From Candidatus Cloacimonetes bacterium HGW-Cloacimonetes-3 (GTDB lineage Bacteria > Cloacimonadota > Cloacimonadia > Cloacimonadales > Cloacimonadaceae): a stretch of 55,697 nucleotides of DNA. Below are positions 1-55,697 of the stretch, in pieces. A program made the position numbers and the translations under genes. Position 1 is the first letter of the stretch. The number at the start of each line of letters is the position of its first letter. Below the pieces are notes generated by a model that was not told the origin of the DNA, did not search any database, and saw only the letters and a list, made by a program, of their open reading frames with translations. Location: assembly GCA_002840645.1 (NCBI GenBank), contig PHBO01000010.1:124470-180166 (forward strand). Reading direction: 5' to 3'.

Positions 1-1
1 T

Positions 2-775
2 GGTATCACGGATGTCACATTCCTGAATTCAGAAGCAGCAATGGCATACATCATCTTCAACCCTGCTAACACTACTCCTCCCGTAGCCAGCCTTGTTCCT
101 CACGGTGGTGCCAAAGTGGCAGCTTGCTTTGCCGCTACTGCCCCTCCGAACAATGATTATCTTATAACCCCGCGTTTGCAACTCGGCACCAACAGTGCTG
201 TTAAGTTCTTTGCCAAGAGCCACACAGCTCAATATGGTTTAGAGCAGTTCCGCGTGGGCGTAAGCACCCTAACAAACCCGAACGTTCCGGGATTCCAATA
301 TATTACCGGAACAACCAGCGTGTTAGCCCCCACAACGTGGACTGAATACGTGTACGACCTCTCTGCCTATGATAATCAGCGCGTGTATATCACTATCCGT
401 TGCGTATCAAATGACGCTTTTATCTTCTTTGTTGATGATTTCAGCGTTCATGGCGTAGGCGGCAGCGTTTCCAGTGACGATCAACTGGTTCCTGTGATTG
501 CCACAGAATTGCAAGGCAACTACCCCAATCCTTTCAATCCTGAAACCACTATTCGTTACAGCCTGAAAGAGAACATTCCCGTTACTCTCGAAGTCTATAA
601 CGTGAAAGGACAGTTGGTGAAAACCCTTGTAAATGAAGCCCCCGGCGTTGGTAACCACAGTGTGGTTTGGAGAGGCACGGACAATAACAACCGTCCCGTC
701 TCCACTGGTGTCTATTTCTTCAAGATGAATGCAGGGAAGTATAGCTCCACCAAGAAAATGATCATGATGAAATAA
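2..775 (+). CDS. Secreted choice-of-anchor/FlgD-tail protein, 5' partial
   Basis: The frame is open to the left edge, so the gene starts upstream; the first ATG visible here (41) is probably internal. The upstream part (to about codon 145) is beta-rich and ends in VDDFSVHG, as in cleaved-adhesin or choice-of-anchor J (MAM-like) domains. The last 90 residues contain the NYPNPFNPETTIRYSL motif, followed by VYNVKGQLVKTL and a C-terminal GVYFFKMNAG segment. This is the FlgD-like Ig fold used as a secretion or sorting tail in FCB-group bacteria. The product is therefore inferred to be exported and surface-attached or released. Its ligand or enzymatic role cannot be told, because the N-terminal domains lie outside the window. 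A strong terminator follows. Confidence 0.8.
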   Translation, partial: GITDVTFLNSEAAMAYIIFNPANTTPPVASLVPHGGAKVAACFAATAPPNNDYLITPRLQLGTNSAVKFFAKSHTAQYGLEQFRVGVSTLTNPNVPGFQYITGTTSVLAPTTWTEYVYDLSAYDNQRVYITIRCVSNDAFIFFVDDFSVHGVGGSVSSDDQLVPVIATELQGNYPNPFNPETTIRYSLKENIPVTLEVYNVKGQLVKTLVNEAPGVGNHSVVWRGTDNNNRPVSTGVYFFKMNAGKYSSTKKMIMMK

Positions 776-814
776 GTTAACAGGTTAATTCGTTAACACG
801 TTAGCTATAAGCAA

Positions 815-845
815 AAGCCCCGAACCTACGTTCGGGGCTTTTTTT
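815..845 (+). terminator. Rho-independent terminator
   Basis: An 11-bp perfect stem (815-825 with 830-840) closes a 4-nt loop and runs into a T tract. It sits 37 nt after the stop of the FlgD-tail gene. Confidence 0.9.
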
Positions 846-852
846 AAATGGT

Positions 853-904
853 CTGTCAAGCTCCGGCTTGACAGAGAAAATTGTGTCAATCCGAAGCTTG
901 ACAC
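853..904. repeat. Two short palindromes sharing TGTCAA/TTGACA
   Basis: Positions 853-874 form a 9-bp stem with a 4-nt loop. Positions 883-904 form a 7-bp stem around an 8-nt centre. Both have TGTCAA and TTGACA arms. They lie between a terminator and the convergent end of fhs and may be repeat remnants. Confidence 0.5.
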
Positions 905-964
905 CCCGTTAACACATTCCTCTTTATCTCTTTTACTCTGTGTTAATCATCTTTTTTGTATAGC

Positions 965-2635
965 TTAGAACAAGCCACTGATATTACCATCGGATTCCAC
1001 ATCTATCACTTCGGCAGAAGGGTGCTTCGGCAATCCCGGCATACGCATAATCTCACCTGTTATGGGAATCAGGAAACCTGCACCGCTGGCGATTATCACC
1101 TCCCGCACAGTTACCAGGAAATCCTTTGGGCGTCCAATCAGATCAGGATTATCAGACAGTGACTTCTGTGTCTTAGCAATACAAATGGGCAATTTATCGA
1201 AGCCGTATTTATTAATCTTCTTTATATCCGCTTTGGCGTCGGCAGTATAATCCACCTTCTGCGCACCGTATATCTCGGAGGCAACCTTGAATATCTTGTC
1301 TTCCACAGGGCTTTTCCAGTCGTACAACCCGCGATAGTTGCACATATCCTTATCCACCATGCCGATAACCTTCTGTGCAAGCTCCAGTCCGCCTGCTCCG
1401 CCTTGCGTGTGATACTCCACCACGCTGGCTTCAAAGCCGCTGGCATGCACGAAATCCACCACTATCTGCAGCTCTTCATCGGTATCACTGGGGAAGCGGT
1501 TTACTGCCACAATGCTCTTCATTCCGAACTTATGTATATTCTCCAGATGCTTGGCAAGGTTTACCAAGCCTTCGGTTACAGCCTTGGGATTAGGTACATT
1601 AAGCTCTTTCAGCTTTGCCCCGCCATGATACTTTATCGCTCGCACAGTTGCCACCAGAACCACTGCATCCGTGCAGAACCCTCCATATTTACACACCAGA
1701 TCAAAGAACTTCTCTGCCCCCAGATCGAAGCCAAAACCAGCTTCTGTAACCACATAATCACTTAACCTAAGCGCAGTCTTAGTCGCCAGAATGCTATTCG
1801 CACCCTGCGCTATATTCGCAAAGGGACCCCCATGCACGAAAGCAGGCGTATTCTCCGTGGTCTGTACGATGTTTGGCTTCAGCGCATCCTTCAGCAATAC
1901 TGCGATAGCTCCTTCATAGCCAAGCTGCTTAACGTTTACAGGCTCTCCCGAATATGTGAAACCCACGGTTATCTTCCCAATCCGTTCTTTCAGCTCGTCC
2001 ATGTTATTGGAAAGGCACAGGATAGCCATGATCTCGCTGGCGGGCGTTATATCAAATCCATCCTCCCGCGGAAACCCTTGCTTACTGCCTCCCAGCCCGA
2101 TCACTATATGCCGCAGCATCCGGTCATTCACATCCACCACCCGTTTCCAGGTAAGGCGTCTGGGGTCTATATTCAGCGCATTATCAAAGTATATATGGTT
2201 ATCCAGCAAGGCTGCAAGGGTGTTATTCGCTACGGTGACAGCGTGAAAATCCCCTGTGAAGTGAAGGTTAATATCTTCCATTGGCAGCACCTGGGAATAG
2301 CCCCCTCCTGCCGCACCGCCTTTGATGCCGAACACAGGACCCAACGACGGCTCTCTGATGGCAACGATACTCTTCTTATTCAGGCGGTTCAAGGCTTGGG
2401 ACAGCCCGATGGACACCGTAGTCTTGCCTTCTCCCGCGGGGGTTGGCGTGATGGCGGAGACAAGGATCAGCTTACCATGTGGCTTATTTTCATAGCGGCT
2501 CATAGTGGAATATCGTATCTTAGCCTTAAACTCTCCATAGTGATCCAGATCACCCGGTTTTAAGCCTATTTGTGCCGCTATTTCGTCGATGTGAAGCATC
2601 TTTGTGCCCTTGGCAATGTCCGAATCATTAAGCAT
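965..2635 (-). CDS. fhs: Formate--tetrahydrofolate ligase
   Basis: This enzyme joins formate to tetrahydrofolate using ATP, giving 10-formyl-THF in the cytosol. It feeds purine synthesis and one-carbon metabolism, or runs in reverse during amino-acid fermentation. The 556-residue length matches the family. The nucleotide-binding motif TPTPAGEGKTT is at residues 63-73, followed by the conserved EPSLGPVFGIKGGAAGGG stretch near residue 95 and the VTEAGFGFDLGAEKF motif. A GGGAGG ribosome binding site at 2640-2645 supports the start. The gene stands alone on the minus strand, facing the upstream FlgD-tail gene. Together with gcvH at the other end of the window it indicates active folate-linked C1 metabolism. 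Confidence 0.97.
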   Translation of the reverse strand: MLNDSDIAKGTKMLHIDEIAAQIGLKPGDLDHYGEFKAKIRYSTMSRYENKPHGKLILVSAITPTPAGEGKTTVSIGLSQALNRLNKKSIVAIREPSLGPVFGIKGGAAGGGYSQVLPMEDINLHFTGDFHAVTVANNTLAALLDNHIYFDNALNIDPRRLTWKRVVDVNDRMLRHIVIGLGGSKQGFPREDGFDITPASEIMAILCLSNNMDELKERIGKITVGFTYSGEPVNVKQLGYEGAIAVLLKDALKPNIVQTTENTPAFVHGGPFANIAQGANSILATKTALRLSDYVVTEAGFGFDLGAEKFFDLVCKYGGFCTDAVVLVATVRAIKYHGGAKLKELNVPNPKAVTEGLVNLAKHLENIHKFGMKSIVAVNRFPSDTDEELQIVVDFVHASGFEASVVEYHTQGGAGGLELAQKVIGMVDKDMCNYRGLYDWKSPVEDKIFKVASEIYGAQKVDYTADAKADIKKINKYGFDKLPICIAKTQKSLSDNPDLIGRPKDFLVTVREVIIASGAGFLIPITGEIMRMPGLPKHPSAEVIDVESDGNISGLF

Positions 2636-2736
2636 AATTCCTCCCGGTATTAAGTACTTGATACTATTAAACTAAGCTAAACAAGAACTTTGGCAAGGAG
2701 GGAATGTAGGATTACTGCATGCTTATAGTAATTGCA

Positions 2737-3345
2737 TTATTTTCCGAACCTATACCCCAGAGATATATTACATTGCCGGGTTTGGTATTTGTAATCCTCA
2801 CCTTTTTCCCAAATGTTGTTATGAAGTTCATCATACCTCATAGTAAAGCCATTCACCCTGTATAACATGTTAAGCGTGAAATCCTGATAGTTCAAGCCAA
2901 AGCCCACTCCGGAAAATAAGCCCCCTTCCACACTATATCGTTCATCCTCATCGAGATTACTGAATTCTAACTTCGGAAAGCTATACCCAAACTGCACAAT
3001 AAGTTCCGGAGATATCTTTGTTGTGGTGGGAAAGCTGTACAATAGTATCCCATAGAGAGGAATGTAAGTCTGTTCCCGAAGGTTACTTGTCCAGCTTCCG
3101 GGAAGCTCCTTATTCACTCTTGGAAACTGGTAATCCACTCCAATTCCGTAGGTTACTGCATATTGTCTGTTCTCTACCTGCACAGATACCGTCGGTGCTG
3201 TATAGTTTTGCATTCCCACTATCAGAGCTTCATTAAAGCCTATCATTTCTCCTGCAGCATCCAAACCAACCGCTACACGGTAATTTACCGCTCCCAGCCC
3301 GCTGCATAAAGCAATCAGCAACAGAACTCCTAACAGATGTTTCAT
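2737..3345 (-). CDS. Outer-membrane beta-barrel-like protein, unknown function
   Basis: This 202-residue protein has a clear Sec signal peptide (MKHLLGVLLLIALCSGLGA), probably cleaved at about residue 19. The rest alternates polar and hydrophobic residues in short strands rich in Gly, Tyr and Phe, and the chain ends with SLGYRFGK. The near-terminal aromatic is typical of outer-membrane barrels. I recognise no specific family. GGAGA lies 5-9 nt upstream of the ATG. It belongs to a minus-strand run of envelope genes (2737-5474), but the gaps do not prove one transcript. The barrel fold is inferred from pattern only. Confidence 0.75.
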   Translation of the reverse strand: MKHLLGVLLLIALCSGLGAVNYRVAVGLDAAGEMIGFNEALIVGMQNYTAPTVSVQVENRQYAVTYGIGVDYQFPRVNKELPGSWTSNLREQTYIPLYGILLYSFPTTTKISPELIVQFGYSFPKLEFSNLDEDERYSVEGGLFSGVGFGLNYQDFTLNMLYRVNGFTMRYDELHNNIWEKGEDYKYQTRQCNISLGYRFGK

Positions 3346-3441
3346 CAGTCTCTCCTTTTTATTGGTTTATATTCATTCACATGTATATCACACTTCGCCC
3401 ATGTTTCACTTTTCCACCCTTCCACTTTTCAACTCCCCACT

Positions 3442-3888
3442 TTACATCCCATTATCCAGCCTCACATAATCCTTCACTTCCTCCAGCAGCCCCGCTTCCA
3501 CCGCTCTTTTAATACTTATGCACGGCAGATCGAGAGTATAAATTTCTTCTTTGGTCAGCGTAGCAAGGTCTATCTCCGGCACCGCAGCGGCAAGCGCATA
3601 CATCAGATGCAGATAGCAATTGCTCCACGTCCAGATCTTCACTCCGCGGTTTTTGCCGGCAGTGGCGTAGAGGTAAGCATAAGTGCGGCAGTCATATTTG
3701 TAAGCATCCGACACCTTTATCCGGAACAGGTTCTGCGCCACGCTTCCCATCTTGTGGTTATTGTCCGTTAGGGTGGGATAAGTATATTTTCTGGCATACA
3801 TCTTATCTGCCAGGCGATTGTAGCAATACACCAGCTCCCCCGTTTTACCAGTGAGCGACGGCATCCCGAAATTCATTTTAACCTTCAT
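3442..3888 (-). CDS. Small hypothetical protein, paralogue of the 6100-6576 product
   Basis: This 148-residue protein has no signal peptide and no membrane segment. AGGAGG is well placed before the start. The N-terminal half shares a pattern with the product of 6100-6576: a TGKTGELVYCYN / SGKLGEMVFYNH segment, then a run of residues ending in YPTL, then a two-residue Asn-rich step and HKM / HLKM. About 15 residues later both have a D..TYA.Y segment. The C-terminal halves share a Trp-containing helix and an L.cl..ID.P..CI-type segment. The two genes are therefore paralogues, 2.2 kb apart in opposite orientations. The family is unknown to me and no function is proposed. Confidence 0.75.
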   Translation of the reverse strand: MKVKMNFGMPSLTGKTGELVYCYNRLADKMYARKYTYPTLTDNNHKMGSVAQNLFRIKVSDAYKYDCRTYAYLYATAGKNRGVKIWTWSNCYLHLMYALAAAVPEIDLATLTKEEIYTLDLPCISIKRAVEAGLLEEVKDYVRLDNGM

Positions 3889-3912
3889 GATATCCTCCTG
3901 AATTGTATCCTT

Positions 3913-5058
3913 TTATCGCTTTACAAACAGCTTGTTAATCTCTTTGCCAATGCTCAGAAAGTCCAGATTCACATTTATATCCTCGGCTTTTTGCGGTCCG
4001 TTCATCAATACTCCTCCCGGGTATTCGGCATAATTCCAGGATAGCGAAACAATGTCTTTGTAGTGCAGGTCAATTCCATATCCGAAGGTATTGCCCACGA
4101 TTTCGCCCTCATAATCTTCATATCTGCCCTTGCGGATGAAAAAAGTATCCATCAAGCCCCATTCAGCCCCGTAACCCTTGCTCTTGTCTCCCGACTCATT
4201 AGCCGTAGAGCTTAAATAGCGAAAGGAGACCAGATTATCAAAATAGATCAGCTTAGGATCAATTATATCCCCTAACACCTTCTCCCCGGAGAGATTAACC
4301 CCAACAGCATAGCCGAAGTTTTTACACTCCCAGAGCGGATCTTCAAGCCCGTCTCCAAAGCCGGCTTTGCCATTAAAAACGTTGTTATGTGTGTACGCTC
4401 CAACTGCTTCTACGCCCACACCGCTTATATCTTCCCAGCTAAATCTGGCTGCGGTACCCACGTCCCAGCAGCTTCCTTCACCCACACCCACAGCACTACC
4501 CGCTGGATAAAGATAGCTTGTTATGTCTTTGTATGTTATCCCGCATGCCAACATCAGATGCTCTTTCACAAAGGAGGATGATATGTAATCATCTCCCAAC
4601 TTCACGGCATCGCAGGCAAAACCATAAACTCCAGCAGTGTCATAGCTGTGAAATTCTCCCACTACATTCCAGTGATCATCATAAAGCGGCGCTATTCCAG
4701 CATCTAAATATTGCCCGCTAAGCTCACTTAACCTATAGGATGGCAAGGTGATGGACATTCCTTTGTAGCCAATATTCACCAGAGAGGCGTTATATTTCAA
4801 GCCAAAACCCGTGTCCTTCAGCCAATCTTTTTCGCTAAAACCCCAGCTAACCCCTTCCCGGTATGCTCCCACCGCGGGATTAGCATACGTGGTTAACGCA
4901 CTCTTATGCCAGATATTTACGTTGCCCACAGCTCTCCCACCAATGGCAAGATTAATGCATGATGGCTCATATGATATAAAAAGACAACTTCCCTGGCTTA
5001 CCCCGTATATTGGGACAAGCATCAGCAGCATTAATAGCATTGTTAGCCATAGCTTCAT
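3913..5058 (-). CDS. Probable outer-membrane protein, PorV/PorQ-like
   Basis: This 381-residue protein has a long hydrophobic signal peptide (MKLWLTMLLMLLMLVPIYG). The mature N-terminus reads YEPSCINLAIGGRAVG followed by ALTTYANPAVGA. This resembles the start of FadL-like barrels of the PorV/PorQ type, where a short helix is followed by a Gly-rich stretch and an NPA motif. The remainder is Gly/Tyr/Trp-rich alternating strand sequence. GAGGAACAG precedes the start. In FCB bacteria such proteins act as outer-membrane anchors or shuttles for exported proteins, which would fit the FlgD-tail protein at the window start, but that link is inference. The family assignment is tentative. Confidence 0.7.
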   Translation of the reverse strand: MKLWLTMLLMLLMLVPIYGVSQGSCLFISYEPSCINLAIGGRAVGNVNIWHKSALTTYANPAVGAYREGVSWGFSEKDWLKDTGFGLKYNASLVNIGYKGMSITLPSYRLSELSGQYLDAGIAPLYDDHWNVVGEFHSYDTAGVYGFACDAVKLGDDYISSSFVKEHLMLACGITYKDITSYLYPAGSAVGVGEGSCWDVGTAARFSWEDISGVGVEAVGAYTHNNVFNGKAGFGDGLEDPLWECKNFGYAVGVNLSGEKVLGDIIDPKLIYFDNLVSFRYLSSTANESGDKSKGYGAEWGLMDTFFIRKGRYEDYEGEIVGNTFGYGIDLHYKDIVSLSWNYAEYPGGVLMNGPQKAEDINVNLDFLSIGKEINKLFVKR

Positions 5059-5096
5059 AATCTGTTCCTCACAATATTTAGTCTAATTTGAAATAA

Positions 5097-5474
5097 CTAT
5101 TTGCTCGCCTCTTTCTCTATCTCGCTTTTAAAACTACGCACACAGTGGCAGAAGCCGTGAAAGATGGCACAAACTCCCCCACCCATGCAAAACATCCCCC
5201 AGAACAACGGCTTTCCCAGGATACCCATCAAAGTAGGCTGACTAACCGGTAACAGATATAAACCCCAGGTAATTAGATATGCGCCCACCACAATGCAGCT
5301 ATGCCCCAGAATGATCATCGCTCTGCGCCCGCCTGTCCAGCCCGTGTATATAAGTGCCAGCCCGATGATACCCGAAGGACTGATAACCGATGCCTTGAAC
5401 ATGAACATCAGACACAAGATTACCAGACCTAAGCCCAGAGCAATGGTGATGTAACTGCGTTTGTGTTTTGCCAT
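5097..5474 (-). CDS. Small integral membrane protein, unknown function
   Basis: The 125-residue product has three or four hydrophobic segments (residues about 8-27, 34-52, 57-78 and 90-112) and short polar ends. It is probably an inner-membrane protein. I chose the ATG at 5474 because AAAGGAGAGG lies directly before it. A longer frame would start at 5495 but has no ribosome binding site. A late segment contains several Cys and His residues (GVCAIFHGFCHCV), which might bind a metal or haem, but no known motif is complete. It is the first gene of the minus-strand envelope run. Confidence 0.65.
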   Translation of the reverse strand: MAKHKRSYITIALGLGLVILCLMFMFKASVISPSGIIGLALIYTGWTGGRRAMIILGHSCIVVGAYLITWGLYLLPVSQPTLMGILGKPLFWGMFCMGGGVCAIFHGFCHCVRSFKSEIEKEASK

Positions 5475-5693
5475 TTCCTCTCCTTTGTTACTCATTTCGT
5501 TAGAACTTACCGCATTGTGGAAAGCACCTCGAAATCACTACGCACCAATGTGTTTACCTTTGATTTTGTGTCAATAATTTATTTACACTGTCTTTACCGA
5601 CATGCGGATAATTATGCAGTTTTCCTTGGATAATAATGCCGTTTTCTTAGGCTGCTCCTGCTTTTTTCCCCTTTTTTCCCCGATGCTCCATTT

Positions 5694-5834
5694 AAGCTCC
5701 ATCTCTGTTACACGCAGAAATTCGCAGATCACACAGATGAGACCCTGCCGCGACCCTGCCACAATGCGGCAGGGTCGCGGCAGTATTGTGGCAGTATGGT
5801 ATCCGATTTTCTGCGTGTAACAGAGATGGAGCTT
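5694..5834. repeat. Nested palindrome with perfect 27-bp outer arms
   Basis: The outer arms 5694-5720 and 5808-5834 are perfect 27-bp inverted repeats. Inside them, 5745-5760 and 5768-5783 form a second, perfect 16-bp stem with a 7-nt loop. The inner left arm holds two copies of GACCCTGCC spaced 11 bp apart. No protein-coding frame is evident inside. It could be a small non-autonomous mobile element or a strong bidirectional structure. Confidence 0.85.
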
Positions 5835-5981
5835 ATAGGGGAATGAGAGTGGATTTAAGTGAGAATTAAGTGAGAATTAATGTTGACAAGAAATATGTTA
5901 TCGCTTAGCTTGTGATGTATTATGTGGGATTGCAAGGGTGTAAGATGCTTGCGTAGAAATGCGTAATGTATTGGTGTTAAA

Positions 5982-6008
5982 GGGGCTGGATTCCCGCCTC
6001 CGCGGGAA
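5982..6008. repeat. REP family A copy 1
   Basis: GGGGCTGGA is followed by a 7-bp stem (TTCCCGC / GCGGGAA) around CTCC. The same core recurs at 38717-38747 and, on the same strand, inside polA at 25906-25936. Confidence 0.75.
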
Positions 6009-6070
6009 AGACAAAGAGAGAGCACGGGAAAGACAAGGAGAGAGTACGGGAAAGACAAAGAGAGAAAGTG
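6004..6070. repeat. Three 22-bp tandem units
   Basis: Units begin at 6004, 6026 and 6048, each starting GGGAAAGACAA. They continue directly from the right arm of the preceding REP hairpin, so the array seems to have grown from the REP end. It ends about 30 bp before the ATG at 6100. Confidence 0.85.
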
Positions 6071-6099
6071 GAAAATATAATGCAGCGAGGTGAGATAAT

Positions 6100-6576
6100 A
6101 TGAGAGTAACGTTTATAAACGGGGTGAAGGCATATTCCGGTAAGTTGGGTGAGATGGTGTTTTATAATCATTATAACTACTTGTTGTGCCAGGTGCGGCA
6201 ATTCACTTACCCCACGCTGGGGGAGAATCATCTGAAGATGAAGGATATCTTCCTGCATCTGAATGAGTTGTATCTGGAGGCAAATGCGGATTTCCGGGAT
6301 GATTTGAAAACATACGCTCTGTATAACTCCAGGGAAAATGTGTCCCGCATCCCGTCTCTAAGGCATAAAATGCCGAATGCCAAGACCTTGTTTACCCAGT
6401 GCATGTGGAAATGGGCGAAGGAACACCCCGAAAGCGTAGATCTGAAGACGGTTACGCTTACCGATATGCTTGCGATAGATAGCCCGGTGTGCCGGGTGTG
6501 CACGTGCGTGAATGCGGGGTATATAAAGAAGGTGACAGGTTGGGAGAGATTGGATAAAATAATTTCCACACCGTAG
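6100..6576 (+). CDS. Small hypothetical protein, paralogue of the 3442-3888 product
   Basis: The 158-residue product has no signal peptide or membrane segment. It shares with the 3442-3888 product an N-terminal SGKLGEMVFYNHYN segment, the FTYPTLGENHLKM motif and a following D..TYALY helix. The C-terminal half is richer in Cys, with a CRVCTCVN cluster that the paralogue lacks, so possible metal binding would be specific to this copy. GCGAGGTGAG lies about 10 nt upstream of the ATG as a weak ribosome binding site. The stop codon falls beside a REP element (6571-6600). Function is unknown. Confidence 0.7.
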   Translation: MRVTFINGVKAYSGKLGEMVFYNHYNYLLCQVRQFTYPTLGENHLKMKDIFLHLNELYLEANADFRDDLKTYALYNSRENVSRIPSLRHKMPNAKTLFTQCMWKWAKEHPESVDLKTVTLTDMLAIDSPVCRVCTCVNAGYIKKVTGWERLDKIISTP

Positions 6577-6600
6577 GGGCGTTCGGCGGAACGCCCGGGA
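6571..6600 (-). repeat. REP family B copy 1 (inverted)
   Basis: An 8-bp stem (6577-6584 with 6589-6596) closes a GGCG loop and is preceded by CCGTAG. This is the reverse orientation of the three copies that follow, so copies 1 and 2 form a BIME-like inverted pair around about 50 bp. Confidence 0.85.
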
Positions 6601-6627
6601 TAGGGGATGATGAACTTGGAGGATAAT

Positions 6628-6693
6628 ATGAACAATGTAATATACACAAAGGGCGTTCAGCCGAACGCCCCTACGGGTGGGGGAGGATTATAA
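6628..6693 (+). other. 21-codon ORF duplicating the transposase start
   Basis: ATG at 6628 opens 21 codons that end in a TAA overlapping the transposase ATG (TAATG). AACAATGTAATATACACAAA followed by a REP matches the transposase's own 5' end, GACAATGTGGTGCATGTAAA followed by a REP. The segment looks like a partial duplication of the transposase start. It could serve as a translationally coupled leader peptide, but it may simply be a by-product of REP duplication. Confidence 0.55.
6651..6677 (+). repeat. REP family B copy 2
   Basis: GGGCGTTC-AGCC-GAACGCCC followed by CTACGG. It lies just upstream of the transposase start and inside the 21-codon ORF. Confidence 0.9.
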
Positions 6694-7247
6694 TGGATGA
6701 AAATATAGACAATGTGGTGCATGTAAAGGGCGTTCAGCCGAACGCCCCTACGGTGGTGAGGCGAAAATCTATGCGATTGAAGGGCTATAATTATTCGTGC
6801 CAGGGTGCTTATTTTGTAACGATTTGCACGCATAATAAGTCTCACCTGTTGGGCAAGGTACAAGACAGCGTTATGCATTTGAATGCGATTGGCAGGTTTG
6901 TGGAGGAGGAATGGGGGAGCACCGCGGTTATCAGGCAAGAGATTGAATCGGGCGAGTATGTGATAATGCCTAACCATTTTCATGCGATTGTGTTTATAAA
7001 CAATATTAAGGGCGTTCAACCGAACGCCCCTACGGGGTTGAAACCAAGGTCATTGGGGGCTTTGATATCTGGATTTAAGGCGGCGGTAACGATGAAAATG
7101 CGCTTATCCGGATATGAAGATATTGTGTGGCAGCGCAATTACTACGAGCATATTATACGCAATGAGCAGGACTATAATGCCATTGCAGAATACATTATAC
7201 ACAATCCGGAGAATTGGGCTAAGGATAGCCTGAACCAAACCTCCTGA
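6693..7247 (+). CDS. REP-associated tyrosine transposase (RAYT, IS200/Y1 family)
   Basis: RAYTs are single-strand DNA nucleases with an HUH motif and one catalytic tyrosine; they nick at and mobilise REP hairpins. This 184-residue protein has the MPNHFHAIV motif (HxH) near residue 91 and the late YYEHIIRNEQDYNAIAEYI region carrying the candidate catalytic tyrosine, ending in IIHNPENW. The REP is present in its own coding sequence twice, in frame, each time giving the peptide KGVQPNAPT: once near residue 13 and once near residue 108, between the HUH strand and the next helix. GGGAGG lies about 10 nt before the ATG. The gene is intact and may be functional, and the surrounding REPs are its likely substrate. 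Confidence 0.92.
   Translation: MDENIDNVVHVKGVQPNAPTVVRRKSMRLKGYNYSCQGAYFVTICTHNKSHLLGKVQDSVMHLNAIGRFVEEEWGSTAVIRQEIESGEYVIMPNHFHAIVFINNIKGVQPNAPTGLKPRSLGALISGFKAAVTMKMRLSGYEDIVWQRNYYEHIIRNEQDYNAIAEYIIHNPENWAKDSLNQTS
6728..6753 (+). repeat. REP family B copy 3, inside the RAYT coding sequence
   Basis: GGGCGTTC-AGCC-GAACGCCC-CTACGG, read in frame as KGVQPNAPT near the RAYT N-terminus. Confidence 0.9.
7010..7036 (+). repeat. REP family B copy 4, inside the RAYT coding sequence
   Basis: GGGCGTTC-AACC-GAACGCCC-CTACGG, read in frame as KGVQPNAPT in the middle of the RAYT. The loop differs by one base from copies 2 and 3. Confidence 0.9.
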
Positions 7248-7289
7248 TATATCAAGATTTCCCTTTACTAAAACACTGGTGCTTAAATA

Positions 7290-7317
7290 ATGACAATGGC
7301 AACGAATTGATTATAAC
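7290..7317 (+). promoter_or_regulatory. Possible sigma-70 promoter of the decarboxylase operon
   Basis: ATGACA (7290-7295) and TATAAC (7312-7317) are 16 bp apart, 28 nt before the mmdA start. Assigned from sequence match only. Confidence 0.4.
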
Positions 7318-7344
7318 AAAGATAAGATATAAGGAAGTAAGCAC

Positions 7345-8895
7345 ATGGCTAACCAGATAGCTCTGGATAAGCTGAAGGCAAAACGAGCTGCTGCCCTGCT
7401 GGGCGGGGGTGAGAAACGCATTGCCGAACAGCATGAAAAAGGGAAACTTACTGCGCGCGAACGGATTGCGTTGCTGGTGGATCCCGATAGCTTCGAAGAA
7501 TTCGATATGTTTGTTACCCATCAGTGTACGAATTTTGGGATGGAGAAGTTCATTCATCCCGGCGACGGCGTGGTGACGGGTAGCGCTACCATAAACGAGC
7601 GCGTGGTGTATTTGTTTGCGCAGGATTTCACGGTGTTTGGAGGCTCACTCTCCAAGACTTACGCGGAAAAGATATGCAAGATCATGGACATGGCGCTGCG
7701 CAACGGATGCCCGCTGATAGGGCTTAACGATTCCGGCGGAGCGCGCATTCAGGAAGGCGTGGATGCCCTGGCAGGCTATGCCGAGATTTTCTGGCGGAAC
7801 GTGATGGCGAGCGGAGTTATCCCTCAGATATCGGCGATACTGGGTCCTTGTGCCGGTGGAGCGGTGTATTCACCTGCAATAACAGACTTTGTGATCATGG
7901 AAAAGAACAACAGCTATATGTTCGTAACGGGACCTAAAGTGGTGAAAACTGTGCTTAATGAGACGGTTTCCATTGCAGACCTGGGTGGTGCGAAGATACA
8001 CGCCAGTAAAAGCGGTGTGGCTCACTTCATGTCTAATAACGAGGAAGAGACCTTTATGCTGATAAAGATGCTGCTTAGCTATCTGCCCTCGAATAACATG
8101 GAAGATCCGCCCTGCATCCCCAGCACAGACCCGATAAACCGAAGCTGTGACGTGCTGAACGAGCTGATACCGGATAATCCAAACAAACCTTACGATATTT
8201 TAGACCTTATCCATCCCATTGTGGATGATGGTGAATTTCTGCAAGTGATGAGCAACTACGCACAGAATCTGGTGATTGGTTTTGCCCGCATGAACGGTCA
8301 TTCCATCGGTATTGTGGCTAACCAGCCCAAGGTGTTGGCGGGAGTGCTGGATAACGATGCCTCGATAAAGGCGGCAAGGTTTGTACGCTTCTGCGATGCT
8401 TTTAATATTCCCATAGTTGTGTTGGAGGACGTGCCCGGCTTCCTGCCCGGTACATCGCAAGAGCATAACGGCATAATCCGCAATGGTGCTAAGATGCTGT
8501 ATGCCTTTGCAGAAGCTACTGTGCCCAAGATAACGGTGATCGTGCGCAAAGCCTATGGCGGTGCATACTGTGTGATGAATAGCAGGCATATGCGTGCTGA
8601 TCTGGTGTATGCATGGCCGTCTGCGGAGATAGCGGTGATGGGTCCTAAAGGCGCGGTGGAAGTGATCTTCCGTAAGGAAGCAATGGCTTCGGAGGATCCG
8701 AAGGCTACTCTGCTGGCGAAAGAGGAAGAATACCGTGATAAGTTTGCTAACCCCTATAATGCTGCGGAGCGGGGCTTTATAGACGATATAATAGAGCCGT
8801 CACAGACGCGCTTTCGCTTGATCCGTGCTCTGGAGATGCTTGCCAATAAAAAGGATAGCATACCTCCGCGGAAGCATGGCAACATGCCCTTATAA
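7345..8895 (+). CDS. mmdA: Methylmalonyl-CoA decarboxylase carboxyltransferase subunit
   Basis: This is a carboxyltransferase of the acyl-CoA carboxylase beta family, 516 residues, cytosolic. It moves CO2 from methylmalonyl-CoA to biotin. Family motifs are [16 protein letters not shown], the oxyanion-forming [12 protein letters not shown] and, in the C-terminal half, [20 protein letters not shown] and [21 protein letters not shown] precedes the ATG. The following genes (anchor, biotin carrier, sodium-pump beta subunit) make this a membrane decarboxylase rather than a propionyl-CoA carboxylase. The subunit lacks the HMGL-like domain of oxaloacetate decarboxylase alpha, so methylmalonyl-CoA is the likely substrate. 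Glutaconyl-CoA is less likely, because that subunit is usually longer. The complex would conserve energy in propionate formation from succinate. Confidence 0.9.
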
Positions 8896-8898
8896 AGA

Positions 8899-9756
8899 GT
8901 GATGATGCGCAAGATAAACCTTGTACTGATCTTGATAATCCTCTGCTTTGGCTGCCTTTGTGCTCAAACTACGGATACCGAAATGGAGCATCCCGCAGTG
9001 CCCGATAGCGTAATGATACAACGGGAAAAGGAGATACTCTCCGAATACAATTTCCGTAGTGCAAACACGCTGGAGGAAGTGGCGCGTAAGCTGTTAATCG
9101 CCGATATCGACCGCTGGAAAAGCTATCTGGGGCTGGAGCCGGAGAACAAGAAGCTGGATAGTATGAGCCTGCAAAAGCTGGGTATAGCGCCTTACAGGGC
9201 TTTGCTTGCTCAGCAGTACAGCGTGTATGGCTTCACGGAACTATCCACGATAACGGAAGCGGCAGCCAGCCTCAATATGCCCATCAAAAAGATGAAGCAG
9301 ATGCTTGGTTTACCGGATTCGATATCACGTAAATGGGATCATAACTCGTTGCAGGCATTAAACTTCACGCCGCAACAAGTGGAAAAGATACATCAGGAGT
9401 TTACTGATGACAGAGTGGGCTATGGCGCAAGCGTTACCGCCGTGGGAATGCTTACTGTGTTTATAGCGTTACTTGTTACCAGCCTTGTAATTAGCCAGCT
9501 AATTCACCTGAACAGACCCCCAAAAATAAAGCATGCAGTTATAAAAGTTAGCGCAGACGGCAAACTGAAAAGTGCCTCGGCTACTCTGAATCATAACGTG
9601 ATAGTAGCAGCGATAACTGCGCTGCATATCTACCAGCAATCAATTGAGGATAGACGCCGTCTGGTTCTCACTTTCCGCAGAACACCTACCAACCAATGGC
9701 GTGCCAGCGCAGTACTTAGCATGCCAAACCGGGAGATGGGGAGCAAAAGGAGATAG
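8899..9756 (+). CDS. Decarboxylase gamma/delta-like membrane anchor with large extracytoplasmic domain
   Basis: This 285-residue protein has an N-terminal signal-like hydrophobic segment (residues 6-22), a helical domain of about 150 residues, one transmembrane helix (about 180-203) and a basic C-terminal part. The transmembrane segment GYGASVTAVGMLTVFIALL matches the OadG/MmdD gamma subunit. The helical domain contains two similar LGL-x-P-type repeats (near residues 76 and 135). Family members are normally about 80-120 residues with the helix near the N-terminus, so the extension is unusual. The GTG at 8899 is followed by ATGs at 8902 and 8905, and the true start is uncertain. It begins 3 nt after mmdA, so the two are co-transcribed. 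Confidence 0.75.
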   Translation: MMMRKINLVLILIILCFGCLCAQTTDTEMEHPAVPDSVMIQREKEILSEYNFRSANTLEEVARKLLIADIDRWKSYLGLEPENKKLDSMSLQKLGIAPYRALLAQQYSVYGFTELSTITEAAASLNMPIKKMKQMLGLPDSISRKWDHNSLQALNFTPQQVEKIHQEFTDDRVGYGASVTAVGMLTVFIALLVTSLVISQLIHLNRPPKIKHAVIKVSADGKLKSASATLNHNVIVAAITALHIYQQSIEDRRRLVLTFRRTPTNQWRASAVLSMPNREMGSKRR

Positions 9757-9757
9757 C

Positions 9758-10474
9758 ATGAAAACCTATAAATTAACTATAAATAATGAGAAATTCGACG
9801 CACGTATTGTGGAATATAGCCCCACACACGCCAAGATAAATATAAACGGAACTGATTATTTGGTGCAGATTGAAGATGATAAACCTCAGAGCGTGCCCAA
9901 GCTGGCAAATCAGGAGAAAGCCGTGCCCATGGCTCCCTCTTTCAACAGCGGGATTGAGCCCGGCAGCGGAGAAGTGAAAGCTCCCATCCCCGGCGTGATA
10001 GTATCTATCCCTGTGAATGAAGGCGACACCGTGAAGAAGGGACAAACCATCATCATTCTGGAAGCCATGAAAATGCAATCCGAAATAGCTTCCCCCTTCG
10101 ATGCAACCATCGGTAAGATATATGTGAAAGAACGCTCTCCCATACAGGAAGGCGACCTGATGATGACTCTTGAGGGCGCAGATGTGAAACCTGCCTCTGT
10201 TCCTAAACCTGTAAGACAGAGTGCCTCTGTTCCAGTAGAGAACCAGAATGCATCCGGCGAGAAAATACTGCGCGCACCTATCCCGGGCAGCATTATAGAA
10301 GTAAAAACCAGCGTTGGCAGTTATCTGGAAGAGGGAGATATTGCCCTTATCCTGGAAGCCATGAAGATGGAATCCGAAATACATAGCAATGTCGGCGGCA
10401 GAGTAAGCAAGATATACGTTAGCAAGGGCGATCTGGTTCAGGAAGGCGATCCCTTGATAGAGTTTGAGGACTAA
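9758..10474 (+). CDS. mmdC: Biotin carrier protein with two biotinyl domains
   Basis: The 238-residue product has a short N-terminal beta domain (1-45) and two complete biotinyl domains (about 73-139 and 171-237). Each has the EAMKM motif; the biotinylated lysines would be K105 and K203. It carries carboxybiotin between the carboxyltransferase and the membrane beta subunit. The linker between the domains (140-168) is rich in Ala, Pro, Val and Ser. I chose the ATG at 9758 because AAAGGAGATAG precedes it; a longer frame from 9644 overlaps the upstream gene. One biotinyl domain is usual for the family, so the duplication is notable. Confidence 0.92.
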   Translation: MKTYKLTINNEKFDARIVEYSPTHAKININGTDYLVQIEDDKPQSVPKLANQEKAVPMAPSFNSGIEPGSGEVKAPIPGVIVSIPVNEGDTVKKGQTIIILEAMKMQSEIASPFDATIGKIYVKERSPIQEGDLMMTLEGADVKPASVPKPVRQSASVPVENQNASGEKILRAPIPGSIIEVKTSVGSYLEEGDIALILEAMKMESEIHSNVGGRVSKIYVSKGDLVQEGDPLIEFED

Positions 10475-10478
10475 GGTA

Positions 10479-11606
10479 ATGCTGGAACTAAGCCAATTCA
10501 TCCAAACCACCGGATTCATGAATGTATGCTGGGGCAATCTGCTGATGATTGTTGCAGGACTGGTATTTATCTATCTTGGTATCACGAAAGAATTTGAGCC
10601 TCTGTTACTTGTGCCCATTGGCTTTGGTATCGTGGTGGGTAATATCCCCGGAGTATCGGAGCAAGGGCTGGGCGTTACAGACCAGGGTTCTGTGCTTTCC
10701 TTCCTGTACTTCGGTGTGAATAAAGGTATTTACCCCTCTTTGATCTTCTTAGGTATTGGCGCAATGACGGATTTTACTACTCTGATAGCGAATCCGCGTC
10801 TTATCCTGCTGGGAGCAGCAGCGCAGTTCGGCATTTTTGCCACCTTCATGGGAAGTATCCTGATGGGATTCAACATCATGGAAGCTGCCTCGATTGGTAT
10901 AATCGGGGGAGCGGACGGACCTACCTCTATCTTCCTTGCCTCCAAGCTGGCACCTCACTTGCTTGGCTCAATTGCTTTGGCAGCATATTCTTACATGGCT
11001 CTTGTGCCGGTGATACAGCCCCCCATTATGCGCCTCTTAACCACCAAGAAAGAACGCCTTATCCGCATGAAATCGCTGCGGGTAGTAACCAAAAAGGAAA
11101 AGATTATCTTTCCTTTAGTAGCTTTTGTGGTAACCACTTTCATCTCTCCCGGCAGCGTGGTGCTATTATCTATGCTGTTTTTGGGTAACTTGCTGAAGGA
11201 AAGCGGAGTTACAGAGCGTCTTGCTCAATCTGCAAGGACGGTTTTGATAGACGTGGTAACCGTGCTTATCGGCTTGACGGTGGGGGCTAAGACAACCGCA
11301 GCAGTGTTTTTAACACCTGCCACGATAAAGATATTTGTTATGGGTGCAGCCGCATTCGCCGTTGCTACTGCTACGGGTGTAATATTTGCCAAGATAATGA
11401 ACCTCTTCTCCAAGAATAAGATAAACCCCCTGATAGGCAACGCAGGTGTATCGGCAGTTCCCGCTTCCGCCCGCGTTTCTCAGGTAGTGGGGCATCAATA
11501 CGACCGCACTAATTTCCTGCTGATGCATGCCATGGCTCCCAATGTAGCGGGAGTGGTGGGCTCTGCTGTCGCAGCGGGCGTGCTGCTCGGCATTCTTGGG
11601 AATTAA
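10479..11606 (+). CDS. mmdB: Sodium-pumping decarboxylase beta subunit
   Basis: This 375-residue integral membrane protein of the OadB/MmdB/GcdB family decarboxylates carboxybiotin and couples this to Na+ export. It shows about ten hydrophobic segments and the family motifs GGADGPTSIFLASKLAP (the key Asp region) and NAGVSAVPASARVSQ near residue 320. The C-terminal segment HAMAPNVAGVVGSAVAAG is also characteristic. The ATG at 10479 has AAGG close by; a TTG five codons upstream overlaps the previous gene and is less likely. It is the last gene of the operon, 4 nt after the biotin carrier. Confidence 0.93.
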   Translation: MLELSQFIQTTGFMNVCWGNLLMIVAGLVFIYLGITKEFEPLLLVPIGFGIVVGNIPGVSEQGLGVTDQGSVLSFLYFGVNKGIYPSLIFLGIGAMTDFTTLIANPRLILLGAAAQFGIFATFMGSILMGFNIMEAASIGIIGGADGPTSIFLASKLAPHLLGSIALAAYSYMALVPVIQPPIMRLLTTKKERLIRMKSLRVVTKKEKIIFPLVAFVVTTFISPGSVVLLSMLFLGNLLKESGVTERLAQSARTVLIDVVTVLIGLTVGAKTTAAVFLTPATIKIFVMGAAAFAVATATGVIFAKIMNLFSKNKINPLIGNAGVSAVPASARVSQVVGHQYDRTNFLLMHAMAPNVAGVVGSAVAAGVLLGILGN

Positions 11607-11608
11607 AA

Positions 11609-11740
11609 AGTGGAAAAGTGAAAGAGTGAAATAGTGAAACAAATTTTAAAGATAGTGGAGGGGAGTGATAATGAGACAATTTATCAAATGCAATCTCCAT
11701 GCCCTAATGTGTTACACTCTTCCACTATTTCACTCTTCCA
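11609..11740. repeat. GTGAAA/GTGGAA-type short repeats in inverted orientation
   Basis: Positions 11610-11639 contain repeated GTGGAAAA, GTGAAAGA and GTGAAATA steps. Positions 11713-11740 contain the complementary CACTCTTCCACTATTTCACT pattern. A similar block (CACTTTTCCACCCTTCCAC) lies at 3407-3427. They are short degenerate repeats, not genes. Confidence 0.55.
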
Positions 11741-11789
11741 CCCAATACGTTTATCACTATCAAACACAAATATATAAGAGGAGGCTACA

Positions 11790-12710
11790 ATGCCAAAAGT
11801 ATTGATAGCGACCGAGAAACCTTTTGCTGCCGAAGCCGCGCAAAAGATCAAAGCGGAGCTGGAAAACGCCAAGTATGAGTACAGCTTTTTAGAGAACTAC
11901 ACCGATGTTAGCCAGTTGCATGCTGCTCTGGCAGATGCGGAAGCGGTGATTATCCGCAGTGACATCATGGATGAGGCAGCTTTTAATGCTGCACCAAAGC
12001 TGAAACTGGTGGTTCGTGCCGGTGCAGGATATGACAACATCGATCTGAAGGCTGCTACAGCCCACAACGTGGTTGCCATGAACACCCCGGGTCAGAACTC
12101 CAACGCTGTGGCAGAGCTTGCCATTGGCATGATGATCTATATGGCACGCGGTAAGTTTAATGGCAAATCCGGCAGTGAACTGTGCGGAAAGAGCCTTGTG
12201 CTTTTTGGCTACGGCTTTGTTGCCCGCTACACCGCCAAAATAGCCAAGGGTTTGGGCATGGAAGTGTATGCCTACGATCCTTACCTAACCAACGAAATCA
12301 TGACCAAAGACGGTGTGAAGCCTCTTTCCAAGGTGGAAGACATCTTTAAGACAGGCGACTACATCTCTCTGCATATTCCCGCCAATGCGGATACCAAGAA
12401 ATCCATAAACTGGAGCTTGCTCTCGCTGATGAAGGACACTGCAACCCTCGTAAACACTGCCCGTAAGGAAGTTATCGATGAGGATGACCTGCTGAAAACC
12501 TTAGCAGAAAAGAAGAAATTCCGCTATGTAAGCGATGTGGAACCCGGCAATGCAGCACAATTGATGGAGCTGTATGCCGACAGAGTGTATTACACCCCCA
12601 AAAAGATGGGCGCACAAACCGAGGAAGCCAACACCAATTCCGGTGTGGCAGCCGCTAAGCAGATTATTGCTTTCTTCAAAACCGGCGATAAGAGCTATAA
12701 AGTTAACTAA
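11790..12710 (+). CDS. serA: D-isomer 2-hydroxyacid dehydrogenase, probable 3-phosphoglycerate dehydrogenase
   Basis: This 306-residue NAD-dependent enzyme would oxidise 3-phosphoglycerate in the first step of serine synthesis. The substrate-binding part has VVRAGAGYDNID near residue 72. The nucleotide fold has LFGYGFVARYTA, a variant of GxGxxG with Ala in the last position. The catalytic Arg is in VNTARKEVID and the Glu in DVEPGN. The catalytic His of the usual TPHIG motif is missing: the sequence reads TPKKMGAQTEEAN, with Lys and one extra residue. There is no ACT regulatory domain. AGGAGG precedes the start and a terminator follows, so it is a single-gene unit. Substrate assignment is likely but not certain. 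Confidence 0.8.
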   Translation: MPKVLIATEKPFAAEAAQKIKAELENAKYEYSFLENYTDVSQLHAALADAEAVIIRSDIMDEAAFNAAPKLKLVVRAGAGYDNIDLKAATAHNVVAMNTPGQNSNAVAELAIGMMIYMARGKFNGKSGSELCGKSLVLFGYGFVARYTAKIAKGLGMEVYAYDPYLTNEIMTKDGVKPLSKVEDIFKTGDYISLHIPANADTKKSINWSLLSLMKDTATLVNTARKEVIDEDDLLKTLAEKKKFRYVSDVEPGNAAQLMELYADRVYYTPKKMGAQTEEANTNSGVAAAKQIIAFFKTGDKSYKVN

Positions 12711-12738
12711 TCAGTTTAAGCTAATACCAATTATTGAT

Positions 12739-12778
12739 GCGTCCTGCTTGATTTCAGGCAGGACGCTTGTTTCTTTTA
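12739..12778 (+). terminator. Rho-independent terminator after the dehydrogenase
   Basis: A 9-bp stem (12739-12747 with 12758-12766) with a 10-nt loop is followed by a T-rich run. Confidence 0.85.
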
Positions 12779-13160
12779 TACCAGTCTTGGAGTTCAAAGC
12801 GCTTCTCCTATCTTTGCATTTATAAACATATTACGAGCGCTTTGGACTTCAAGATACCATTGAGCGGTTGAAGTCCAATCCGCCAAATCAGTTAGATATA
12901 TTGCATATAGCTTTCTACGGCGAATTGAACTCCAACCCTTCTTGCTTCTTTCCTGCGAGCAAACCTCTATCATTACGGACTCATTGCCCACTTTGTGGGC
13001 AATGGGTGGGGAATGATAGGGCAATGCATGCAAGGGAGAAAGATTTTTCTTGCCTTGTATAGCCAATCGATAAACTTGTCTAATACTGTCTAAACTTTGC
13101 CGTCAACAGCATGCGCAAGGGTACGGATTTGATATGCTTAACTTATTGAAGGAGTGACAA
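12779..13160. other. Gene-free region with imperfect and nested palindromes
   Basis: No gene is visible. The arms 12788-12804 and 12836-12852 form an imperfect inverted repeat (15 of 17). Related TTGAAGTCCAA and TTGAACTCCAA copies occur near 12869 and 12927. A nested hairpin has an outer 8-bp stem (12967-12974 with 13012-13019) and an inner 9-bp stem (12982-12990 with 12996-13004). The htpX promoter must lie near the right end, but I could not place it. Confidence 0.6.
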
Positions 13161-14033
13161 ATGACTTTTCTGAAACGCATAGGTATCTTCCTGCTAACCA
13201 ACCTGTTAGTGATGGCTGCCATTGGCATCATCGTGAACCTGCTTGGAATCAGGATGGATGGACTGTGGGGATTGCTGATATTATGCGCCCTGTTTGGCAT
13301 GGGCGGCTCGTTTATCTCGCTTCTGTTAAGCAAATCCATGGCAAAATGGGGCTATAAAGTCCAGATTATAAAGCCCGGCACTACAAACCCTAAGGCGGCT
13401 TACCTGCTTGCTACCATCGAAGGTATGGCAAACCAACAGGGCATCAAAACCCCGGAAGTAGGCATCTATAACTCTAAGGACGCCAATGCCTTTGCCACGG
13501 GTGCATCGGCGAACAACGCACTTATAGCTTTTAGCAGCGGCATCATAGACCGCCTCAGCGAGGATGAGCTTGCTGCGGTTGCCGGACATGAGCTGAGCCA
13601 CATCACGAATGGCGACATGGTAACCATGACCCTGCTGATGGGCATTGTGAACACTTTCGTGATGTTCTTTGCGCGGGTAATTGCCTTCGCTATCGATAAC
13701 TCCCTGCGGGGTGATAACCGTGGCGGCGGGCTGGGTTATTTTGGCTATTTCATCGTGGTTATGTTGCTGCAAAACGGCTTGATGCTGCTGGCATACATCC
13801 CCATTTCTGCCTATTCACGCATGCGGGAATTCCGCGCTGATGCAGGTGCAGCCAGCCTAACAGGCGCAATACCAATGATAGAAGCCCTAAAGAAAATCAG
13901 CCAGGCTTACTACCCTGAAAAACGCAGTGATTCATACGCAATGGCGAAGATAAGTAACCGGCGCAAGGTATCCCTATTCTCAACCCACCCTTCCATGGAA
14001 GCCCGTATAGAGCGGCTTCAGGCGATAATGTGA
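13161..14033 (+). CDS. htpX: Membrane zinc protease HtpX
   Basis: HtpX is an inner-membrane M48 metalloprotease that degrades misfolded membrane proteins. The 290-residue length is typical. Two N-terminal membrane segments (about 8-30 and 34-56) precede the catalytic domain. The zinc motif HELSH is at 143-147, with E144 as catalytic base. A further ligand is likely in REFRADAGAA near residue 228. Two more hydrophobic segments follow the motif (about 153-175 and 192-212). GAAGGAGTG precedes the ATG. The stop codon overlaps the GTG start of the next gene, so htpX and rlmD are translationally coupled. Confidence 0.96.
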   Translation: MTFLKRIGIFLLTNLLVMAAIGIIVNLLGIRMDGLWGLLILCALFGMGGSFISLLLSKSMAKWGYKVQIIKPGTTNPKAAYLLATIEGMANQQGIKTPEVGIYNSKDANAFATGASANNALIAFSSGIIDRLSEDELAAVAGHELSHITNGDMVTMTLLMGIVNTFVMFFARVIAFAIDNSLRGDNRGGGLGYFGYFIVVMLLQNGLMLLAYIPISAYSRMREFRADAGAASLTGAIPMIEALKKISQAYYPEKRSDSYAMAKISNRRKVSLFSTHPSMEARIERLQAIM

Positions 14034-15382
14034 AACAACTATTTGAAATAAAGATCGAAAAACTTGCCATGGGCGGTTTCGGAATCGCTTTCTACGAAAG
14101 CAAAGCCATATTTGTACCTTACACAGCCCCCGGAGACGTGGTGGATGTATATGTAACCCACGAACGTAAAGACCACAGCTTTGCCAAAGTAAGCCGTTAT
14201 GTAAGCCGGGGAGAAGGCTATTCGGAACCTGCCTGCAATGCTTTTGGCGGGGATAAGCCTTGTGGCGGTTGCGACTGGCTGATGCTGGATTACAAGGCAC
14301 AGATTGAACATAAAAATACTCTCGTGCAAGGTGTATTTTCGCACTTTATAGACCCAGGCAAGATATACCCCACAATTGCCTCACCGCAACCTAAGCATTA
14401 CCGCAACAAGGTGTTTATGCCCGTGGGGAGAGAAGCTTCCCGCAAGCTCGTTTACGGTATTTATGCTCGCTGGTCTCACAAGATTGTGCCCCATGAGGCT
14501 TGCGAGAACCATCCCCCCATTTTTGATGCTATAGCCAAACGCATTGTTCAGCTTTGCAGTAAAGCCAAAGTGGATGCCTATGACGAGGTTCAGCATACAG
14601 GTGTGTTGCGGCATATAGGCTTTCGCAGTTCTACCGATTTGAAAGAAATCCTGGTGGTACTGGTAACCCGCAGCGGAAAGCTGCCCTTCTCAGGATTGCT
14701 GGTGAAACAGCTTTGCGAGGAGTTCCCCACCATTACCGGTATTGTGCAGAACATCAACCGCGAAAGAAGCAATATAATTCTGGGCGATGAAGATAAAGTG
14801 CTGTTCGGCAGAGATTATATCTTCGATAAACTAAGCAACACAAGATTCAGGATTAACTACCGCAGTTTCTGGCAGATAAACATCGGCACTATGGAGCTTA
14901 TCATGGATAGCATCCGCAGCAGGATGAATCCTGATGCCAACGTGCTGGATGCCTTCTGTGGCATCGGTGCCATAGGTCTTAGTCTGGCAGCCGAAGTGAA
15001 GTCTCTTACGCTGCTGGAAGAGCTGCCGGAAGCGATCGAGGATGCCAGACAAAACGCTGAGATGAACGGTATCGAAAACGTAGGCTTCATAACAGGAAGG
15101 TTCGAGGAAATGCTGCCCGAACTGATAGAAAAGCAGTGTCCCGACACCCTGATTATGGATCCACCCCGCAGCGGAGCAACCAAGGAAAGCATCGAAACCA
15201 TTATCCAAAGCGGAATTAAGCAGATAATCTATCTAAGCTGCTCGCCTATGACACTGGCACGGGATCTCAGGCTGCTGCTTGGCAGCGGGAAATACCATCT
15301 GGAAAGCCTGCAAAGCTTCGATATGTTCCCCAATACCTGGCATATAGAGTGCCTGGCAGTGCTGAAATCAATTGAGAATTGA
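14030..15382 (+). CDS. rlmD: 23S rRNA (uracil-5-)-methyltransferase, RlmD/RumA type
   Basis: This enzyme transfers methyl from S-adenosylmethionine to C5 of a uridine in 23S rRNA. The 450-residue protein has an N-terminal TRAM RNA-binding domain (about 1-60). Cysteines C69, C78, C81 and C158 fit the C-X8-C-X2-C plus distal Cys set of a [4Fe-4S] cluster. The SAM-binding motif LDAFCGIGAIGLSLA is near residue 305, DPPRSG near 382, and the catalytic Cys is in IYLSCSPMT. The GTG start overlaps the htpX stop by four bases. TrmA-family relatives act on tRNA, but the Fe-S motif favours the RlmD/RlmC class. The exact target base is not shown by sequence. Confidence 0.9.
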   Translation: MKQLFEIKIEKLAMGGFGIAFYESKAIFVPYTAPGDVVDVYVTHERKDHSFAKVSRYVSRGEGYSEPACNAFGGDKPCGGCDWLMLDYKAQIEHKNTLVQGVFSHFIDPGKIYPTIASPQPKHYRNKVFMPVGREASRKLVYGIYARWSHKIVPHEACENHPPIFDAIAKRIVQLCSKAKVDAYDEVQHTGVLRHIGFRSSTDLKEILVVLVTRSGKLPFSGLLVKQLCEEFPTITGIVQNINRERSNIILGDEDKVLFGRDYIFDKLSNTRFRINYRSFWQINIGTMELIMDSIRSRMNPDANVLDAFCGIGAIGLSLAAEVKSLTLLEELPEAIEDARQNAEMNGIENVGFITGRFEEMLPELIEKQCPDTLIMDPPRSGATKESIETIIQSGIKQIIYLSCSPMTLARDLRLLLGSGKYHLESLQSFDMFPNTWHIECLAVLKSIEN

Positions 15383-15385
15383 GAA

Positions 15386-15844
15386 TTGAGACTTAGCTAT
15401 TTGGTAATTATTCTTATCGTTGCTATGCTTCTTGGTAGCTGCGGCGAGGATGATACGGAGAAATTAGCCCAACGAGAGATACGCGATATCCTGTATGACA
15501 TCAGCACGGATTTTAACCTGAAAGATATGTATGGAATCCTGGAGCATCTGCATACAGACTATTTGCACAAAGGCTTGATCAGTTACCACTTCAACGATGA
15601 TTGGCTAAGCTATATGGCAAGATTCAGCCTCCTGGAAATAGAGGTGCTTTATATCGAGATTCAGGATAATAAAGCTATTGCGCATACCAGAAACAAATTC
15701 AGCTCTGCAGCAGAAACGGTAGTACTGAATGAACCGGCAGACAATGGAGAGATTTCTTATTTCTATCGGGATAACGGGGTGTGGTACGTGTACGGTAATC
15801 AAGCGTGGGCGAAGAAAGGGATACAACGAGCTTGGGATTATTAG
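15386..15844 (+). CDS. Small lipoprotein, unknown function
   Basis: The 152-residue product begins at a TTG, 3 nt after the rlmD stop, and has a lipoprotein signal (LVIILIVAMLLGSC), with Cys at about residue 19 as the lipidation site. The mature part is acidic, with alternating helices and strands, and ends in a Trp/Tyr-rich segment. Its size and pattern are compatible with an NTF2-like fold, but this is a guess. The start region lies in a short GAATTGA repeat, which makes the exact start uncertain. Its position implies co-transcription with htpX-rlmD. Confidence 0.7.
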   Translation: MRLSYLVIILIVAMLLGSCGEDDTEKLAQREIRDILYDISTDFNLKDMYGILEHLHTDYLHKGLISYHFNDDWLSYMARFSLLEIEVLYIEIQDNKAIAHTRNKFSSAAETVVLNEPADNGEISYFYRDNGVWYVYGNQAWAKKGIQRAWDY

Positions 15845-15976
15845 CACCACCCTATCTATAATAACCTATCCGTGAAAAATATACACAAAGACGAAGTTCA
15901 ACCGCCTGATTTTGCTTGACAATTCCATTGTGTAATTCTGACTGTGAACAATCGCTTCACTAAGGAGGAATACCAA

Positions 15977-16927
15977 ATGAAGCACACTATCGTTATTCTT
16001 TGCCTAAGCCTTTTACTGCTTGGCGGATGTGCCAAGTATCAAAGCGAACAGGCACACCAAACCCTTTCCATCACACCGGCATCGGCTATCCCTGTAGTGG
16101 ATGAAGCCGTTAGCCTTAAAAAGAAAGTTGCTATCGGCAAATTTACAAATGAATCCCGTCTGGCAAACAGCTTTCTGAACGAAGGCAGCAACACCAAGGA
16201 AAGAATGTCCAAAGCTGCCACGGATATCCTGACCGCCAAACTTGCCATGACCAACCGCTATTTGCTTATCGAAAGGCAGGATGACATGGCTGTAAGCAAC
16301 GAACAACAAATTGCCAATATCCAAAGCTACAAAATCCCGGCAGATTACCTTATTCTCGGTTCTATTTCCGAGTTTGGGCGAAACACCAGCGGTAACGTTG
16401 GCTTAATAGACCGCACCAAGAAACAAACTGCCTACGCCAAAGTAACGCTCCGCCTGGTTGATACCCGCAATGGAATGATAATCTTTGGTGAAGAAGGCTC
16501 TGGCGAAGCAAGCAGCGAAGTAGGCACCGTGCTGGGCATGGGTTCTCAGGCAGGATTTGATGAAAGCCTTACCGATAAAGCCATTGATGCCGCCATCAGC
16601 AGTGTGATCCAGAACCTGATGAATAAACTTGCCCACGATCCCTGGCGTTCCTATGTGCTTAGCATGGAAGGTAACGATATGTATATTTCCGGTGGTGCCA
16701 AGCAGGGCATTAAAGTTGGCGATACATTCAAAGTGTATCAGCGCGGTAAGCAGGTTATTAACCCCCAGACCAAGATTCCCATCGAGCTTCCCGGCACCCA
16801 GATTGCCACCATCCAAGTGAAACAAACTATCCCCGGTGAAGAACTTACCGAGCTATCTCTGGCAACAGTAATTCAAGGGAGCATCCCTGCCTCCGCACTG
16901 GAAAACATCTATATCAGCGACAAATAA
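15977..16927 (+). CDS. CsgG-family outer-membrane lipoprotein
   Basis: The 316-residue protein has a lipoprotein signal ending in LLLLGGC. The KKVAIGKFTNES start of the mature domain, the DILTAKLAMTNRYLLIERQD segment and ADYLILGSISEFG are typical of the CsgG/HfaB family, whose curli member forms an outer-membrane export channel. The C-terminal region (from about 215) has the GIKVGDTFKVYQRG pattern of FlgT/CsgG-associated beta domains. I chose the ATG at 15977 because AAGGAGG precedes it; an upstream ATG at 15944 has no such site. It is the first of four lipoprotein genes. No curli subunit genes are adjacent, so the transported substrate is unknown. Confidence 0.85.
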   Translation: MKHTIVILCLSLLLLGGCAKYQSEQAHQTLSITPASAIPVVDEAVSLKKKVAIGKFTNESRLANSFLNEGSNTKERMSKAATDILTAKLAMTNRYLLIERQDDMAVSNEQQIANIQSYKIPADYLILGSISEFGRNTSGNVGLIDRTKKQTAYAKVTLRLVDTRNGMIIFGEEGSGEASSEVGTVLGMGSQAGFDESLTDKAIDAAISSVIQNLMNKLAHDPWRSYVLSMEGNDMYISGGAKQGIKVGDTFKVYQRGKQVINPQTKIPIELPGTQIATIQVKQTIPGEELTELSLATVIQGSIPASALENIYISDK

Positions 16928-16939
16928 AGGAAGGTAACC

Positions 16940-17245
16940 ATGAGATTCTGGATTATCAGCTCCATGCTTGTGCTGCTTTTACTAAGTGCTTGCAGTGTAT
17001 CCAAATATAACCAGACTTCGGTAATGAAGCCGGATTATGGCATGTTGCGTTTGGTTGGCGATCCGGTAGGTCGCACAGTTACCCTTGATGGTAACATTGT
17101 GCCCCTGGATCTTAAGAAAGAGTTAAACATCTTCGAATTGAAAACCGGGACTTATGCACTGGAAATCCGCTCTCAGGATAAAGTGCTGCTGTCTCAGAAA
17201 CTATTTATAACCAATGGTCAGACCAATGAAGTAAAGATGCCATGA
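16940..17245 (+). CDS. Small PEGA-like lipoprotein
   Basis: The 101-residue product has a lipobox (LLLLSAC) and a mature domain of about 80 residues. The pattern GMLRLVGDPVGRTVTLDG, followed by a Leu/Lys stretch and KTGTYALEIRS, resembles the PEGA surface-layer domain. GGAAGG precedes the start. It lies 12 nt after the CsgG-like gene and its stop overlaps the next start (ATGA), so it belongs to the operon. In the CsgG/DUF4810/GNA1162 trio I know of, an additional PEGA-like gene is not a standard member. A role in the same outer-membrane complex is inferred from position. Confidence 0.75.
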   Translation: MRFWIISSMLVLLLLSACSVSKYNQTSVMKPDYGMLRLVGDPVGRTVTLDGNIVPLDLKKELNIFELKTGTYALEIRSQDKVLLSQKLFITNGQTNEVKMP

Positions 17246-17589
17246 AGAAGTGTTTTGGCTTACTTGTTGTGCTGTTGTTACTTGCAGCATGCGCAACTCC
17301 ACCTTATTTGTATTACGGAAACACATCCCACAGCTATTATAGAGCTGTAAAAAAGCAAGATGCTAAATCTGTAGCCAATTACAAAGCAAGCTTGGAACAG
17401 GTTTTTGACGTATCTACCCGGCTTGGCAGACCCGTACCTCCCGGTTTGTATTGCGATTATGCCCTTTTACTGGTAGCAGAAAACAATACCACAGAGGCTA
17501 AACGTTACCTGGAGTTGGAAAAGACTACCTGGCAGGAATCCGGCACTTTGGTAGATTTTCTGATGCAACGCTATGGACTCGGGAATTAG
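17242..17589 (+). CDS. DUF4810-type lipoprotein
   Basis: The 115-residue product has a lipobox (LLLLAAC) followed by ATPPYLYYGNTSHSYYRAVK, the typical start of DUF4810 lipoproteins. A helical segment resembling a single TPR unit follows (ADYALLLVAENNTTEAKRYL-like pattern near residue 75). The start overlaps the stop of the previous gene by four bases. Neisseria and several proteobacteria have the same order of CsgG-like, DUF4810 and GNA1162-like genes, so the three products probably form one outer-membrane assembly. Its biochemical role is unknown. Confidence 0.8.
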   Translation: MKKCFGLLVVLLLLAACATPPYLYYGNTSHSYYRAVKKQDAKSVANYKASLEQVFDVSTRLGRPVPPGLYCDYALLLVAENNTTEAKRYLELEKTTWQESGTLVDFLMQRYGLGN

Positions 17590-17598
17590 GGGGCTGCC

Positions 17599-18273
17599 AT
17601 GAAAAGAAGTATAATACTGATTTTTGCAGCCGTCACGTTGTTACTTATCACTGCTTGCGCACCACCCATGGTTACCATGCAAGGCACATATCCCAAGATG
17701 TACCAAAATCCGCCGGTGTCTATCATGGTGCTGCCCCCCATTAACAAAAGCACCGCTGCCGATGCCAAGGAATACTTTGCTTGTTCGCTGGCAGAAGCCG
17801 TGGGGATGAAGGGCTATTACATTATGCCGGTGGAAGCCATGTTTAGCATTCTGCGTGACGAAGGCTTATACGACACTGAAAACATCACTCCCGTGGTGCT
17901 ATCTAATTTTAAAAAGCACTTTGGTGCAGATGCCGTGCTTATCACTTCTATAGAAGAATGGGAAAAGACCTTAGGAGAATTAACCATTACCGCCAAGTTC
18001 GCCCTCTTAAATACCGCCAATGCAGATACACTATGGAATTTTACCACCAAAACAGAGGTTAGCATAGAGTCTAAAAGTGAGAACTTCTTTGTTGCCTTGG
18101 TGGAAACAGCCGTAAAAACTGCTTTGGAAGACTATTTCCCGAATTGCCTGAAGGCTAATCTTATGACTATGGATACCGCAATGCCTTATGGCAAGCATCA
18201 TCCCGAATATAATACGGATGCTGAAAAGACAATCCCTGAAGGCAAGTACGGTAGGTTTAACATCACTAAGTGA
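17599..18273 (+). CDS. GNA1162-like (DUF799) lipoprotein
   Basis: The 224-residue product has a lipoprotein signal (LLLITAC). The mature part has SIMVLPPINKSTAADAKEYF and an HFGADAVLITSIEEW segment, matching the DUF799/GNA1162 family, whose fold resembles TolB N-terminal or nucleotide-binding-like domains. It lies 9 nt after the DUF4810 gene and ends the operon. A short hairpin at 18331-18349 lies downstream but lacks a T tract, so I do not call it a terminator. The operon's likely job is export or assembly at the outer membrane. Confidence 0.85.
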   Translation: MKRSIILIFAAVTLLLITACAPPMVTMQGTYPKMYQNPPVSIMVLPPINKSTAADAKEYFACSLAEAVGMKGYYIMPVEAMFSILRDEGLYDTENITPVVLSNFKKHFGADAVLITSIEEWEKTLGELTITAKFALLNTANADTLWNFTTKTEVSIESKSENFFVALVETAVKTALEDYFPNCLKANLMTMDTAMPYGKHHPEYNTDAEKTIPEGKYGRFNITK

Positions 18274-18430
18274 TGTTACTTGCTGATAGAAACGATAAGT
18301 ATCCGTAATGACATCCGCCCTCGGCTGGTCTGCACACGAGGCGTGTGCAATTACGATTATGCAGTTATCGCTTGCCTGATTTGCAGGAACAGGTTAGCCT
18401 ATAAATAAGCCATCCCAAAAAGGAGTTGTT

Positions 18431-20122
18431 TTGAAAAAGCTTGAACGCTACACCCTGAAGGACATGATCACCCGCACTTGTGAAGAATACCCCGCTCGCC
18501 CCGCCCTTTCCATGGCAGATGAAGAGCCTTTAACCTATGCTCAGGTGGAAGGGCAAATAACTATGTTAATTGCCATGATGCTGGAAAAGGGTATCAAGAA
18601 AGGGGATAGAGTAGCCCTTCTAAGCCAAAACATGCCTCATTGGGGAATTGCTTATCTGGCTGTAACTTCTATGGGTGCCATCATCGTTCCGATTTTGGTG
18701 GATTTCCACGTGAACGAAATCCTGCACATCCTGCGGCATTCGGGCAGCAAGATGGTATTTGTTTCCACCGCTCAATACGATAAAATTGGCTACAGCGAGC
18801 TTGACCCTTTCCCCCAGATGATCAATCTTGATACATTCGAGCCTCTGGAACCGCATATAGCCCAGGGAAAGGTTCTGGATTTCATCCAGGATCGAGGTAA
18901 AGAGATACACCTCTTCAAGCGTAAGGCACTAAAAGCCATAGGTCTGCTGGATACCGAAATCCATGAAGACGATCTTGCAGCAATTATCTACACCTCCGGC
19001 ACTACCGGCAGTTCTAAGGGGGTGATGCTAACCCATAAGAACCTTGTTATTGATGCGTTTCTCACCCTCAAAATTCAGAAAATGACTGCTGAAGACAGGC
19101 TTATCTCTGTGCTGCCCCTGCCCCACACCTACGAATGCACCATTGGCTTTCTTATTCCCATGATGCAAGGTGCTTGCGTGTATTATCTGGATAAACCTCC
19201 CACCGCCAGAGTGCTGATCCCTGCCATGCAGAAAATACAGCCTACCATGATCTTAACCGTGCCTCTGATTATTGAGAAAATCTTTAAGCTACAAATCCAT
19301 CCGCAGCTTACCAAGAACATAGCAATGCGCGAAGCATATAAAGTCCCCTTCCTGCGTAAAGCATTGCACAAAGTAGCCGGCAAGAAGCTGATGAATACAT
19401 TTGGCGGAAAAATCCATTTCTTCGGTATCGGCGGAGCACTCCTTTCCAATGAAGTAGAGCGATTTCTTTTCGAAGCCGGTTTCCCCTATGCCATTGGCTA
19501 CGGGCTTACCGAGACCTCACCGCTCATTGCAGGTTGCACCCCGGCGGTAGTTAAGTTTCGCTCCACCGGAACCGTGTTGCCTACTTTAAACGTGCGTATT
19601 GCCGATCCTGATCCCGTCACCGGCATAGGCGAAATACAGATAAAAGGTGATACCGTGATGAAGGGCTATTACCGCGATAAAGAGCGCACAGACAAGGTGT
19701 TCACTCCCGATGGTTACTTTATGACCGGCGACCTCGGCATTCTGAAAAAGAAGAATTACCTGTATATTAAAGGACGCTGCAAGAACGTTATTATCGGTCC
19801 TAATGGCGACAACATCTACGCCGAGGAACTGGAAGCTAAACTAAATGAGCATGAGAGCGTGTTGGAATCTCTGGTAATGGAATCCGGCGGAATGATTGTA
19901 GGTAGGGTGTTCCTGAACTATGAAAGCATGGATAAACAGCACGGCATTGCCAATATGAGCAGCGTGCAGGCAGAGAAGTTCATCGCCAAGACACTGGAAG
20001 ATATCCGCAAACACCTTAATAATAACGTTTCCTCATTTTCAAAGCTACACAAGCTGATAGAGCAAAAAGAACCCTTCGAAAAAACACCCACGCAGAAGAT
20101 TAAACGCTTCTTATATCAATAA
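18431..20122 (+). CDS. Long-chain acyl-CoA synthetase (AMP-forming)
   Basis: The 563-residue cytosolic or membrane-associated enzyme activates a carboxylic acid to acyl-AMP and then acyl-CoA. The P-loop motif YTSGTTGSSKGVMLTH is near residue 190. The A5 motif GYGLTETSPL is near residue 357 and MTGDLG near 434. The motif KGRCKNVIIGPNGDNIY contains the hinge, and the catalytic lysine lies in the C-terminal PTQKIKR. Chain length cannot be read from sequence, but overall similarity favours the FadD-like fatty-acid group over acetate enzymes. The TTG start is supported by AGGAG placed 6 nt upstream. It stands alone between the lipoprotein operon and the convergent tsaB. Confidence 0.88.
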   Translation: MKKLERYTLKDMITRTCEEYPARPALSMADEEPLTYAQVEGQITMLIAMMLEKGIKKGDRVALLSQNMPHWGIAYLAVTSMGAIIVPILVDFHVNEILHILRHSGSKMVFVSTAQYDKIGYSELDPFPQMINLDTFEPLEPHIAQGKVLDFIQDRGKEIHLFKRKALKAIGLLDTEIHEDDLAAIIYTSGTTGSSKGVMLTHKNLVIDAFLTLKIQKMTAEDRLISVLPLPHTYECTIGFLIPMMQGACVYYLDKPPTARVLIPAMQKIQPTMILTVPLIIEKIFKLQIHPQLTKNIAMREAYKVPFLRKALHKVAGKKLMNTFGGKIHFFGIGGALLSNEVERFLFEAGFPYAIGYGLTETSPLIAGCTPAVVKFRSTGTVLPTLNVRIADPDPVTGIGEIQIKGDTVMKGYYRDKERTDKVFTPDGYFMTGDLGILKKKNYLYIKGRCKNVIIGPNGDNIYAEELEAKLNEHESVLESLVMESGGMIVGRVFLNYESMDKQHGIANMSSVQAEKFIAKTLEDIRKHLNNNVSSFSKLHKLIEQKEPFEKTPTQKIKRFLYQ

Positions 20123-20191
20123 ATTCACTATGCCTGCCTCTACTACATACGCGTAGTTCTCACTATCGCTTTGTGGGTACTTGCCGGCACT

Positions 20192-20258
20192 AATTACGCA
20201 TGAATTACGCATGAAATACGCATGCGATCCGTATTTCATGCGTAATTCATGCGTAATT
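20192..20258. repeat. Perfect 29-bp palindrome with 11-bp internal repeats
   Basis: Arms 20192-20220 and 20230-20258 are perfect inverted repeats with a 9-nt centre. Each arm holds two copies of ATTACGCATGA plus a diverged third (AATACGCATG), giving an 11-bp period. It lies between the convergent ends of the acyl-CoA synthetase and tsaB genes, where it could terminate transcription from both sides, although it has no T tract. Confidence 0.92.
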
Positions 20259-20290
20259 CATGTAAGAGCTTAGCAGTATAGGGGGTAGGA

Positions 20291-20965
20291 TTATGCTTGG
20301 TTTTTAGACCGTATTTGGGCAGTGGATTCCCTCAAATAGAGCGGTTCCAGGTCTGCGATGTTCCGGGGTGTGTTTTGCGCGGGAAAGAACTCCCCCAGCA
20401 TAAACAACCCGGCAGCATTGGGTATTTGTAACAAGGCGTTCATTGGATAAAACTTTGCTCCGCTGGCGGTTAGCAGTGGCTCCATGATAGGAGAAGCACT
20501 GCCACAAAGAATGAATTCCCCCATGTCCAGCTTTGCCAGTTCAGCCGGGCTGATCACTTGCGGGGCGATAAGTTCCTGGAAATCTGTGCTATAGAGGGCA
20601 AAATACACTTCCTTCATCTTGGCATCAATGCAGCCAAGGATGTTTTTTCCTAATCCGGTTGCGGGCAAAGCACACAATTGCAGGGAAGAAAAGGCATATA
20701 GAGGGATGTTTAGCCCGAAGGCTATGCCTTTGGCGGTGGCAAGCCCAATCCGCAATCCCGTGAAAGAGCCGGGACCATTGCAGATATATACTGCTTCCAA
20801 GTCCTTTTTGGCTGCCCCACAGAAGGTTATAGCATGGTCTATTGCAGGCATCAGGGTTTCGCTATGAGTGATTTTTATATCAAAATTGGCGGAATACACC
20901 ACCCTGTCACCGGATTTTAAGGCAATAGAGCCGGAGCTTTGTGAACTATCTATGGCAAGAATCAA
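20291..20965 (-). CDS. tsaB: tRNA threonylcarbamoyladenosine biosynthesis protein TsaB
   Basis: TsaB is the scaffold partner of TsaD in t6A modification of tRNAs reading ANN codons. The protein begins MILAIDSSQSSGSIAL with the TTG at 20965, which matches the usual start of the family. A TTG six codons upstream (20983) would also be possible. The central motif YICNGPGSFTGLRIGLATAKG, with the ATPase-fold glycines, is characteristic and near residue 67. The length of 224 residues fits. The start codon overlaps the stop of the ferritin-like gene by four bases, so tsaB is translationally coupled to it. No tsaD or tsaE is in the window. Confidence 0.93.
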   Translation of the reverse strand: MILAIDSSQSSGSIALKSGDRVVYSANFDIKITHSETLMPAIDHAITFCGAAKKDLEAVYICNGPGSFTGLRIGLATAKGIAFGLNIPLYAFSSLQLCALPATGLGKNILGCIDAKMKEVYFALYSTDFQELIAPQVISPAELAKLDMGEFILCGSASPIMEPLLTASGAKFYPMNALLQIPNAAGLFMLGEFFPAQNTPRNIADLEPLYLRESTAQIRSKNQA

Positions 20966-21414
20966 TTGCCGGCACTCATCCAATCGTCATATAGCTTTTC
21001 GAACAAAAGTTTGTGCTTTGCTTCATCTGAGGCAAGGCGGCGGAACAGGGTGGAAATCTCGGCATCGGGGAATTTGACGCTCATTTCAGAGTATAACTTA
21101 AAGGAACTCTCTTCCCGCTTCATGGCTTTTATCAGGATGCTTTGGTAGGTTAAGTCCAAGGTTTCAGGATCAGCGGTGATGTATTCACTGATCATCAGAT
21201 TGGGGGTGCGCTGAATATCTTCCGGCTTGGCACCGGTAACCCGGATTTTTTCTATCACCACGATATGTCCCATTTCCATAGCTTCCAGCTCTTTCAGCAT
21301 CTGTATCTGATCACCAAACTTGGCTTCCTTTTGCAGGCTGCGGTAAAATTCCACCGCTTCTTTTTCACGATCTATGGCAAAATCGAGCAACTCGTTAAAT
21401 TCTTGCTTATTCAT
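20962..21414 (-). CDS. Ferritin-like (rubrerythrin-type diiron) protein
   Basis: The 150-residue product has a four-helix-bundle pattern with diiron ligands: DREKEAVEFY (helix 1), LEAMEMGHIVVIEK (ExxH, helix 2), KREESSFKLY (helix 3) and ASDEAKHKLLFEKLY (ExxH, helix 4). There is no rubredoxin domain, so it would need an external electron donor, and the rubredoxin gene just upstream is the obvious candidate. I chose the ATG at 21414, which has TTGAGG upstream; the longer frame from 21636 runs through the rubredoxin gene and is not real. A role in peroxide or oxygen reduction is inferred from family and neighbours. It overlaps tsaB. Confidence 0.85.
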   Translation of the reverse strand: MNKQEFNELLDFAIDREKEAVEFYRSLQKEAKFGDQIQMLKELEAMEMGHIVVIEKIRVTGAKPEDIQRTPNLMISEYITADPETLDLTYQSILIKAMKREESSFKLYSEMSVKFPDAEISTLFRRLASDEAKHKLLFEKLYDDWMSAGN

Positions 21415-21470
21415 ATATACCTCAAGTTCATTTGTTGGCTGGTTCATTTGGCGGGTATCACCCGCCGGAT

Positions 21471-21506
21471 TAAAAAAACCACCGGGAAAGCCGAAGCCTT
21501 CCCGGT
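21471..21506 (-). terminator. Rho-independent terminator after rubredoxin
   Basis: On the minus strand, an 11-bp stem with one G-U pair and a TTCG loop (21481-21506) runs into a T-rich tract. It should end or attenuate the dfx-rbr-rubredoxin transcript before the ferritin-like gene. A separate small GCGGGT/ACCCGC hairpin lies at 21451-21465. Confidence 0.85.
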
Positions 21507-21520
21507 AATGGTGCCATGGA

Positions 21521-21661
21521 TTAATCCAAGGGTTCGAACATGTCCTTACCGACTCCACATTCCGGGCAAACAAAATCCTCGGGAAGTTGCTCAAAGGGAA
21601 TATTTTCGTTATCGGCAGGATCGTAGATCCATCCACATGCGATACATTGATATTTTTGCAT
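21521..21661 (-). CDS. Rubredoxin, short form (46 aa)
   Basis: The protein begins [15 protein letters not shown] and ends [16 protein letters not shown]. Cysteines C6, C9, C32 and C35 form the Fe(Cys)4 site of a one-electron carrier in the cytosol. Usual rubredoxins have about 52 residues; this one lacks roughly seven residues in the loop between the two Cys pairs, as in some short Desulfovibrio forms. AGGAGG is perfectly placed before the ATG. The gene lies between rbr and a terminator and probably passes electrons to rubrerythrin, desulfoferrodoxin or the ferritin-like protein. Confidence 0.95.
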
Positions 21662-21681
21662 AATTACCTCCTTTTCTCTAT

Positions 21682-22272
21682 TTAGTAGGTTTCTGTGTGA
21701 ATTTCAAAATAGCTTTGCGGGTGATTGCAGCAGGGGCACATCTTAGGGGCTTCTGTACCTTCGTGAATGTAACCGCAATTGATGCATTTCCAGAAGAGCT
21801 TGTCGTCTCTTTTAAACACTTTCATGTCGCGAATGTTATTGTATAGCTTGCGGAAGCGTTTTTCATGCTCTTTTTCCACCTTCGCCACCAGTCTCCAAGA
21901 GAGAGCGATGTCTTTAAAGCCCTCTTCCTCAGCAATATCGGCAAACATGGGGTATAGCTCTGTCCATTCCTCTTTCTCGCCATTAGCGGCGTATTCAAGG
22001 TTTTTCATGGTATTCTCGGGTGACCAGCCAACAGGATAGGAAGCCATGATGCTAATCACTTCTCCTTCCAAGCCGTTCTTCAGCAAATGCTTGAAGAATA
22101 CCTTGGCGTGTTCTTTCTCATTATCGGCAGTCTCGGTAAACAAGTTGAATATCTGCTCGTAACCTTCTTTTTTGGCAGTTTTAGCAGCATATATGTAGCG
22201 CATGCGGGCTTGAGACTCTCCGGCAAAGGACTTCATTAAATTTTCGGCAGTTCTGGTATCTTTAAAAGACAT
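21682..22272 (-). CDS. rbr: Rubrerythrin
   Basis: Rubrerythrin reduces hydrogen peroxide to water in anaerobes. The 196-residue protein has an N-terminal diiron four-helix bundle, with [21 protein letters not shown] and [11 protein letters not shown] supplying the Glu and His ligands. The C-terminal rubredoxin domain has [10 protein letters not shown] and CPCC, both Cys pairs intact. GGAGAAAATGA precedes the start. It lies between dfx (12 nt upstream) and the rubredoxin gene (20 nt downstream), in an order well known from strict anaerobes. Both metal sites look complete, so the enzyme should be active. Confidence 0.96.
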
Positions 22273-22284
22273 TCATTTTCTCCT

Positions 22285-22662
22285 TTATGCTTTCCATAGC
22301 CCGTGTAAATTGCAATATGCACGAACATTGAGAACTTTGGCAAGTTTTACGGGGAATTTGGACTTAGGCTCATCCCCGGGCTTCAATTCTCTGCGGTACA
22401 CCTTCTTTTCGGTGATCACTTCTATAAAGGCAATATAGTGCTTCTCTTCCATGGGATGAGGCACACTGCCTACCGTTACTTCAATTTTTTCACCAAGATC
22501 GGTAACCACAGGAACGTGTTTTTCCTTAGCTGCATCAACTGAGTTTTCCTTCAGCAGATTCATCGGCTGACCGCAGCAAACTAATTCGCCGCCACCTGCA
22601 AAAACGGCTTCGACAACATTGCCGCAAAGTGGGCAATGCCATAACTGACGTAATGCTATCAT
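22285..22662 (-). CDS. dfx: Desulfoferrodoxin (superoxide reductase)
   Basis: This enzyme reduces superoxide to peroxide without making oxygen. The 125-residue product has a desulforedoxin domain with C10, C13, C29 and C30, and a catalytic domain with H49, H69, H75, C117 and H120, the full Fe(His)4Cys set. I chose the ATG at 22662, which has GGAGG upstream and gives the usual family length; a longer frame from 22722 has no support. It is the first gene of the dfx-rbr-rubredoxin unit, so the peroxide it makes is handled by the next enzyme. Confidence 0.96.
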   Translation of the reverse strand: MIALRQLWHCPLCGNVVEAVFAGGGELVCCGQPMNLLKENSVDAAKEKHVPVVTDLGEKIEVTVGSVPHPMEEKHYIAFIEVITEKKVYRRELKPGDEPKSKFPVKLAKVLNVRAYCNLHGLWKA

Positions 22663-22777
22663 TTGTTCCTCCAGTATGTTATTGATATTTACAACTTTGG
22701 AGAAGAGGGATTCTTTTGTCAATAGGAATTTTTACATAGCTACGTGCCAAGAATTTACTTGCCAAAAAGATAGGCAT

Positions 22778-22806
22778 TTGTTTTCATGCCGTAAAGTGGA
22801 TATAAT
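22778..22806 (+). promoter_or_regulatory. Sigma-70-type promoter of the LppM-like gene
   Basis: TTGTTT (22778-22783) and a perfect TATAAT (22801-22806) are 17 bp apart. The start site would be near 22813, leaving a leader of about 10 nt that holds the AAGGA ribosome binding site. Confidence 0.6.
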
Positions 22807-22823
22807 CTGAAGGAAATTGTTAC

Positions 22824-23534
22824 ATGAAACGCCTCGCATTACTTATTCTGACGCTGTTTGCGCTTGCCGGTTGTGTGCATTATGACGAAGAGCTTTGGCT
22901 CAATCATGATGGCTCCGGCAGGGCGAAGCTGCGCCTGATTCACCGTTCCCCCTATGAGAACCCGGAAGAGATTGTACGTAAATCTTCCCTTCCCGGAATC
23001 ACCTTGCAAAGATACGACATTCAAAGAAAGGGTGCGGATGCAATATACACTATGGAATTTAAATTTAAGAGTGTGGAAGCTTTCAACAATATCAACGACC
23101 AGCTTGGTGCTGCCGATTTCTGGGGTAGAATTACCCTGAATAAAGAGCCCGGACGCAGAATTACCTTCAAAAGACGTATCGCCCTCGGTAGCCAGGAAAG
23201 CGACGATGATTTCGAGAATATCTTCAGTAGCATGCAGACAGAGAACCCGGTGTGGAAATACAAACTGCATGTCCCCTGGAAGATCGTATCCAGCAATGCT
23301 GCCCCCGAAAATATCGACCTCAAAAACCGTACTATCTCATGGAGCTTCGATACCGGTGCCATGTGGAACAAAACAGAATTGATGACTGTGGAACTAAAGA
23401 AAAGCTTCCCTTGGTTGCTTGTGGTTATCGGCGGGATTGTCTTCATTCTGGCAGTGTTCTTGGTTCATTGGTTGTTCCGCTTTGCTAAGAAGTCGCACTT
23501 GATCGAAAGGCTTACTCACCACCACGAAGAGTGA
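22824..23534 (+). CDS. LppM-like lipoprotein with C-terminal membrane helix
   Basis: The 236-residue product has a lipobox (LFALAGC) and a beta-rich domain starting DEELWLNHDGSGRAKLRL. This start resembles the LppM/DUF3153 domain, with its strand and DGSG turn. A single hydrophobic helix lies near the C-terminus (about 194-216), followed by a basic tail ending in HHHEE. A lipid anchor plus a membrane helix suggests a protein spanning from the periplasm to the inner membrane. Function is unknown. Its stop codon lies inside the first unit of the repeat array that flanks the next gene. Confidence 0.75.
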   Translation: MKRLALLILTLFALAGCVHYDEELWLNHDGSGRAKLRLIHRSPYENPEEIVRKSSLPGITLQRYDIQRKGADAIYTMEFKFKSVEAFNNINDQLGAADFWGRITLNKEPGRRITFKRRIALGSQESDDDFENIFSSMQTENPVWKYKLHVPWKIVSSNAAPENIDLKNRTISWSFDTGAMWNKTELMTVELKKSFPWLLVVIGGIVFILAVFLVHWLFRFAKKSHLIERLTHHHEE

Positions 23535-24019
23535 GAGCTTCGCAAGTGAGAACTTCGTAGGTGAGAGCTTTGCAGGTGAGTATTAGATAGGTGAGGGGAA
23601 TGTGACTCATCGTGATTTAGATGTTTATAAACAAAGTATGGTGCTTGTAGGCAACATATACAAGTTAACCCAAACTTTTCCTAAGTCTGAAGTGTTTGGT
23701 TTGGCTTCCCAAATGCAAAGAGCGGCCGTATCTATTCCCAGCAATATAGCAGAAGGTGCATCACGAAACGGTACTAAAGAATACATCCACTTTCTATCTG
23801 TGTCAACAGGGTCAGCTTCAGAATTAGAAACACAATTGGGTGTTGCAAAAATCCTTGGATACTGCATAGACAATGATGAATACAATAGGCTTATTCTCGA
23901 AGTAAACAAAATTAGATATATGCTTGTACAACTGAAGAAATCCCTTAGCTCTAAGCTGTAATTGCACAACTCACTTACGCAGTTCTCACTTGCAAAGCTC
24001 TCACCTGCGCAGCTCTCAC
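23531..24019. mobile_element. Intervening-sequence-like element: gene inside inverted 15-bp arrays
   Basis: The left array (23531-23590) has four 15-bp units with consensus GTGAGARCTTYGYAR; the fourth is diverged. The right array (23960-24019) has four units of the same consensus in reverse complement. Between them is one gene of the 23S rRNA intervening-sequence protein family. 23S IVS elements are likewise a gene between inverted repeats that form a long stem, but here the element lies between two protein genes. Its left end overlaps the upstream stop codon and its right end stops 4 nt before the polA stop. That it is a mobile unit is inferred. Confidence 0.7.
23602..23961 (+). CDS. Four-helix bundle protein (23S rRNA intervening-sequence protein family)
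   Basis: The 119-residue protein has the family signature: LDVYKQSMVLVGNIYKLT, then FPKSEVFGLASQMQRAA, SIPSNIAEGASR, and a final helix with KSLSS. The family comprises the S23/IVP proteins encoded in rRNA intervening sequences and is structurally related to the Avd protein of diversity-generating retroelements. The exact role is unknown; nucleic-acid binding is likely given the basic residues. The GTG start has GAGGGG upstream, supplied by the flanking repeat. The stop codon lies in the right repeat array. No reverse transcriptase is nearby. Confidence 0.92.
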   Translation: MTHRDLDVYKQSMVLVGNIYKLTQTFPKSEVFGLASQMQRAAVSIPSNIAEGASRNGTKEYIHFLSVSTGSASELETQLGVAKILGYCIDNDEYNRLILEVNKIRYMLVQLKKSLSSKL

Positions 24020-24022
24020 TTT

Positions 24023-26935
24023 CTAATGCGCCTCGTACCAGTTCCTCCCCACCCCTACATCTGTCTTTAGCTCTACAACTGCTCGCATCACCGGCGGTAA
24101 GGCATTCTCCATTGCAGTTTGGACTAACTTCTTTGCTTCATCTATGGCATCCTTGTGTACCTCGAAGACAAGTTCGTCGTGCACCTGAAGGATCATTCTG
24201 ATGTGCGGGTGGTCTTCTATCTGCCGGTTGATGTCTATCATAGCTATTTTGATAATGTCCGCAGCAGAGCCTTGGATGGGCATATTTACGGCAATGCGTT
24301 CCGCTTCACTCTTCAGCCCCTGATTCCTGCTTTCTATATTGGGCAGGAACAGCCTTCTTCCGAAGATAGTTTCACAGAACCGCTCCTGTCTGGCACTTGC
24401 CACACATTGGCTGATGAAGTTCCGGATGGAAGGAAACTGGGCGAAATAGCTCTCAATGATGCTTTTTGCTTCACTTTGGCTTATTCCCAGGTCACGGGCA
24501 AGTTTCCGTTGTCCCATCCCGTACAGCAAGCCAAAGTTTATCGTCTTGGCAGCTCTGCGCTGGTCTTGCGTTACCTCGGCTAAGGGGACATCATATAGTT
24601 TGGCAGCCATCCCTTTATGAATATCCAGCCCGTTTTTAAATGCTTCTACAAGTGCTTCATCCTTGCTCATTAACGCCAGCAGGCGCAGTTCTATCTGAGA
24701 ATAGTCCGCAGCCAATATCAAGTGCTGATCATCTATAGCACAGAAAGCCTTGCGAATTTCCCTGCCCAGCTCGGTACGTACCGGGATATTCTGCAGGTTG
24801 GGGTTGGAAGACGACAGCCTGCCTGTGGATGCAACCGTCTGATTAAATGAAGAGTGAATACGGTTTGTAACAGGATTTATCATCTTGGGTAAAGCACTCA
24901 CATAGGTGGATTGCAGCTTGTTTAGCTGTCTGTATTGGATAATGTCTGCAGCGATCTCGTGATCTGTGCTTAGGTCTTCCAGTACGCTGTTGTCCGTGGA
25001 AAAGCCGGTCTTGGTCTTCTTTTTGTTGGGCAGGTGCTTTTCCTCAAACAGCAGTTTGGCAAGCTGCTGCGTGGAATTGAGGTTAAACTCATAGCCCGCA
25101 TAGCTGTAGATATGTTCAGTAAGCTTTTTCAGCTCCAGATTAATCAGGTGGGAGATGTCTCCCAATATATTGCAATCTATCGCAACTCCGTTCTCCTCCA
25201 TCCTTTGCAACACATGGATAAGAGGAAGCTCGATATCGTCGAACAGCAAGTGCATACCGGAAAAGTCTATCCTCCGGCGGTAGATGGGGTATAGCATGAA
25301 CACCGCCCATGCATCTTCAGCAGCGTAGTAACAAGCCTCCGCAGGATCAACCAGATCAAAAGTAATCTGGCTCTTTCCCTTACCGATCAGGCTGCTTATC
25401 GGAATCATGGCATGATCCAGTTCCCGCAGGGTGCATTTATCCAGAGAATAGCTGTTTGTGCCCGGATCAAGGATATATGCTGCCAACATAGTGTCGAACA
25501 GTGGATTGTTTAGGCTTAAGCCATGCCTTTTCAGCACAATCAGATCGTACTTAAGGTTATGCCCGATGATCAGCTTTGCCTTCAATGCTTCCTGCAAATG
25601 CAAAAGCACCTCTTTCTGAGCAAGGTTCTCCGCCAGCTTGTGGGATATGGGGATATAGTAGGCCTTATTTTCGTTTACGCATAGTGATATGCCGACAAGT
25701 GCTGCTTGCATGGGGTCTATGGAATCCGTTTCGGTATCTATGCTAACGATGTCGGCAGCTTGGATTTCGGCAAGCATGCTTACGAAGCTGCGGTTGTCTA
25801 TCAGGATGGATTCGAATGGTTGTTCTGATGGTTCTTCCGGAGTGATAGTTACTGCTTTGGGTTTCCCGGTGGTGGCAAAGATATCGTCCTGGTATTCGCT
25901 TGTTTGGGGCTGGATTCCAGCCTCCGCTGGAATGACGGGGAGGGAAGCTGGAATGACGGGTAGTGAAGTAGAATTGACAGATTGGGAAGTAGAATTGACA
26001 GATTGGGAAGTAGAATTGACAGATGGAGAAGTAGAATTGACAGATGGGGAAGCAGAATTGACAGATGATAAAGCAGGATATTTCGTCTCTATCTTGCGCT
26101 TTATTGAGCCAATTTCATACTCCTCCAGCAAGGGCAGGGCAAGGCGCAGACTCTGCGGATTAAATGCCAGCCCCTCATAATCCGGTAGGGCAATCGGCAC
26201 ATTCAGTTCTATTGCGGCAAGTTTCTGCGAGAGGTAGGCATTATCTTTATCACTTAGCAAGCGTTCTTTCAGCTTAGGTGCCAGCATGTCCAGATTACCG
26301 TAGATGCCATCCAGACTGCCATGCTCTTTCAGTAAAGCCTCAGCGGTTTTAGGTCCAATGCTTTTCACACCCGGAATATTATCTGACGAATCCCCCACCA
26401 AAGCAAGGTAATCCACAAACTGCTCCGGATACACTCCATACTTGCCAAACACCACATCCCTATCCAGTGTAACATCCTTCATGGGATCAAGCAGTGTTGT
26501 TTTATCGTTCACAAGCTGGCAATAATCCTTATCACTGGTTACCAGCACCACCTGGTATCTATCCTTAAACTTTGCAGCCAGAGTACCCAGAACATCATCC
26601 GCTTCATAGCCATCCATGCCAATTTCGGGCAAACCGATAAGCCGAAAGAACTCGTGCACCGGCTTAATCTGGGCGACCAGTTCATCCGGCATGGGAGGAC
26701 GCTGAGCTTTGTAAGCCTGATACATTTCGTGCCGGAAAGTGGGAGCTTTGCGGTCGAAGGAAATAGCTATATGCTCTGCATGCACGGTTTCCACCAGGCG
26801 AATAAAGGAGCTTATAACTCCATATATAGCACTGGTGTTCATGCCTTTGGAGTTTATCAGAGGGTTCTTGATAAAAGCGAAGTGGGCACGGTATAACAGC
26901 GCTGTGCCATCTATGAGATAAAGCTTTTCTGCCAT
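24023..26935 (-). CDS. polA: DNA polymerase I
   Basis: This enzyme fills gaps and removes RNA primers in replication and repair. The 970-residue protein has a 5' nuclease domain (about 1-288), a 3'-5' exonuclease domain (about 370-560) and a polymerase domain (about 580-970). The exonuclease Asp and Glu are present (SIDTETD), so proofreading should be active. Polymerase motifs are ADYSQIELRLLALMS (A), RRAAKTINFGLLYGMG (B) and LQVHDELVFEV (C). The linker at about 290-345 is unusual: tandem SVNSTSP/Q heptads followed by PVIPA and a REP-derived VIPAEAGIQ peptide. This explains the extra length, and the reading frame stays open. It ends 4 nt from the intervening-sequence-like element. Confidence 0.97.
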   Translation of the reverse strand: MAEKLYLIDGTALLYRAHFAFIKNPLINSKGMNTSAIYGVISSFIRLVETVHAEHIAISFDRKAPTFRHEMYQAYKAQRPPMPDELVAQIKPVHEFFRLIGLPEIGMDGYEADDVLGTLAAKFKDRYQVVLVTSDKDYCQLVNDKTTLLDPMKDVTLDRDVVFGKYGVYPEQFVDYLALVGDSSDNIPGVKSIGPKTAEALLKEHGSLDGIYGNLDMLAPKLKERLLSDKDNAYLSQKLAAIELNVPIALPDYEGLAFNPQSLRLALPLLEEYEIGSIKRKIETKYPALSSVNSASPSVNSTSPSVNSTSQSVNSTSQSVNSTSLPVIPASLPVIPAEAGIQPQTSEYQDDIFATTGKPKAVTITPEEPSEQPFESILIDNRSFVSMLAEIQAADIVSIDTETDSIDPMQAALVGISLCVNENKAYYIPISHKLAENLAQKEVLLHLQEALKAKLIIGHNLKYDLIVLKRHGLSLNNPLFDTMLAAYILDPGTNSYSLDKCTLRELDHAMIPISSLIGKGKSQITFDLVDPAEACYYAAEDAWAVFMLYPIYRRRIDFSGMHLLFDDIELPLIHVLQRMEENGVAIDCNILGDISHLINLELKKLTEHIYSYAGYEFNLNSTQQLAKLLFEEKHLPNKKKTKTGFSTDNSVLEDLSTDHEIAADIIQYRQLNKLQSTYVSALPKMINPVTNRIHSSFNQTVASTGRLSSSNPNLQNIPVRTELGREIRKAFCAIDDQHLILAADYSQIELRLLALMSKDEALVEAFKNGLDIHKGMAAKLYDVPLAEVTQDQRRAAKTINFGLLYGMGQRKLARDLGISQSEAKSIIESYFAQFPSIRNFISQCVASARQERFCETIFGRRLFLPNIESRNQGLKSEAERIAVNMPIQGSAADIIKIAMIDINRQIEDHPHIRMILQVHDELVFEVHKDAIDEAKKLVQTAMENALPPVMRAVVELKTDVGVGRNWYEAH
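25906..26070 (-). repeat. REP family A copy and 21-bp tandem repeats inside polA
   Basis: Positions 25906-25936 hold the GGGGCTGGATTCCAGC-CTCC hairpin of REP family A. It is followed by about two copies of a GGAATGACGGG step and about five 21-bp units with AATTGACAG. All are in frame, coding the heptads and the VIPAEAGIQ peptide of the polA linker. Confidence 0.88.
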
Positions 26936-27034
26936 TGGTTTCTCCCGCTTAGTTTAGAGTAAGCTTTTTCGCAAGGGGAGTATTCTGGCAAGAGAAATGT
27001 TTAGCCACAGTTCCCCGCACAACACCGGATGAGA

Positions 27035-28852
27035 TTATTGAAAGGCAAATGGCTTGGGTCTGCGTCCCTCAAAATCCAACAAATGCACCGGGAGTTTTGT
27101 GCTAAGAGTAAAGCCGGGCGAACCAAACTTACCTTCACTTTGGTTCCAGGCAACTTTCAGTTCTATGGCTTTCCACACCAAACGTGGATTACGCAAACGG
27201 ATGCCAAGCCCTTCGGTGAAGATAAAATCATTGGGCTTAGGTGCAAGGGGAGTATCGGATGCCATCGCTGCATCAACAAAGCCAAAAATAACAAAATGAA
27301 AACCTATCACATCCCATGGAGCGATAAAATCCCTTTCTACTCCGAATGCTAAGAGGCTGGAGCCTGTTATATCCTGATTCCCGCGGTAAAATGTATCGGA
27401 GCTAAGCTGTAGTGTTTCTCCCCTGAAACGCTCTCGCCCTAAAATGATACGTCCCTTGCAGTATGTACGGGTACGATACCTGCCATAGTATTGCAGGGGG
27501 GTGATAAACAATGGTTCCAAGTATAGCACTCCCTGTTCAGCTTGGCTTCGGGTAACAAAGGTTTCCGCACCGCCTTCCAGATACAAAAAACCTCCGTTTT
27601 GCAGCACATTTCCCCAAGAGCCGCGCAATCCGATAAATGTCCGGTTGCGAAATTCACCTATTTCGTATCCTATTGGTATCTCGAGCATACTGCCTACCGG
27701 GATTCTTTCGTTATCCAGGAAGGAATACACATGAGGAAGCTTGCGGTAGTCGGTTTTCGATATCCCCAATGAGCCAATGGCAAGCAGCTTCTCATGCCAC
27801 ATCCTGCCAAATTCATCTCCCACCGGCGGACGTTTTTTATACCACTTCTGCTCCAGAGAAATGGCTGCATACTTATAGTGGTTAGTGCTGCTATGTTTCA
27901 CCTTGCTGCTAAAAGCATACCAGCCCCCCAACACAATCCCGTCCACACTCATGGTGTCTAAAGGAGGGTGAACATAGCTTTCCCCGATATCCAATCCCCC
28001 CGCGCCATGTTTTGCGGGAAAGAGAAATGGGCGGTTTAGCGAAGCATGTTTTTTGGTTAATCCGGGCAAATCCTGCCAGCTAAGCTCCCCCGTGATAAAA
28101 GTCCCGCGGATATTGGGAATGCTGTAGAAGCTTTCCCACCCCACAGAGCCTTCCTGTTCCGGATTTATGTGCCAAACGTTCTGTAGCTGCTGTCCCCAGC
28201 CGAGAAAATTGTGATCATCCAGCCTCAAGCTGAATTTGTCCAAAGAGCTGATCTTCCCACCCACATTAAAAGAGAATTTATCCCGGATAACCACCAACAC
28301 ATCCACCGAATCAGGTGCATTCATGGCGGGAAAAACCAGTATTTGTGCTTCGCTGATGTAGCTAAGATTACGCAGATAGTACAAATTGCGGAGCATGGTT
28401 GCAGGATCAATACTATCTCCTTCTCTAAAAAGCAGATTCTCTTGGAGTACCCATTTGCGGGTGTTGAGATGCAGAGCATTACCTGCCTTATAAGCCAGCT
28501 TCACTGCCTTGTATTTCCGGGATACATTGGTTTCTCCAAACACTTCCAGGCTAAGAATCTTGATAGAACTGATTCTCTTTCCTTCCCATTTGGCAAAGTT
28601 TACATCATCCACTTTTACCATCGACCGTGGGGTGTCCCCGCTGAACACCATTGGATAAAGGGTTTTTAGAAACCAATTGCGCTCAGACCGGGCACTAAGC
28701 GATTCATAGAAAGCATCCGTACGCCTCATGCGCGCAGAGGAAACCGTTGTTAGGCTATCAGGCAGAATCATTTCCGGTTCTCCGGCACTCGCTGCCATGG
28801 CACTAAACAGAAGTAAGATAATAAGCAACAAGTGCTTGTTACGAAATACCAA
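27035..28852 (-). CDS. Omp85-like outer-membrane protein with POTRA domain
   Basis: The 605-residue product has a signal peptide (LLLIILLLFSAMAASA). After a linker, a POTRA-like domain lies at about 90-190 (ISSIKILSLEVFGET, FREGDSIDPATMLRNLYYLRNLSYI). The rest, about 200-605, is a long run of amphipathic strands ending in an aromatic (PKPFAFQ). This layout is that of the BamA/TamA/two-partner secretion superfamily, with only one clear POTRA domain. It is too short for a canonical BamA, so a specialised transporter or assembly factor is more likely. The TTG start has GAAGGTG upstream. It lies 99 nt from polA on the same strand. Confidence 0.8.
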   Translation of the reverse strand: MVFRNKHLLLIILLLFSAMAASAGEPEMILPDSLTTVSSARMRRTDAFYESLSARSERNWFLKTLYPMVFSGDTPRSMVKVDDVNFAKWEGKRISSIKILSLEVFGETNVSRKYKAVKLAYKAGNALHLNTRKWVLQENLLFREGDSIDPATMLRNLYYLRNLSYISEAQILVFPAMNAPDSVDVLVVIRDKFSFNVGGKISSLDKFSLRLDDHNFLGWGQQLQNVWHINPEQEGSVGWESFYSIPNIRGTFITGELSWQDLPGLTKKHASLNRPFLFPAKHGAGGLDIGESYVHPPLDTMSVDGIVLGGWYAFSSKVKHSSTNHYKYAAISLEQKWYKKRPPVGDEFGRMWHEKLLAIGSLGISKTDYRKLPHVYSFLDNERIPVGSMLEIPIGYEIGEFRNRTFIGLRGSWGNVLQNGGFLYLEGGAETFVTRSQAEQGVLYLEPLFITPLQYYGRYRTRTYCKGRIILGRERFRGETLQLSSDTFYRGNQDITGSSLLAFGVERDFIAPWDVIGFHFVIFGFVDAAMASDTPLAPKPNDFIFTEGLGIRLRNPRLVWKAIELKVAWNQSEGKFGSPGFTLSTKLPVHLLDFEGRRPKPFAFQ

Positions 28853-29186
28853 AATGCACCTTCACCAGCTATCTCATCAAGTAGATACTGATTATTTCTG
28901 TATTCGCAAAACTTATTGGTTTCAGATAGCTCGTCTCAATAGCTAAATATTCCGCTTCTTTCACTCTTAAGCTCCGATTAATGATTTCTACATAGAAGTT
29001 AGTTATGATCGCCAGGAAAGCAAATCTGTTTAGATTTTTGGCTAATAACAGGCTCTCTTTCAAATCAAGTGCGTATGTGATACACAAAATTCTCTTGCGA
29101 TTGTGCATCCAGCCGGAAATTTATGATGAAGCTTGACGGCTACCCTCTATTGCCTTAAATTGCTCTTGCTCGTTTCTCTAATGCTT

Positions 29187-29247
29187 CCATAACAATTCCC
29201 TAACAATTCCCTAACGGCGTTAGGGAATTGTTAGGGAATTGTTATGG
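29187..29247. repeat. Perfect 29-bp palindrome with 11-bp internal repeats
   Basis: Arms 29187-29215 and 29219-29247 are perfect inverted repeats around a 3-nt centre. Each arm holds two tandem copies of AACAATTCCCT (11 bp). It lies upstream of rplU, about 110 nt before its promoter. Confidence 0.95.
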
Positions 29248-29354
29248 CAATACTAAAGATTGCAGCAAGGAAAAAGCAAGTGCTTGTAAGGAGTGTAGAA
29301 CGGTTCAAAGGCGGAGGATGCGCTGCTATGGTCTAAGTATCAGTCACTTCCCGC

Positions 29355-29384
29355 TTGACAGATTAACGCTGCTGAAAAATATAG
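29355..29384 (+). promoter_or_regulatory. Sigma-70-type promoter of rplU-rpmA
   Basis: A perfect TTGACA (29355-29360) is followed after 17-18 bp by AATATAG. The start site would be near 29391, giving a leader of about 27 nt. Confidence 0.55.
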
Positions 29385-29417
29385 CGCTCTCAAGACAAAA
29401 CCTAATAAGGAGAAATG

Positions 29418-29732
29418 ATGTACGCCATCGTAGAAATTAGTGGATTTCAGTACAAGGCTGAAAAGAACGTAGTATTACGCGTTCCCTTGCTGAATACGGC
29501 GCAACCTGGTCAGATCTTAGAATTTGACCGCGTTCTCCTGCTTCGTAATGAAGAGGAGATTAAGGTTGGTCAGCCCGTAGTCGAAGGCGCCGCAGTTATC
29601 GCAGAAGTGATCGAACACGGTAAAGGCAAGAAAGTAGTTATCTTCCACACCAAGAAACGCAAAGGCTATCGGGTGAAAAAGGGCTACCGCGAACAATATA
29701 CTAATATTAAAATTACCGAGATTCGGGTTTAA
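29418..29732 (+). CDS. rplU: Ribosomal protein L21
   Basis: L21 binds 23S rRNA in the large subunit. The 104-residue protein reads [17 protein letters not shown] and has the late motif [16 protein letters not shown], both typical. Two adjacent ATGs occur (29415 and 29418); the second is chosen because it matches the family start and has AAGGAG at better spacing. The usual IxGKQYxV glycine-lysine pair is replaced by SGFQY, a mild variation. It lies 14 nt upstream of rpmA, the normal pairing. Confidence 0.97.
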
Positions 29733-29746
29733 GGAAGGGATGAAGC

Positions 29747-30025
29747 ATGGCACATAAAAAAGGTGTTGGCAGCAGCCGTAACGGACGGGACAGTAACCCC
29801 AAATACCGTGGTGTAAAAAAGTACGGAAGCGAAAGCGTTATCGCCGGTAATATCATCGTTCGCCAAAAAGGCACAAAGATCCATCCCGGAAACAACGTCG
29901 GTATCGGCAGAGATTTTACCATCTTTAGCCTGATAGACGGTAAAGTGAAATTTGTTACCAAGAAAGAAGGGAAGAAATTCGTCAGCGTAGTTCCGAACGA
30001 GGAAGTTATCCCTAACAAGGAATAA
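29747..30025 (+). CDS. rpmA: Ribosomal protein L27
   Basis: L27 lies near the peptidyl transferase centre. The 92-residue protein begins [20 protein letters not shown], the classic start, with the flexible N-terminal tail that reaches the tRNA. There is no cleavable N-terminal extension of the Firmicutes kind. GGAAGGGATGAAGC precedes the ATG. It ends the rplU-rpmA operon before a terminator. Downstream obgE, often third in this operon, is absent here. Confidence 0.98.
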
Positions 30026-30056
30026 GCTAAGGCTTCTTTCATAGACGTAAATTATA

Positions 30057-30085
30057 AACCCGCTGCTTAGGTAGCGGGTTTTTTG
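30057..30085 (+). terminator. Rho-independent terminator of rplU-rpmA
   Basis: AACCCGCTGC-TTAG-GTAGCGGGTT, with one G-U pair, is followed by a T tract. Confidence 0.92.
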
Positions 30086-30617
30086 TTTATCCCACTTATT
30101 TTGACTTACAACTGAAGCCGACCACCTGCTTCAGGATATTCTCCGGTTTCACAGGCTTCAGTTATGAGCTAAAATGAGGGAGCATAATAGTGAGAGTCTT
30201 ACCGCAGGTCACCTGATTATCCCGTGAGATTCCTCTGTTTAATTCTATAAATGCCGCGCTGAAGTTGGAGGATTTGCAGAACTTGTTTTATGCGGCATTT
30301 TTAAAGTCAAACGAAGGGTGGGTTTGCCGGGTTATGCGTCCTGTTTACAGGACACCAAAATGACAATTAGGGTGTAATTGGGACAAGATATTGCTGTGTG
30401 AATGTCTGTTTGATATAAATATGGAATATTTCTTTGCGTCCCAAGATACTGTAACGCAGCATTATGCACCACTCCAAAAAAGTATTTCGGGCAATCCGGC
30501 AAGTTTGGCACGCTACTTGCGTTTAGTAAAAGGGTGTCCCGCAGGGGATGCATTTATAGAGTGAACACAAAAAGTGAAACCCTAAAAAAAATAACCCCTA
30601 AAGAAAGGAGACTAATC
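30086..30617. other. Long upstream region of the pilin gene with hairpins
   Basis: No gene is visible. Inverted CTGAAGC/GCTTCAG segments occur at 30110-30162. A 9-bp stem (30249-30257 with 30292-30300) with a 34-nt loop and a TTTTT run could be a terminator or the end of a small RNA. The sigma-54 promoter of the pilin gene lies at 30506-30520. The region before it would hold sites for a sigma-54 activator, which I cannot identify. Confidence 0.5.
30506..30520 (+). promoter_or_regulatory. Sigma-54 promoter of the pilin gene
   Basis: TGGCAC, a 5-nt spacer and TTGC match the -24/-12 consensus, and the GG and GC elements are separated by the required 10 nt. The start site would be near 30532, about 86 nt before the pilin ATG. 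Pilin genes of Pseudomonas and Myxococcus also use sigma-54. Confidence 0.85.
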
Positions 30618-31049
30618 ATGGGAACCCAACAAATTCTTCTCATCGTACTGAGCGTAATCATCGTCGGTGTCGCAATCGCCGTCGGTATCAGCATGTTTAA
30701 CAGCCAGTCTTACAACAGCAACAAGACTGCTATCGCTTCCGATGCACAAAGTTTTGCAACCCAGGCTGTGCAGTATTACAAGACCCCTGAATCCCAGGGC
30801 GGCGCCGGCGGCAAAGCTGCAAACATGACTCAGACAAAAGTATCAGCATTCCTTAGCTTTGATCCCACCACTTTCAAAACATCAAATGAGAATGGCGGCT
30901 ATACCATCACAGCTACTGACTCTGTACATGTGGAAATCACCGGTGTTGGAACTGCCAAGAAGAGCAATAAGAACCCCCAGGTTATTACCACTGTAGCCCT
31001 TCCTGAAGGTACAGTTACTGCTGCTGCTTCTGATGTCGCAGCTCCTTAA
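30618..31049 (+). CDS. Major type IV pilin-like protein without leader
   Basis: The 143-residue product starts MGTQQILLIVLSVIIVGVAI, an uninterrupted hydrophobic helix as in mature type IV pilins, followed by a Ser/Thr/Gly-rich globular part. There is no positively charged leader and no G|F(T/S)LIE cleavage motif; position 5 is Gln instead of the usual Glu. The ATG at 30618 has AAAGGAGA upstream. A GTG at 30534 would add a 28-residue basic N-terminus ending in a Gly just before the helix, but it lies at the predicted transcript start with no ribosome binding site. The pilus assembly genes that follow, and the sigma-54 promoter, support a pilin role. Exact subunit status is inferred. Confidence 0.75.
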   Translation: MGTQQILLIVLSVIIVGVAIAVGISMFNSQSYNSNKTAIASDAQSFATQAVQYYKTPESQGGAGGKAANMTQTKVSAFLSFDPTTFKTSNENGGYTITATDSVHVEITGVGTAKKSNKNPQVITTVALPEGTVTAAASDVAAP

Positions 31050-31389
31050 TTATTGCACAGTTTAGTGTGTTAGCCTGAGTGAATCAGGTTTTACTTAGGA
31101 TTGGTCAAGATTTATCTTGACCAATCTTGGTATAAAGGAATATTAAGCTCTATAGGGTGTTAGGTGTGAATTTCGGGTGGCTGTAGCCATGTGGGGAATT
31201 TGTAAGGCGTTGATAGAAGTTAGCTTAACGGAATATTGGGAAGATGCTGCCATAGTTGTCGGCATCACCTGTGTTTCGCTTGGGATACGCCTCCAATAAT
31301 GGTTAATGTCACTTTGGGGTTGATGCAGTACAATGCTTTAAGATAGATAGAGTTTTGCACTACATCAGCTTATAGGATAAGGAGCACCG
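31050..31389. other. Gap between pilin and pilC with strong hairpin
   Basis: No gene is visible. A 13-bp perfect stem with a 2-nt loop (31099-31111 with 31114-31126) lies 50 nt after the pilin stop. It lacks a T tract, so it may be an mRNA-stabilising or processing structure that keeps pilin mRNA more abundant than the downstream genes. A weaker 7-bp hairpin lies at 31243-31266. Confidence 0.5.
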
Positions 31390-32730
31390 ATGGTAAAGGA
31401 ATACCGCTTCAAAGGCTATGGTCCGCAAGGCAAATTGGTGCAGGGGACTTTCATGGCTGAAAGTCCGAAAGCATCCAAAGAATATCTGAACAAGTTATCT
31501 CAGAAATTCCACCTCCGTATCAGCAGCCTTGAGAAGAAGCGGGATTGGCTTTACAAGGTTTATTCAGCCGGCAAAAAGAAACCATTCAGTGGCCGTCAAT
31601 CAGCATATAGCAAAGCCGAAGTAGCATCGGCATTAACGAAGATGGGCTATACAAAGTTTAGCATAAACCCCGTTCTCTTTGATCTGCCCATGAAACCCGG
31701 ACTTGCTGATATCATGATGTTCATCAAGCTATCCACAACAATGTTAAAAGACCGGATGAGCTTTGGTAAAATCCTGGAGATGCTTGCCGAAGAGCAAACC
31801 AATCGCACTTTGAAAGAGGCATTACAACAGATAGAAAGTCAGCTTAAGGGCGGTGCCGAGGGGCGAGAAGTGTTCATGCGCTTCGGGCATGTATTCGGCA
31901 AGTTTCCTGCCTTCATGCTGGGGCTGGCTACACGTAGCGGTAACATGGCAGACGTGTTTGAAGCAACCAGTAAGTTTATAGAACGCGATATGGAGATCAA
32001 AAAGAACATCAAGAAAGCTCTGATATCTCCCATGTTTGCCGTTTTCGCTACCATCGGAGCGGTAATGTATTATGTGATAGACATCTTCCCCGCCACGGCG
32101 GAGATGTTCCTGAAATATAACATGCCTCTCCCCCCCCTAACCAAGGGCACGCTTTCTGTAAGTGACTGGTTGGCGGTTTATTGGTGGACAATAGCACTGG
32201 CAATAGCAATACCTATTGTAATTGTCTGGCGATGGTGGCAAACCCCAAAGGGCAAGATATGGCGTGATTCACACATAATTAAACTGCCCATGGTGGGACA
32301 TTTGATTCACAAGTCCAGTATAGAAATATACTTCCGTGTTTTCGGCACCATTTATGCCGGTGCTGGTGATAATATCGAAACGATAAGAACCGCCGCCGAA
32401 GCCTGCCGTAATGCCTGGATGGAAGATAGAATTAAACGTGTTACGATACCTCTGATGCTTAAGGAAGGTGAAGCTTTCGTTCCTGCAATGGATGCAGCAG
32501 GCATCTTTACCCGAACTGCCCTTACCAGATTGCGCACCGGTCAGGAAACGGGTAACATCCTGCAAGCATCACAGCAGATAGCCACTTATTATGAAGCAGA
32601 GACAACATACAAAATGAATAACATGATTGAGTATATCCAAAGTATAGTCGGCTTGTTTATCTCCCTTGCCATAACATTCTTAACCGTGGTGTCAGCTGAG
32701 ATTGCCACTATCTCTCCTCCCACAATGTAG
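31390..32730 (+). CDS. pilC: Type IV pilus inner-membrane platform protein PilC/GspF
   Basis: The 446-residue integral membrane protein has an N-terminal cytoplasmic region (1-105) and two GspF domains (about 110-230 and 310-440), with three hydrophobic helices near 212-233, 255-278 and 415-438. Motifs LGLATRSGNMADVFEATSKF and the second-repeat LTRLRTGQETGNILQASQQI are typical. PilC anchors the assembly ATPases to the inner membrane and transmits their movement to pilin. GGAGCACCG precedes the start. It lies 8 nt from pilB and must be co-transcribed. Confidence 0.92.
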   Translation: MVKEYRFKGYGPQGKLVQGTFMAESPKASKEYLNKLSQKFHLRISSLEKKRDWLYKVYSAGKKKPFSGRQSAYSKAEVASALTKMGYTKFSINPVLFDLPMKPGLADIMMFIKLSTTMLKDRMSFGKILEMLAEEQTNRTLKEALQQIESQLKGGAEGREVFMRFGHVFGKFPAFMLGLATRSGNMADVFEATSKFIERDMEIKKNIKKALISPMFAVFATIGAVMYYVIDIFPATAEMFLKYNMPLPPLTKGTLSVSDWLAVYWWTIALAIAIPIVIVWRWWQTPKGKIWRDSHIIKLPMVGHLIHKSSIEIYFRVFGTIYAGAGDNIETIRTAAEACRNAWMEDRIKRVTIPLMLKEGEAFVPAMDAAGIFTRTALTRLRTGQETGNILQASQQIATYYEAETTYKMNNMIEYIQSIVGLFISLAITFLTVVSAEIATISPPTM

Positions 32731-32738
32731 CGTGCAAA

Positions 32739-34520
32739 ATGAGTAATCTCACCAAATACGCAAAATACCTGGTTGAAAAAGGCTATCTTGAGCACGATAT
32801 GGTGGAAAGCGCTAACCAGAAAATGCTGGAATTTGGAGAGAACTCTGCGGGTGCTCTGGCACGCTTGCTGGAAAGCGACTTCGCAGTCCCGCATGACAAA
32901 GTATTTGAAGCACTGGCAAAACACTATGCCTTCCCCCAGCATGATGTGGATGCCGAGCTTCTGGAGCATAAGCAGCTTGAGGCTTGTAAGGATATCCTAA
33001 ACAAGATACCTGAGGACTTGAAGAAGAAGCTTTTCTTTCACAAGATATTCCCCTACATGATTATCAACACAGATAGAGAAGTCCTGCAGGTTTTGGCTTC
33101 CGATCCCACCGATAAAGTTATCCAGGAAATTCCGGAACAAACCCAATACAAACGCATTGAAATATACTGGTCACACCTAAAAACCATAGAAAGCCTTATC
33201 GCCAAAATAGCACCGCAGAAGAACGAGTTCCTGGCACTACTGGAAGAAGCCGGACAGGTGCTAACCGATATAGATGACGGCAGCAGCGGCATGGAATTGA
33301 ACGAGGCTGCACTTGATGACGAGATAAACAAAAGCCTGTTGGTAAACCTCTTTGAAGGAGCTTTGATAGAAGCTGTGCACAAGGATGCCAGCGATATTCA
33401 CATCATCCCCGGCGGACGCAGCACAATAGATATTTATATCCGTGTGGACGGCAAGTTGCAGCTTTGGCACAGACAAGAGGGAACCGCTCCCGAAGCTCTT
33501 TCTGCCGTGGTGAAAGACCGCTCTATCGGGGTGGACAGGTTTGAGCGCGACACAGCTCAGGACGGCTTTGCGCAAAGGCTTATAGACGACCACCTTATCC
33601 GCTTCAGAATCTCCATTATCCCTATTGTCTCCTCCGAATATGACCGCCGCTTTGAGAGCATTGTTATCCGTGTTATAGACGACCGCAAGGTTATTACGGA
33701 CTTTCGCAAGCTTGGTTTCCAAACTCAGGCAGAGCAGGAATTCATTAAGTCTATCTCCACTTCCAAGGGTATCATTATCGTAACCGGTCCTACCGGAAGC
33801 GGGAAATCCACTACCCTGATGGCTGCTCTGCACCACGTGATAAACCCCACCGTGAATGTGCTTACCTGCGAAGACCCTGTGGAATATGTAATCAGGGGTG
33901 CACGCCAACTTAAGATTGGGCATAAGATGAGCTTTGATCTTGCCATTCGCTCTATTCTGCGCCACGACCCGGATATCGTGATGGTGGGTGAGATACGCGA
34001 TAAAATAACTGCGGATATAGCCGTGAAGCTTGCCAATACCGGGCATCTAACCTTCTCCACCTTGCATACTAACGATGCTCCTTCCGCTGTTACCCGTTTG
34101 TATAAGATGGGTATAGAGACCTTCCTGTTGGCGTATTCCATAAATATAATCATCGCCCAGCGTTTGGTACGTAAGCTATGCCAGAAATGCCGCCGTCCCT
34201 TAGCCAAAGAACATTGGCCTGCTGCCCTGGCAATCGGCTTAACTGAAGAAGAGCTGCAAAGCGGTACGATATTCGAGCCCGTGGGCTGTAACAAGTGTCA
34301 TGAAGGGTATAAGGGCAGAGTTAATATCGCCGAAGCATTGTTCTTCTACCCCGAAGTACGTAATGAAATTGTGAAATCAGTGAATGATATAGATGAAGAG
34401 CGTATCCGTGCCATTGCGGAAAAGAAAGGCATGCTATCCATGCGGCGAAGCGGTGTGGAACGGATGCGGGAAGGGTTAACCGATCTAACCGAAGTACTTT
34501 ATGCCACAGCGGAGGATTAG
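32739..34520 (+). CDS. pilB: Type IV pilus extension ATPase PilB/GspE
   Basis: The 593-residue hexameric ATPase drives pilus extension. An N-terminal MshEN-like region (about 1-150) precedes the catalytic half. The Walker A motif GPTGSGKSTT is at about 350-359, the Walker B region ILRHDPDIVMVGEIRD near 407, and STLHTNDAP near 439. Four cysteines (CQKC near 480 and CNKC near 517) form the zinc site of the PilB/GspE class, which PilT lacks. No strong ribosome binding site is visible, and the gene starts 8 nt after pilC. Confidence 0.95.
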   Translation: MSNLTKYAKYLVEKGYLEHDMVESANQKMLEFGENSAGALARLLESDFAVPHDKVFEALAKHYAFPQHDVDAELLEHKQLEACKDILNKIPEDLKKKLFFHKIFPYMIINTDREVLQVLASDPTDKVIQEIPEQTQYKRIEIYWSHLKTIESLIAKIAPQKNEFLALLEEAGQVLTDIDDGSSGMELNEAALDDEINKSLLVNLFEGALIEAVHKDASDIHIIPGGRSTIDIYIRVDGKLQLWHRQEGTAPEALSAVVKDRSIGVDRFERDTAQDGFAQRLIDDHLIRFRISIIPIVSSEYDRRFESIVIRVIDDRKVITDFRKLGFQTQAEQEFIKSISTSKGIIIVTGPTGSGKSTTLMAALHHVINPTVNVLTCEDPVEYVIRGARQLKIGHKMSFDLAIRSILRHDPDIVMVGEIRDKITADIAVKLANTGHLTFSTLHTNDAPSAVTRLYKMGIETFLLAYSINIIIAQRLVRKLCQKCRRPLAKEHWPAALAIGLTEEELQSGTIFEPVGCNKCHEGYKGRVNIAEALFFYPEVRNEIVKSVNDIDEERIRAIAEKKGMLSMRRSGVERMREGLTDLTEVLYATAED

Positions 34521-34949
34521 ATGAATCTAATGGAAATGTTGCTTGCCCTATTAGCGGTGGTGTTATTCACCAGCGTAGCCGCTAATTATAATCGGAAGAT
34601 GCTGGATCAGAACGATTATCTGATAAACGCCACTCAATACGTGCAGGCTTCTCAATTGTGTCACACGGTTTTGGATGAGATCGATGCCAAGCTGTTTGCC
34701 AAGATGATCGCTTTCTTCAGCGTGAAAACCACCTATGCCAACGTGAATAGAACTATCGATCTTGCCTTCCCCGGTGATGTGTACAACTTAAACATCCGCG
34801 CCGTAGATTGTGATTCACTCGGCATCCCCCTTAGTACTCCTGTTGCAAACAACATCTGGGTGAGAGTGACAGTTACTGCCAATACTAAGGGCTTAAGAGT
34901 TCCGGCAACCCTGCAACGGATTTATACCAAAACATATCTGAATCTATAA
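34521..34949 (+). CDS. Minor pilin-like protein in mature form
   Basis: The 142-residue product starts MNLMEMLLALLAVVLFTSVA. This matches a mature pilin helix (FTLIELLxAL), with Met in place of the first aromatic and Glu at position 5, but with no leader. The preceding in-frame triplet is the pilB stop codon, so no leader can be encoded in this frame. The globular part has one Cys pair (residues about 47 and 95). It begins exactly after pilB, with the AGCGGAGGATTAG stretch as ribosome binding site. A role as pseudopilin or pilus-initiating minor pilin is inferred from helix and context. Confidence 0.75.
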   Translation: MNLMEMLLALLAVVLFTSVAANYNRKMLDQNDYLINATQYVQASQLCHTVLDEIDAKLFAKMIAFFSVKTTYANVNRTIDLAFPGDVYNLNIRAVDCDSLGIPLSTPVANNIWVRVTVTANTKGLRVPATLQRIYTKTYLNL

Positions 34950-35521
34950 TGAGCTTTATTATTGATCTCATCGGCGCAGCTCTCATCGGCAGCATGCTAA
35001 TGCTGATGATGATAACCTTCCAGTTTCAGATGCAGGCTGCAACGGACCGCGCCTTATATGCCATAAACATGGTAGATCACATGGATCAAGCTGCCACAAG
35101 GATGAACAACGTTATAGCCCTGGCAGGCGTGGGCCTATCCCCCGCAACTGCCGTTAAATACGCAACCGCAGATTCTTTGGTTTTTTATACATACTGGGAT
35201 TTCCAGAATGATACCATAACCGGCAGCTCCAAAACTTTATCGATTAAGCTCTCCAATGTCCCAAGCCCCTACGGAACAGCGGTGGTTATCCGCCAGAATG
35301 GCGTTCCGCTTACAGATTTGGGATACCTGTTCTGGATAAATGAGCTAAAGTTTCGATACTACACAAAAGGTGATGCGCTTACAACCACTGCTTCATTGGT
35401 TAGGAGCGCAGAAGTGCGTGTATCCTTTTTCAGGAATTCTCCCCGGATTGGTGGCAAGCCATTAGTCACCAAGCTTCAGTTCAAGTGTTACTTTATGAAT
35501 GCCTATATGCAAGGGGCATAA
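34949..35521 (+). CDS. Minor pilin-like protein
   Basis: The 190-residue product has an N-terminal helix (MSFIIDLIGAALIGSMLMLM) that spans the membrane and resembles a mature minor pilin of the PilW/GspJ kind, with an acidic residue (Asp) at position 6. It lacks a leader and cleavage motif. The globular domain has the LRYYYK-like segment INELKFRYYTKG typical of GspJ/PilW proteins. Its start overlaps the stop of the previous gene (TAATG), so translation is coupled. No strong ribosome binding site is present. Confidence 0.72.
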   Translation: MSFIIDLIGAALIGSMLMLMMITFQFQMQAATDRALYAINMVDHMDQAATRMNNVIALAGVGLSPATAVKYATADSLVFYTYWDFQNDTITGSSKTLSIKLSNVPSPYGTAVVIRQNGVPLTDLGYLFWINELKFRYYTKGDALTTTASLVRSAEVRVSFFRNSPRIGGKPLVTKLQFKCYFMNAYMQGA

Positions 35522-35530
35522 GGAGACATT

Positions 35531-36721
35531 ATGGGACGGACAATGTTATTGGTAACCATTCTGATGACTACTATATATGCCGGAATAATGATTACCCTAC
35601 AGCGCCACATCCTTTCGCTACCGAACATCATCTCCCGTAATATTCTTACCAAGCAAGCCGAAAGCGTTTCGGACTATGCGCTGCGTAATGCCGTGCAGAA
35701 CTCTATCGCATACGGGCAGCAAGCAGGTGAATCATCCCTGATTAAGTGGAACGAGTACTACAGCAATTTTAACATCCAGAATTGTCATATAGACAGCATA
35801 AACTACACGTTTGTTACCGGAACAACCAACAGCTACCGCGCTATAAGCCATGTGAGTGGCAACCTGATGGGTAAGACAGTAAAATACAGGGCGGAAGTAG
35901 CCTTCAGCTTCCCCGTGGTGGCTATACTCGATATGGACTACTGCATTTATCTGGAAATGAATCAGCCCGCATTTAACCCCAGCCATCAATGGAACGAAGT
36001 GATAGACACCTCTGATAACGGCAATGATGCAAACTACGTTGGCAACGTGGATACCCGCCCGCATGGCTCCGGGGTGGATGGCTGGAAATGCGCCAGCTTT
36101 AACGAATCCAGCGGAGGTTACACCGGTTATATCTGGCATGATGGCAACAGCAGCATGATAGTAGCTTCCAATTTCTCCATTATTGCCTTTGCAAAGATAA
36201 ATGACCGTGCACCCCAAGGTCCGCTGGTATGGTTGCCCCCCGACCCCGCCGATCCGGCTGTATCAGGCGTAGGCTGGGGTAATGTGCGCAGGAAACCTAC
36301 CGGAGCAATCTGGTACTATAACAATGTCGTATATTTTACTGCAACGACTGTGGATGGGATAACTGTCCAGACCTCCGCAGCATTTAATCCCGATGCCAAA
36401 TGGCCTCATAATAAAGACGCTTGGTATCACTTTGCCATGACCTATAACAAAGGGCAAGTGAAGGGATACATCAATGGCGTGCTTAAAGGAACAGCACAAA
36501 ACACTCTTTACCCTTGGTACAAACCTTCTGCCATCCGGAACAAGGGCATCTATCTGGGCAGAGAGTATTATGGCACTCCCCAAGCAGGGGATACATATCA
36601 CTATTTTGATGGAATGATGGATCAAGTGGGGCTGGTACCCAGGACTCTAACTGATGCCGAGATTGCTACCTACGTAAGCCAGGTTCTTACACCTACAACC
36701 GTACAATATATAAGAGATTAG
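35531..36721 (+). CDS. Membrane-anchored minor pilin-like protein with LamG lectin domain
   Basis: The 396-residue product has an N-terminal helix (TMLLVTILMTTIYAGIMITL) without leader, a short alpha/beta region (about 30-135) and a concanavalin-like LamG/pentraxin domain (about 140-390). Features of that domain are DTSDNGNDANYVG near the start, WYHFAMTYNKGQVKGYINGV in the middle and FDGMMDQVGLVPRTLTDAEI at the end. Such domains bind sugars or proteins and often carry calcium. A pilin helix fused to a lectin domain suggests a tip adhesin or an attachment subunit, which is inference. AAGGAGAC precedes the ATG. It is the third of three minor-pilin-like genes between pilB and the sensor gene. 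Confidence 0.82.
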   Translation: MGRTMLLVTILMTTIYAGIMITLQRHILSLPNIISRNILTKQAESVSDYALRNAVQNSIAYGQQAGESSLIKWNEYYSNFNIQNCHIDSINYTFVTGTTNSYRAISHVSGNLMGKTVKYRAEVAFSFPVVAILDMDYCIYLEMNQPAFNPSHQWNEVIDTSDNGNDANYVGNVDTRPHGSGVDGWKCASFNESSGGYTGYIWHDGNSSMIVASNFSIIAFAKINDRAPQGPLVWLPPDPADPAVSGVGWGNVRRKPTGAIWYYNNVVYFTATTVDGITVQTSAAFNPDAKWPHNKDAWYHFAMTYNKGQVKGYINGVLKGTAQNTLYPWYKPSAIRNKGIYLGREYYGTPQAGDTYHYFDGMMDQVGLVPRTLTDAEIATYVSQVLTPTTVQYIRD

Positions 36722-36736
36722 CCTTGGAGGCTTAGA

Positions 36737-37729
36737 ATGGATAACGAGAAATTAAAGCTTCTGTCCTGGTGGGCAATGATCCGCTGGTTCATGGTGGTAG
36801 TGCTCTTTTCAATAGGGCTGCTGCACATCAGTTTCAATGAGACCATGGTGCAAACCATCCTGTTTTTCGGCGTGTTTGCCGGAATTGTGGCACTAAATCT
36901 GCTGTTCCAGGTGCAATCCCATGCATCCAAGCAATGGGTAATAGTGTTTCAGGTAATTCTGGATATAGTGTTTGCCACTATTGTAGTGCATCTCACCGGC
37001 GGGCTTAACAGCTTCTTTGTGTGGGTTTACCTGATAGGGGTTATCACCGCTGCGCTCACGATTAAGCAGAATGGTGGTTTGCTTGCAGGACTTACGGGGA
37101 GCTTTTCTCTTTTAATCCTGATTCTTTTATATAAGAATGGGGTACTTGTTCCCACAGAATCGTCCAATATGGATGTAGCAGGTTCCACAGTATATATCCT
37201 GTCCTACACTGGGCTTTTCTGCGGAGTGGCATTAATTGCCAACTACCTCTCCGATCAGCTCTTGTATCAACGAAATCTGGAAAAAGAACTGTCTTCTACT
37301 TTATCCAAACTTGCCTCTCTGGAAGATTTACAGCAGCAAATGTCCGAAATACTCCCTATCCTGAAGGATGTGGGGCATATAGATCATGATATCAATACTC
37401 CGCTATGTGTGATAACCTTATCACTGGGCAGGGTTAAACGTTATGCCAATGAATACCAGAACGAAGGATTGAATAAGTCCAACAACGAGATTATGGAAGC
37501 TGTGAATAAAATCAGCATCATCCTGAAACGTTTGCAACCTATGAAACAACACCCTTTGTTGGAATATTACAACACAAGCGAAACCAGGGTTAAACCGGAG
37601 AATATCACAGACAGCTTTCAAGAGAAACCGAATAGTATCAAGACACCATTCTCTGAGGCTCATCCTGAGAACAGTACAAGCGGAACGCTCGCACCTCCGG
37701 ATAATAGCCCTTCCAAGGAGGTTCCATGA
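36737..37729 (+). CDS. PilS-like membrane sensor lacking the ATPase domain
   Basis: The 330-residue product has six hydrophobic segments (about 10-190), as in PilS, then a coiled helix and a histidine-kinase dimerisation segment HIDHDINTPLCVITLSLGRV, with the likely phosphoacceptor His near residue 217. After this there is only a disordered Pro/Ser/Asn-rich tail of about 70 residues. The N, G1, F and G2 boxes of the kinase ATPase domain are absent. The reading frame shows no interruption and overlaps the next gene (ATGA), so a truncation by mutation seems unlikely. It could be a pseudokinase scaffold or be phosphorylated in trans. TTGGAGG precedes the start. Confidence 0.82.
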   Translation: MDNEKLKLLSWWAMIRWFMVVVLFSIGLLHISFNETMVQTILFFGVFAGIVALNLLFQVQSHASKQWVIVFQVILDIVFATIVVHLTGGLNSFFVWVYLIGVITAALTIKQNGGLLAGLTGSFSLLILILLYKNGVLVPTESSNMDVAGSTVYILSYTGLFCGVALIANYLSDQLLYQRNLEKELSSTLSKLASLEDLQQQMSEILPILKDVGHIDHDINTPLCVITLSLGRVKRYANEYQNEGLNKSNNEIMEAVNKISIILKRLQPMKQHPLLEYYNTSETRVKPENITDSFQEKPNSIKTPFSEAHPENSTSGTLAPPDNSPSKEVP

Positions 37730-38592
37730 ATAATAAAAAGATAATGGTCGTGGATGATGAACAAAACATCCGCGAGATAATCAGTGAATTCCTGCAAGAA
37801 GTCGGCTATACCGTCGCGGTAGCTGTGGACGGCTTGGATGCATTGGACAAGGTTGCATACGAGCAATATGATCTTTACATAATAGATGTATATATGCCTC
37901 GCATGGGTGGTTTGGATTTAATCTCCAAACTAAAAGAGCTGCAACCCCTGGCGGTAATCATCGTAACCACCGGATATTCCAGCATAGATATTGCTATCAA
38001 GGCTATCCGCATGGGAGCATATCACTATCTCACCAAGCCCATCCAGGCGGAAGAGCTGCTGAAAGTGGTGGAATCCGGGCTTAAACATGCTTCCGATTTG
38101 GGTGATAGTTCCGGTGCTTCGGTGGATTCCGTTACGCCTCGAATAGAAAAACAGAGCGAATTGCTGCTGCTGCGCGGATTCACCTACGAGCAAGCCAAGG
38201 ACTTTAAAAGTATGGGCACAGTGGTGGAATACCAGTATGGCGATAGCATTTCTCTGGATGAAGAGCGTGGTTCCATGATCTTTGTGGAGAATGGACGCCT
38301 GAATGTGTACCATAACGAAACGGTGGTGGAGACCCTTACTGCGGGCGACGTTTGGGGCGAAGAAACCTTCCTGAATCCCAGTGCGGCTTTCACCAATCTT
38401 AAGGCTCAAAGTGAAGTGCATGTCCGCCATTTCAAACGCAAAAAGATTATGGAGTTCTTCACCTATAATGACGAAACCTTAACTAAGCGATATATGATAA
38501 ACCTGATTCAATGCATGTACATGAAATGGAGACGTTCCATCTTCCGCATTGGCTTGTACAGCGGCTTTAACAACGAAAAGCCGGCGTCATGA
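37726..38592 (+). CDS. Response regulator with cNMP-binding-like output domain
   Basis: The 288-residue product has a receiver domain (1-120) with D10, D11, D54, T81 and K104 all in place. A second domain (about 145-245) has the cyclic-nucleotide-binding beta-roll pattern (YGDSISLDEERGSMIFVENGRLNVY, GDVWGEETFL). The phosphate-binding cassette keeps the GE pair, but the usual Arg is not visible (AAFTN), so nucleotide binding is doubtful. There is no helix-turn-helix and no AAA+ domain, so it is not a PilR-type sigma-54 activator. It starts inside the stop of the ATPase-less sensor, implying paired action on pilus function. Confidence 0.85.
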   Translation: MNNKKIMVVDDEQNIREIISEFLQEVGYTVAVAVDGLDALDKVAYEQYDLYIIDVYMPRMGGLDLISKLKELQPLAVIIVTTGYSSIDIAIKAIRMGAYHYLTKPIQAEELLKVVESGLKHASDLGDSSGASVDSVTPRIEKQSELLLLRGFTYEQAKDFKSMGTVVEYQYGDSISLDEERGSMIFVENGRLNVYHNETVVETLTAGDVWGEETFLNPSAAFTNLKAQSEVHVRHFKRKKIMEFFTYNDETLTKRYMINLIQCMYMKWRRSIFRIGLYSGFNNEKPAS

Positions 38593-38620
38593 TTTTTGCA
38601 GCTTCCTTGCTTGAATTACG

Positions 38621-38673
38621 GTATCATTACGGATGCATTACGGATGGCATCCGTAATGCATCCGTAATGATAC
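38621..38673. repeat. Perfect 26-bp palindrome with 11-bp internal repeats
   Basis: Arms 38621-38646 and 38648-38673 are perfect inverted repeats with a single central base. Each arm has two tandem copies of CATTACGGATG (11 bp). It lies 28 nt after the regulator stop. Confidence 0.95.
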
Positions 38674-38716
38674 TGCAATGCTTGCAAGAAAGTTCTGCGG
38701 TAAAGCAAGTTACAAA

Positions 38717-38747
38717 GAGGCTGGATACCCGCCTCCGCGGGTATGAC
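38717..38747. repeat. REP family A copy 2
   Basis: GAGGCTGGA, then TACCCGC-CTCC-GCGGGTA and TGAC. The stem differs in compensating bases from the copies at 5982 and 25906, which supports selection on the hairpin. Confidence 0.85.
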
Positions 38748-38768
38748 AATATGTGCTTAGGCAAATGT

Positions 38769-38887
38769 GAGATTATGGAGCACATGAGATTATGGAGCAC
38801 ATGAGATTATGGAGCACATGAGATTATGGAGCATATGAGATTATGGAGCACATGTGATTATGGAGCACATGTGATTATGGAGTATAA
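38769..38887 (+). repeat. Seven 17-bp tandem units ending at the pilT start
   Basis: Units of GAGATTATGGAGCACAT start at 38769, 38786, 38803, 38820, 38837, 38854 and 38871, with few substitutions. The GTG start of pilT (38888) is exactly the first codon of what would be the eighth unit. The TGGAG of the last unit (38878-38882) is the ribosome binding site. Confidence 0.95.
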
Positions 38888-40102
38888 GTGAGTTTAAGTT
38901 TTGTAGCCCAACTAATAGCCGCTATCCCGGAAAATTTCACGGGGGTGGAGCAATGCACCGTTATCGACCAGTGGTTAACCGACCACCCGGATAAAGAAGC
39001 TGAATGCCGTGAAATCCTAACCGAATGGCTGATGAAAATGAGAGACCTACGCGCCTCGGATATAGATTTTGGTGGTCCCGGTTGTGAAGGGCAAGTTTGG
39101 ATACGAGTTTATGGAGCCAAGAAACCCGTAGCCTCGTTAGGACATTTTTCTCATCAGGAAACCACAGCCATCGTGCTAAGCTGGCTCAGCCCCTCGCAGC
39201 GACAAAGGCTTTTCAGCCGCAAGAGCGTGGATTTCTCTCTCACGTTTCCCCTTCCTCCCCCGGCAAGGGAAGCCCGCTTCCGTGGTTCTACCTACTTTGA
39301 CCGTGGCTATCTGGGCACCAACTTTCGCCGTATTAACGACACGCTTTATACGATGGAAGGCTTGGGAATACCTAATCCTGTAGCTCTGAGAATGAACCTG
39401 AAGCACGAAAAAACAGGTTTAATTCTTATAACCGGTATCACCGGCAGCGGTAAATCTACCACTTTGGACGCCATTATTGACATGAACAATCGGGATAACA
39501 GCGCTCACATAGTTATTATCGGGCACCCCATAGAATATGTGCACGAATCCAAGACAAGCCTGGTGAGGCACAGGGAAGTTGGCTCTGATGTGCTTAGCTT
39601 CGAAAGTGGCGCTGTGGAAGCTTTGCGTCAGGACCCGGATATAATCGTGGTGGGCGAAATGCGGGACGCTTCTACTATTGCCACCGTGCTGGAAATCACC
39701 GATAGCGGACACAAAGCCATTACAACCCTGCATACCAGCTCTGCCATCGATAGCATACACCGCATCATTGCAGAATTCCCCCCTGAAGAACAGGAACGGG
39801 TTCGGAACCGTCTTGCCGATGTGTTATCGGTTACGATGAGCCAGAAACTGGTTCCCACTATTGATGGTAAACTGGTGATGGCAAAGGAAATCCTCTGCAC
39901 AGACTCCAGTGTTCAGGCTGCCATAAGAAACAAAAACATCGGCGAAATCTACCAAATGATGGTGGAAGGAAAGCGCTATGGCATGTGCACTTTGGAACAA
40001 GATTTGCGTGAACTGCAAAGGAAAGGATTTATTACCCAGCAAACAGCAGTGAATTATGCTAATAACAAGAAACGCATGGTACAGCTGTTTGGTATGTCTT
40101 GA
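38888..40102 (+). CDS. pilT: Pilus retraction ATPase PilT-like
   Basis: The 404-residue ATPase is expected to drive pilus retraction and hence twitching motility. Walker A is GITGSGKSTT (183-192), with Ile in place of the usual Pro. DPDIIVVGEMRD forms the Walker B region and TTLHTSSAIDSIHRII the His box. There are no zinc-site cysteine pairs, which separates it from PilB. The N-terminal 110 residues are longer than usual. The GTG start and its ribosome binding site come from the tandem array. The AIRNxxI-like segment (AAIRNKNIGEIYQMM) near the C-terminus is the PilT AIRNLIRE region in altered form. Confidence 0.9.
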   Translation: MSLSFVAQLIAAIPENFTGVEQCTVIDQWLTDHPDKEAECREILTEWLMKMRDLRASDIDFGGPGCEGQVWIRVYGAKKPVASLGHFSHQETTAIVLSWLSPSQRQRLFSRKSVDFSLTFPLPPPAREARFRGSTYFDRGYLGTNFRRINDTLYTMEGLGIPNPVALRMNLKHEKTGLILITGITGSGKSTTLDAIIDMNNRDNSAHIVIIGHPIEYVHESKTSLVRHREVGSDVLSFESGAVEALRQDPDIIVVGEMRDASTIATVLEITDSGHKAITTLHTSSAIDSIHRIIAEFPPEEQERVRNRLADVLSVTMSQKLVPTIDGKLVMAKEILCTDSSVQAAIRNKNIGEIYQMMVEGKRYGMCTLEQDLRELQRKGFITQQTAVNYANNKKRMVQLFGMS

Positions 40103-40150
40103 TAAAGTTAGACGTTAAGCGTTAGACGTTAATAGTTAATAGGAATAGAT

Positions 40151-42304
40151 ATGAAGAAACACCCAAAACAGGCATTCGGTATATTCCACGACGGTCTGGC
40201 GGTGCGCATGGTGCACCTCAGCCGTGAAGGCAGCGAGATATTCCTGCATGCCGTGGATCATACCGAACTGGATCGCTACTGGTATAAGATACTGGAAGAC
40301 CCCTCCGTATCTATGGTAGATACCAAAACAAACGAAGATAAGGTACCCACCAAGGGGGAAGTCCAGATAGATGAGTTTGACAACGATTATGTTGCCAATT
40401 TCCAGCTACAGCCTTCAGAGAGGATGCTGGCATCGTTTGATCTTGCCCGTGGGGTTATTGCCATAAATGTGTATGAAGATAATATCCTGAAGGATAACTT
40501 CGGAGCTGTTTCTAAGAAGGAAATGGATGCTTTTGTAAAGTCCAAAATAGCTCCCAAAGTTATCAAATCCGGAGAATGGCAATCCTCCATCATTACTATG
40601 GGTGATAGAAAGCAACAATGGCTGCATAATGGCAGTAATCGCTTGCTGGATATGCTTCGGGACTACCAAAAAACAAATCACCTGACCCTGTTTTTCCAGA
40701 TTGCTGATGCAAATGATGTAGCTCTTACGGATTATTTCCGCATTGCCTACGAACAGGTTCTGGATAAAGATACTCTCCTTGTTTATTTAGGACAGGAATA
40801 CCGCAAAGCATTTCTGTTCCGGGATGGGCAATGGGTGGATACTCTTAAACTACAGATTACGCAGAGCATCCCGGAACCGGAAGTGATAAGCTCTAAGCTG
40901 GCACTGGCGATAGACAGCGCACAGCTTAAGGAACCGGAGTCGATTGTCATATGCGGAGACATGGCTAATATCGAGCTGATGGATTACATAAAATCTCAGT
41001 TCCCTGCCGCAAGTGTGGAGTTACTTGGCTATAATAACCTGGTGATATCGACTCAGGATTCAGATACATTTGACGTTCAAACCCTTACTCAATTCACCAT
41101 CCCCATAGCTCTGGCATACAAGGCTTTATTCCCTGAAGATGGTCGCTTCACTCCCAGTAACTTCCTGCCCTCCCGTATAATTGAAGGTCAGAAGGTGTTT
41201 AAGATTGCTTGGCATGGGTTTGTCGTGCTGTTTATCATTTTTGCCATAGCACTTATTTTTACCAATTCGATTATGAAAGAGACACTACTAATCCGGCAGG
41301 AAAAAGCTATAAAAAGAGATCTGGAATTCCGCCTTGAAGTTAGGCGTAAAGAAGCGGAAGAGATACAGAAAATACGCAATGAGTTGGATGCTCAGGAGGC
41401 AAACATTCAGGTGTTAAAAGACCTGCTGGCGAAAAAGAATCCCTGGTCTGAAACCCTGAATATCGCTAACCGTGTGTTTGCCGGACAACCGCTTAGCTGG
41501 CTTACCAACCTGAAGCTGGATAAAGGCATGCTAAACCTTAGCGGGGTAACCACCCGTCGGGCAGCAGTAGTAGAATTTGCTAACGCTTTCCCGGGTAGCC
41601 AGATACGCAAGGTTGCCTATTCAAAGATAAGAGAAAACCCGGTATGGGCTTTCGAAATGGTCTCGCCCCTTCCCGAAGTTGATTGGGTAGGCGAAATCCA
41701 ACGGGATGTGGAAGCCCTGCTGCTTTTAAGACAAAGCGTAGGCGAAGAAAAAGCTAAGGAAGCAGCCAAAGCAGAACAATTAGCTCCAGGTGGCCCTGCA
41801 AGGCTTATAGCACCCCAAAAACCACCAAGCACCAAGATTACCGATAAAAAGGGATGGGTAATGCTACCCTTGCTTCCACAAAGCAGTTGCCCCACACCCG
41901 CCGATGAACTTCTTAGCGGAGATGGATACGAGATAAAGGAGTACTACAGCTTTGTATTATCTGCTAACCGCGGGAATATCTGGGAATACCGCGACATGGG
42001 AACCCGCTTTATAAACAGGCATCCTGCCAGTGAGCTGTTACCTGCTGTGCGGTGGTGGATGAGTTACAGATTGTATCTGGACAAAGAATATAGCCTTGCC
42101 ACCCAGTTTCTTGAGCCGATGCTGAGAAATACTGATAGCTACTATCCATATGCACTGCTGTTGCAAGCACGGAATCAGTATGCCAAAGGGAATGCTGACT
42201 ATATCGATTATTACAACATGTTAAAAAACGACTATGGACGTAATGCCATTATGGCACAGGTAAATGCCGATCTGGCTTTCATCGGCAAAGGAGGTGGTAA
42301 ATGA
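40151..42304 (+). CDS. PilM-PilN fusion with TPR-like C-terminus
   Basis: The 717-residue product has an N-terminal cytoplasmic part (1-350) resembling the actin-like PilM, then one transmembrane helix (about 352-374), a coiled coil (375-425) and a PilN-like domain (430-510; LSWLTNLKLDKGMLNLSGVT). A Pro/Ala-rich linker (near 540-560) leads to a C-terminal helical part (600-717) with repeat-like helices (DKEYSLATQFLEPMLRNTDS). PilM and PilN normally are separate proteins that bind each other, so a fusion is plausible. The actin-like ATP-binding motifs are weak and not certain. AGGAATAG precedes the ATG. It overlaps the next gene by four bases. Confidence 0.78.
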   Translation: MKKHPKQAFGIFHDGLAVRMVHLSREGSEIFLHAVDHTELDRYWYKILEDPSVSMVDTKTNEDKVPTKGEVQIDEFDNDYVANFQLQPSERMLASFDLARGVIAINVYEDNILKDNFGAVSKKEMDAFVKSKIAPKVIKSGEWQSSIITMGDRKQQWLHNGSNRLLDMLRDYQKTNHLTLFFQIADANDVALTDYFRIAYEQVLDKDTLLVYLGQEYRKAFLFRDGQWVDTLKLQITQSIPEPEVISSKLALAIDSAQLKEPESIVICGDMANIELMDYIKSQFPAASVELLGYNNLVISTQDSDTFDVQTLTQFTIPIALAYKALFPEDGRFTPSNFLPSRIIEGQKVFKIAWHGFVVLFIIFAIALIFTNSIMKETLLIRQEKAIKRDLEFRLEVRRKEAEEIQKIRNELDAQEANIQVLKDLLAKKNPWSETLNIANRVFAGQPLSWLTNLKLDKGMLNLSGVTTRRAAVVEFANAFPGSQIRKVAYSKIRENPVWAFEMVSPLPEVDWVGEIQRDVEALLLLRQSVGEEKAKEAAKAEQLAPGGPARLIAPQKPPSTKITDKKGWVMLPLLPQSSCPTPADELLSGDGYEIKEYYSFVLSANRGNIWEYRDMGTRFINRHPASELLPAVRWWMSYRLYLDKEYSLATQFLEPMLRNTDSYYPYALLLQARNQYAKGNADYIDYYNMLKNDYGRNAIMAQVNADLAFIGKGGGK

Positions 42305-43164
42305 CAAACACCACCAGAAATACTGTTGTCCTAATTGCCTTACTTATTGCTTTTGGGGGAGTTTCCCTATCCTTCTACCGCAAGCTTCACAAGGAATCTG
42401 TAGCTCTGGTAACAGAGAATGAAAAGACTTCTAAGAAGATAGCTGTGCTGGAAAGGCAAATAAGCAATATAGACTCCCTTAAGTTAGAGTTTGAAATCCG
42501 AAAAGCGATGGTGGCAGAACAAAGCAAAGTGATATTGGCAAACGATAACCCAACTATCACTTATCAATACCTGCTTCGCTTGCTTTCCTGGATGAAGCGG
42601 AGTACTATATTTAACTTTGCCATGTCCGATAATGGTAAGAAGGAAACCACCTGGAATGAGTATGTTGTCTCCGGGCGCTCGAACTATCGTGATGTGGTGG
42701 AACTAACCCGGAATATTGAACACCAGAGAGCTGTGCTCACCATAGAAGAACTGGCAATAGGCTCTGATAACGTGGCTAATAGTGATAGTGTCTCATATTC
42801 TATAGTTTTTAGAACCCACTTCAATGCCGGTGGTGCCGAGATAGAAGGACTAAAACACAAGAAGATGCCTACCGGGAATACTTTCTACCAGCTGTTCCGT
42901 TCCCGTGTGAACCCCATTCCCACTCTTGATGATGATATTGATCCCACTCTGGTAAGAATTGATCAGGCTACTCTAATTGGTATCACTGATAATCGCATCT
43001 TCCTGCGAGACAATCAGGGCGTTATTAGAATTCTTGCGCCACGGGATAAGGTGGCATACGGTTACTTATACGCCATTGATGCCAGAAACTCCAAAGCAGT
43101 GTTTTGGATAGATAAATATGGTATCCCGGAAGAACAAACTCTGTTTATAACGAATATGAAATGA
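42301..43164 (+). CDS. PilO-PilP-like fusion
   Basis: The 287-residue product has one N-terminal membrane helix (8-25), a coiled coil (30-75) and a PilO-like ferredoxin-like domain (85-180). Its C-terminal domain (about 190-287) resembles PilP or the GspC HR domain (RIDQATLIGITDNRIFLRDN). It would bridge the inner-membrane subcomplex and the secretin. The start overlaps the stop of the PilM-PilN gene (ATGA) and the stop overlaps the pilQ region. The assignment rests on order (M-N-O-P-Q) and predicted topology more than on sequence motifs. Confidence 0.72.
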   Translation: MTNTTRNTVVLIALLIAFGGVSLSFYRKLHKESVALVTENEKTSKKIAVLERQISNIDSLKLEFEIRKAMVAEQSKVILANDNPTITYQYLLRLLSWMKRSTIFNFAMSDNGKKETTWNEYVVSGRSNYRDVVELTRNIEHQRAVLTIEELAIGSDNVANSDSVSYSIVFRTHFNAGGAEIEGLKHKKMPTGNTFYQLFRSRVNPIPTLDDDIDPTLVRIDQATLIGITDNRIFLRDNQGVIRILAPRDKVAYGYLYAIDARNSKAVFWIDKYGIPEEQTLFITNMK

Positions 43165-43172
43165 GGTTCATT

Positions 43173-44288
43173 ATGAAATATATTCCCTTTCTCCTTAGCT
43201 TGCTCCTGTTATTGTCGTGCTTCAACATGGAAGCACAAGTTACCCAGATTCCGGAGGAAACCGTAAGTATCAGTGCAAACACTCACATAAATGAGGCAGC
43301 TCTGATCCTGGAAACCTTCACTTTGAAGCAATCCAGGAGGAAACTGATAAACCTCTCCAGCTACAATGGGCCCATCAACATCCCCATAAACAATCTTCAA
43401 TGGGAACGAGCATTGGATCTTATCTTACTTCAGAACCACCTGGTACGGAAAGACAATGTGGGATACATATCAATTGAAGACATCCCCAAACCCGTTGTTA
43501 CTGTGGCAGAACCAATAGACCCGCTTGCCGGCGAAGCCATGTCCAAACAGGTTCGGATTAAAGCAGTAGCCATGCTTGCAGACAGGTCTTACATCCGTAA
43601 TATGGGGATAGACTGGTCATCCGTGTTAAATGGTAAGATTACTGTGAATGCAGGTTTTGCAGGAGCTACTCAGGTGGTGTCCCCAATGACGCTTAATGCT
43701 TCCGGGATAGCAGATATTGGCAAGTATAAGGTTGATATAAGCACTGCCATAAAGACTATTGAATCTAACCAAAAGGGTAATATCATCGCCCAGCCTACTG
43801 TTTTGGTATCTTCCGGCAAACAAGGTTTCATCCAGGTTGGACAGGATATTTCCGTAAAAATTATGGACGATGCCGGCAATGCCACGGATACCTTCTTTGC
43901 AACTGGTATCATAATGGATGTTTCACCCACAATTGTACAAGTCAAAGGAAAAGAAGTTATCCATCTGAAGATGAGTATAGAGCGCTCCAGCGGAGTTCCC
44001 AGCGCAATATCCACTATAATCACCAAAAGCAAATCTACTACCGAGCTGGTTCTGTTTAATAATGAAGAAACCGTTATAGCAGGTTTGTTTGACACAGACG
44101 AAACCAAAGCCAGAAGCGGTATCCCAATTCTGAAAGACCTTCCTTGGTGGGTGTTTGGGATTCGCTATTTGGCTGGTTATGACAGCTACGAGAAAAAGGA
44201 AAGAGAACTGGTGATAACCTTGCAGGCTGAGATTGTGGACAGCGCTTATGATAGATTAATGAGATCTACGCAGGATGCAGATAAATAG
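43173..44288 (+). CDS. pilQ: Type IV pilus secretin PilQ-like, short
   Basis: The secretin forms the outer-membrane pore for the pilus. This protein has 371 residues, shorter than typical PilQ (700 or more). It has a signal peptide, one small N domain (about 30-105) and the secretin domain (about 125-365) with IIAQPTVLVSSGKQGFIQVGQDI and VIAGLFDTDETKARSGIPILKDLPWWVFGIRY. AMIN domains and repeated N domains are absent. I chose the ATG at 43173, with GAGG upstream at good spacing; the one at 43161 overlaps the previous stop. The missing N domains suggest that a partner such as the PilO-PilP fusion contacts the pore directly. Confidence 0.88.
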   Translation: MKYIPFLLSLLLLLSCFNMEAQVTQIPEETVSISANTHINEAALILETFTLKQSRRKLINLSSYNGPINIPINNLQWERALDLILLQNHLVRKDNVGYISIEDIPKPVVTVAEPIDPLAGEAMSKQVRIKAVAMLADRSYIRNMGIDWSSVLNGKITVNAGFAGATQVVSPMTLNASGIADIGKYKVDISTAIKTIESNQKGNIIAQPTVLVSSGKQGFIQVGQDISVKIMDDAGNATDTFFATGIIMDVSPTIVQVKGKEVIHLKMSIERSSGVPSAISTIITKSKSTTELVLFNNEETVIAGLFDTDETKARSGIPILKDLPWWVFGIRYLAGYDSYEKKERELVITLQAEIVDSAYDRLMRSTQDADK

Positions 44289-44356
44289 GATATCAGTAAT
44301 ACTGGCTTATTGCTTGTTCATAAGGTAAACTGCCGGTATCTCTGAAGGTTGTATTT

Positions 44357-46885
44357 ATGCGGATTAGTCAGCGTCTCCTGATACTGTTCGTGGTAATAGC
44401 GATAGGCTTTGGTGGCTTTTTTTATCTGTTTTTCCATATCAAACGTGAAGAGACACGCCTATATCTGGAATCCGACCTTAGCCAACGTCGCAGCACGATA
44501 GATACCATATTTCAGCTGAAGGAAGGCAATCAAATGTCCCTGCTGGATGATTACAGCCTTTGGGATGACATGGTTCGCTTCATGAAAACCCGAGATGCAA
44601 GATGGGCTGATAATAACCTTGGCACCCTTACCAAATCCTTCCCCTATTCTTTGGTGCAAGTATATGATACAAAAAACAATCTGATCTATAACAGAAGCGA
44701 TGAATCCATTACAGATCTGGAATATTTTACTATAGAAGCAGAAGTTCTGGATTCGCTATCCACCCGTAAGAAGCTGTTTTACAACACAGAGTATGCCAAT
44801 ACTATCTTTGCCATTGCCGTTGCGGGAGTGCAGGCTTCCGCCGATACATTGAGGGCATCTGCACCCAAAGGATACTTGCTGATAGCTCAAGCATGGGACT
44901 ACCGATATCTGGGTGAGCTTGCCAAATCCCTGAACTATGATATCAGAATAAGCCTTACTGAACCGGTTTCAGCGGCATCAGATAACTCTCAATACAATAC
45001 CAAAATCTTACACCCGGTAAAAAACTGGTACGATAAAACCATTGCTTGGTTGGTGTTCTACAGCCGAAATCCCTTCCTGAATGAGCTTAGAACATTGGGT
45101 AATCTGATTATCTTTGGTACAATGAGCTTTGTTCTGTTGTTTCTGGTTATCCAGTTTATCCTTATTCAGCAATGGATTACCACTCCCCTGAAATTCATTT
45201 CCCAAAGTCTGAATGAGAACAATCCTGAATTGATCCGCCCCATAGACCACCGCAATAACGAATTTACCGATATTGCCAGCCTCATACAGCGTTTCTTTGC
45301 CCAGAAGCAGGAGTTGGTGCTGGAAATAGAGGATCGTAAACGCACCGAAGCACTGCTAACAGAGATAGAAGAGCAAACCCGTAAAATCCTGCTTACTTCT
45401 CCTGAATCGATCATTGTTACAGATCTGAATGGCGTTATACTTACTGCTAATGATGAGACTCTTCGCCTCGTAGCAGTGGATTCTGAATCCGATCTCACCG
45501 GCAGAAATGCCTCCATTCTGGAGCTTGCTCCACCGGAAAACAGTGTTAGCCTCCAAAACCTGATTAACGATTTACGCACCGGCAGCTATATTAAAAACTT
45601 GGAGATTACTCTTGTGGATGCAGCAGGGCAGCATTTCCCCGCCTTGGTTAGTGCATCCGTGATTGCCGACACAGAACGTAAAGCCAGTAAATTGGTGTTT
45701 ATCACGCGGGATTTGAGCGATCAGAAAGCTCTGGAGATGAAGCTTCGCCAGTCCCAAAAGATGGAATCCATCGGCACGCTTGCCGGTGGTATTGCTCACG
45801 ACTTCAATAATATCATCACCATCATTGCAGGCTACATAGCACTTTCAGCAGGCAAGATTGATAACCACCCCGATGCTCGGGACGATTTGGACGAAGCACT
45901 GAAAGCCTGTTTACGCGCAAAGAGCTTAATTGGCAAGATACTCACTTTCAGCCGCCAGGGCGAAGTGAACGTGAAACCCATCGTTTTGGCTGATATTATC
46001 GAGGATTCTATCCCCATGATCAGAGCTTCCATCCCCTCTAAGATAGATATTGTAGCCAATATTTCCAGCTTCAGCTACACCATAGCAGACCCCACAGAAA
46101 TGCAGCAAGTGCTTATGAACCTATCTTCCAATTCCTATCATGCCATCCGTCCCGATATGGGGACACTAACCATCAGTCTGGAGGAAATCCACGGCTTTGA
46201 ACTGATTGGGCTTAGTCCTGATGTAAACTTCAACTCCGATTACCTCCACCTTAGCTTTGCCGATACGGGAAGGGGCATTCCTCCGGATATCATCACCCGT
46301 ATCTTCGATCCTTATTTCAGCACCAAAGGGCTGGGCGAAGGAACCGGGCTGGGGCTATCCATCGTCCATGGAATCATTACTTGCTACAGTGGCTTCGTAC
46401 ACGTAGAAAGCAAGGTTGGAGCAGGCTGTACAGTGCATATTTATCTCCCTGTTTCCGATCATGTGGAAACAGAGGTGGCTGCTCCCATTGCCAAAGATTA
46501 TCCGTTTATTCCGGCAAACCTGATGATGGTGGATGACGAGCCGTCTTTGGCAGAGCTTTTTGCTGAAGCCCTGCGTAATGTGGGTTATTCTGTGCAGTCT
46601 TTCAGCGATAGTGGAGAAGCTCTGCGTGTATTTTCTGCCAATCCGGATACCTTTGATGCAGTTATTGCGGATATCACCATGCCGGTGCTTGACGGCATCC
46701 AGTTAGCCTCAAAGATTCGCATAATCCGCTATGTGCCTGTAATTCTATACACCGGTTTCTGCGACAAGAACATCCAAACCCGTGCAACTGATATTAAAGT
46801 GAATAAACTGCTGAACAAACCCATCCTCCCGGAAGAATTGGTGCGCGAGGTGAAGGAACTAATCTTCAGCTTACAGGCAGAGTAA
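44357..46885 (+). CDS. Hybrid sensor histidine kinase (CHASE4-HAMP-PAS-HK-REC)
   Basis: The 842-residue inner-membrane kinase has a first transmembrane helix (7-27), a periplasmic CHASE4-like domain (30-240), a second helix (about 243-272), HAMP (273-325), PAS (335-450), dimerisation with GGIAHDFNNI (His near 480) and an ATPase domain (575-690; N, G1 and G2 boxes with DTGRGIPPDI and GLGEGTGLGLSI). The C-terminal receiver (about 722-840) has VDDE, DITMP and NKLLNKP in place. Both kinase and receiver look complete. It is the last gene after the pilus genes and is preceded by GAAGG. A tempting partner is the ATPase-less sensor, but this is inference. Confidence 0.9.
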   Translation: MRISQRLLILFVVIAIGFGGFFYLFFHIKREETRLYLESDLSQRRSTIDTIFQLKEGNQMSLLDDYSLWDDMVRFMKTRDARWADNNLGTLTKSFPYSLVQVYDTKNNLIYNRSDESITDLEYFTIEAEVLDSLSTRKKLFYNTEYANTIFAIAVAGVQASADTLRASAPKGYLLIAQAWDYRYLGELAKSLNYDIRISLTEPVSAASDNSQYNTKILHPVKNWYDKTIAWLVFYSRNPFLNELRTLGNLIIFGTMSFVLLFLVIQFILIQQWITTPLKFISQSLNENNPELIRPIDHRNNEFTDIASLIQRFFAQKQELVLEIEDRKRTEALLTEIEEQTRKILLTSPESIIVTDLNGVILTANDETLRLVAVDSESDLTGRNASILELAPPENSVSLQNLINDLRTGSYIKNLEITLVDAAGQHFPALVSASVIADTERKASKLVFITRDLSDQKALEMKLRQSQKMESIGTLAGGIAHDFNNIITIIAGYIALSAGKIDNHPDARDDLDEALKACLRAKSLIGKILTFSRQGEVNVKPIVLADIIEDSIPMIRASIPSKIDIVANISSFSYTIADPTEMQQVLMNLSSNSYHAIRPDMGTLTISLEEIHGFELIGLSPDVNFNSDYLHLSFADTGRGIPPDIITRIFDPYFSTKGLGEGTGLGLSIVHGIITCYSGFVHVESKVGAGCTVHIYLPVSDHVETEVAAPIAKDYPFIPANLMMVDDEPSLAELFAEALRNVGYSVQSFSDSGEALRVFSANPDTFDAVIADITMPVLDGIQLASKIRIIRYVPVILYTGFCDKNIQTRATDIKVNKLLNKPILPEELVREVKELIFSLQAE

Positions 46886-46927
46886 AGCTCTTCCAGCATC
46901 CAAATAATATATTTTCTAAGTATTTGC

Positions 46928-47050
46928 TTGACCTGCAACCCCCTTCAAATAATCATGACACTATCTTGCCCGTTAATAGTGACCATCGGTTTCGACCGCC
47001 TGTTCAATTGATTCCACAGTTGAGCTTAGCTATTGACGGGCTTTTGTTGC
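46928..47050 (+). ncRNA. Candidate small structured RNA with own promoter
   Basis: TTGACC (46928-46933) and TAATCA (46950-46955), 16 bp apart, could start a transcript near 46962. A 12-bp stem with one G-U pair (46968-46979 with 47030-47041) encloses a CGGTTTCGACCG hairpin (46987-46998) and a weaker CAATTGATTCCACAGTTG hairpin. The closing stem runs into a short T run (CTTTTGTTG). The element is not a tRNA and does not match a glycine riboswitch despite its position before gcvH. It may instead be a three-way-junction terminator. Confidence 0.4.
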
Positions 47051-47078
47051 TTCACAGCTGTTATTTACCGTAAACCCA

Positions 47079-47118
47079 CCCATAACCCTCCCGTATCGCG
47101 ATACGGGAGGGTTATGGG
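47079..47118. repeat. Perfect 40-bp palindrome
   Basis: Arms 47079-47098 and 47099-47118 are perfect inverted repeats with no spacer. ACCCACCCATA and ACCCTCCCGTA in the left side match in 9 of 11, giving a faint 11-bp period. Confidence 0.92.
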
Positions 47119-47260
47119 ATAGATACCGGTTTAAAGCAAGGCTGTTTAACATCAAACTTGCTAATAATTGAGGAAATGCCTGATTTTCCACATACTTCTT
47201 GACACATTTCCCCTGATTTAAGACTTGGGTTCAAATAATAAGATTTTTGTGGAGGAAAAC

Positions 47261-47641
47261 ATGAACATCCAAGACGATTTATTCTACACTGAAAGCCACG
47301 AATGGGTGCGCATAGATGGCGATCTTGCCACCATTGGAATTAGTGATTTTGCCCAGCATGAACTGGGAGACATAGTATATGTAGAGCTTCCCGATGTCGG
47401 CGCGAAAGTGTCCTCCGGAGAGCCTTGCGGTTCCATCGAAGCCGTGAAAGCCGTAGAGGACATCAACTGCCCCGTCAGCGGCAAAGTGGAAGAAAAAAAC
47501 AGCGATTTGGAAGACACACCCGATATGATAAATAAGTCCCCTTACGAGGATGGCTGGCTGTTTAAGGTTCGCCTTTCCAACATGGAAGAACTGGAAAACC
47601 TGCTCACCGCAGCAGACTACCAGAAGAATATTCCCGCATAA
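47261..47641 (+). CDS. gcvH: Glycine cleavage system H protein
   Basis: H protein carries the aminomethyl group on lipoyl-lysine between the P, T and L proteins. The 126-residue protein has the typical start YTESHEWVRIDGDLATIGI and the lipoylation region SIEAVKAVEDI, with K63 as acceptor; the usual ESVKA reads EAVKA here. GGAGG precedes the ATG at 47261; an upstream frame from 47225 has no such site. The partner genes gcvT and gcvP are not in the window. It lies 28 nt from gmk. Confidence 0.96.
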   Translation: MNIQDDLFYTESHEWVRIDGDLATIGISDFAQHELGDIVYVELPDVGAKVSSGEPCGSIEAVKAVEDINCPVSGKVEEKNSDLEDTPDMINKSPYEDGWLFKVRLSNMEELENLLTAADYQKNIPA

Positions 47642-47669
47642 GCCAAGAGCATAAACAAAGCAAGCCCCG

Positions 47670-48290
47670 GTGATAAATAAAAGCTGTAGCTTCCTGATTA
47701 TCCTCTCTGCCCCTTCCGGAGGAGGAAAGAGCACGATATTAAACGAAATCCTACAGGTTTCGGACAATATCGATTACTCTGTGTCCTTCACGACCCGCAA
47801 CCCCAGGGGTGAGGAAAAAAACGGTATTCACTACCATTTTGTGGATGATGCAGAGTTTTTGGCAAGAACTGAAAGTGGAGACTTTCTGGAGCATGCCCGC
47901 GTTTTCGGCAAATGGTATGGCACTTCAATAAGCTATATTAAATCCCGTTTAGCTGCCGGTAAGCACGTGATCATGGATATCGACGTGCAAGGTGCCAGCC
48001 TAATTAGTGCTACAGATATCCCCTATGTGAAGGTTTTCATCATCCCCCCCAGCATGGATGTGCTGAAGGAAAGGCTGGTGCTTCGCGCTACCGATAGCGA
48101 TGCAGAAATAGCTAAACGCCTGAATACCGCAAAAAGCGAGCTGGCTTATATCCCAAACTACGATTATCTTGTAGTCAACGATGATCTTAGCCAGGCGGTA
48201 AGCGATGTGCAGGCAATTATTCGTGCCGAAGAAAACCGGGTGCAAAGATACATAAAGCCAGTTGAAGGCTTTTTAACACAGGAGAAATAA
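47670..48290 (+). CDS. gmk: Guanylate kinase
   Basis: The enzyme phosphorylates GMP to GDP with ATP. The 206-residue protein has the P-loop SAPSGGGKSTI (13-23) and the GMP-binding segment SVSFTTRNPRGEEKNGIHYHF. The IDVQGA motif is near residue 92. The GTG start lacks a strong ribosome binding site, but all start motifs are included. It precedes the omega-like gene by 2 nt, the usual gmk-rpoZ order, so the two are co-transcribed. Confidence 0.97.
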   Translation: MINKSCSFLIILSAPSGGGKSTILNEILQVSDNIDYSVSFTTRNPRGEEKNGIHYHFVDDAEFLARTESGDFLEHARVFGKWYGTSISYIKSRLAAGKHVIMDIDVQGASLISATDIPYVKVFIIPPSMDVLKERLVLRATDSDAEIAKRLNTAKSELAYIPNYDYLVVNDDLSQAVSDVQAIIRAEENRVQRYIKPVEGFLTQEK

Positions 48291-48292
48291 CC

Positions 48293-48682
48293 ATGATTAA
48301 TCGAAAAATCGAAGGCTTCCTGGAAAAGGTGGACATGAACTATCTGTTTTGCCTGCTTTCCAAACTGGAAGCTCAACGCCTGAACCAATTCCCCACCTAT
48401 GTAAAACATAAGTTCCCGGAAAAGATCACCGTGATGGCAATGGAACACGTTGCAGATAATGAGGTTCCGGATTACATCACCGAGCTTGCCGAAGCCGAAC
48501 TTGCCATGCAACAAGCAGAAAATCCCTTCGACGATGATGAGGGCTTTGACTTTATTGAAGAGACTATCGATGATTCGGATAAGTTTATTGAGGAAATCAA
48601 GAAAGACAGCCTCGATGATTATGATGATGAGGAAGAAGACTTTTTCGGCGAACCAGACGATACCGAAGACAGCGACATCTGA
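48293..48682 (+). CDS. rpoZ: RNA polymerase omega subunit-like protein with acidic tail
   Basis: The 129-residue product follows gmk and has an N-terminal part (about 1-80) compatible with omega: KVDMNYLFCLLSKLEAQRL and the EKITVMAMEHVADNEV segment, equivalent to the conserved KP(V/I)xxAxEEI region. The last 50 residues are extremely acidic (FDDDEGFDF, DDYDDEEEDFF). Omega of other phyla has about 80-110 residues, so the tail is an addition. The assignment rests on weak sequence pattern plus position. AGGAG precedes the ATG. The next gene starts 2 nt after the stop. Confidence 0.7.
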   Translation: MINRKIEGFLEKVDMNYLFCLLSKLEAQRLNQFPTYVKHKFPEKITVMAMEHVADNEVPDYITELAEAELAMQQAENPFDDDEGFDFIEETIDDSDKFIEEIKKDSLDDYDDEEEDFFGEPDDTEDSDI

Positions 48683-48684
48683 AG

Positions 48685-49323
48685 ATGCCCCAAAATGCCC
48701 TGCGTCAATACCTCGAATACCTTAAGAACAGCGGCATAAAAGAACTCTACCGCCCGGAGAGCAGCAAAACCATCACTCTTGACAAACTACAGGAGAAATA
48801 CGCGGACTGCACGCTTTGTCCTTTGCATACCGGACGCATCCGCTTCGTGTATGGCGAAGGCGATTCCGATGCCAAAGTGATGGTGATAGGAGAAGGACCG
48901 GGAGAGCAGGAAAACCTTAGCGGACGCCCCTTTGTTGGCAAAGCAGGTAACTTGCTGGATAAGATGCTGATAGCTATTAACCTCCCGCGTAAAGATGTGT
49001 ATATTGCCAATATCGTCAAGTGCCGCCCCCCCGGAAACCGTAATCCCGAAGCGGCAGAACGCCTTGCCTGTATGCCATATCTGGTGGAACAGATTCAGAT
49101 CGTGCAGCCTAAGATGCTGCTGATCGTAGGATTAGTAGCTGCCCAAAGCCTGCTGGGCAATACTAACACACTGCAATGGCACAGGGAGAATAAACACGAG
49201 TTTTTAGGCATCCCCGCATATGTAACCTACCATCCTGCTGCCCTCTTGCGCAACCCCAACTGGAAGCGTCCTGCATGGGAAGATTTGCAGGCGTTCCAAA
49301 AGGAATTGGAGAAGCTGCCATGA
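48685..49323 (+). CDS. Uracil-DNA glycosylase, family 4 (Fe-S)
   Basis: This enzyme removes uracil from DNA that arises by cytosine deamination. The 212-residue product has four cysteines (C42, C45, C113, C129) of the [4Fe-4S] cluster. Motif A is GEGPGEQEN (69-77), KCRPPGNRNP follows near 112, and motif B is HPAALLRNP near 187. Family 4 enzymes come from thermophiles and many anaerobes, and may be fused or adjacent to polymerase-related genes. It starts 2 nt after the omega-like gene, and its stop overlaps the next start (ATGA). Confidence 0.93.
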   Translation: MPQNALRQYLEYLKNSGIKELYRPESSKTITLDKLQEKYADCTLCPLHTGRIRFVYGEGDSDAKVMVIGEGPGEQENLSGRPFVGKAGNLLDKMLIAINLPRKDVYIANIVKCRPPGNRNPEAAERLACMPYLVEQIQIVQPKMLLIVGLVAAQSLLGNTNTLQWHRENKHEFLGIPAYVTYHPAALLRNPNWKRPAWEDLQAFQKELEKLP

Positions 49324-50105
49324 AACATTTACGCACCATCCTCATCCCCGTTATCCTGATTGTTTGCAGCAGTCTGTTTGCTGAGATCCTGTTTTATGGC
49401 GACACCCGCAGCGATGAAGTAACCCACCGCAAGGTAGTAAAAGCAATCACAGCACACAAACCGGCTATCGCTTTTCATACCGGAGACCTGAACCAAAAAG
49501 GTATAGCTCAAAGCGAATATGACCTGTTTAAAGAAATATCCAAACCCATAACCGACCTTTGCCCTCTCTACCCTGCCAAAGGAAATCATGAGAAGTCACG
49601 CAGCTTGTTCCTGGCGAACTTCCCTGCCTTGAACGGCTCTGCTTATTACAGCTTGGTACACGATGGCATACGTTTCATAATTCTGGACAGCACGGATGAT
49701 CTAAGCCCTGCTTCAAAGCAGTATCAGTGGTTCCAAACGGCACTTGCCGATTCCTTGCCTGCTATCCTGCTTATGCACCATCCGGTTTTCAGCTCTGGTG
49801 CTCATGGGGACGAACTTGGCTTGCAGCTATGGCTTCCACAACTGTTGGTGGGAAGCAAGGTAAAAGCAGTTTTTAGCGGACATGACCACGATTATGAACG
49901 CTCCGAATACAAGGGAATTAAGTACATAGTGTCCGGTGGCGGCGGTGCTCCCATGCGAGAAGCAAGGCACGATAACCCCCAAAGCCTGGTGTTTACACTC
50001 AACCATCACTATGTGATTGCCAAGCGCACAGATGGCAAGCTGGCATTCAATGTGTGGAGCTTGGAAAACGAACTGTTGGACAGTTTTGAATTAAGTGGCT
50101 TTTAG
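49320..50105 (+). CDS. Periplasmic calcineurin-like phosphoesterase
   Basis: The 261-residue product has a signal peptide (TILIPVILIVCSSLFA), so it acts outside the cytoplasm. Metal-binding motifs are FYGDTRSD, FHTGDLNQ, KGNHE, LMHHPVFSSG and FSGHDHDYER, the complete metallophosphatase set, close to the purple-acid-phosphatase group. The start chosen overlaps the stop of the glycosylase gene; an upstream ATG at 49275 would lie inside it. Substrate is unknown. Its 3' end overlaps the convergent AhpD-like gene by 15 nt. Confidence 0.9.
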   Translation: MKHLRTILIPVILIVCSSLFAEILFYGDTRSDEVTHRKVVKAITAHKPAIAFHTGDLNQKGIAQSEYDLFKEISKPITDLCPLYPAKGNHEKSRSLFLANFPALNGSAYYSLVHDGIRFIILDSTDDLSPASKQYQWFQTALADSLPAILLMHHPVFSSGAHGDELGLQLWLPQLLVGSKVKAVFSGHDHDYERSEYKGIKYIVSGGGGAPMREARHDNPQSLVFTLNHHYVIAKRTDGKLAFNVWSLENELLDSFELSGF

Positions 50106-50429
50106 GCTCTCCCAATAGTCCACAGCCCTGCGATGATGCGGGATTACAATAGAACCTCCCACCATAAGCGCAATACCAAAAACATCCTGTAACTCAACAT
50201 CACTAACCTGCAAGCTGTAACACTGACCCAAATGATAGCGGATGCAATCGTCACAACGCAATACCATAGACGCCACCAAACCAAGCATTTCCTTAGTTTT
50301 AGCATCCAGGGCAGCAGGGGCATAAGTGCCGGTGTCCAAGGCGTAAAACCGCTTTATGCTTAGATTTGCCTTCTCCAGAGCAAGTTCGTTCAGGCGTTCA
50401 CGCTCCTTGTTAAAATCATCTACCAACAC
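50091..50429 (-). CDS. Carboxymuconolactone decarboxylase / AhpD-family protein
   Basis: The 112-residue helical protein has the CxxCxxxH motif (CDDCIRYH) near residue 59, typical of AhpD-like thiol proteins with peroxidase or disulfide-reducing activity; a decarboxylase function is not implied. Many family members are annotated by this name only. The GTG start has AAGGATG upstream and lies 2 nt after the stop of the alcohol dehydrogenase gene, so it is the end of the minus-strand group. The 3' end overlaps the convergent phosphoesterase gene. Confidence 0.88.
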   Translation of the reverse strand: MLVDDFNKERERLNELALEKANLSIKRFYALDTGTYAPAALDAKTKEMLGLVASMVLRCDDCIRYHLGQCYSLQVSDVELQDVFGIALMVGGSIVIPHHRRAVDYWESLKAT

Positions 50430-50431
50430 AG

Positions 50432-51523
50432 TTACATCCTTATCTTTTCCAATATTCTGCGGATATCCACGGCACTTACCTGCAAAGGGTTTAGAGCCAT
50501 GTTACGGCTTGCCATTATCTGCGGAATGGCAGTAGTGATAAACTCATCCGAGATATGCACATTCTTCTGATATGGCAGTGCATTCAGCCACTCCAGGAAC
50601 TGCTCTTTCCCTATCTGCAAAGCAGCAAACAGGGCATCCAGCTCTTTGTGTACATGGGGCTGATAGAGGTTCATAATCTCCTCCATTACCATGGCATTGG
50701 CAAGGCCGTGGGCAATATTATATTCAGAGGTTAGAGGGTAGCCAATAGAGTGTTGTAAGGTAGTGCTGCCTTGTGCAATCACCATTCCGCCATACAGAGA
50801 AGCCTGCATCAGTTCTGCTCTTGCCTCTTTGTTACGTCCATCTATCATAGCCACAGGTAGCTGTTTTATTATCAACCCGATTCCGCTATAGATGCAGGGG
50901 TACATCAGAGGGCTTCGTTGGTTGCTGTACAAGCCTTCCAACAAGTGGCTGAGGGCATCAAGAGCGGTGTGGAGGGTAATCTCAGCAGGCAGGCTGTATG
51001 TGTATTTCGCATCAAGGATAGCAAGCTTGGGAAAAGCCAGCGGGTGTCCAAATCCAGCTTTCTTCTTTTCCAGTGGATCGGTTAGCACGCTGTACTGAGT
51101 AGCTTCTGTGCCGGTACCGGAAGTTGTGGGGATTGCCACAATGGGAAAGGCTTTTAAGAACTTATCCGTAAGGTACAGCTCGCTGGCTTGCAGCCGGTTC
51201 GCCGCAGCCAAAGAGATTGCTTTCGCCGCATCAATAGGGCTGCCCCCGCCCACACCTATCACGAAGTCGCAAGCCTGTTCCCGCATAAATTCACTGCCCT
51301 CTATCACATCCTGCAACACGGGATTTTCCGTAACTTTATCGAAGATGCAGGAGGCAATGCCAAGCCTGGAAAGTATGTGATTTAGATCTTCAAGAGCACC
51401 ACTTAGTTTAGCACTGTTTCTTCCGCTAACTATCAAAGCTTTCTTGCCAAGAACCGCCAGATGGCTTTCCGCCTTTTGCATGGCGTTGTCGCCGGATATT
51501 ATTCGTACCGGACAATAGAACAT
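50432..51523 (-). CDS. Iron-containing alcohol dehydrogenase
   Basis: The 363-residue NAD(P)-dependent enzyme of the Fe-ADH (group III) family has the cofactor motif GVGGGSPIDAAKAI near residue 80. The region IPTTSGTGTEATQYSV follows, then metal-ligand regions DALSHLLEG and HSIGYPLTSEYNIAHGLANA. GAGGAG precedes two adjacent ATGs; the second (51523) has the better spacing. Substrate cannot be told; aldehyde reduction in fermentation is the most likely use. A further frame up to 51580 is not supported. It is 111 nt from the racemase-like gene. Confidence 0.92.
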   Translation of the reverse strand: MFYCPVRIISGDNAMQKAESHLAVLGKKALIVSGRNSAKLSGALEDLNHILSRLGIASCIFDKVTENPVLQDVIEGSEFMREQACDFVIGVGGGSPIDAAKAISLAAANRLQASELYLTDKFLKAFPIVAIPTTSGTGTEATQYSVLTDPLEKKKAGFGHPLAFPKLAILDAKYTYSLPAEITLHTALDALSHLLEGLYSNQRSPLMYPCIYSGIGLIIKQLPVAMIDGRNKEARAELMQASLYGGMVIAQGSTTLQHSIGYPLTSEYNIAHGLANAMVMEEIMNLYQPHVHKELDALFAALQIGKEQFLEWLNALPYQKNVHISDEFITTAIPQIMASRNMALNPLQVSAVDIRRILEKIRM

Positions 51524-51633
51524 CATTATCTCCTCATCTGCTGTGTTTGTTGCGTCATGCAAAAGATTTTGCAGCAACACCGGATGTCAAGCGATTTGTC
51601 CGCTGTTACAGCTATGGGAGCGAAGCTTGGGGA

Positions 51634-52719
51634 TCATATTCCCAATATTTTTTTCTCTACGAAGTTAGCACCCATCAATCGTGCTACATCCATGTATTTA
51701 GGCTTGAATCTAAGGACATCTCCCGTTTCGAAGTGAGAGGGGTTTTCCCCCAAATCAAAAACAGTAAGATCAGAGCTGTTGCCAAAGAACTTAACGCTGT
51801 CATCCAAAGAGATCAGGCTGCCGGTGTCCACGTCCAATATCCCGAAGTCTAAAATAGCACGATAGCTGCTGCCTTCTTTCGACTTACCATCAATGCTAAA
51901 ATCCCCCACACCTGCATCGCTGAGCACACCGTCCGGAGAGTTCTCTTTGCGGTATAGCTCCACGATGTTGGCTTCGAAGGTGAAAGCATCGGTATTCAAG
52001 CCAAGAAACTGTTTGCCCTGCAAAGGTGAGGTGCCCAGAAAGGCAGCTTCTCCAATCCTGAAATGGTTTATACCTTCGGGTATCTTCTTGGTCTTCAATT
52101 GTGGTAAAGTGATGGAACTTGCTCCGGAGATCAGCTCCAGCTTACGGTTGAATACCGCTTCGATTAACTGTTCATATAGCACCAGTTGAAGCAGCTTGTC
52201 ATAAGTTGGTTTCACCCCCGTCATACACCCCAGGTTGGTACCAAGCCCTATCACTTCGATATGGGGAAGATCAAACACCTTACGGTAGAAGTCTAACAGC
52301 CCTTCACGTTTGATTCCTTCGCGCAGCTCACCCATCTCTATCATGATAATTATCTTGTGAATTACACCTCTTTTCTGTGCTGCCTCGTTCAAAGCCTGGA
52401 TGGTAAGCAAGGATGAATTTACCGAGATATCGGCATAGCGAACCACCTTGTCAGCATTACTGATGCTGGGAGGTTTGATGTACATGGTTCTAAGCTGCGG
52501 ATTAATCTCTTTCACCATCTTCAGTATCTTCCATTGCGATACAGCAACAGAGTGCACCTTTAGTATCGCCGGGTGGTTTAAGAGGGCGGACAGGGTCTCG
52601 CGATGATTGCCCAATACCTTCACCACCAGAGACCATTCCTTAGCATTTTCCCTCATCAGGACATCTATCTTCTCTATATTGGCGACAATCCGATCAAGAT
52701 GTATTTTAAGTTGTGCCAT
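51634..52719 (-). CDS. PLP-dependent amino-acid racemase (alanine/ornithine racemase-like)
   Basis: The 361-residue protein begins like fold type III racemases, MAQLKIHLDRIVANI, with the putative PLP lysine in SLVVKVLGNH (K34). The TIM barrel has IIIMIEMGELREGI, GLGTNLGCMTGVKP and SGASSITLPQL, as in ornithine racemase and YhfX-like proteins rather than classical alanine racemase. The C-terminal beta domain is degenerate. Substrate is uncertain. AAAGGATG precedes the start and overlaps the GNAT gene's end. Next to alanine racemase and an amidohydrolase, it points to D-amino-acid metabolism. Confidence 0.85.
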   Translation of the reverse strand: MAQLKIHLDRIVANIEKIDVLMRENAKEWSLVVKVLGNHRETLSALLNHPAILKVHSVAVSQWKILKMVKEINPQLRTMYIKPPSISNADKVVRYADISVNSSLLTIQALNEAAQKRGVIHKIIIMIEMGELREGIKREGLLDFYRKVFDLPHIEVIGLGTNLGCMTGVKPTYDKLLQLVLYEQLIEAVFNRKLELISGASSITLPQLKTKKIPEGINHFRIGEAAFLGTSPLQGKQFLGLNTDAFTFEANIVELYRKENSPDGVLSDAGVGDFSIDGKSKEGSSYRAILDFGILDVDTGSLISLDDSVKFFGNSSDLTVFDLGENPSHFETGDVLRFKPKYMDVARLMGANFVEKKILGI

Positions 52720-52721
52720 CT

Positions 52722-53165
52722 TTAGTCATCCTTTAACCAGCGCATTTCTGCATATTTGCTTTTGAAGCCCAGCCGTTCATAAAGCCTTTTAGCAGGATTG
52801 TCATATTCCACATGCAGAGCTATCGCACCTTTACAAGTGTCAAACACATGTTTAATAAGCTTTGAGCCTATTCCCTTGCCACGCCAATCCTTATGCACGG
52901 CGATGTACACCAGCAGGTATTCAGGAATAAATTCTTCCATCCCCGTTTTATTTATCACAACTGCGCCTATCAGTTCGTTTTCTTCCAAGGCTAACAGCAG
53001 ATAGCCACCCTTCCCGCTTTCGCCGGAAAAGGCATAGTCAATAGATTTGGAGATGGCGGATGGAGCATCGGTGAATTTATCCAGGTGCTCGTGCAGGTAA
53101 AGGCATAGTTCCTGTTGTGAGATAATGGCTTCCAGTTCAGATTTGTTGTTAATTATTCTAATCAT
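52722..53165 (-). CDS. GNAT-family N-acetyltransferase
   Basis: The 147-residue product has the acetyl-CoA-binding motif DWRGKGIGSKLIKHV (Q/RxxGxG/A) near residue 93 and the YLLVYIAVHKD strand before it. The C-terminal ALHVEYDNPAKRLYERLGF is typical of small-molecule GNATs. AGGAGG precedes the start. The acceptor amine is unknown; an amino acid is plausible given the neighbours. It ends 2 nt before the start of the racemase-like gene. Confidence 0.93.
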   Translation of the reverse strand: MIRIINNKSELEAIISQQELCLYLHEHLDKFTDAPSAISKSIDYAFSGESGKGGYLLLALEENELIGAVVINKTGMEEFIPEYLLVYIAVHKDWRGKGIGSKLIKHVFDTCKGAIALHVEYDNPAKRLYERLGFKSKYAEMRWLKDD

Positions 53166-53201
53166 GTTTTCCTCCTACATTTGGTTTTGTTTAGTGTACA
53201 T

Positions 53202-54353
53202 CTACACCTTCGTTCTTGGTATCTGGTACGGCAGCCTGGCAAGTAGCTCGTAGTTTACCATCTTAGTTAGTTCCGCAAAGGACGAAACTGTGATATTCAG
53301 GTCACCCTGCTTGCCGATTAGTACTACTTCGTCACCAGCTTTGGCACCGGGGATATTGCTAACGTCCACCATGAACATGTTCATGTTTATGCTGCCTACA
53401 ACCTCTGCTTTCCTTCCTTTTATCAGTACGTAACCGGAATTGCTGAGGCTTTTGCTGTAACCCTGATGGTATCCAATGGGAATGGTTGCCAAGCACATGT
53501 TCTTGGTGCTGAGGTAGGTGGTGCCATAGTTCACGAAATTGCCCTTGGGAACGCTTTTGATACTCATGATTCTGCTTTTCCAGCTTAATACGGCTTTCAG
53601 CGGATCACGGGTAAACTTTGCCTGTTCCGAGAGCAGATTGTTCATCTTTACCTCCATACTGGGCCAATAACCATACTGGGCAATGCCGAAGCGCACCATA
53701 TCCATTATTGTGTATGGATAGATCAATGCTGCTGCTGAACATGCGCTATGGTAGTACTGTGGAGTTATGCCCTTACGCCGGAAGTCCTTCTTCAGGCGTT
53801 CAAAGAGTTGATACTGATTTTGGGTACGCAGATAATTTGCGATACTCTCCGCTCCCGCATAATGGGTGCAGAAGCCTTCCAGTTTCAGGTAGCGGCCGTT
53901 TTTCTTAATCAAATCCATCGCTTCCGGTATTTCGCATTCCTCAATACCGGTGCGGTACATGCCTGTTTCTGGTTCAAGATGGATAAGCGCTTTCTTTTTT
54001 TGCTTTTTGGCTTCTGCGATAGCGGCTTTTAGCCTGTCCAAAGTAAAGACAACGAATGCCACATCGCTTTGGATAACCCAGTCCATTTGATCTTCATCCA
54101 GCATACCCATGATAACGATGTGCGTATTCTCCGCTTTCACTTGCAGCGCTCGGTAAGCCTCTTGGGCATCATACACGCCAAAATGACCTATTCCGGCACT
54201 TTCTGCCATGGGGATAAATTGCTCGATGCCGTGTCCATAAGCATTTCCCTTAATTACAGAGAGGAATACGGCAGTTCCTATCCGTTTTTTAAGATAGCGG
54301 ATGTTCTTCGTGAGGGCAGCTTGATCAAGCTCTATCCAACTGGAACTTAACAT
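53202..54353 (-). CDS. alr: Alanine racemase
   Basis: Alr makes D-alanine for peptidoglycan. The 383-residue protein has the PLP lysine K35 in VIKGNAYGHG. The second catalytic residue is the Tyr in FVNYGTTYLS, and the barrel motif HLEPETGMYRTGI is present. The C-terminal beta domain has the VVGSINMNMFMVDVS motif. Its start overlaps the stop of the amidohydrolase gene by a few bases, showing co-transcription. The ribosome binding site is weak (GGCGG). Confidence 0.95.
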   Translation of the reverse strand: MLSSSWIELDQAALTKNIRYLKKRIGTAVFLSVIKGNAYGHGIEQFIPMAESAGIGHFGVYDAQEAYRALQVKAENTHIVIMGMLDEDQMDWVIQSDVAFVVFTLDRLKAAIAEAKKQKKKALIHLEPETGMYRTGIEECEIPEAMDLIKKNGRYLKLEGFCTHYAGAESIANYLRTQNQYQLFERLKKDFRRKGITPQYYHSACSAAALIYPYTIMDMVRFGIAQYGYWPSMEVKMNNLLSEQAKFTRDPLKAVLSWKSRIMSIKSVPKGNFVNYGTTYLSTKNMCLATIPIGYHQGYSKSLSNSGYVLIKGRKAEVVGSINMNMFMVDVSNIPGAKAGDEVVLIGKQGDLNITVSSFAELTKMVNYELLARLPYQIPRTKV

Positions 54354-55492
54354 AAATCCGCCTGTTTTATCAGTTCTGCAAAAATACTTACTCCGAGGGG
54401 GAGCAATTCATCAGGAAAGTCGTAATCGGGGCGATGTAATTGGGGATGATCTATCCCCGCTCCCAAGCCAAACAAGGCAGTGGGGAAACGCTGTGAAAAG
54501 TAAGAAATATCTTCACTCCAAGGGAAGGGAGAAGAGGGGTTTATCTCCCTTAGTTTTAGTGTTTGGGCTGCTTTGCGGACGAAAGATACCGCAGTAGCGT
54601 CATTTTCCACGCTGGCAAATTCTTCCACCCATTCTATATGGTATTTAAGTTGATAAGATTCGGCAATTGCCGAGATGCTTGTTTCTGCCTGGCTCATCAT
54701 GCTTTTCAGGTCTTCGTAAGCATGCGCTCTAAAGGTAGCCATCACATCTGCTTCCCCGGGAGTGGTGCCAAAAGCAATTTCTCCCAGACGAAGGTGAATG
54801 ATGGTAAGCAGAGCAGCGGTTTCCTCCCCCAAAACTGTGCGGGGGAGATCTTCCAGAGTAGTGGCAATGTGGAACATCGCCTTTTGGGGGTTAATCCCTG
54901 CATGGGGATAGGCAGCGTGCGAAGTTTTACCGGTAAGCCTTAGCTTCATGCCACAGGTAGCCGAGGCAAAGATGCCTTCCCGCAGAATAATGCTACCGGT
55001 CTCATATCCGGGAAGATTATGCAGGGCAAAGAGATAGTTTGGTTGTATTGCTATCAGGCGTGGGTCATTTAGCATGGCTTTTGCACCCTGGGCTGTTTCT
55101 TCCGCAGGCTGGAATATTAATATAGCTCTGCCTGTCCATTTGTCATAGTTATCACAAAGCCATGTTGCCAAGCCCAAAAGAATAGTAGTGTGGCCATCAT
55201 GCCCGCAAAGATGGGCTACTCCGGGCTTCTCGCTCTGGTGTGCAAAGCGGTTAGTTTCCATTATAGGCAGGGCATCAAGCTCTGCTCTGAAACCGATTGA
55301 TTTCCCCGTTTTGCCGGAATCGAATACCGCTACAATTCCCTTGCCCCCTACGTTTGTAATCATCTCTGTAGGAGATAGTTTGCTTAGATTTTGATGCACA
55401 AATTCAGCTGTGTTCTGTTCGCAAGAAGAAAGTTCCGGGTGGCGGTGTAAATGATGTCGAATTGCAGTTAATTCGTTTAAGTAGTTACGCAT
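54347..55492 (-). CDS. M20D amidohydrolase (N-acyl amino-acid hydrolase-like)
   Basis: The 381-residue metal-dependent hydrolase has the metal and catalytic regions RAELDALPI, HLCGHDGHTTILLG, FQPAEETAQGAKAM and ALHNLPG. A dimerisation domain lies at about 180-295 and a C-terminal His motif in GAGIDHPQLH. Family members remove acyl groups from amino acids or indole conjugates. No ribosome binding site is visible; TTGACA on the minus strand (55521-55526) lies only 29 nt from the ATG, so the mRNA may be nearly leaderless. It is the first gene of the minus-strand amino-acid group. Confidence 0.92.
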   Translation of the reverse strand: MRNYLNELTAIRHHLHRHPELSSCEQNTAEFVHQNLSKLSPTEMITNVGGKGIVAVFDSGKTGKSIGFRAELDALPIMETNRFAHQSEKPGVAHLCGHDGHTTILLGLATWLCDNYDKWTGRAILIFQPAEETAQGAKAMLNDPRLIAIQPNYLFALHNLPGYETGSIILREGIFASATCGMKLRLTGKTSHAAYPHAGINPQKAMFHIATTLEDLPRTVLGEETAALLTIIHLRLGEIAFGTTPGEADVMATFRAHAYEDLKSMMSQAETSISAIAESYQLKYHIEWVEEFASVENDATAVSFVRKAAQTLKLREINPSSPFPWSEDISYFSQRFPTALFGLGAGIDHPQLHRPDYDFPDELLPLGVSIFAELIKQADLC

Positions 55493-55653
55493 AATGTCAT
55501 TAAGAAGAATCGTATCATGCTGTCAAGTAAAACTTTCCCACTACACTTTACTAAAGAAGATTAGCTTTCTTGCAATCTTCACATTGCTCTTGCTGCATCC
55601 TTTATTCGTCCTTAGTAATTGTCAAGTCCTGAAATAGTTGTCACGCTACTGCC

Positions 55654-55697
55654 GCAAAAGCTCCGACGTGCACAATCAAGGTGCTCGTCGCTTTTGC
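55654..55697. repeat. Palindrome at the right edge
   Basis: GCAAAAGC (55654-55661) pairs with GCTTTTGC (55690-55697), with inner CGAC/GTCG and GCAC/GTGC pairs. It may continue beyond the window. Confidence 0.7.

What the first reader, a model, noticed from the sequence alone, without database searches (positions are those of the whole stretch)
30618..36721. Pilus locus whose pilin-like genes appear to lack prepilin leaders
Four pilin-like genes start directly with a membrane helix. The product at 34521 begins MNLMEMLLALL, which aligns with a mature pilin (Glu at position 5), and the in-frame triplet just before the ATG is the pilB stop, so a leader cannot be encoded. The major pilin starts MGTQQILLIVL after a strong ribosome binding site. 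None shows the G|FxxxE cleavage site, and no PilD gene is in the window. PilD-dependent processing is a near-universal rule for type IV filaments. The inference is a filament system using unprocessed or differently processed subunits.
Basis: partly seen in the sequence, partly recalled or inferred. Interest (0 to 1): 0.78.

Follow-up and report, generated by a model that had tools for sequence, protein, structure and literature searches.

The report
Type IV pili without prepilin processing
A widespread group of bacteria encodes type IV pilus machines whose subunits are made without the usual cleaved leader, often in genomes with no leader-cutting enzyme at all, which contradicts what is taken as a near-universal rule of how these filaments are built.

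Summary
This Cloacimonadota genome carries a type IVa-like operon (30618-44288): pilin, PilC, PilB, three minor-pilin-like proteins, regulators, PilT, PilM/N-like, PilO-like, secretin. All four pilin-like genes start directly at the membrane helix. In relatives across FCB phyla the major pilin starts MG[QT]QQ[LI]LLIVL; in 87 of 91 sampled genes no in-frame start lies upstream. The genome does encode PilD elsewhere, and a separate canonical cluster with GFTLIE prepilins, so its absence from the window proves nothing. The decisive test lies in relatives: of 294 Ignavibacteria-class genomes, 156 have the leaderless pilin but only 14 have PilD, and PilD tracks canonical prepilins (13/14 against 7/280). 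Several single-contig genomes have one PilC, near the leaderless pilin, and no PilD. Melioribacter roseus was reported to have pilB, C, T, Q but no pilA or pilD; a genome labelled as that species carries this pilin and lacks PilD. AlphaFold gives a long helix plus beta-sheet (pLDDT 93), though Foldseek finds no significant match. Best reading: an FCB-wide type IV filament with 'born-mature' pilins needing no prepilin peptidase. Actual filaments and N-termini are unproven.

The parts
30605..30610 (+). Shine-Dalgarno AAGGAG of the major pilin gene, 7 nt before the ATG
   Evidence: sequence; same element at similar spacing in most relatives
30618..31049 (+). leaderless major pilin (PilA*), MGTQQILLIVLSVIIVG; predicted helix 2-55 followed by a beta-sheet
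   Evidence: no Pfam or NCBIfam family above cut-off
31390..32730 (+). PilC/GspF inner-membrane platform protein
   Evidence: PF00482 E 2e-27; NCBIfam PilC/GspF 1e-37
32739..34520 (+). PilB assembly ATPase
   Evidence: PF00437 E 5e-95; TIGR02538 E 1e-117; solved PilB 3jc8 E 4e-77
34521..34949 (+). leaderless minor-pilin-like protein 1, MNLMEMLLALL, Glu at residue 5; predicted helix 3-59 plus beta strands
   Evidence: directly abuts the pilB stop; homologues leaderless; AlphaFold
34949..35521 (+). leaderless minor-pilin-like protein 2, MSFIIDLIGAALIG, acidic residue at position 6
35531..36721 (+). leaderless minor-pilin-like protein 3, MGRTMLLVTILM, with C-terminal LamG/ConA-like domain (candidate tip adhesin, inferred)
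   Evidence: PF13385 E 4e-12; homologues start MGR/MGK
36737..37729 (+). PilS-like 6-TM sensor, apparently without a kinase ATPase domain
   Evidence: PF25323 E 5e-7
37726..38592 (+). response regulator with cyclic-nucleotide-binding domain
   Evidence: PF00072, PF00027
38888..40102 (+). PilT-family retraction ATPase
   Evidence: TIGR01420 316.5 bits, cut-off 319.1
40151..42304 (+). PilM/PilN-like protein (assignment by position and a weak PilN match only)
   Evidence: PF05137 E 0.1; conserved in order across phyla
42301..43164 (+). PilO-like small membrane protein (assignment by position)
43161..44288 (+). short secretin (PilQ type)
   Evidence: PF00263 E 6e-26; TIGR02515 E 4e-22

Best explanation
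This is a type IVa-related filament machine whose major and minor pilins are synthesised already in the mature register, with no class III leader, and which therefore needs no prepilin peptidase. Shown: the genes start at the membrane helix and this is conserved across several FCB phyla; the locus encodes the rest of a T4P machine (PilB, PilC, PilT, secretin, PilM/N/O-like); in many genomes, some of them single-contig, this is the only type IV filament system found and PilD is absent. Inferred: nascent pilins insert N-in/C-out directly through SRP/Sec or YidC; the deformylated Met (or Gly2 after methionine aminopeptidase) is the N-terminus packed in the filament core; Gln5 (Glu5 or Gln5 in minor pilin 1, counting Met as 1) takes the place of canonical Glu5; PilB/PilC extrude the filament through the secretin, PilT retracts it, and the three minor proteins form a tip complex carrying a LamG adhesin.
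For: Start sites: upstream in-frame stops with no alternative start in 87/91 genes, SD core in 75/91; Cloacimonadota set. Operon conserved in Cloacimonadota; PilA* beside PilC/PilB/PilT in Ignavibacteria, Calditrichota, KSB1 and Zixibacteria. PilD in 9 of 50 relatives from other phyla; in the class of G144 PilD in 14/294, PilA* in 156/294, N_methyl prepilins in 20/294, with 13/14 PilD+ genomes having N_methyl against 7/280 PilD- (Fisher p 7e-17). G144, G284, G345, G154 and G162 each have one PilC gene and no PilD by Pfam model, and none or only chance matches by protein query. The same Pfam search finds PilD in 12 of 14 control genomes. The operon in PilD-less genomes carries no other peptidase. 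Minor pilin 1 is leaderless in 18 mostly PilD-less genomes, typically MNTGQ. [quoted passage not shown] PilB of leaderless loci groups apart from canonical PilB of the same genomes. AlphaFold: helix 2-55 then antiparallel strands, pLDDT 92.8; minor 1 similar, pLDDT 84.8.
Against: No filament, expression or N-terminal peptide has been observed. Foldseek against the PDB gave no significant match for either model; a type IV pilin (7o5y) appears only at E 0.5-1, so the pilin fold rests on secondary-structure order. The N-terminus has no positively charged side chain, which is unusual for N-in orientation. Most loci come from draft metagenome assemblies. In Cloacimonadota itself PilD is usually present (102/125), so processing by PilD cannot be excluded there from genomes alone. 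PilM/N/O assignments are weak.
Confidence: 0.82

Rival explanations
1. The subunits have an ultra-short leader, Met-Gly, and PilD (where present) cleaves after Gly2 as in canonical prepilins.
For: Gly2 is strongly conserved in the major pilin (64/68) and in minor 3; this genome and most Cloacimonadota have PilD.
Against: PilD is absent from 142 of 156 Ignavibacteria-class genomes with the pilin, yet MG is kept there; minor pilin 1 mostly has Asn at position 2; known leaders are 6-26 residues (PMC4471445); after such a cut the residue at +5 would be Leu/Ile/Met.
Confidence: 0.06
2. The system is a pseudopilus of a type II-like secretion machine rather than an extended pilus; pilins are leaderless but the filament stays in the periplasm.
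For: GspE/GspF models also score well; minor proteins could correspond to GspI/J/K (inference from order and size); no filament has been seen.
Against: PilB is closer to type IV-A PilB (394 bits) than GspE (356) and a PilT-family ATPase is in the operon; secretin closer to PilQ; the major pilin is multiplied into arrays in some genomes.
Confidence: 0.14
3. A leader is present but translated from an unrecognised upstream start, so the proteins are ordinary prepilins.
For: The window's own gene has an in-frame GTG 28 codons upstream with a basic stretch.
Against: In relatives in-frame stops mostly lie 0-17 codons upstream with no start codon; minor 1 abuts the pilB stop; the SD is placed for the ATG.
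Confidence: 0.02
4. A different, unidentified peptidase or N-terminal modifying enzyme replaces PilD.
For: Cannot be excluded from sequence; methionine aminopeptidase is expected to act on Met-Gly (established knowledge).
Against: There is no leader to remove; no peptidase gene travels with the operon in PilD-less genomes.
Confidence: 0.08

Closest known systems
Type IVa pilus (T4aP) machinery
   Same: PilB, PilC, PilT, PilQ-type secretin, PilM/N/O-like proteins in one operon; major pilin of about 130-150 aa with long N-terminal helix and beta-sheet; three minor proteins
   Different: no class III leader on any subunit, no Gly-Phe cleavage site, Gln5 in place of Glu5 in the major pilin, and no prepilin peptidase in many genomes
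Type II secretion pseudopilus (GspG-K)
   Same: GspE/F-like ATPase and platform, secretin, set of pseudopilin-like minors with a large third member
   Different: PilT present, leaders absent; GspC/L/M not identified among the window proteins scanned
MSH-type pili (loci lacking a prepilin peptidase; PMC6668835)
   Same: no peptidase gene in the locus
   Different: MSH occurs in genomes with another system's peptidase that it may use; here the peptidase is missing genome-wide in many hosts and there is no leader
Partial pil gene set of Melioribacter roseus (PMC3534657)
   Same: pilT, pilQ, pilB, pilC reported with pilA and pilD 'not found'
   Different: the paper judged the set incomplete; PilA* is the likely missing pilin, sitting directly beside pilC/pilB in a genome labelled as that species

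Membership tests
Type IV filament superfamily (T4aP) | assembly ATPase of the PilB/GspE family | tested here: met
Type IV filament superfamily (T4aP) | polytopic platform protein PilC/GspF | tested here: met
Type IV filament superfamily (T4aP) | retraction ATPase PilT | tested here: met
   316.5 bits, just under the curated cut-off of 319.1, over the full model
Type IV filament superfamily (T4aP) | secretin (diderms) | tested here: met
   PF00263, TIGR02515
Type IV filament superfamily (T4aP) | subunits with class III signal peptide (leader ending in Gly, then hydrophobic tract with Glu5; PMC4471445) | tested here: not met
   no leader in any of the four subunits or in relatives
Type IV filament superfamily (T4aP) | dedicated prepilin peptidase | tested here: not met
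   none in the locus; present elsewhere in this genome but absent in 142/156 Ignavibacteria-class genomes with the pilin
Type IV filament superfamily (T4aP) | pilin fold (long N-terminal helix plus antiparallel beta-sheet) | tested here: inconclusive
   AlphaFold elements fit; Foldseek gave no significant match
Type IV filament superfamily (T4aP) | PilM/PilN/PilO alignment complex | tested here: inconclusive
   right order, only weak HMM matches
Type IV filament superfamily (T4aP) | extracellular filament made of the major pilin | not testable with these tools
   needs microscopy and proteomics
Type II secretion system | GspC, GspL, GspM and secreted substrates | not tested
   no Pfam matches among the window proteins scanned; not searched genome-wide

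The most novel reading that the evidence does not exclude
FCB bacteria use a second, ancient route of type IV pilus biogenesis in which real, extruded and retractable pili are built from pilins that are never proteolytically matured or N-methylated by a prepilin peptidase; the filament core is held by an initiator-derived N-terminus and uncharged Gln4/Gln5 instead of the N-methyl-Phe1/Glu5 pair.
Probability: 0.65. Interest if true: 0.88.

Novelty: new variant of a known kind. Interest (0 to 1): 0.82.

Why it matters
Prepilin processing is treated as a defining and core step of type IV filaments (PMC4471445, PMC6668835). A whole lineage that builds the same machine around leaderless subunits, mostly without the enzyme, would show that the leader, the Glu5-N-terminus interaction and N-methylation are not mechanistically required. 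It would also explain reports of 'incomplete' pilus systems without pilA and pilD in these bacteria. These pilins are invisible to standard pilin models (no Pfam or NCBIfam family), so pili have probably been missed in many environmental FCB genomes, including those for which pili are invoked in interspecies electron transfer (PMC13082233).

Tried and rejected
Upstream GTG start for the major pilin: rejected by comparison with relatives. Co-occurrence within Cloacimonadota alone: not informative, because most genomes have both PilD and the leaderless pilin. Foldseek against the PDB for both models: no significant match. phmmer of the pilin against the PDB: nothing relevant. PilD protein query in single-contig Ignavibacteria: only chance matches, with stops inside or covering about 30 residues. 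Literature search for leaderless pilins or missing peptidase: nothing relevant; subscription papers are not held. Loci labelled Ectothiorhodospiraceae, Deltaproteobacteria and Kerfeldbacteria (L184, L172, L192) were not used as evidence of spread beyond FCB, since mis-binning or mislabelling is likely.
Full report
What was claimed. Both the sequence statement and the inference were tested.

The locus. The window is G000:C15:124470-180166 of a 2.68 Mb genome. Its phylum is Cloacimonadota, judged from relatives whose contigs match named Cloacimonadota records. The operon runs from 30618 to 44288: major pilin (called PilA* here), PilC, PilB, three minor-pilin-like proteins, a PilS-like membrane sensor, a response regulator with a cyclic-nucleotide domain, PilT, PilM/N-like, PilO-like and a short PilQ-type secretin. 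PilB is full-length and matches solved PilB structures. Gene order is conserved across Cloacimonadota.

Start sites. In the window alone an upstream GTG at 30534 could give PilA* a 28-residue basic extension. Comparison removes this: a 93% identical relative has an in-frame stop 15 codons upstream and no alternative start, and relatives share AAGGAG at normal spacing before the ATG of MGTQQ. In 91 genes read from the 80 listed stretches, the median distance to the upstream in-frame stop is 5 codons, 87 have no upstream start codon, 75 have a Shine-Dalgarno core, and none has a charged residue at positions 2-24. The pattern fixed M1, G2, Q4, Q5 and parts of the hydrophobic stretch, so conservation of those must be read from homology-based sets: in Cloacimonadota G2 is 64/68 and Q5 65/68. 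Minor protein 1 abuts the pilB stop and has Glu, Asp or Gln at position 5 in 19/21; in 18 genomes of other groups, mostly without PilD, its homologues start MNTGQ or similar, also without a leader. Minor protein 2 has an acidic residue at position 6; minor protein 3 starts MGR or MGK.

PilD. The window's genome has one intact PilD on another contig and a separate canonical cluster with GFTLIE prepilins, PilM, PilN, PilO and PilQ on contig C13, with its own PilB and PilC. So absence of PilD from the window is not evidence. In Cloacimonadota 88/125 genomes have PilA* and 102/125 have PilD, which does not discriminate. In other groups it does. Of 50 genomes with PilA* from other phyla, 9 have PilD. 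In the class of G144 (an Ignavibacteriota genome by its record title), 294 genomes: PilA* in 156, PilD in 14, canonical N_methyl prepilins in 20. All 14 PilD genomes also have PilA*; 13 of the 14 have N_methyl prepilins against 7 of the 280 without PilD (Fisher p 7e-17). PilD thus follows canonical prepilins, and 142 genomes have PilA* with no PilD. Draft quality cannot explain this, since the same method finds PilD in 82% of Cloacimonadota genomes. In the apparently single-contig genomes G144, G284, G345, G154 and G162 there is exactly one PilC gene, no PilD by the Pfam model, and only chance matches or none to a PilD protein query; the fetched stretches show that PilC next to or within a few kb of PilA*. 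The operon there contains no other peptidase.

An earlier report fits. The Melioribacter roseus genome paper found pilT, pilQ, pilB and pilC but neither pilA nor pilD and judged the set incomplete (PMC3534657). A genome labelled as this species has two PilA* genes directly before PilC-PilB-PilT-PilM/N-PilO and no PilD. The isolate's own genome was not available by name.

Structure and descent. AlphaFold with 67 sequences gives PilA* one helix from residue 2 to 55, then antiparallel strands (pLDDT 92.8); minor protein 1 is similar with less confidence (84.8). Foldseek found no significant PDB match for either, so the pilin fold is supported by element order, not by a fold hit. A PilB tree places leaderless-locus PilB together, apart from canonical PilB of the same genomes with full SH-aLRT support, but the tree was a quick one and some long branches meet.

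Mechanism. Shown: no leader, a T4P-type machine in the same operon, and no prepilin peptidase in many hosts. Inferred: co-translational N-in insertion, a filament core in which the initiator-derived N-terminus and Gln4/Gln5 take the place of N-methyl-Phe1/Glu5, PilB/PilC-driven extrusion through the secretin, PilT retraction, and a tip formed by the three minor proteins with the LamG domain outside. The lack of a positively charged side chain at the N-terminus leaves the basis of orientation unexplained.

Comparison. Machinery features of T4aP are met; the class III signal peptide and dedicated peptidase, both listed as core features of type IV filaments (PMC4471445; PMC6668835), were tested and not met. 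It works like a T4aP and is homologous in its machinery, but it should be described as a distinct leaderless variant. No earlier description of leaderless pilins was found in the open-access library; papers outside that library were not searched.

Noticed in passing
L042:5747-15958 (G119:C134): Nine PilA* paralogues in one stretch upstream of PilC-PilB; the genome has 15 copies and no PilD match (95% complete, 8% contamination).
   Followed up: partly
L039:380-763 (G000:C19): A second, solitary PilA* paralogue (MGTQQIMVLVIGVIVVG) in the window's own genome, away from any pil operon.
   Followed up: no
L172, L184, L192: PilA* on contigs labelled Deltaproteobacteria, Ectothiorhodospiraceae and Kerfeldbacteria; probably mis-binned or mislabelled, possibly transfer.
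   Followed up: partly
36737-37729: PilS-like six-helix sensor with only a weak HisKA match and no HATPase domain, next to a response regulator fused to a cyclic-nucleotide-binding domain; recurs in Cloacimonadota operons.
   Followed up: no
3442-3888 (-), 6100-6576 (+), L041:2524-2967, L041:3343-3807: Several copies of a small protein family (about 150 aa, N-terminal SG/TGK.GE..Y-like motif) scattered in the genome, function unknown.
   Followed up: no
L172:4121-6316: Leaderless minor proteins 1-3 clustered without PilB/PilC between PilA* genes, suggesting the minor set can be encoded apart from the machine.
   Followed up: no
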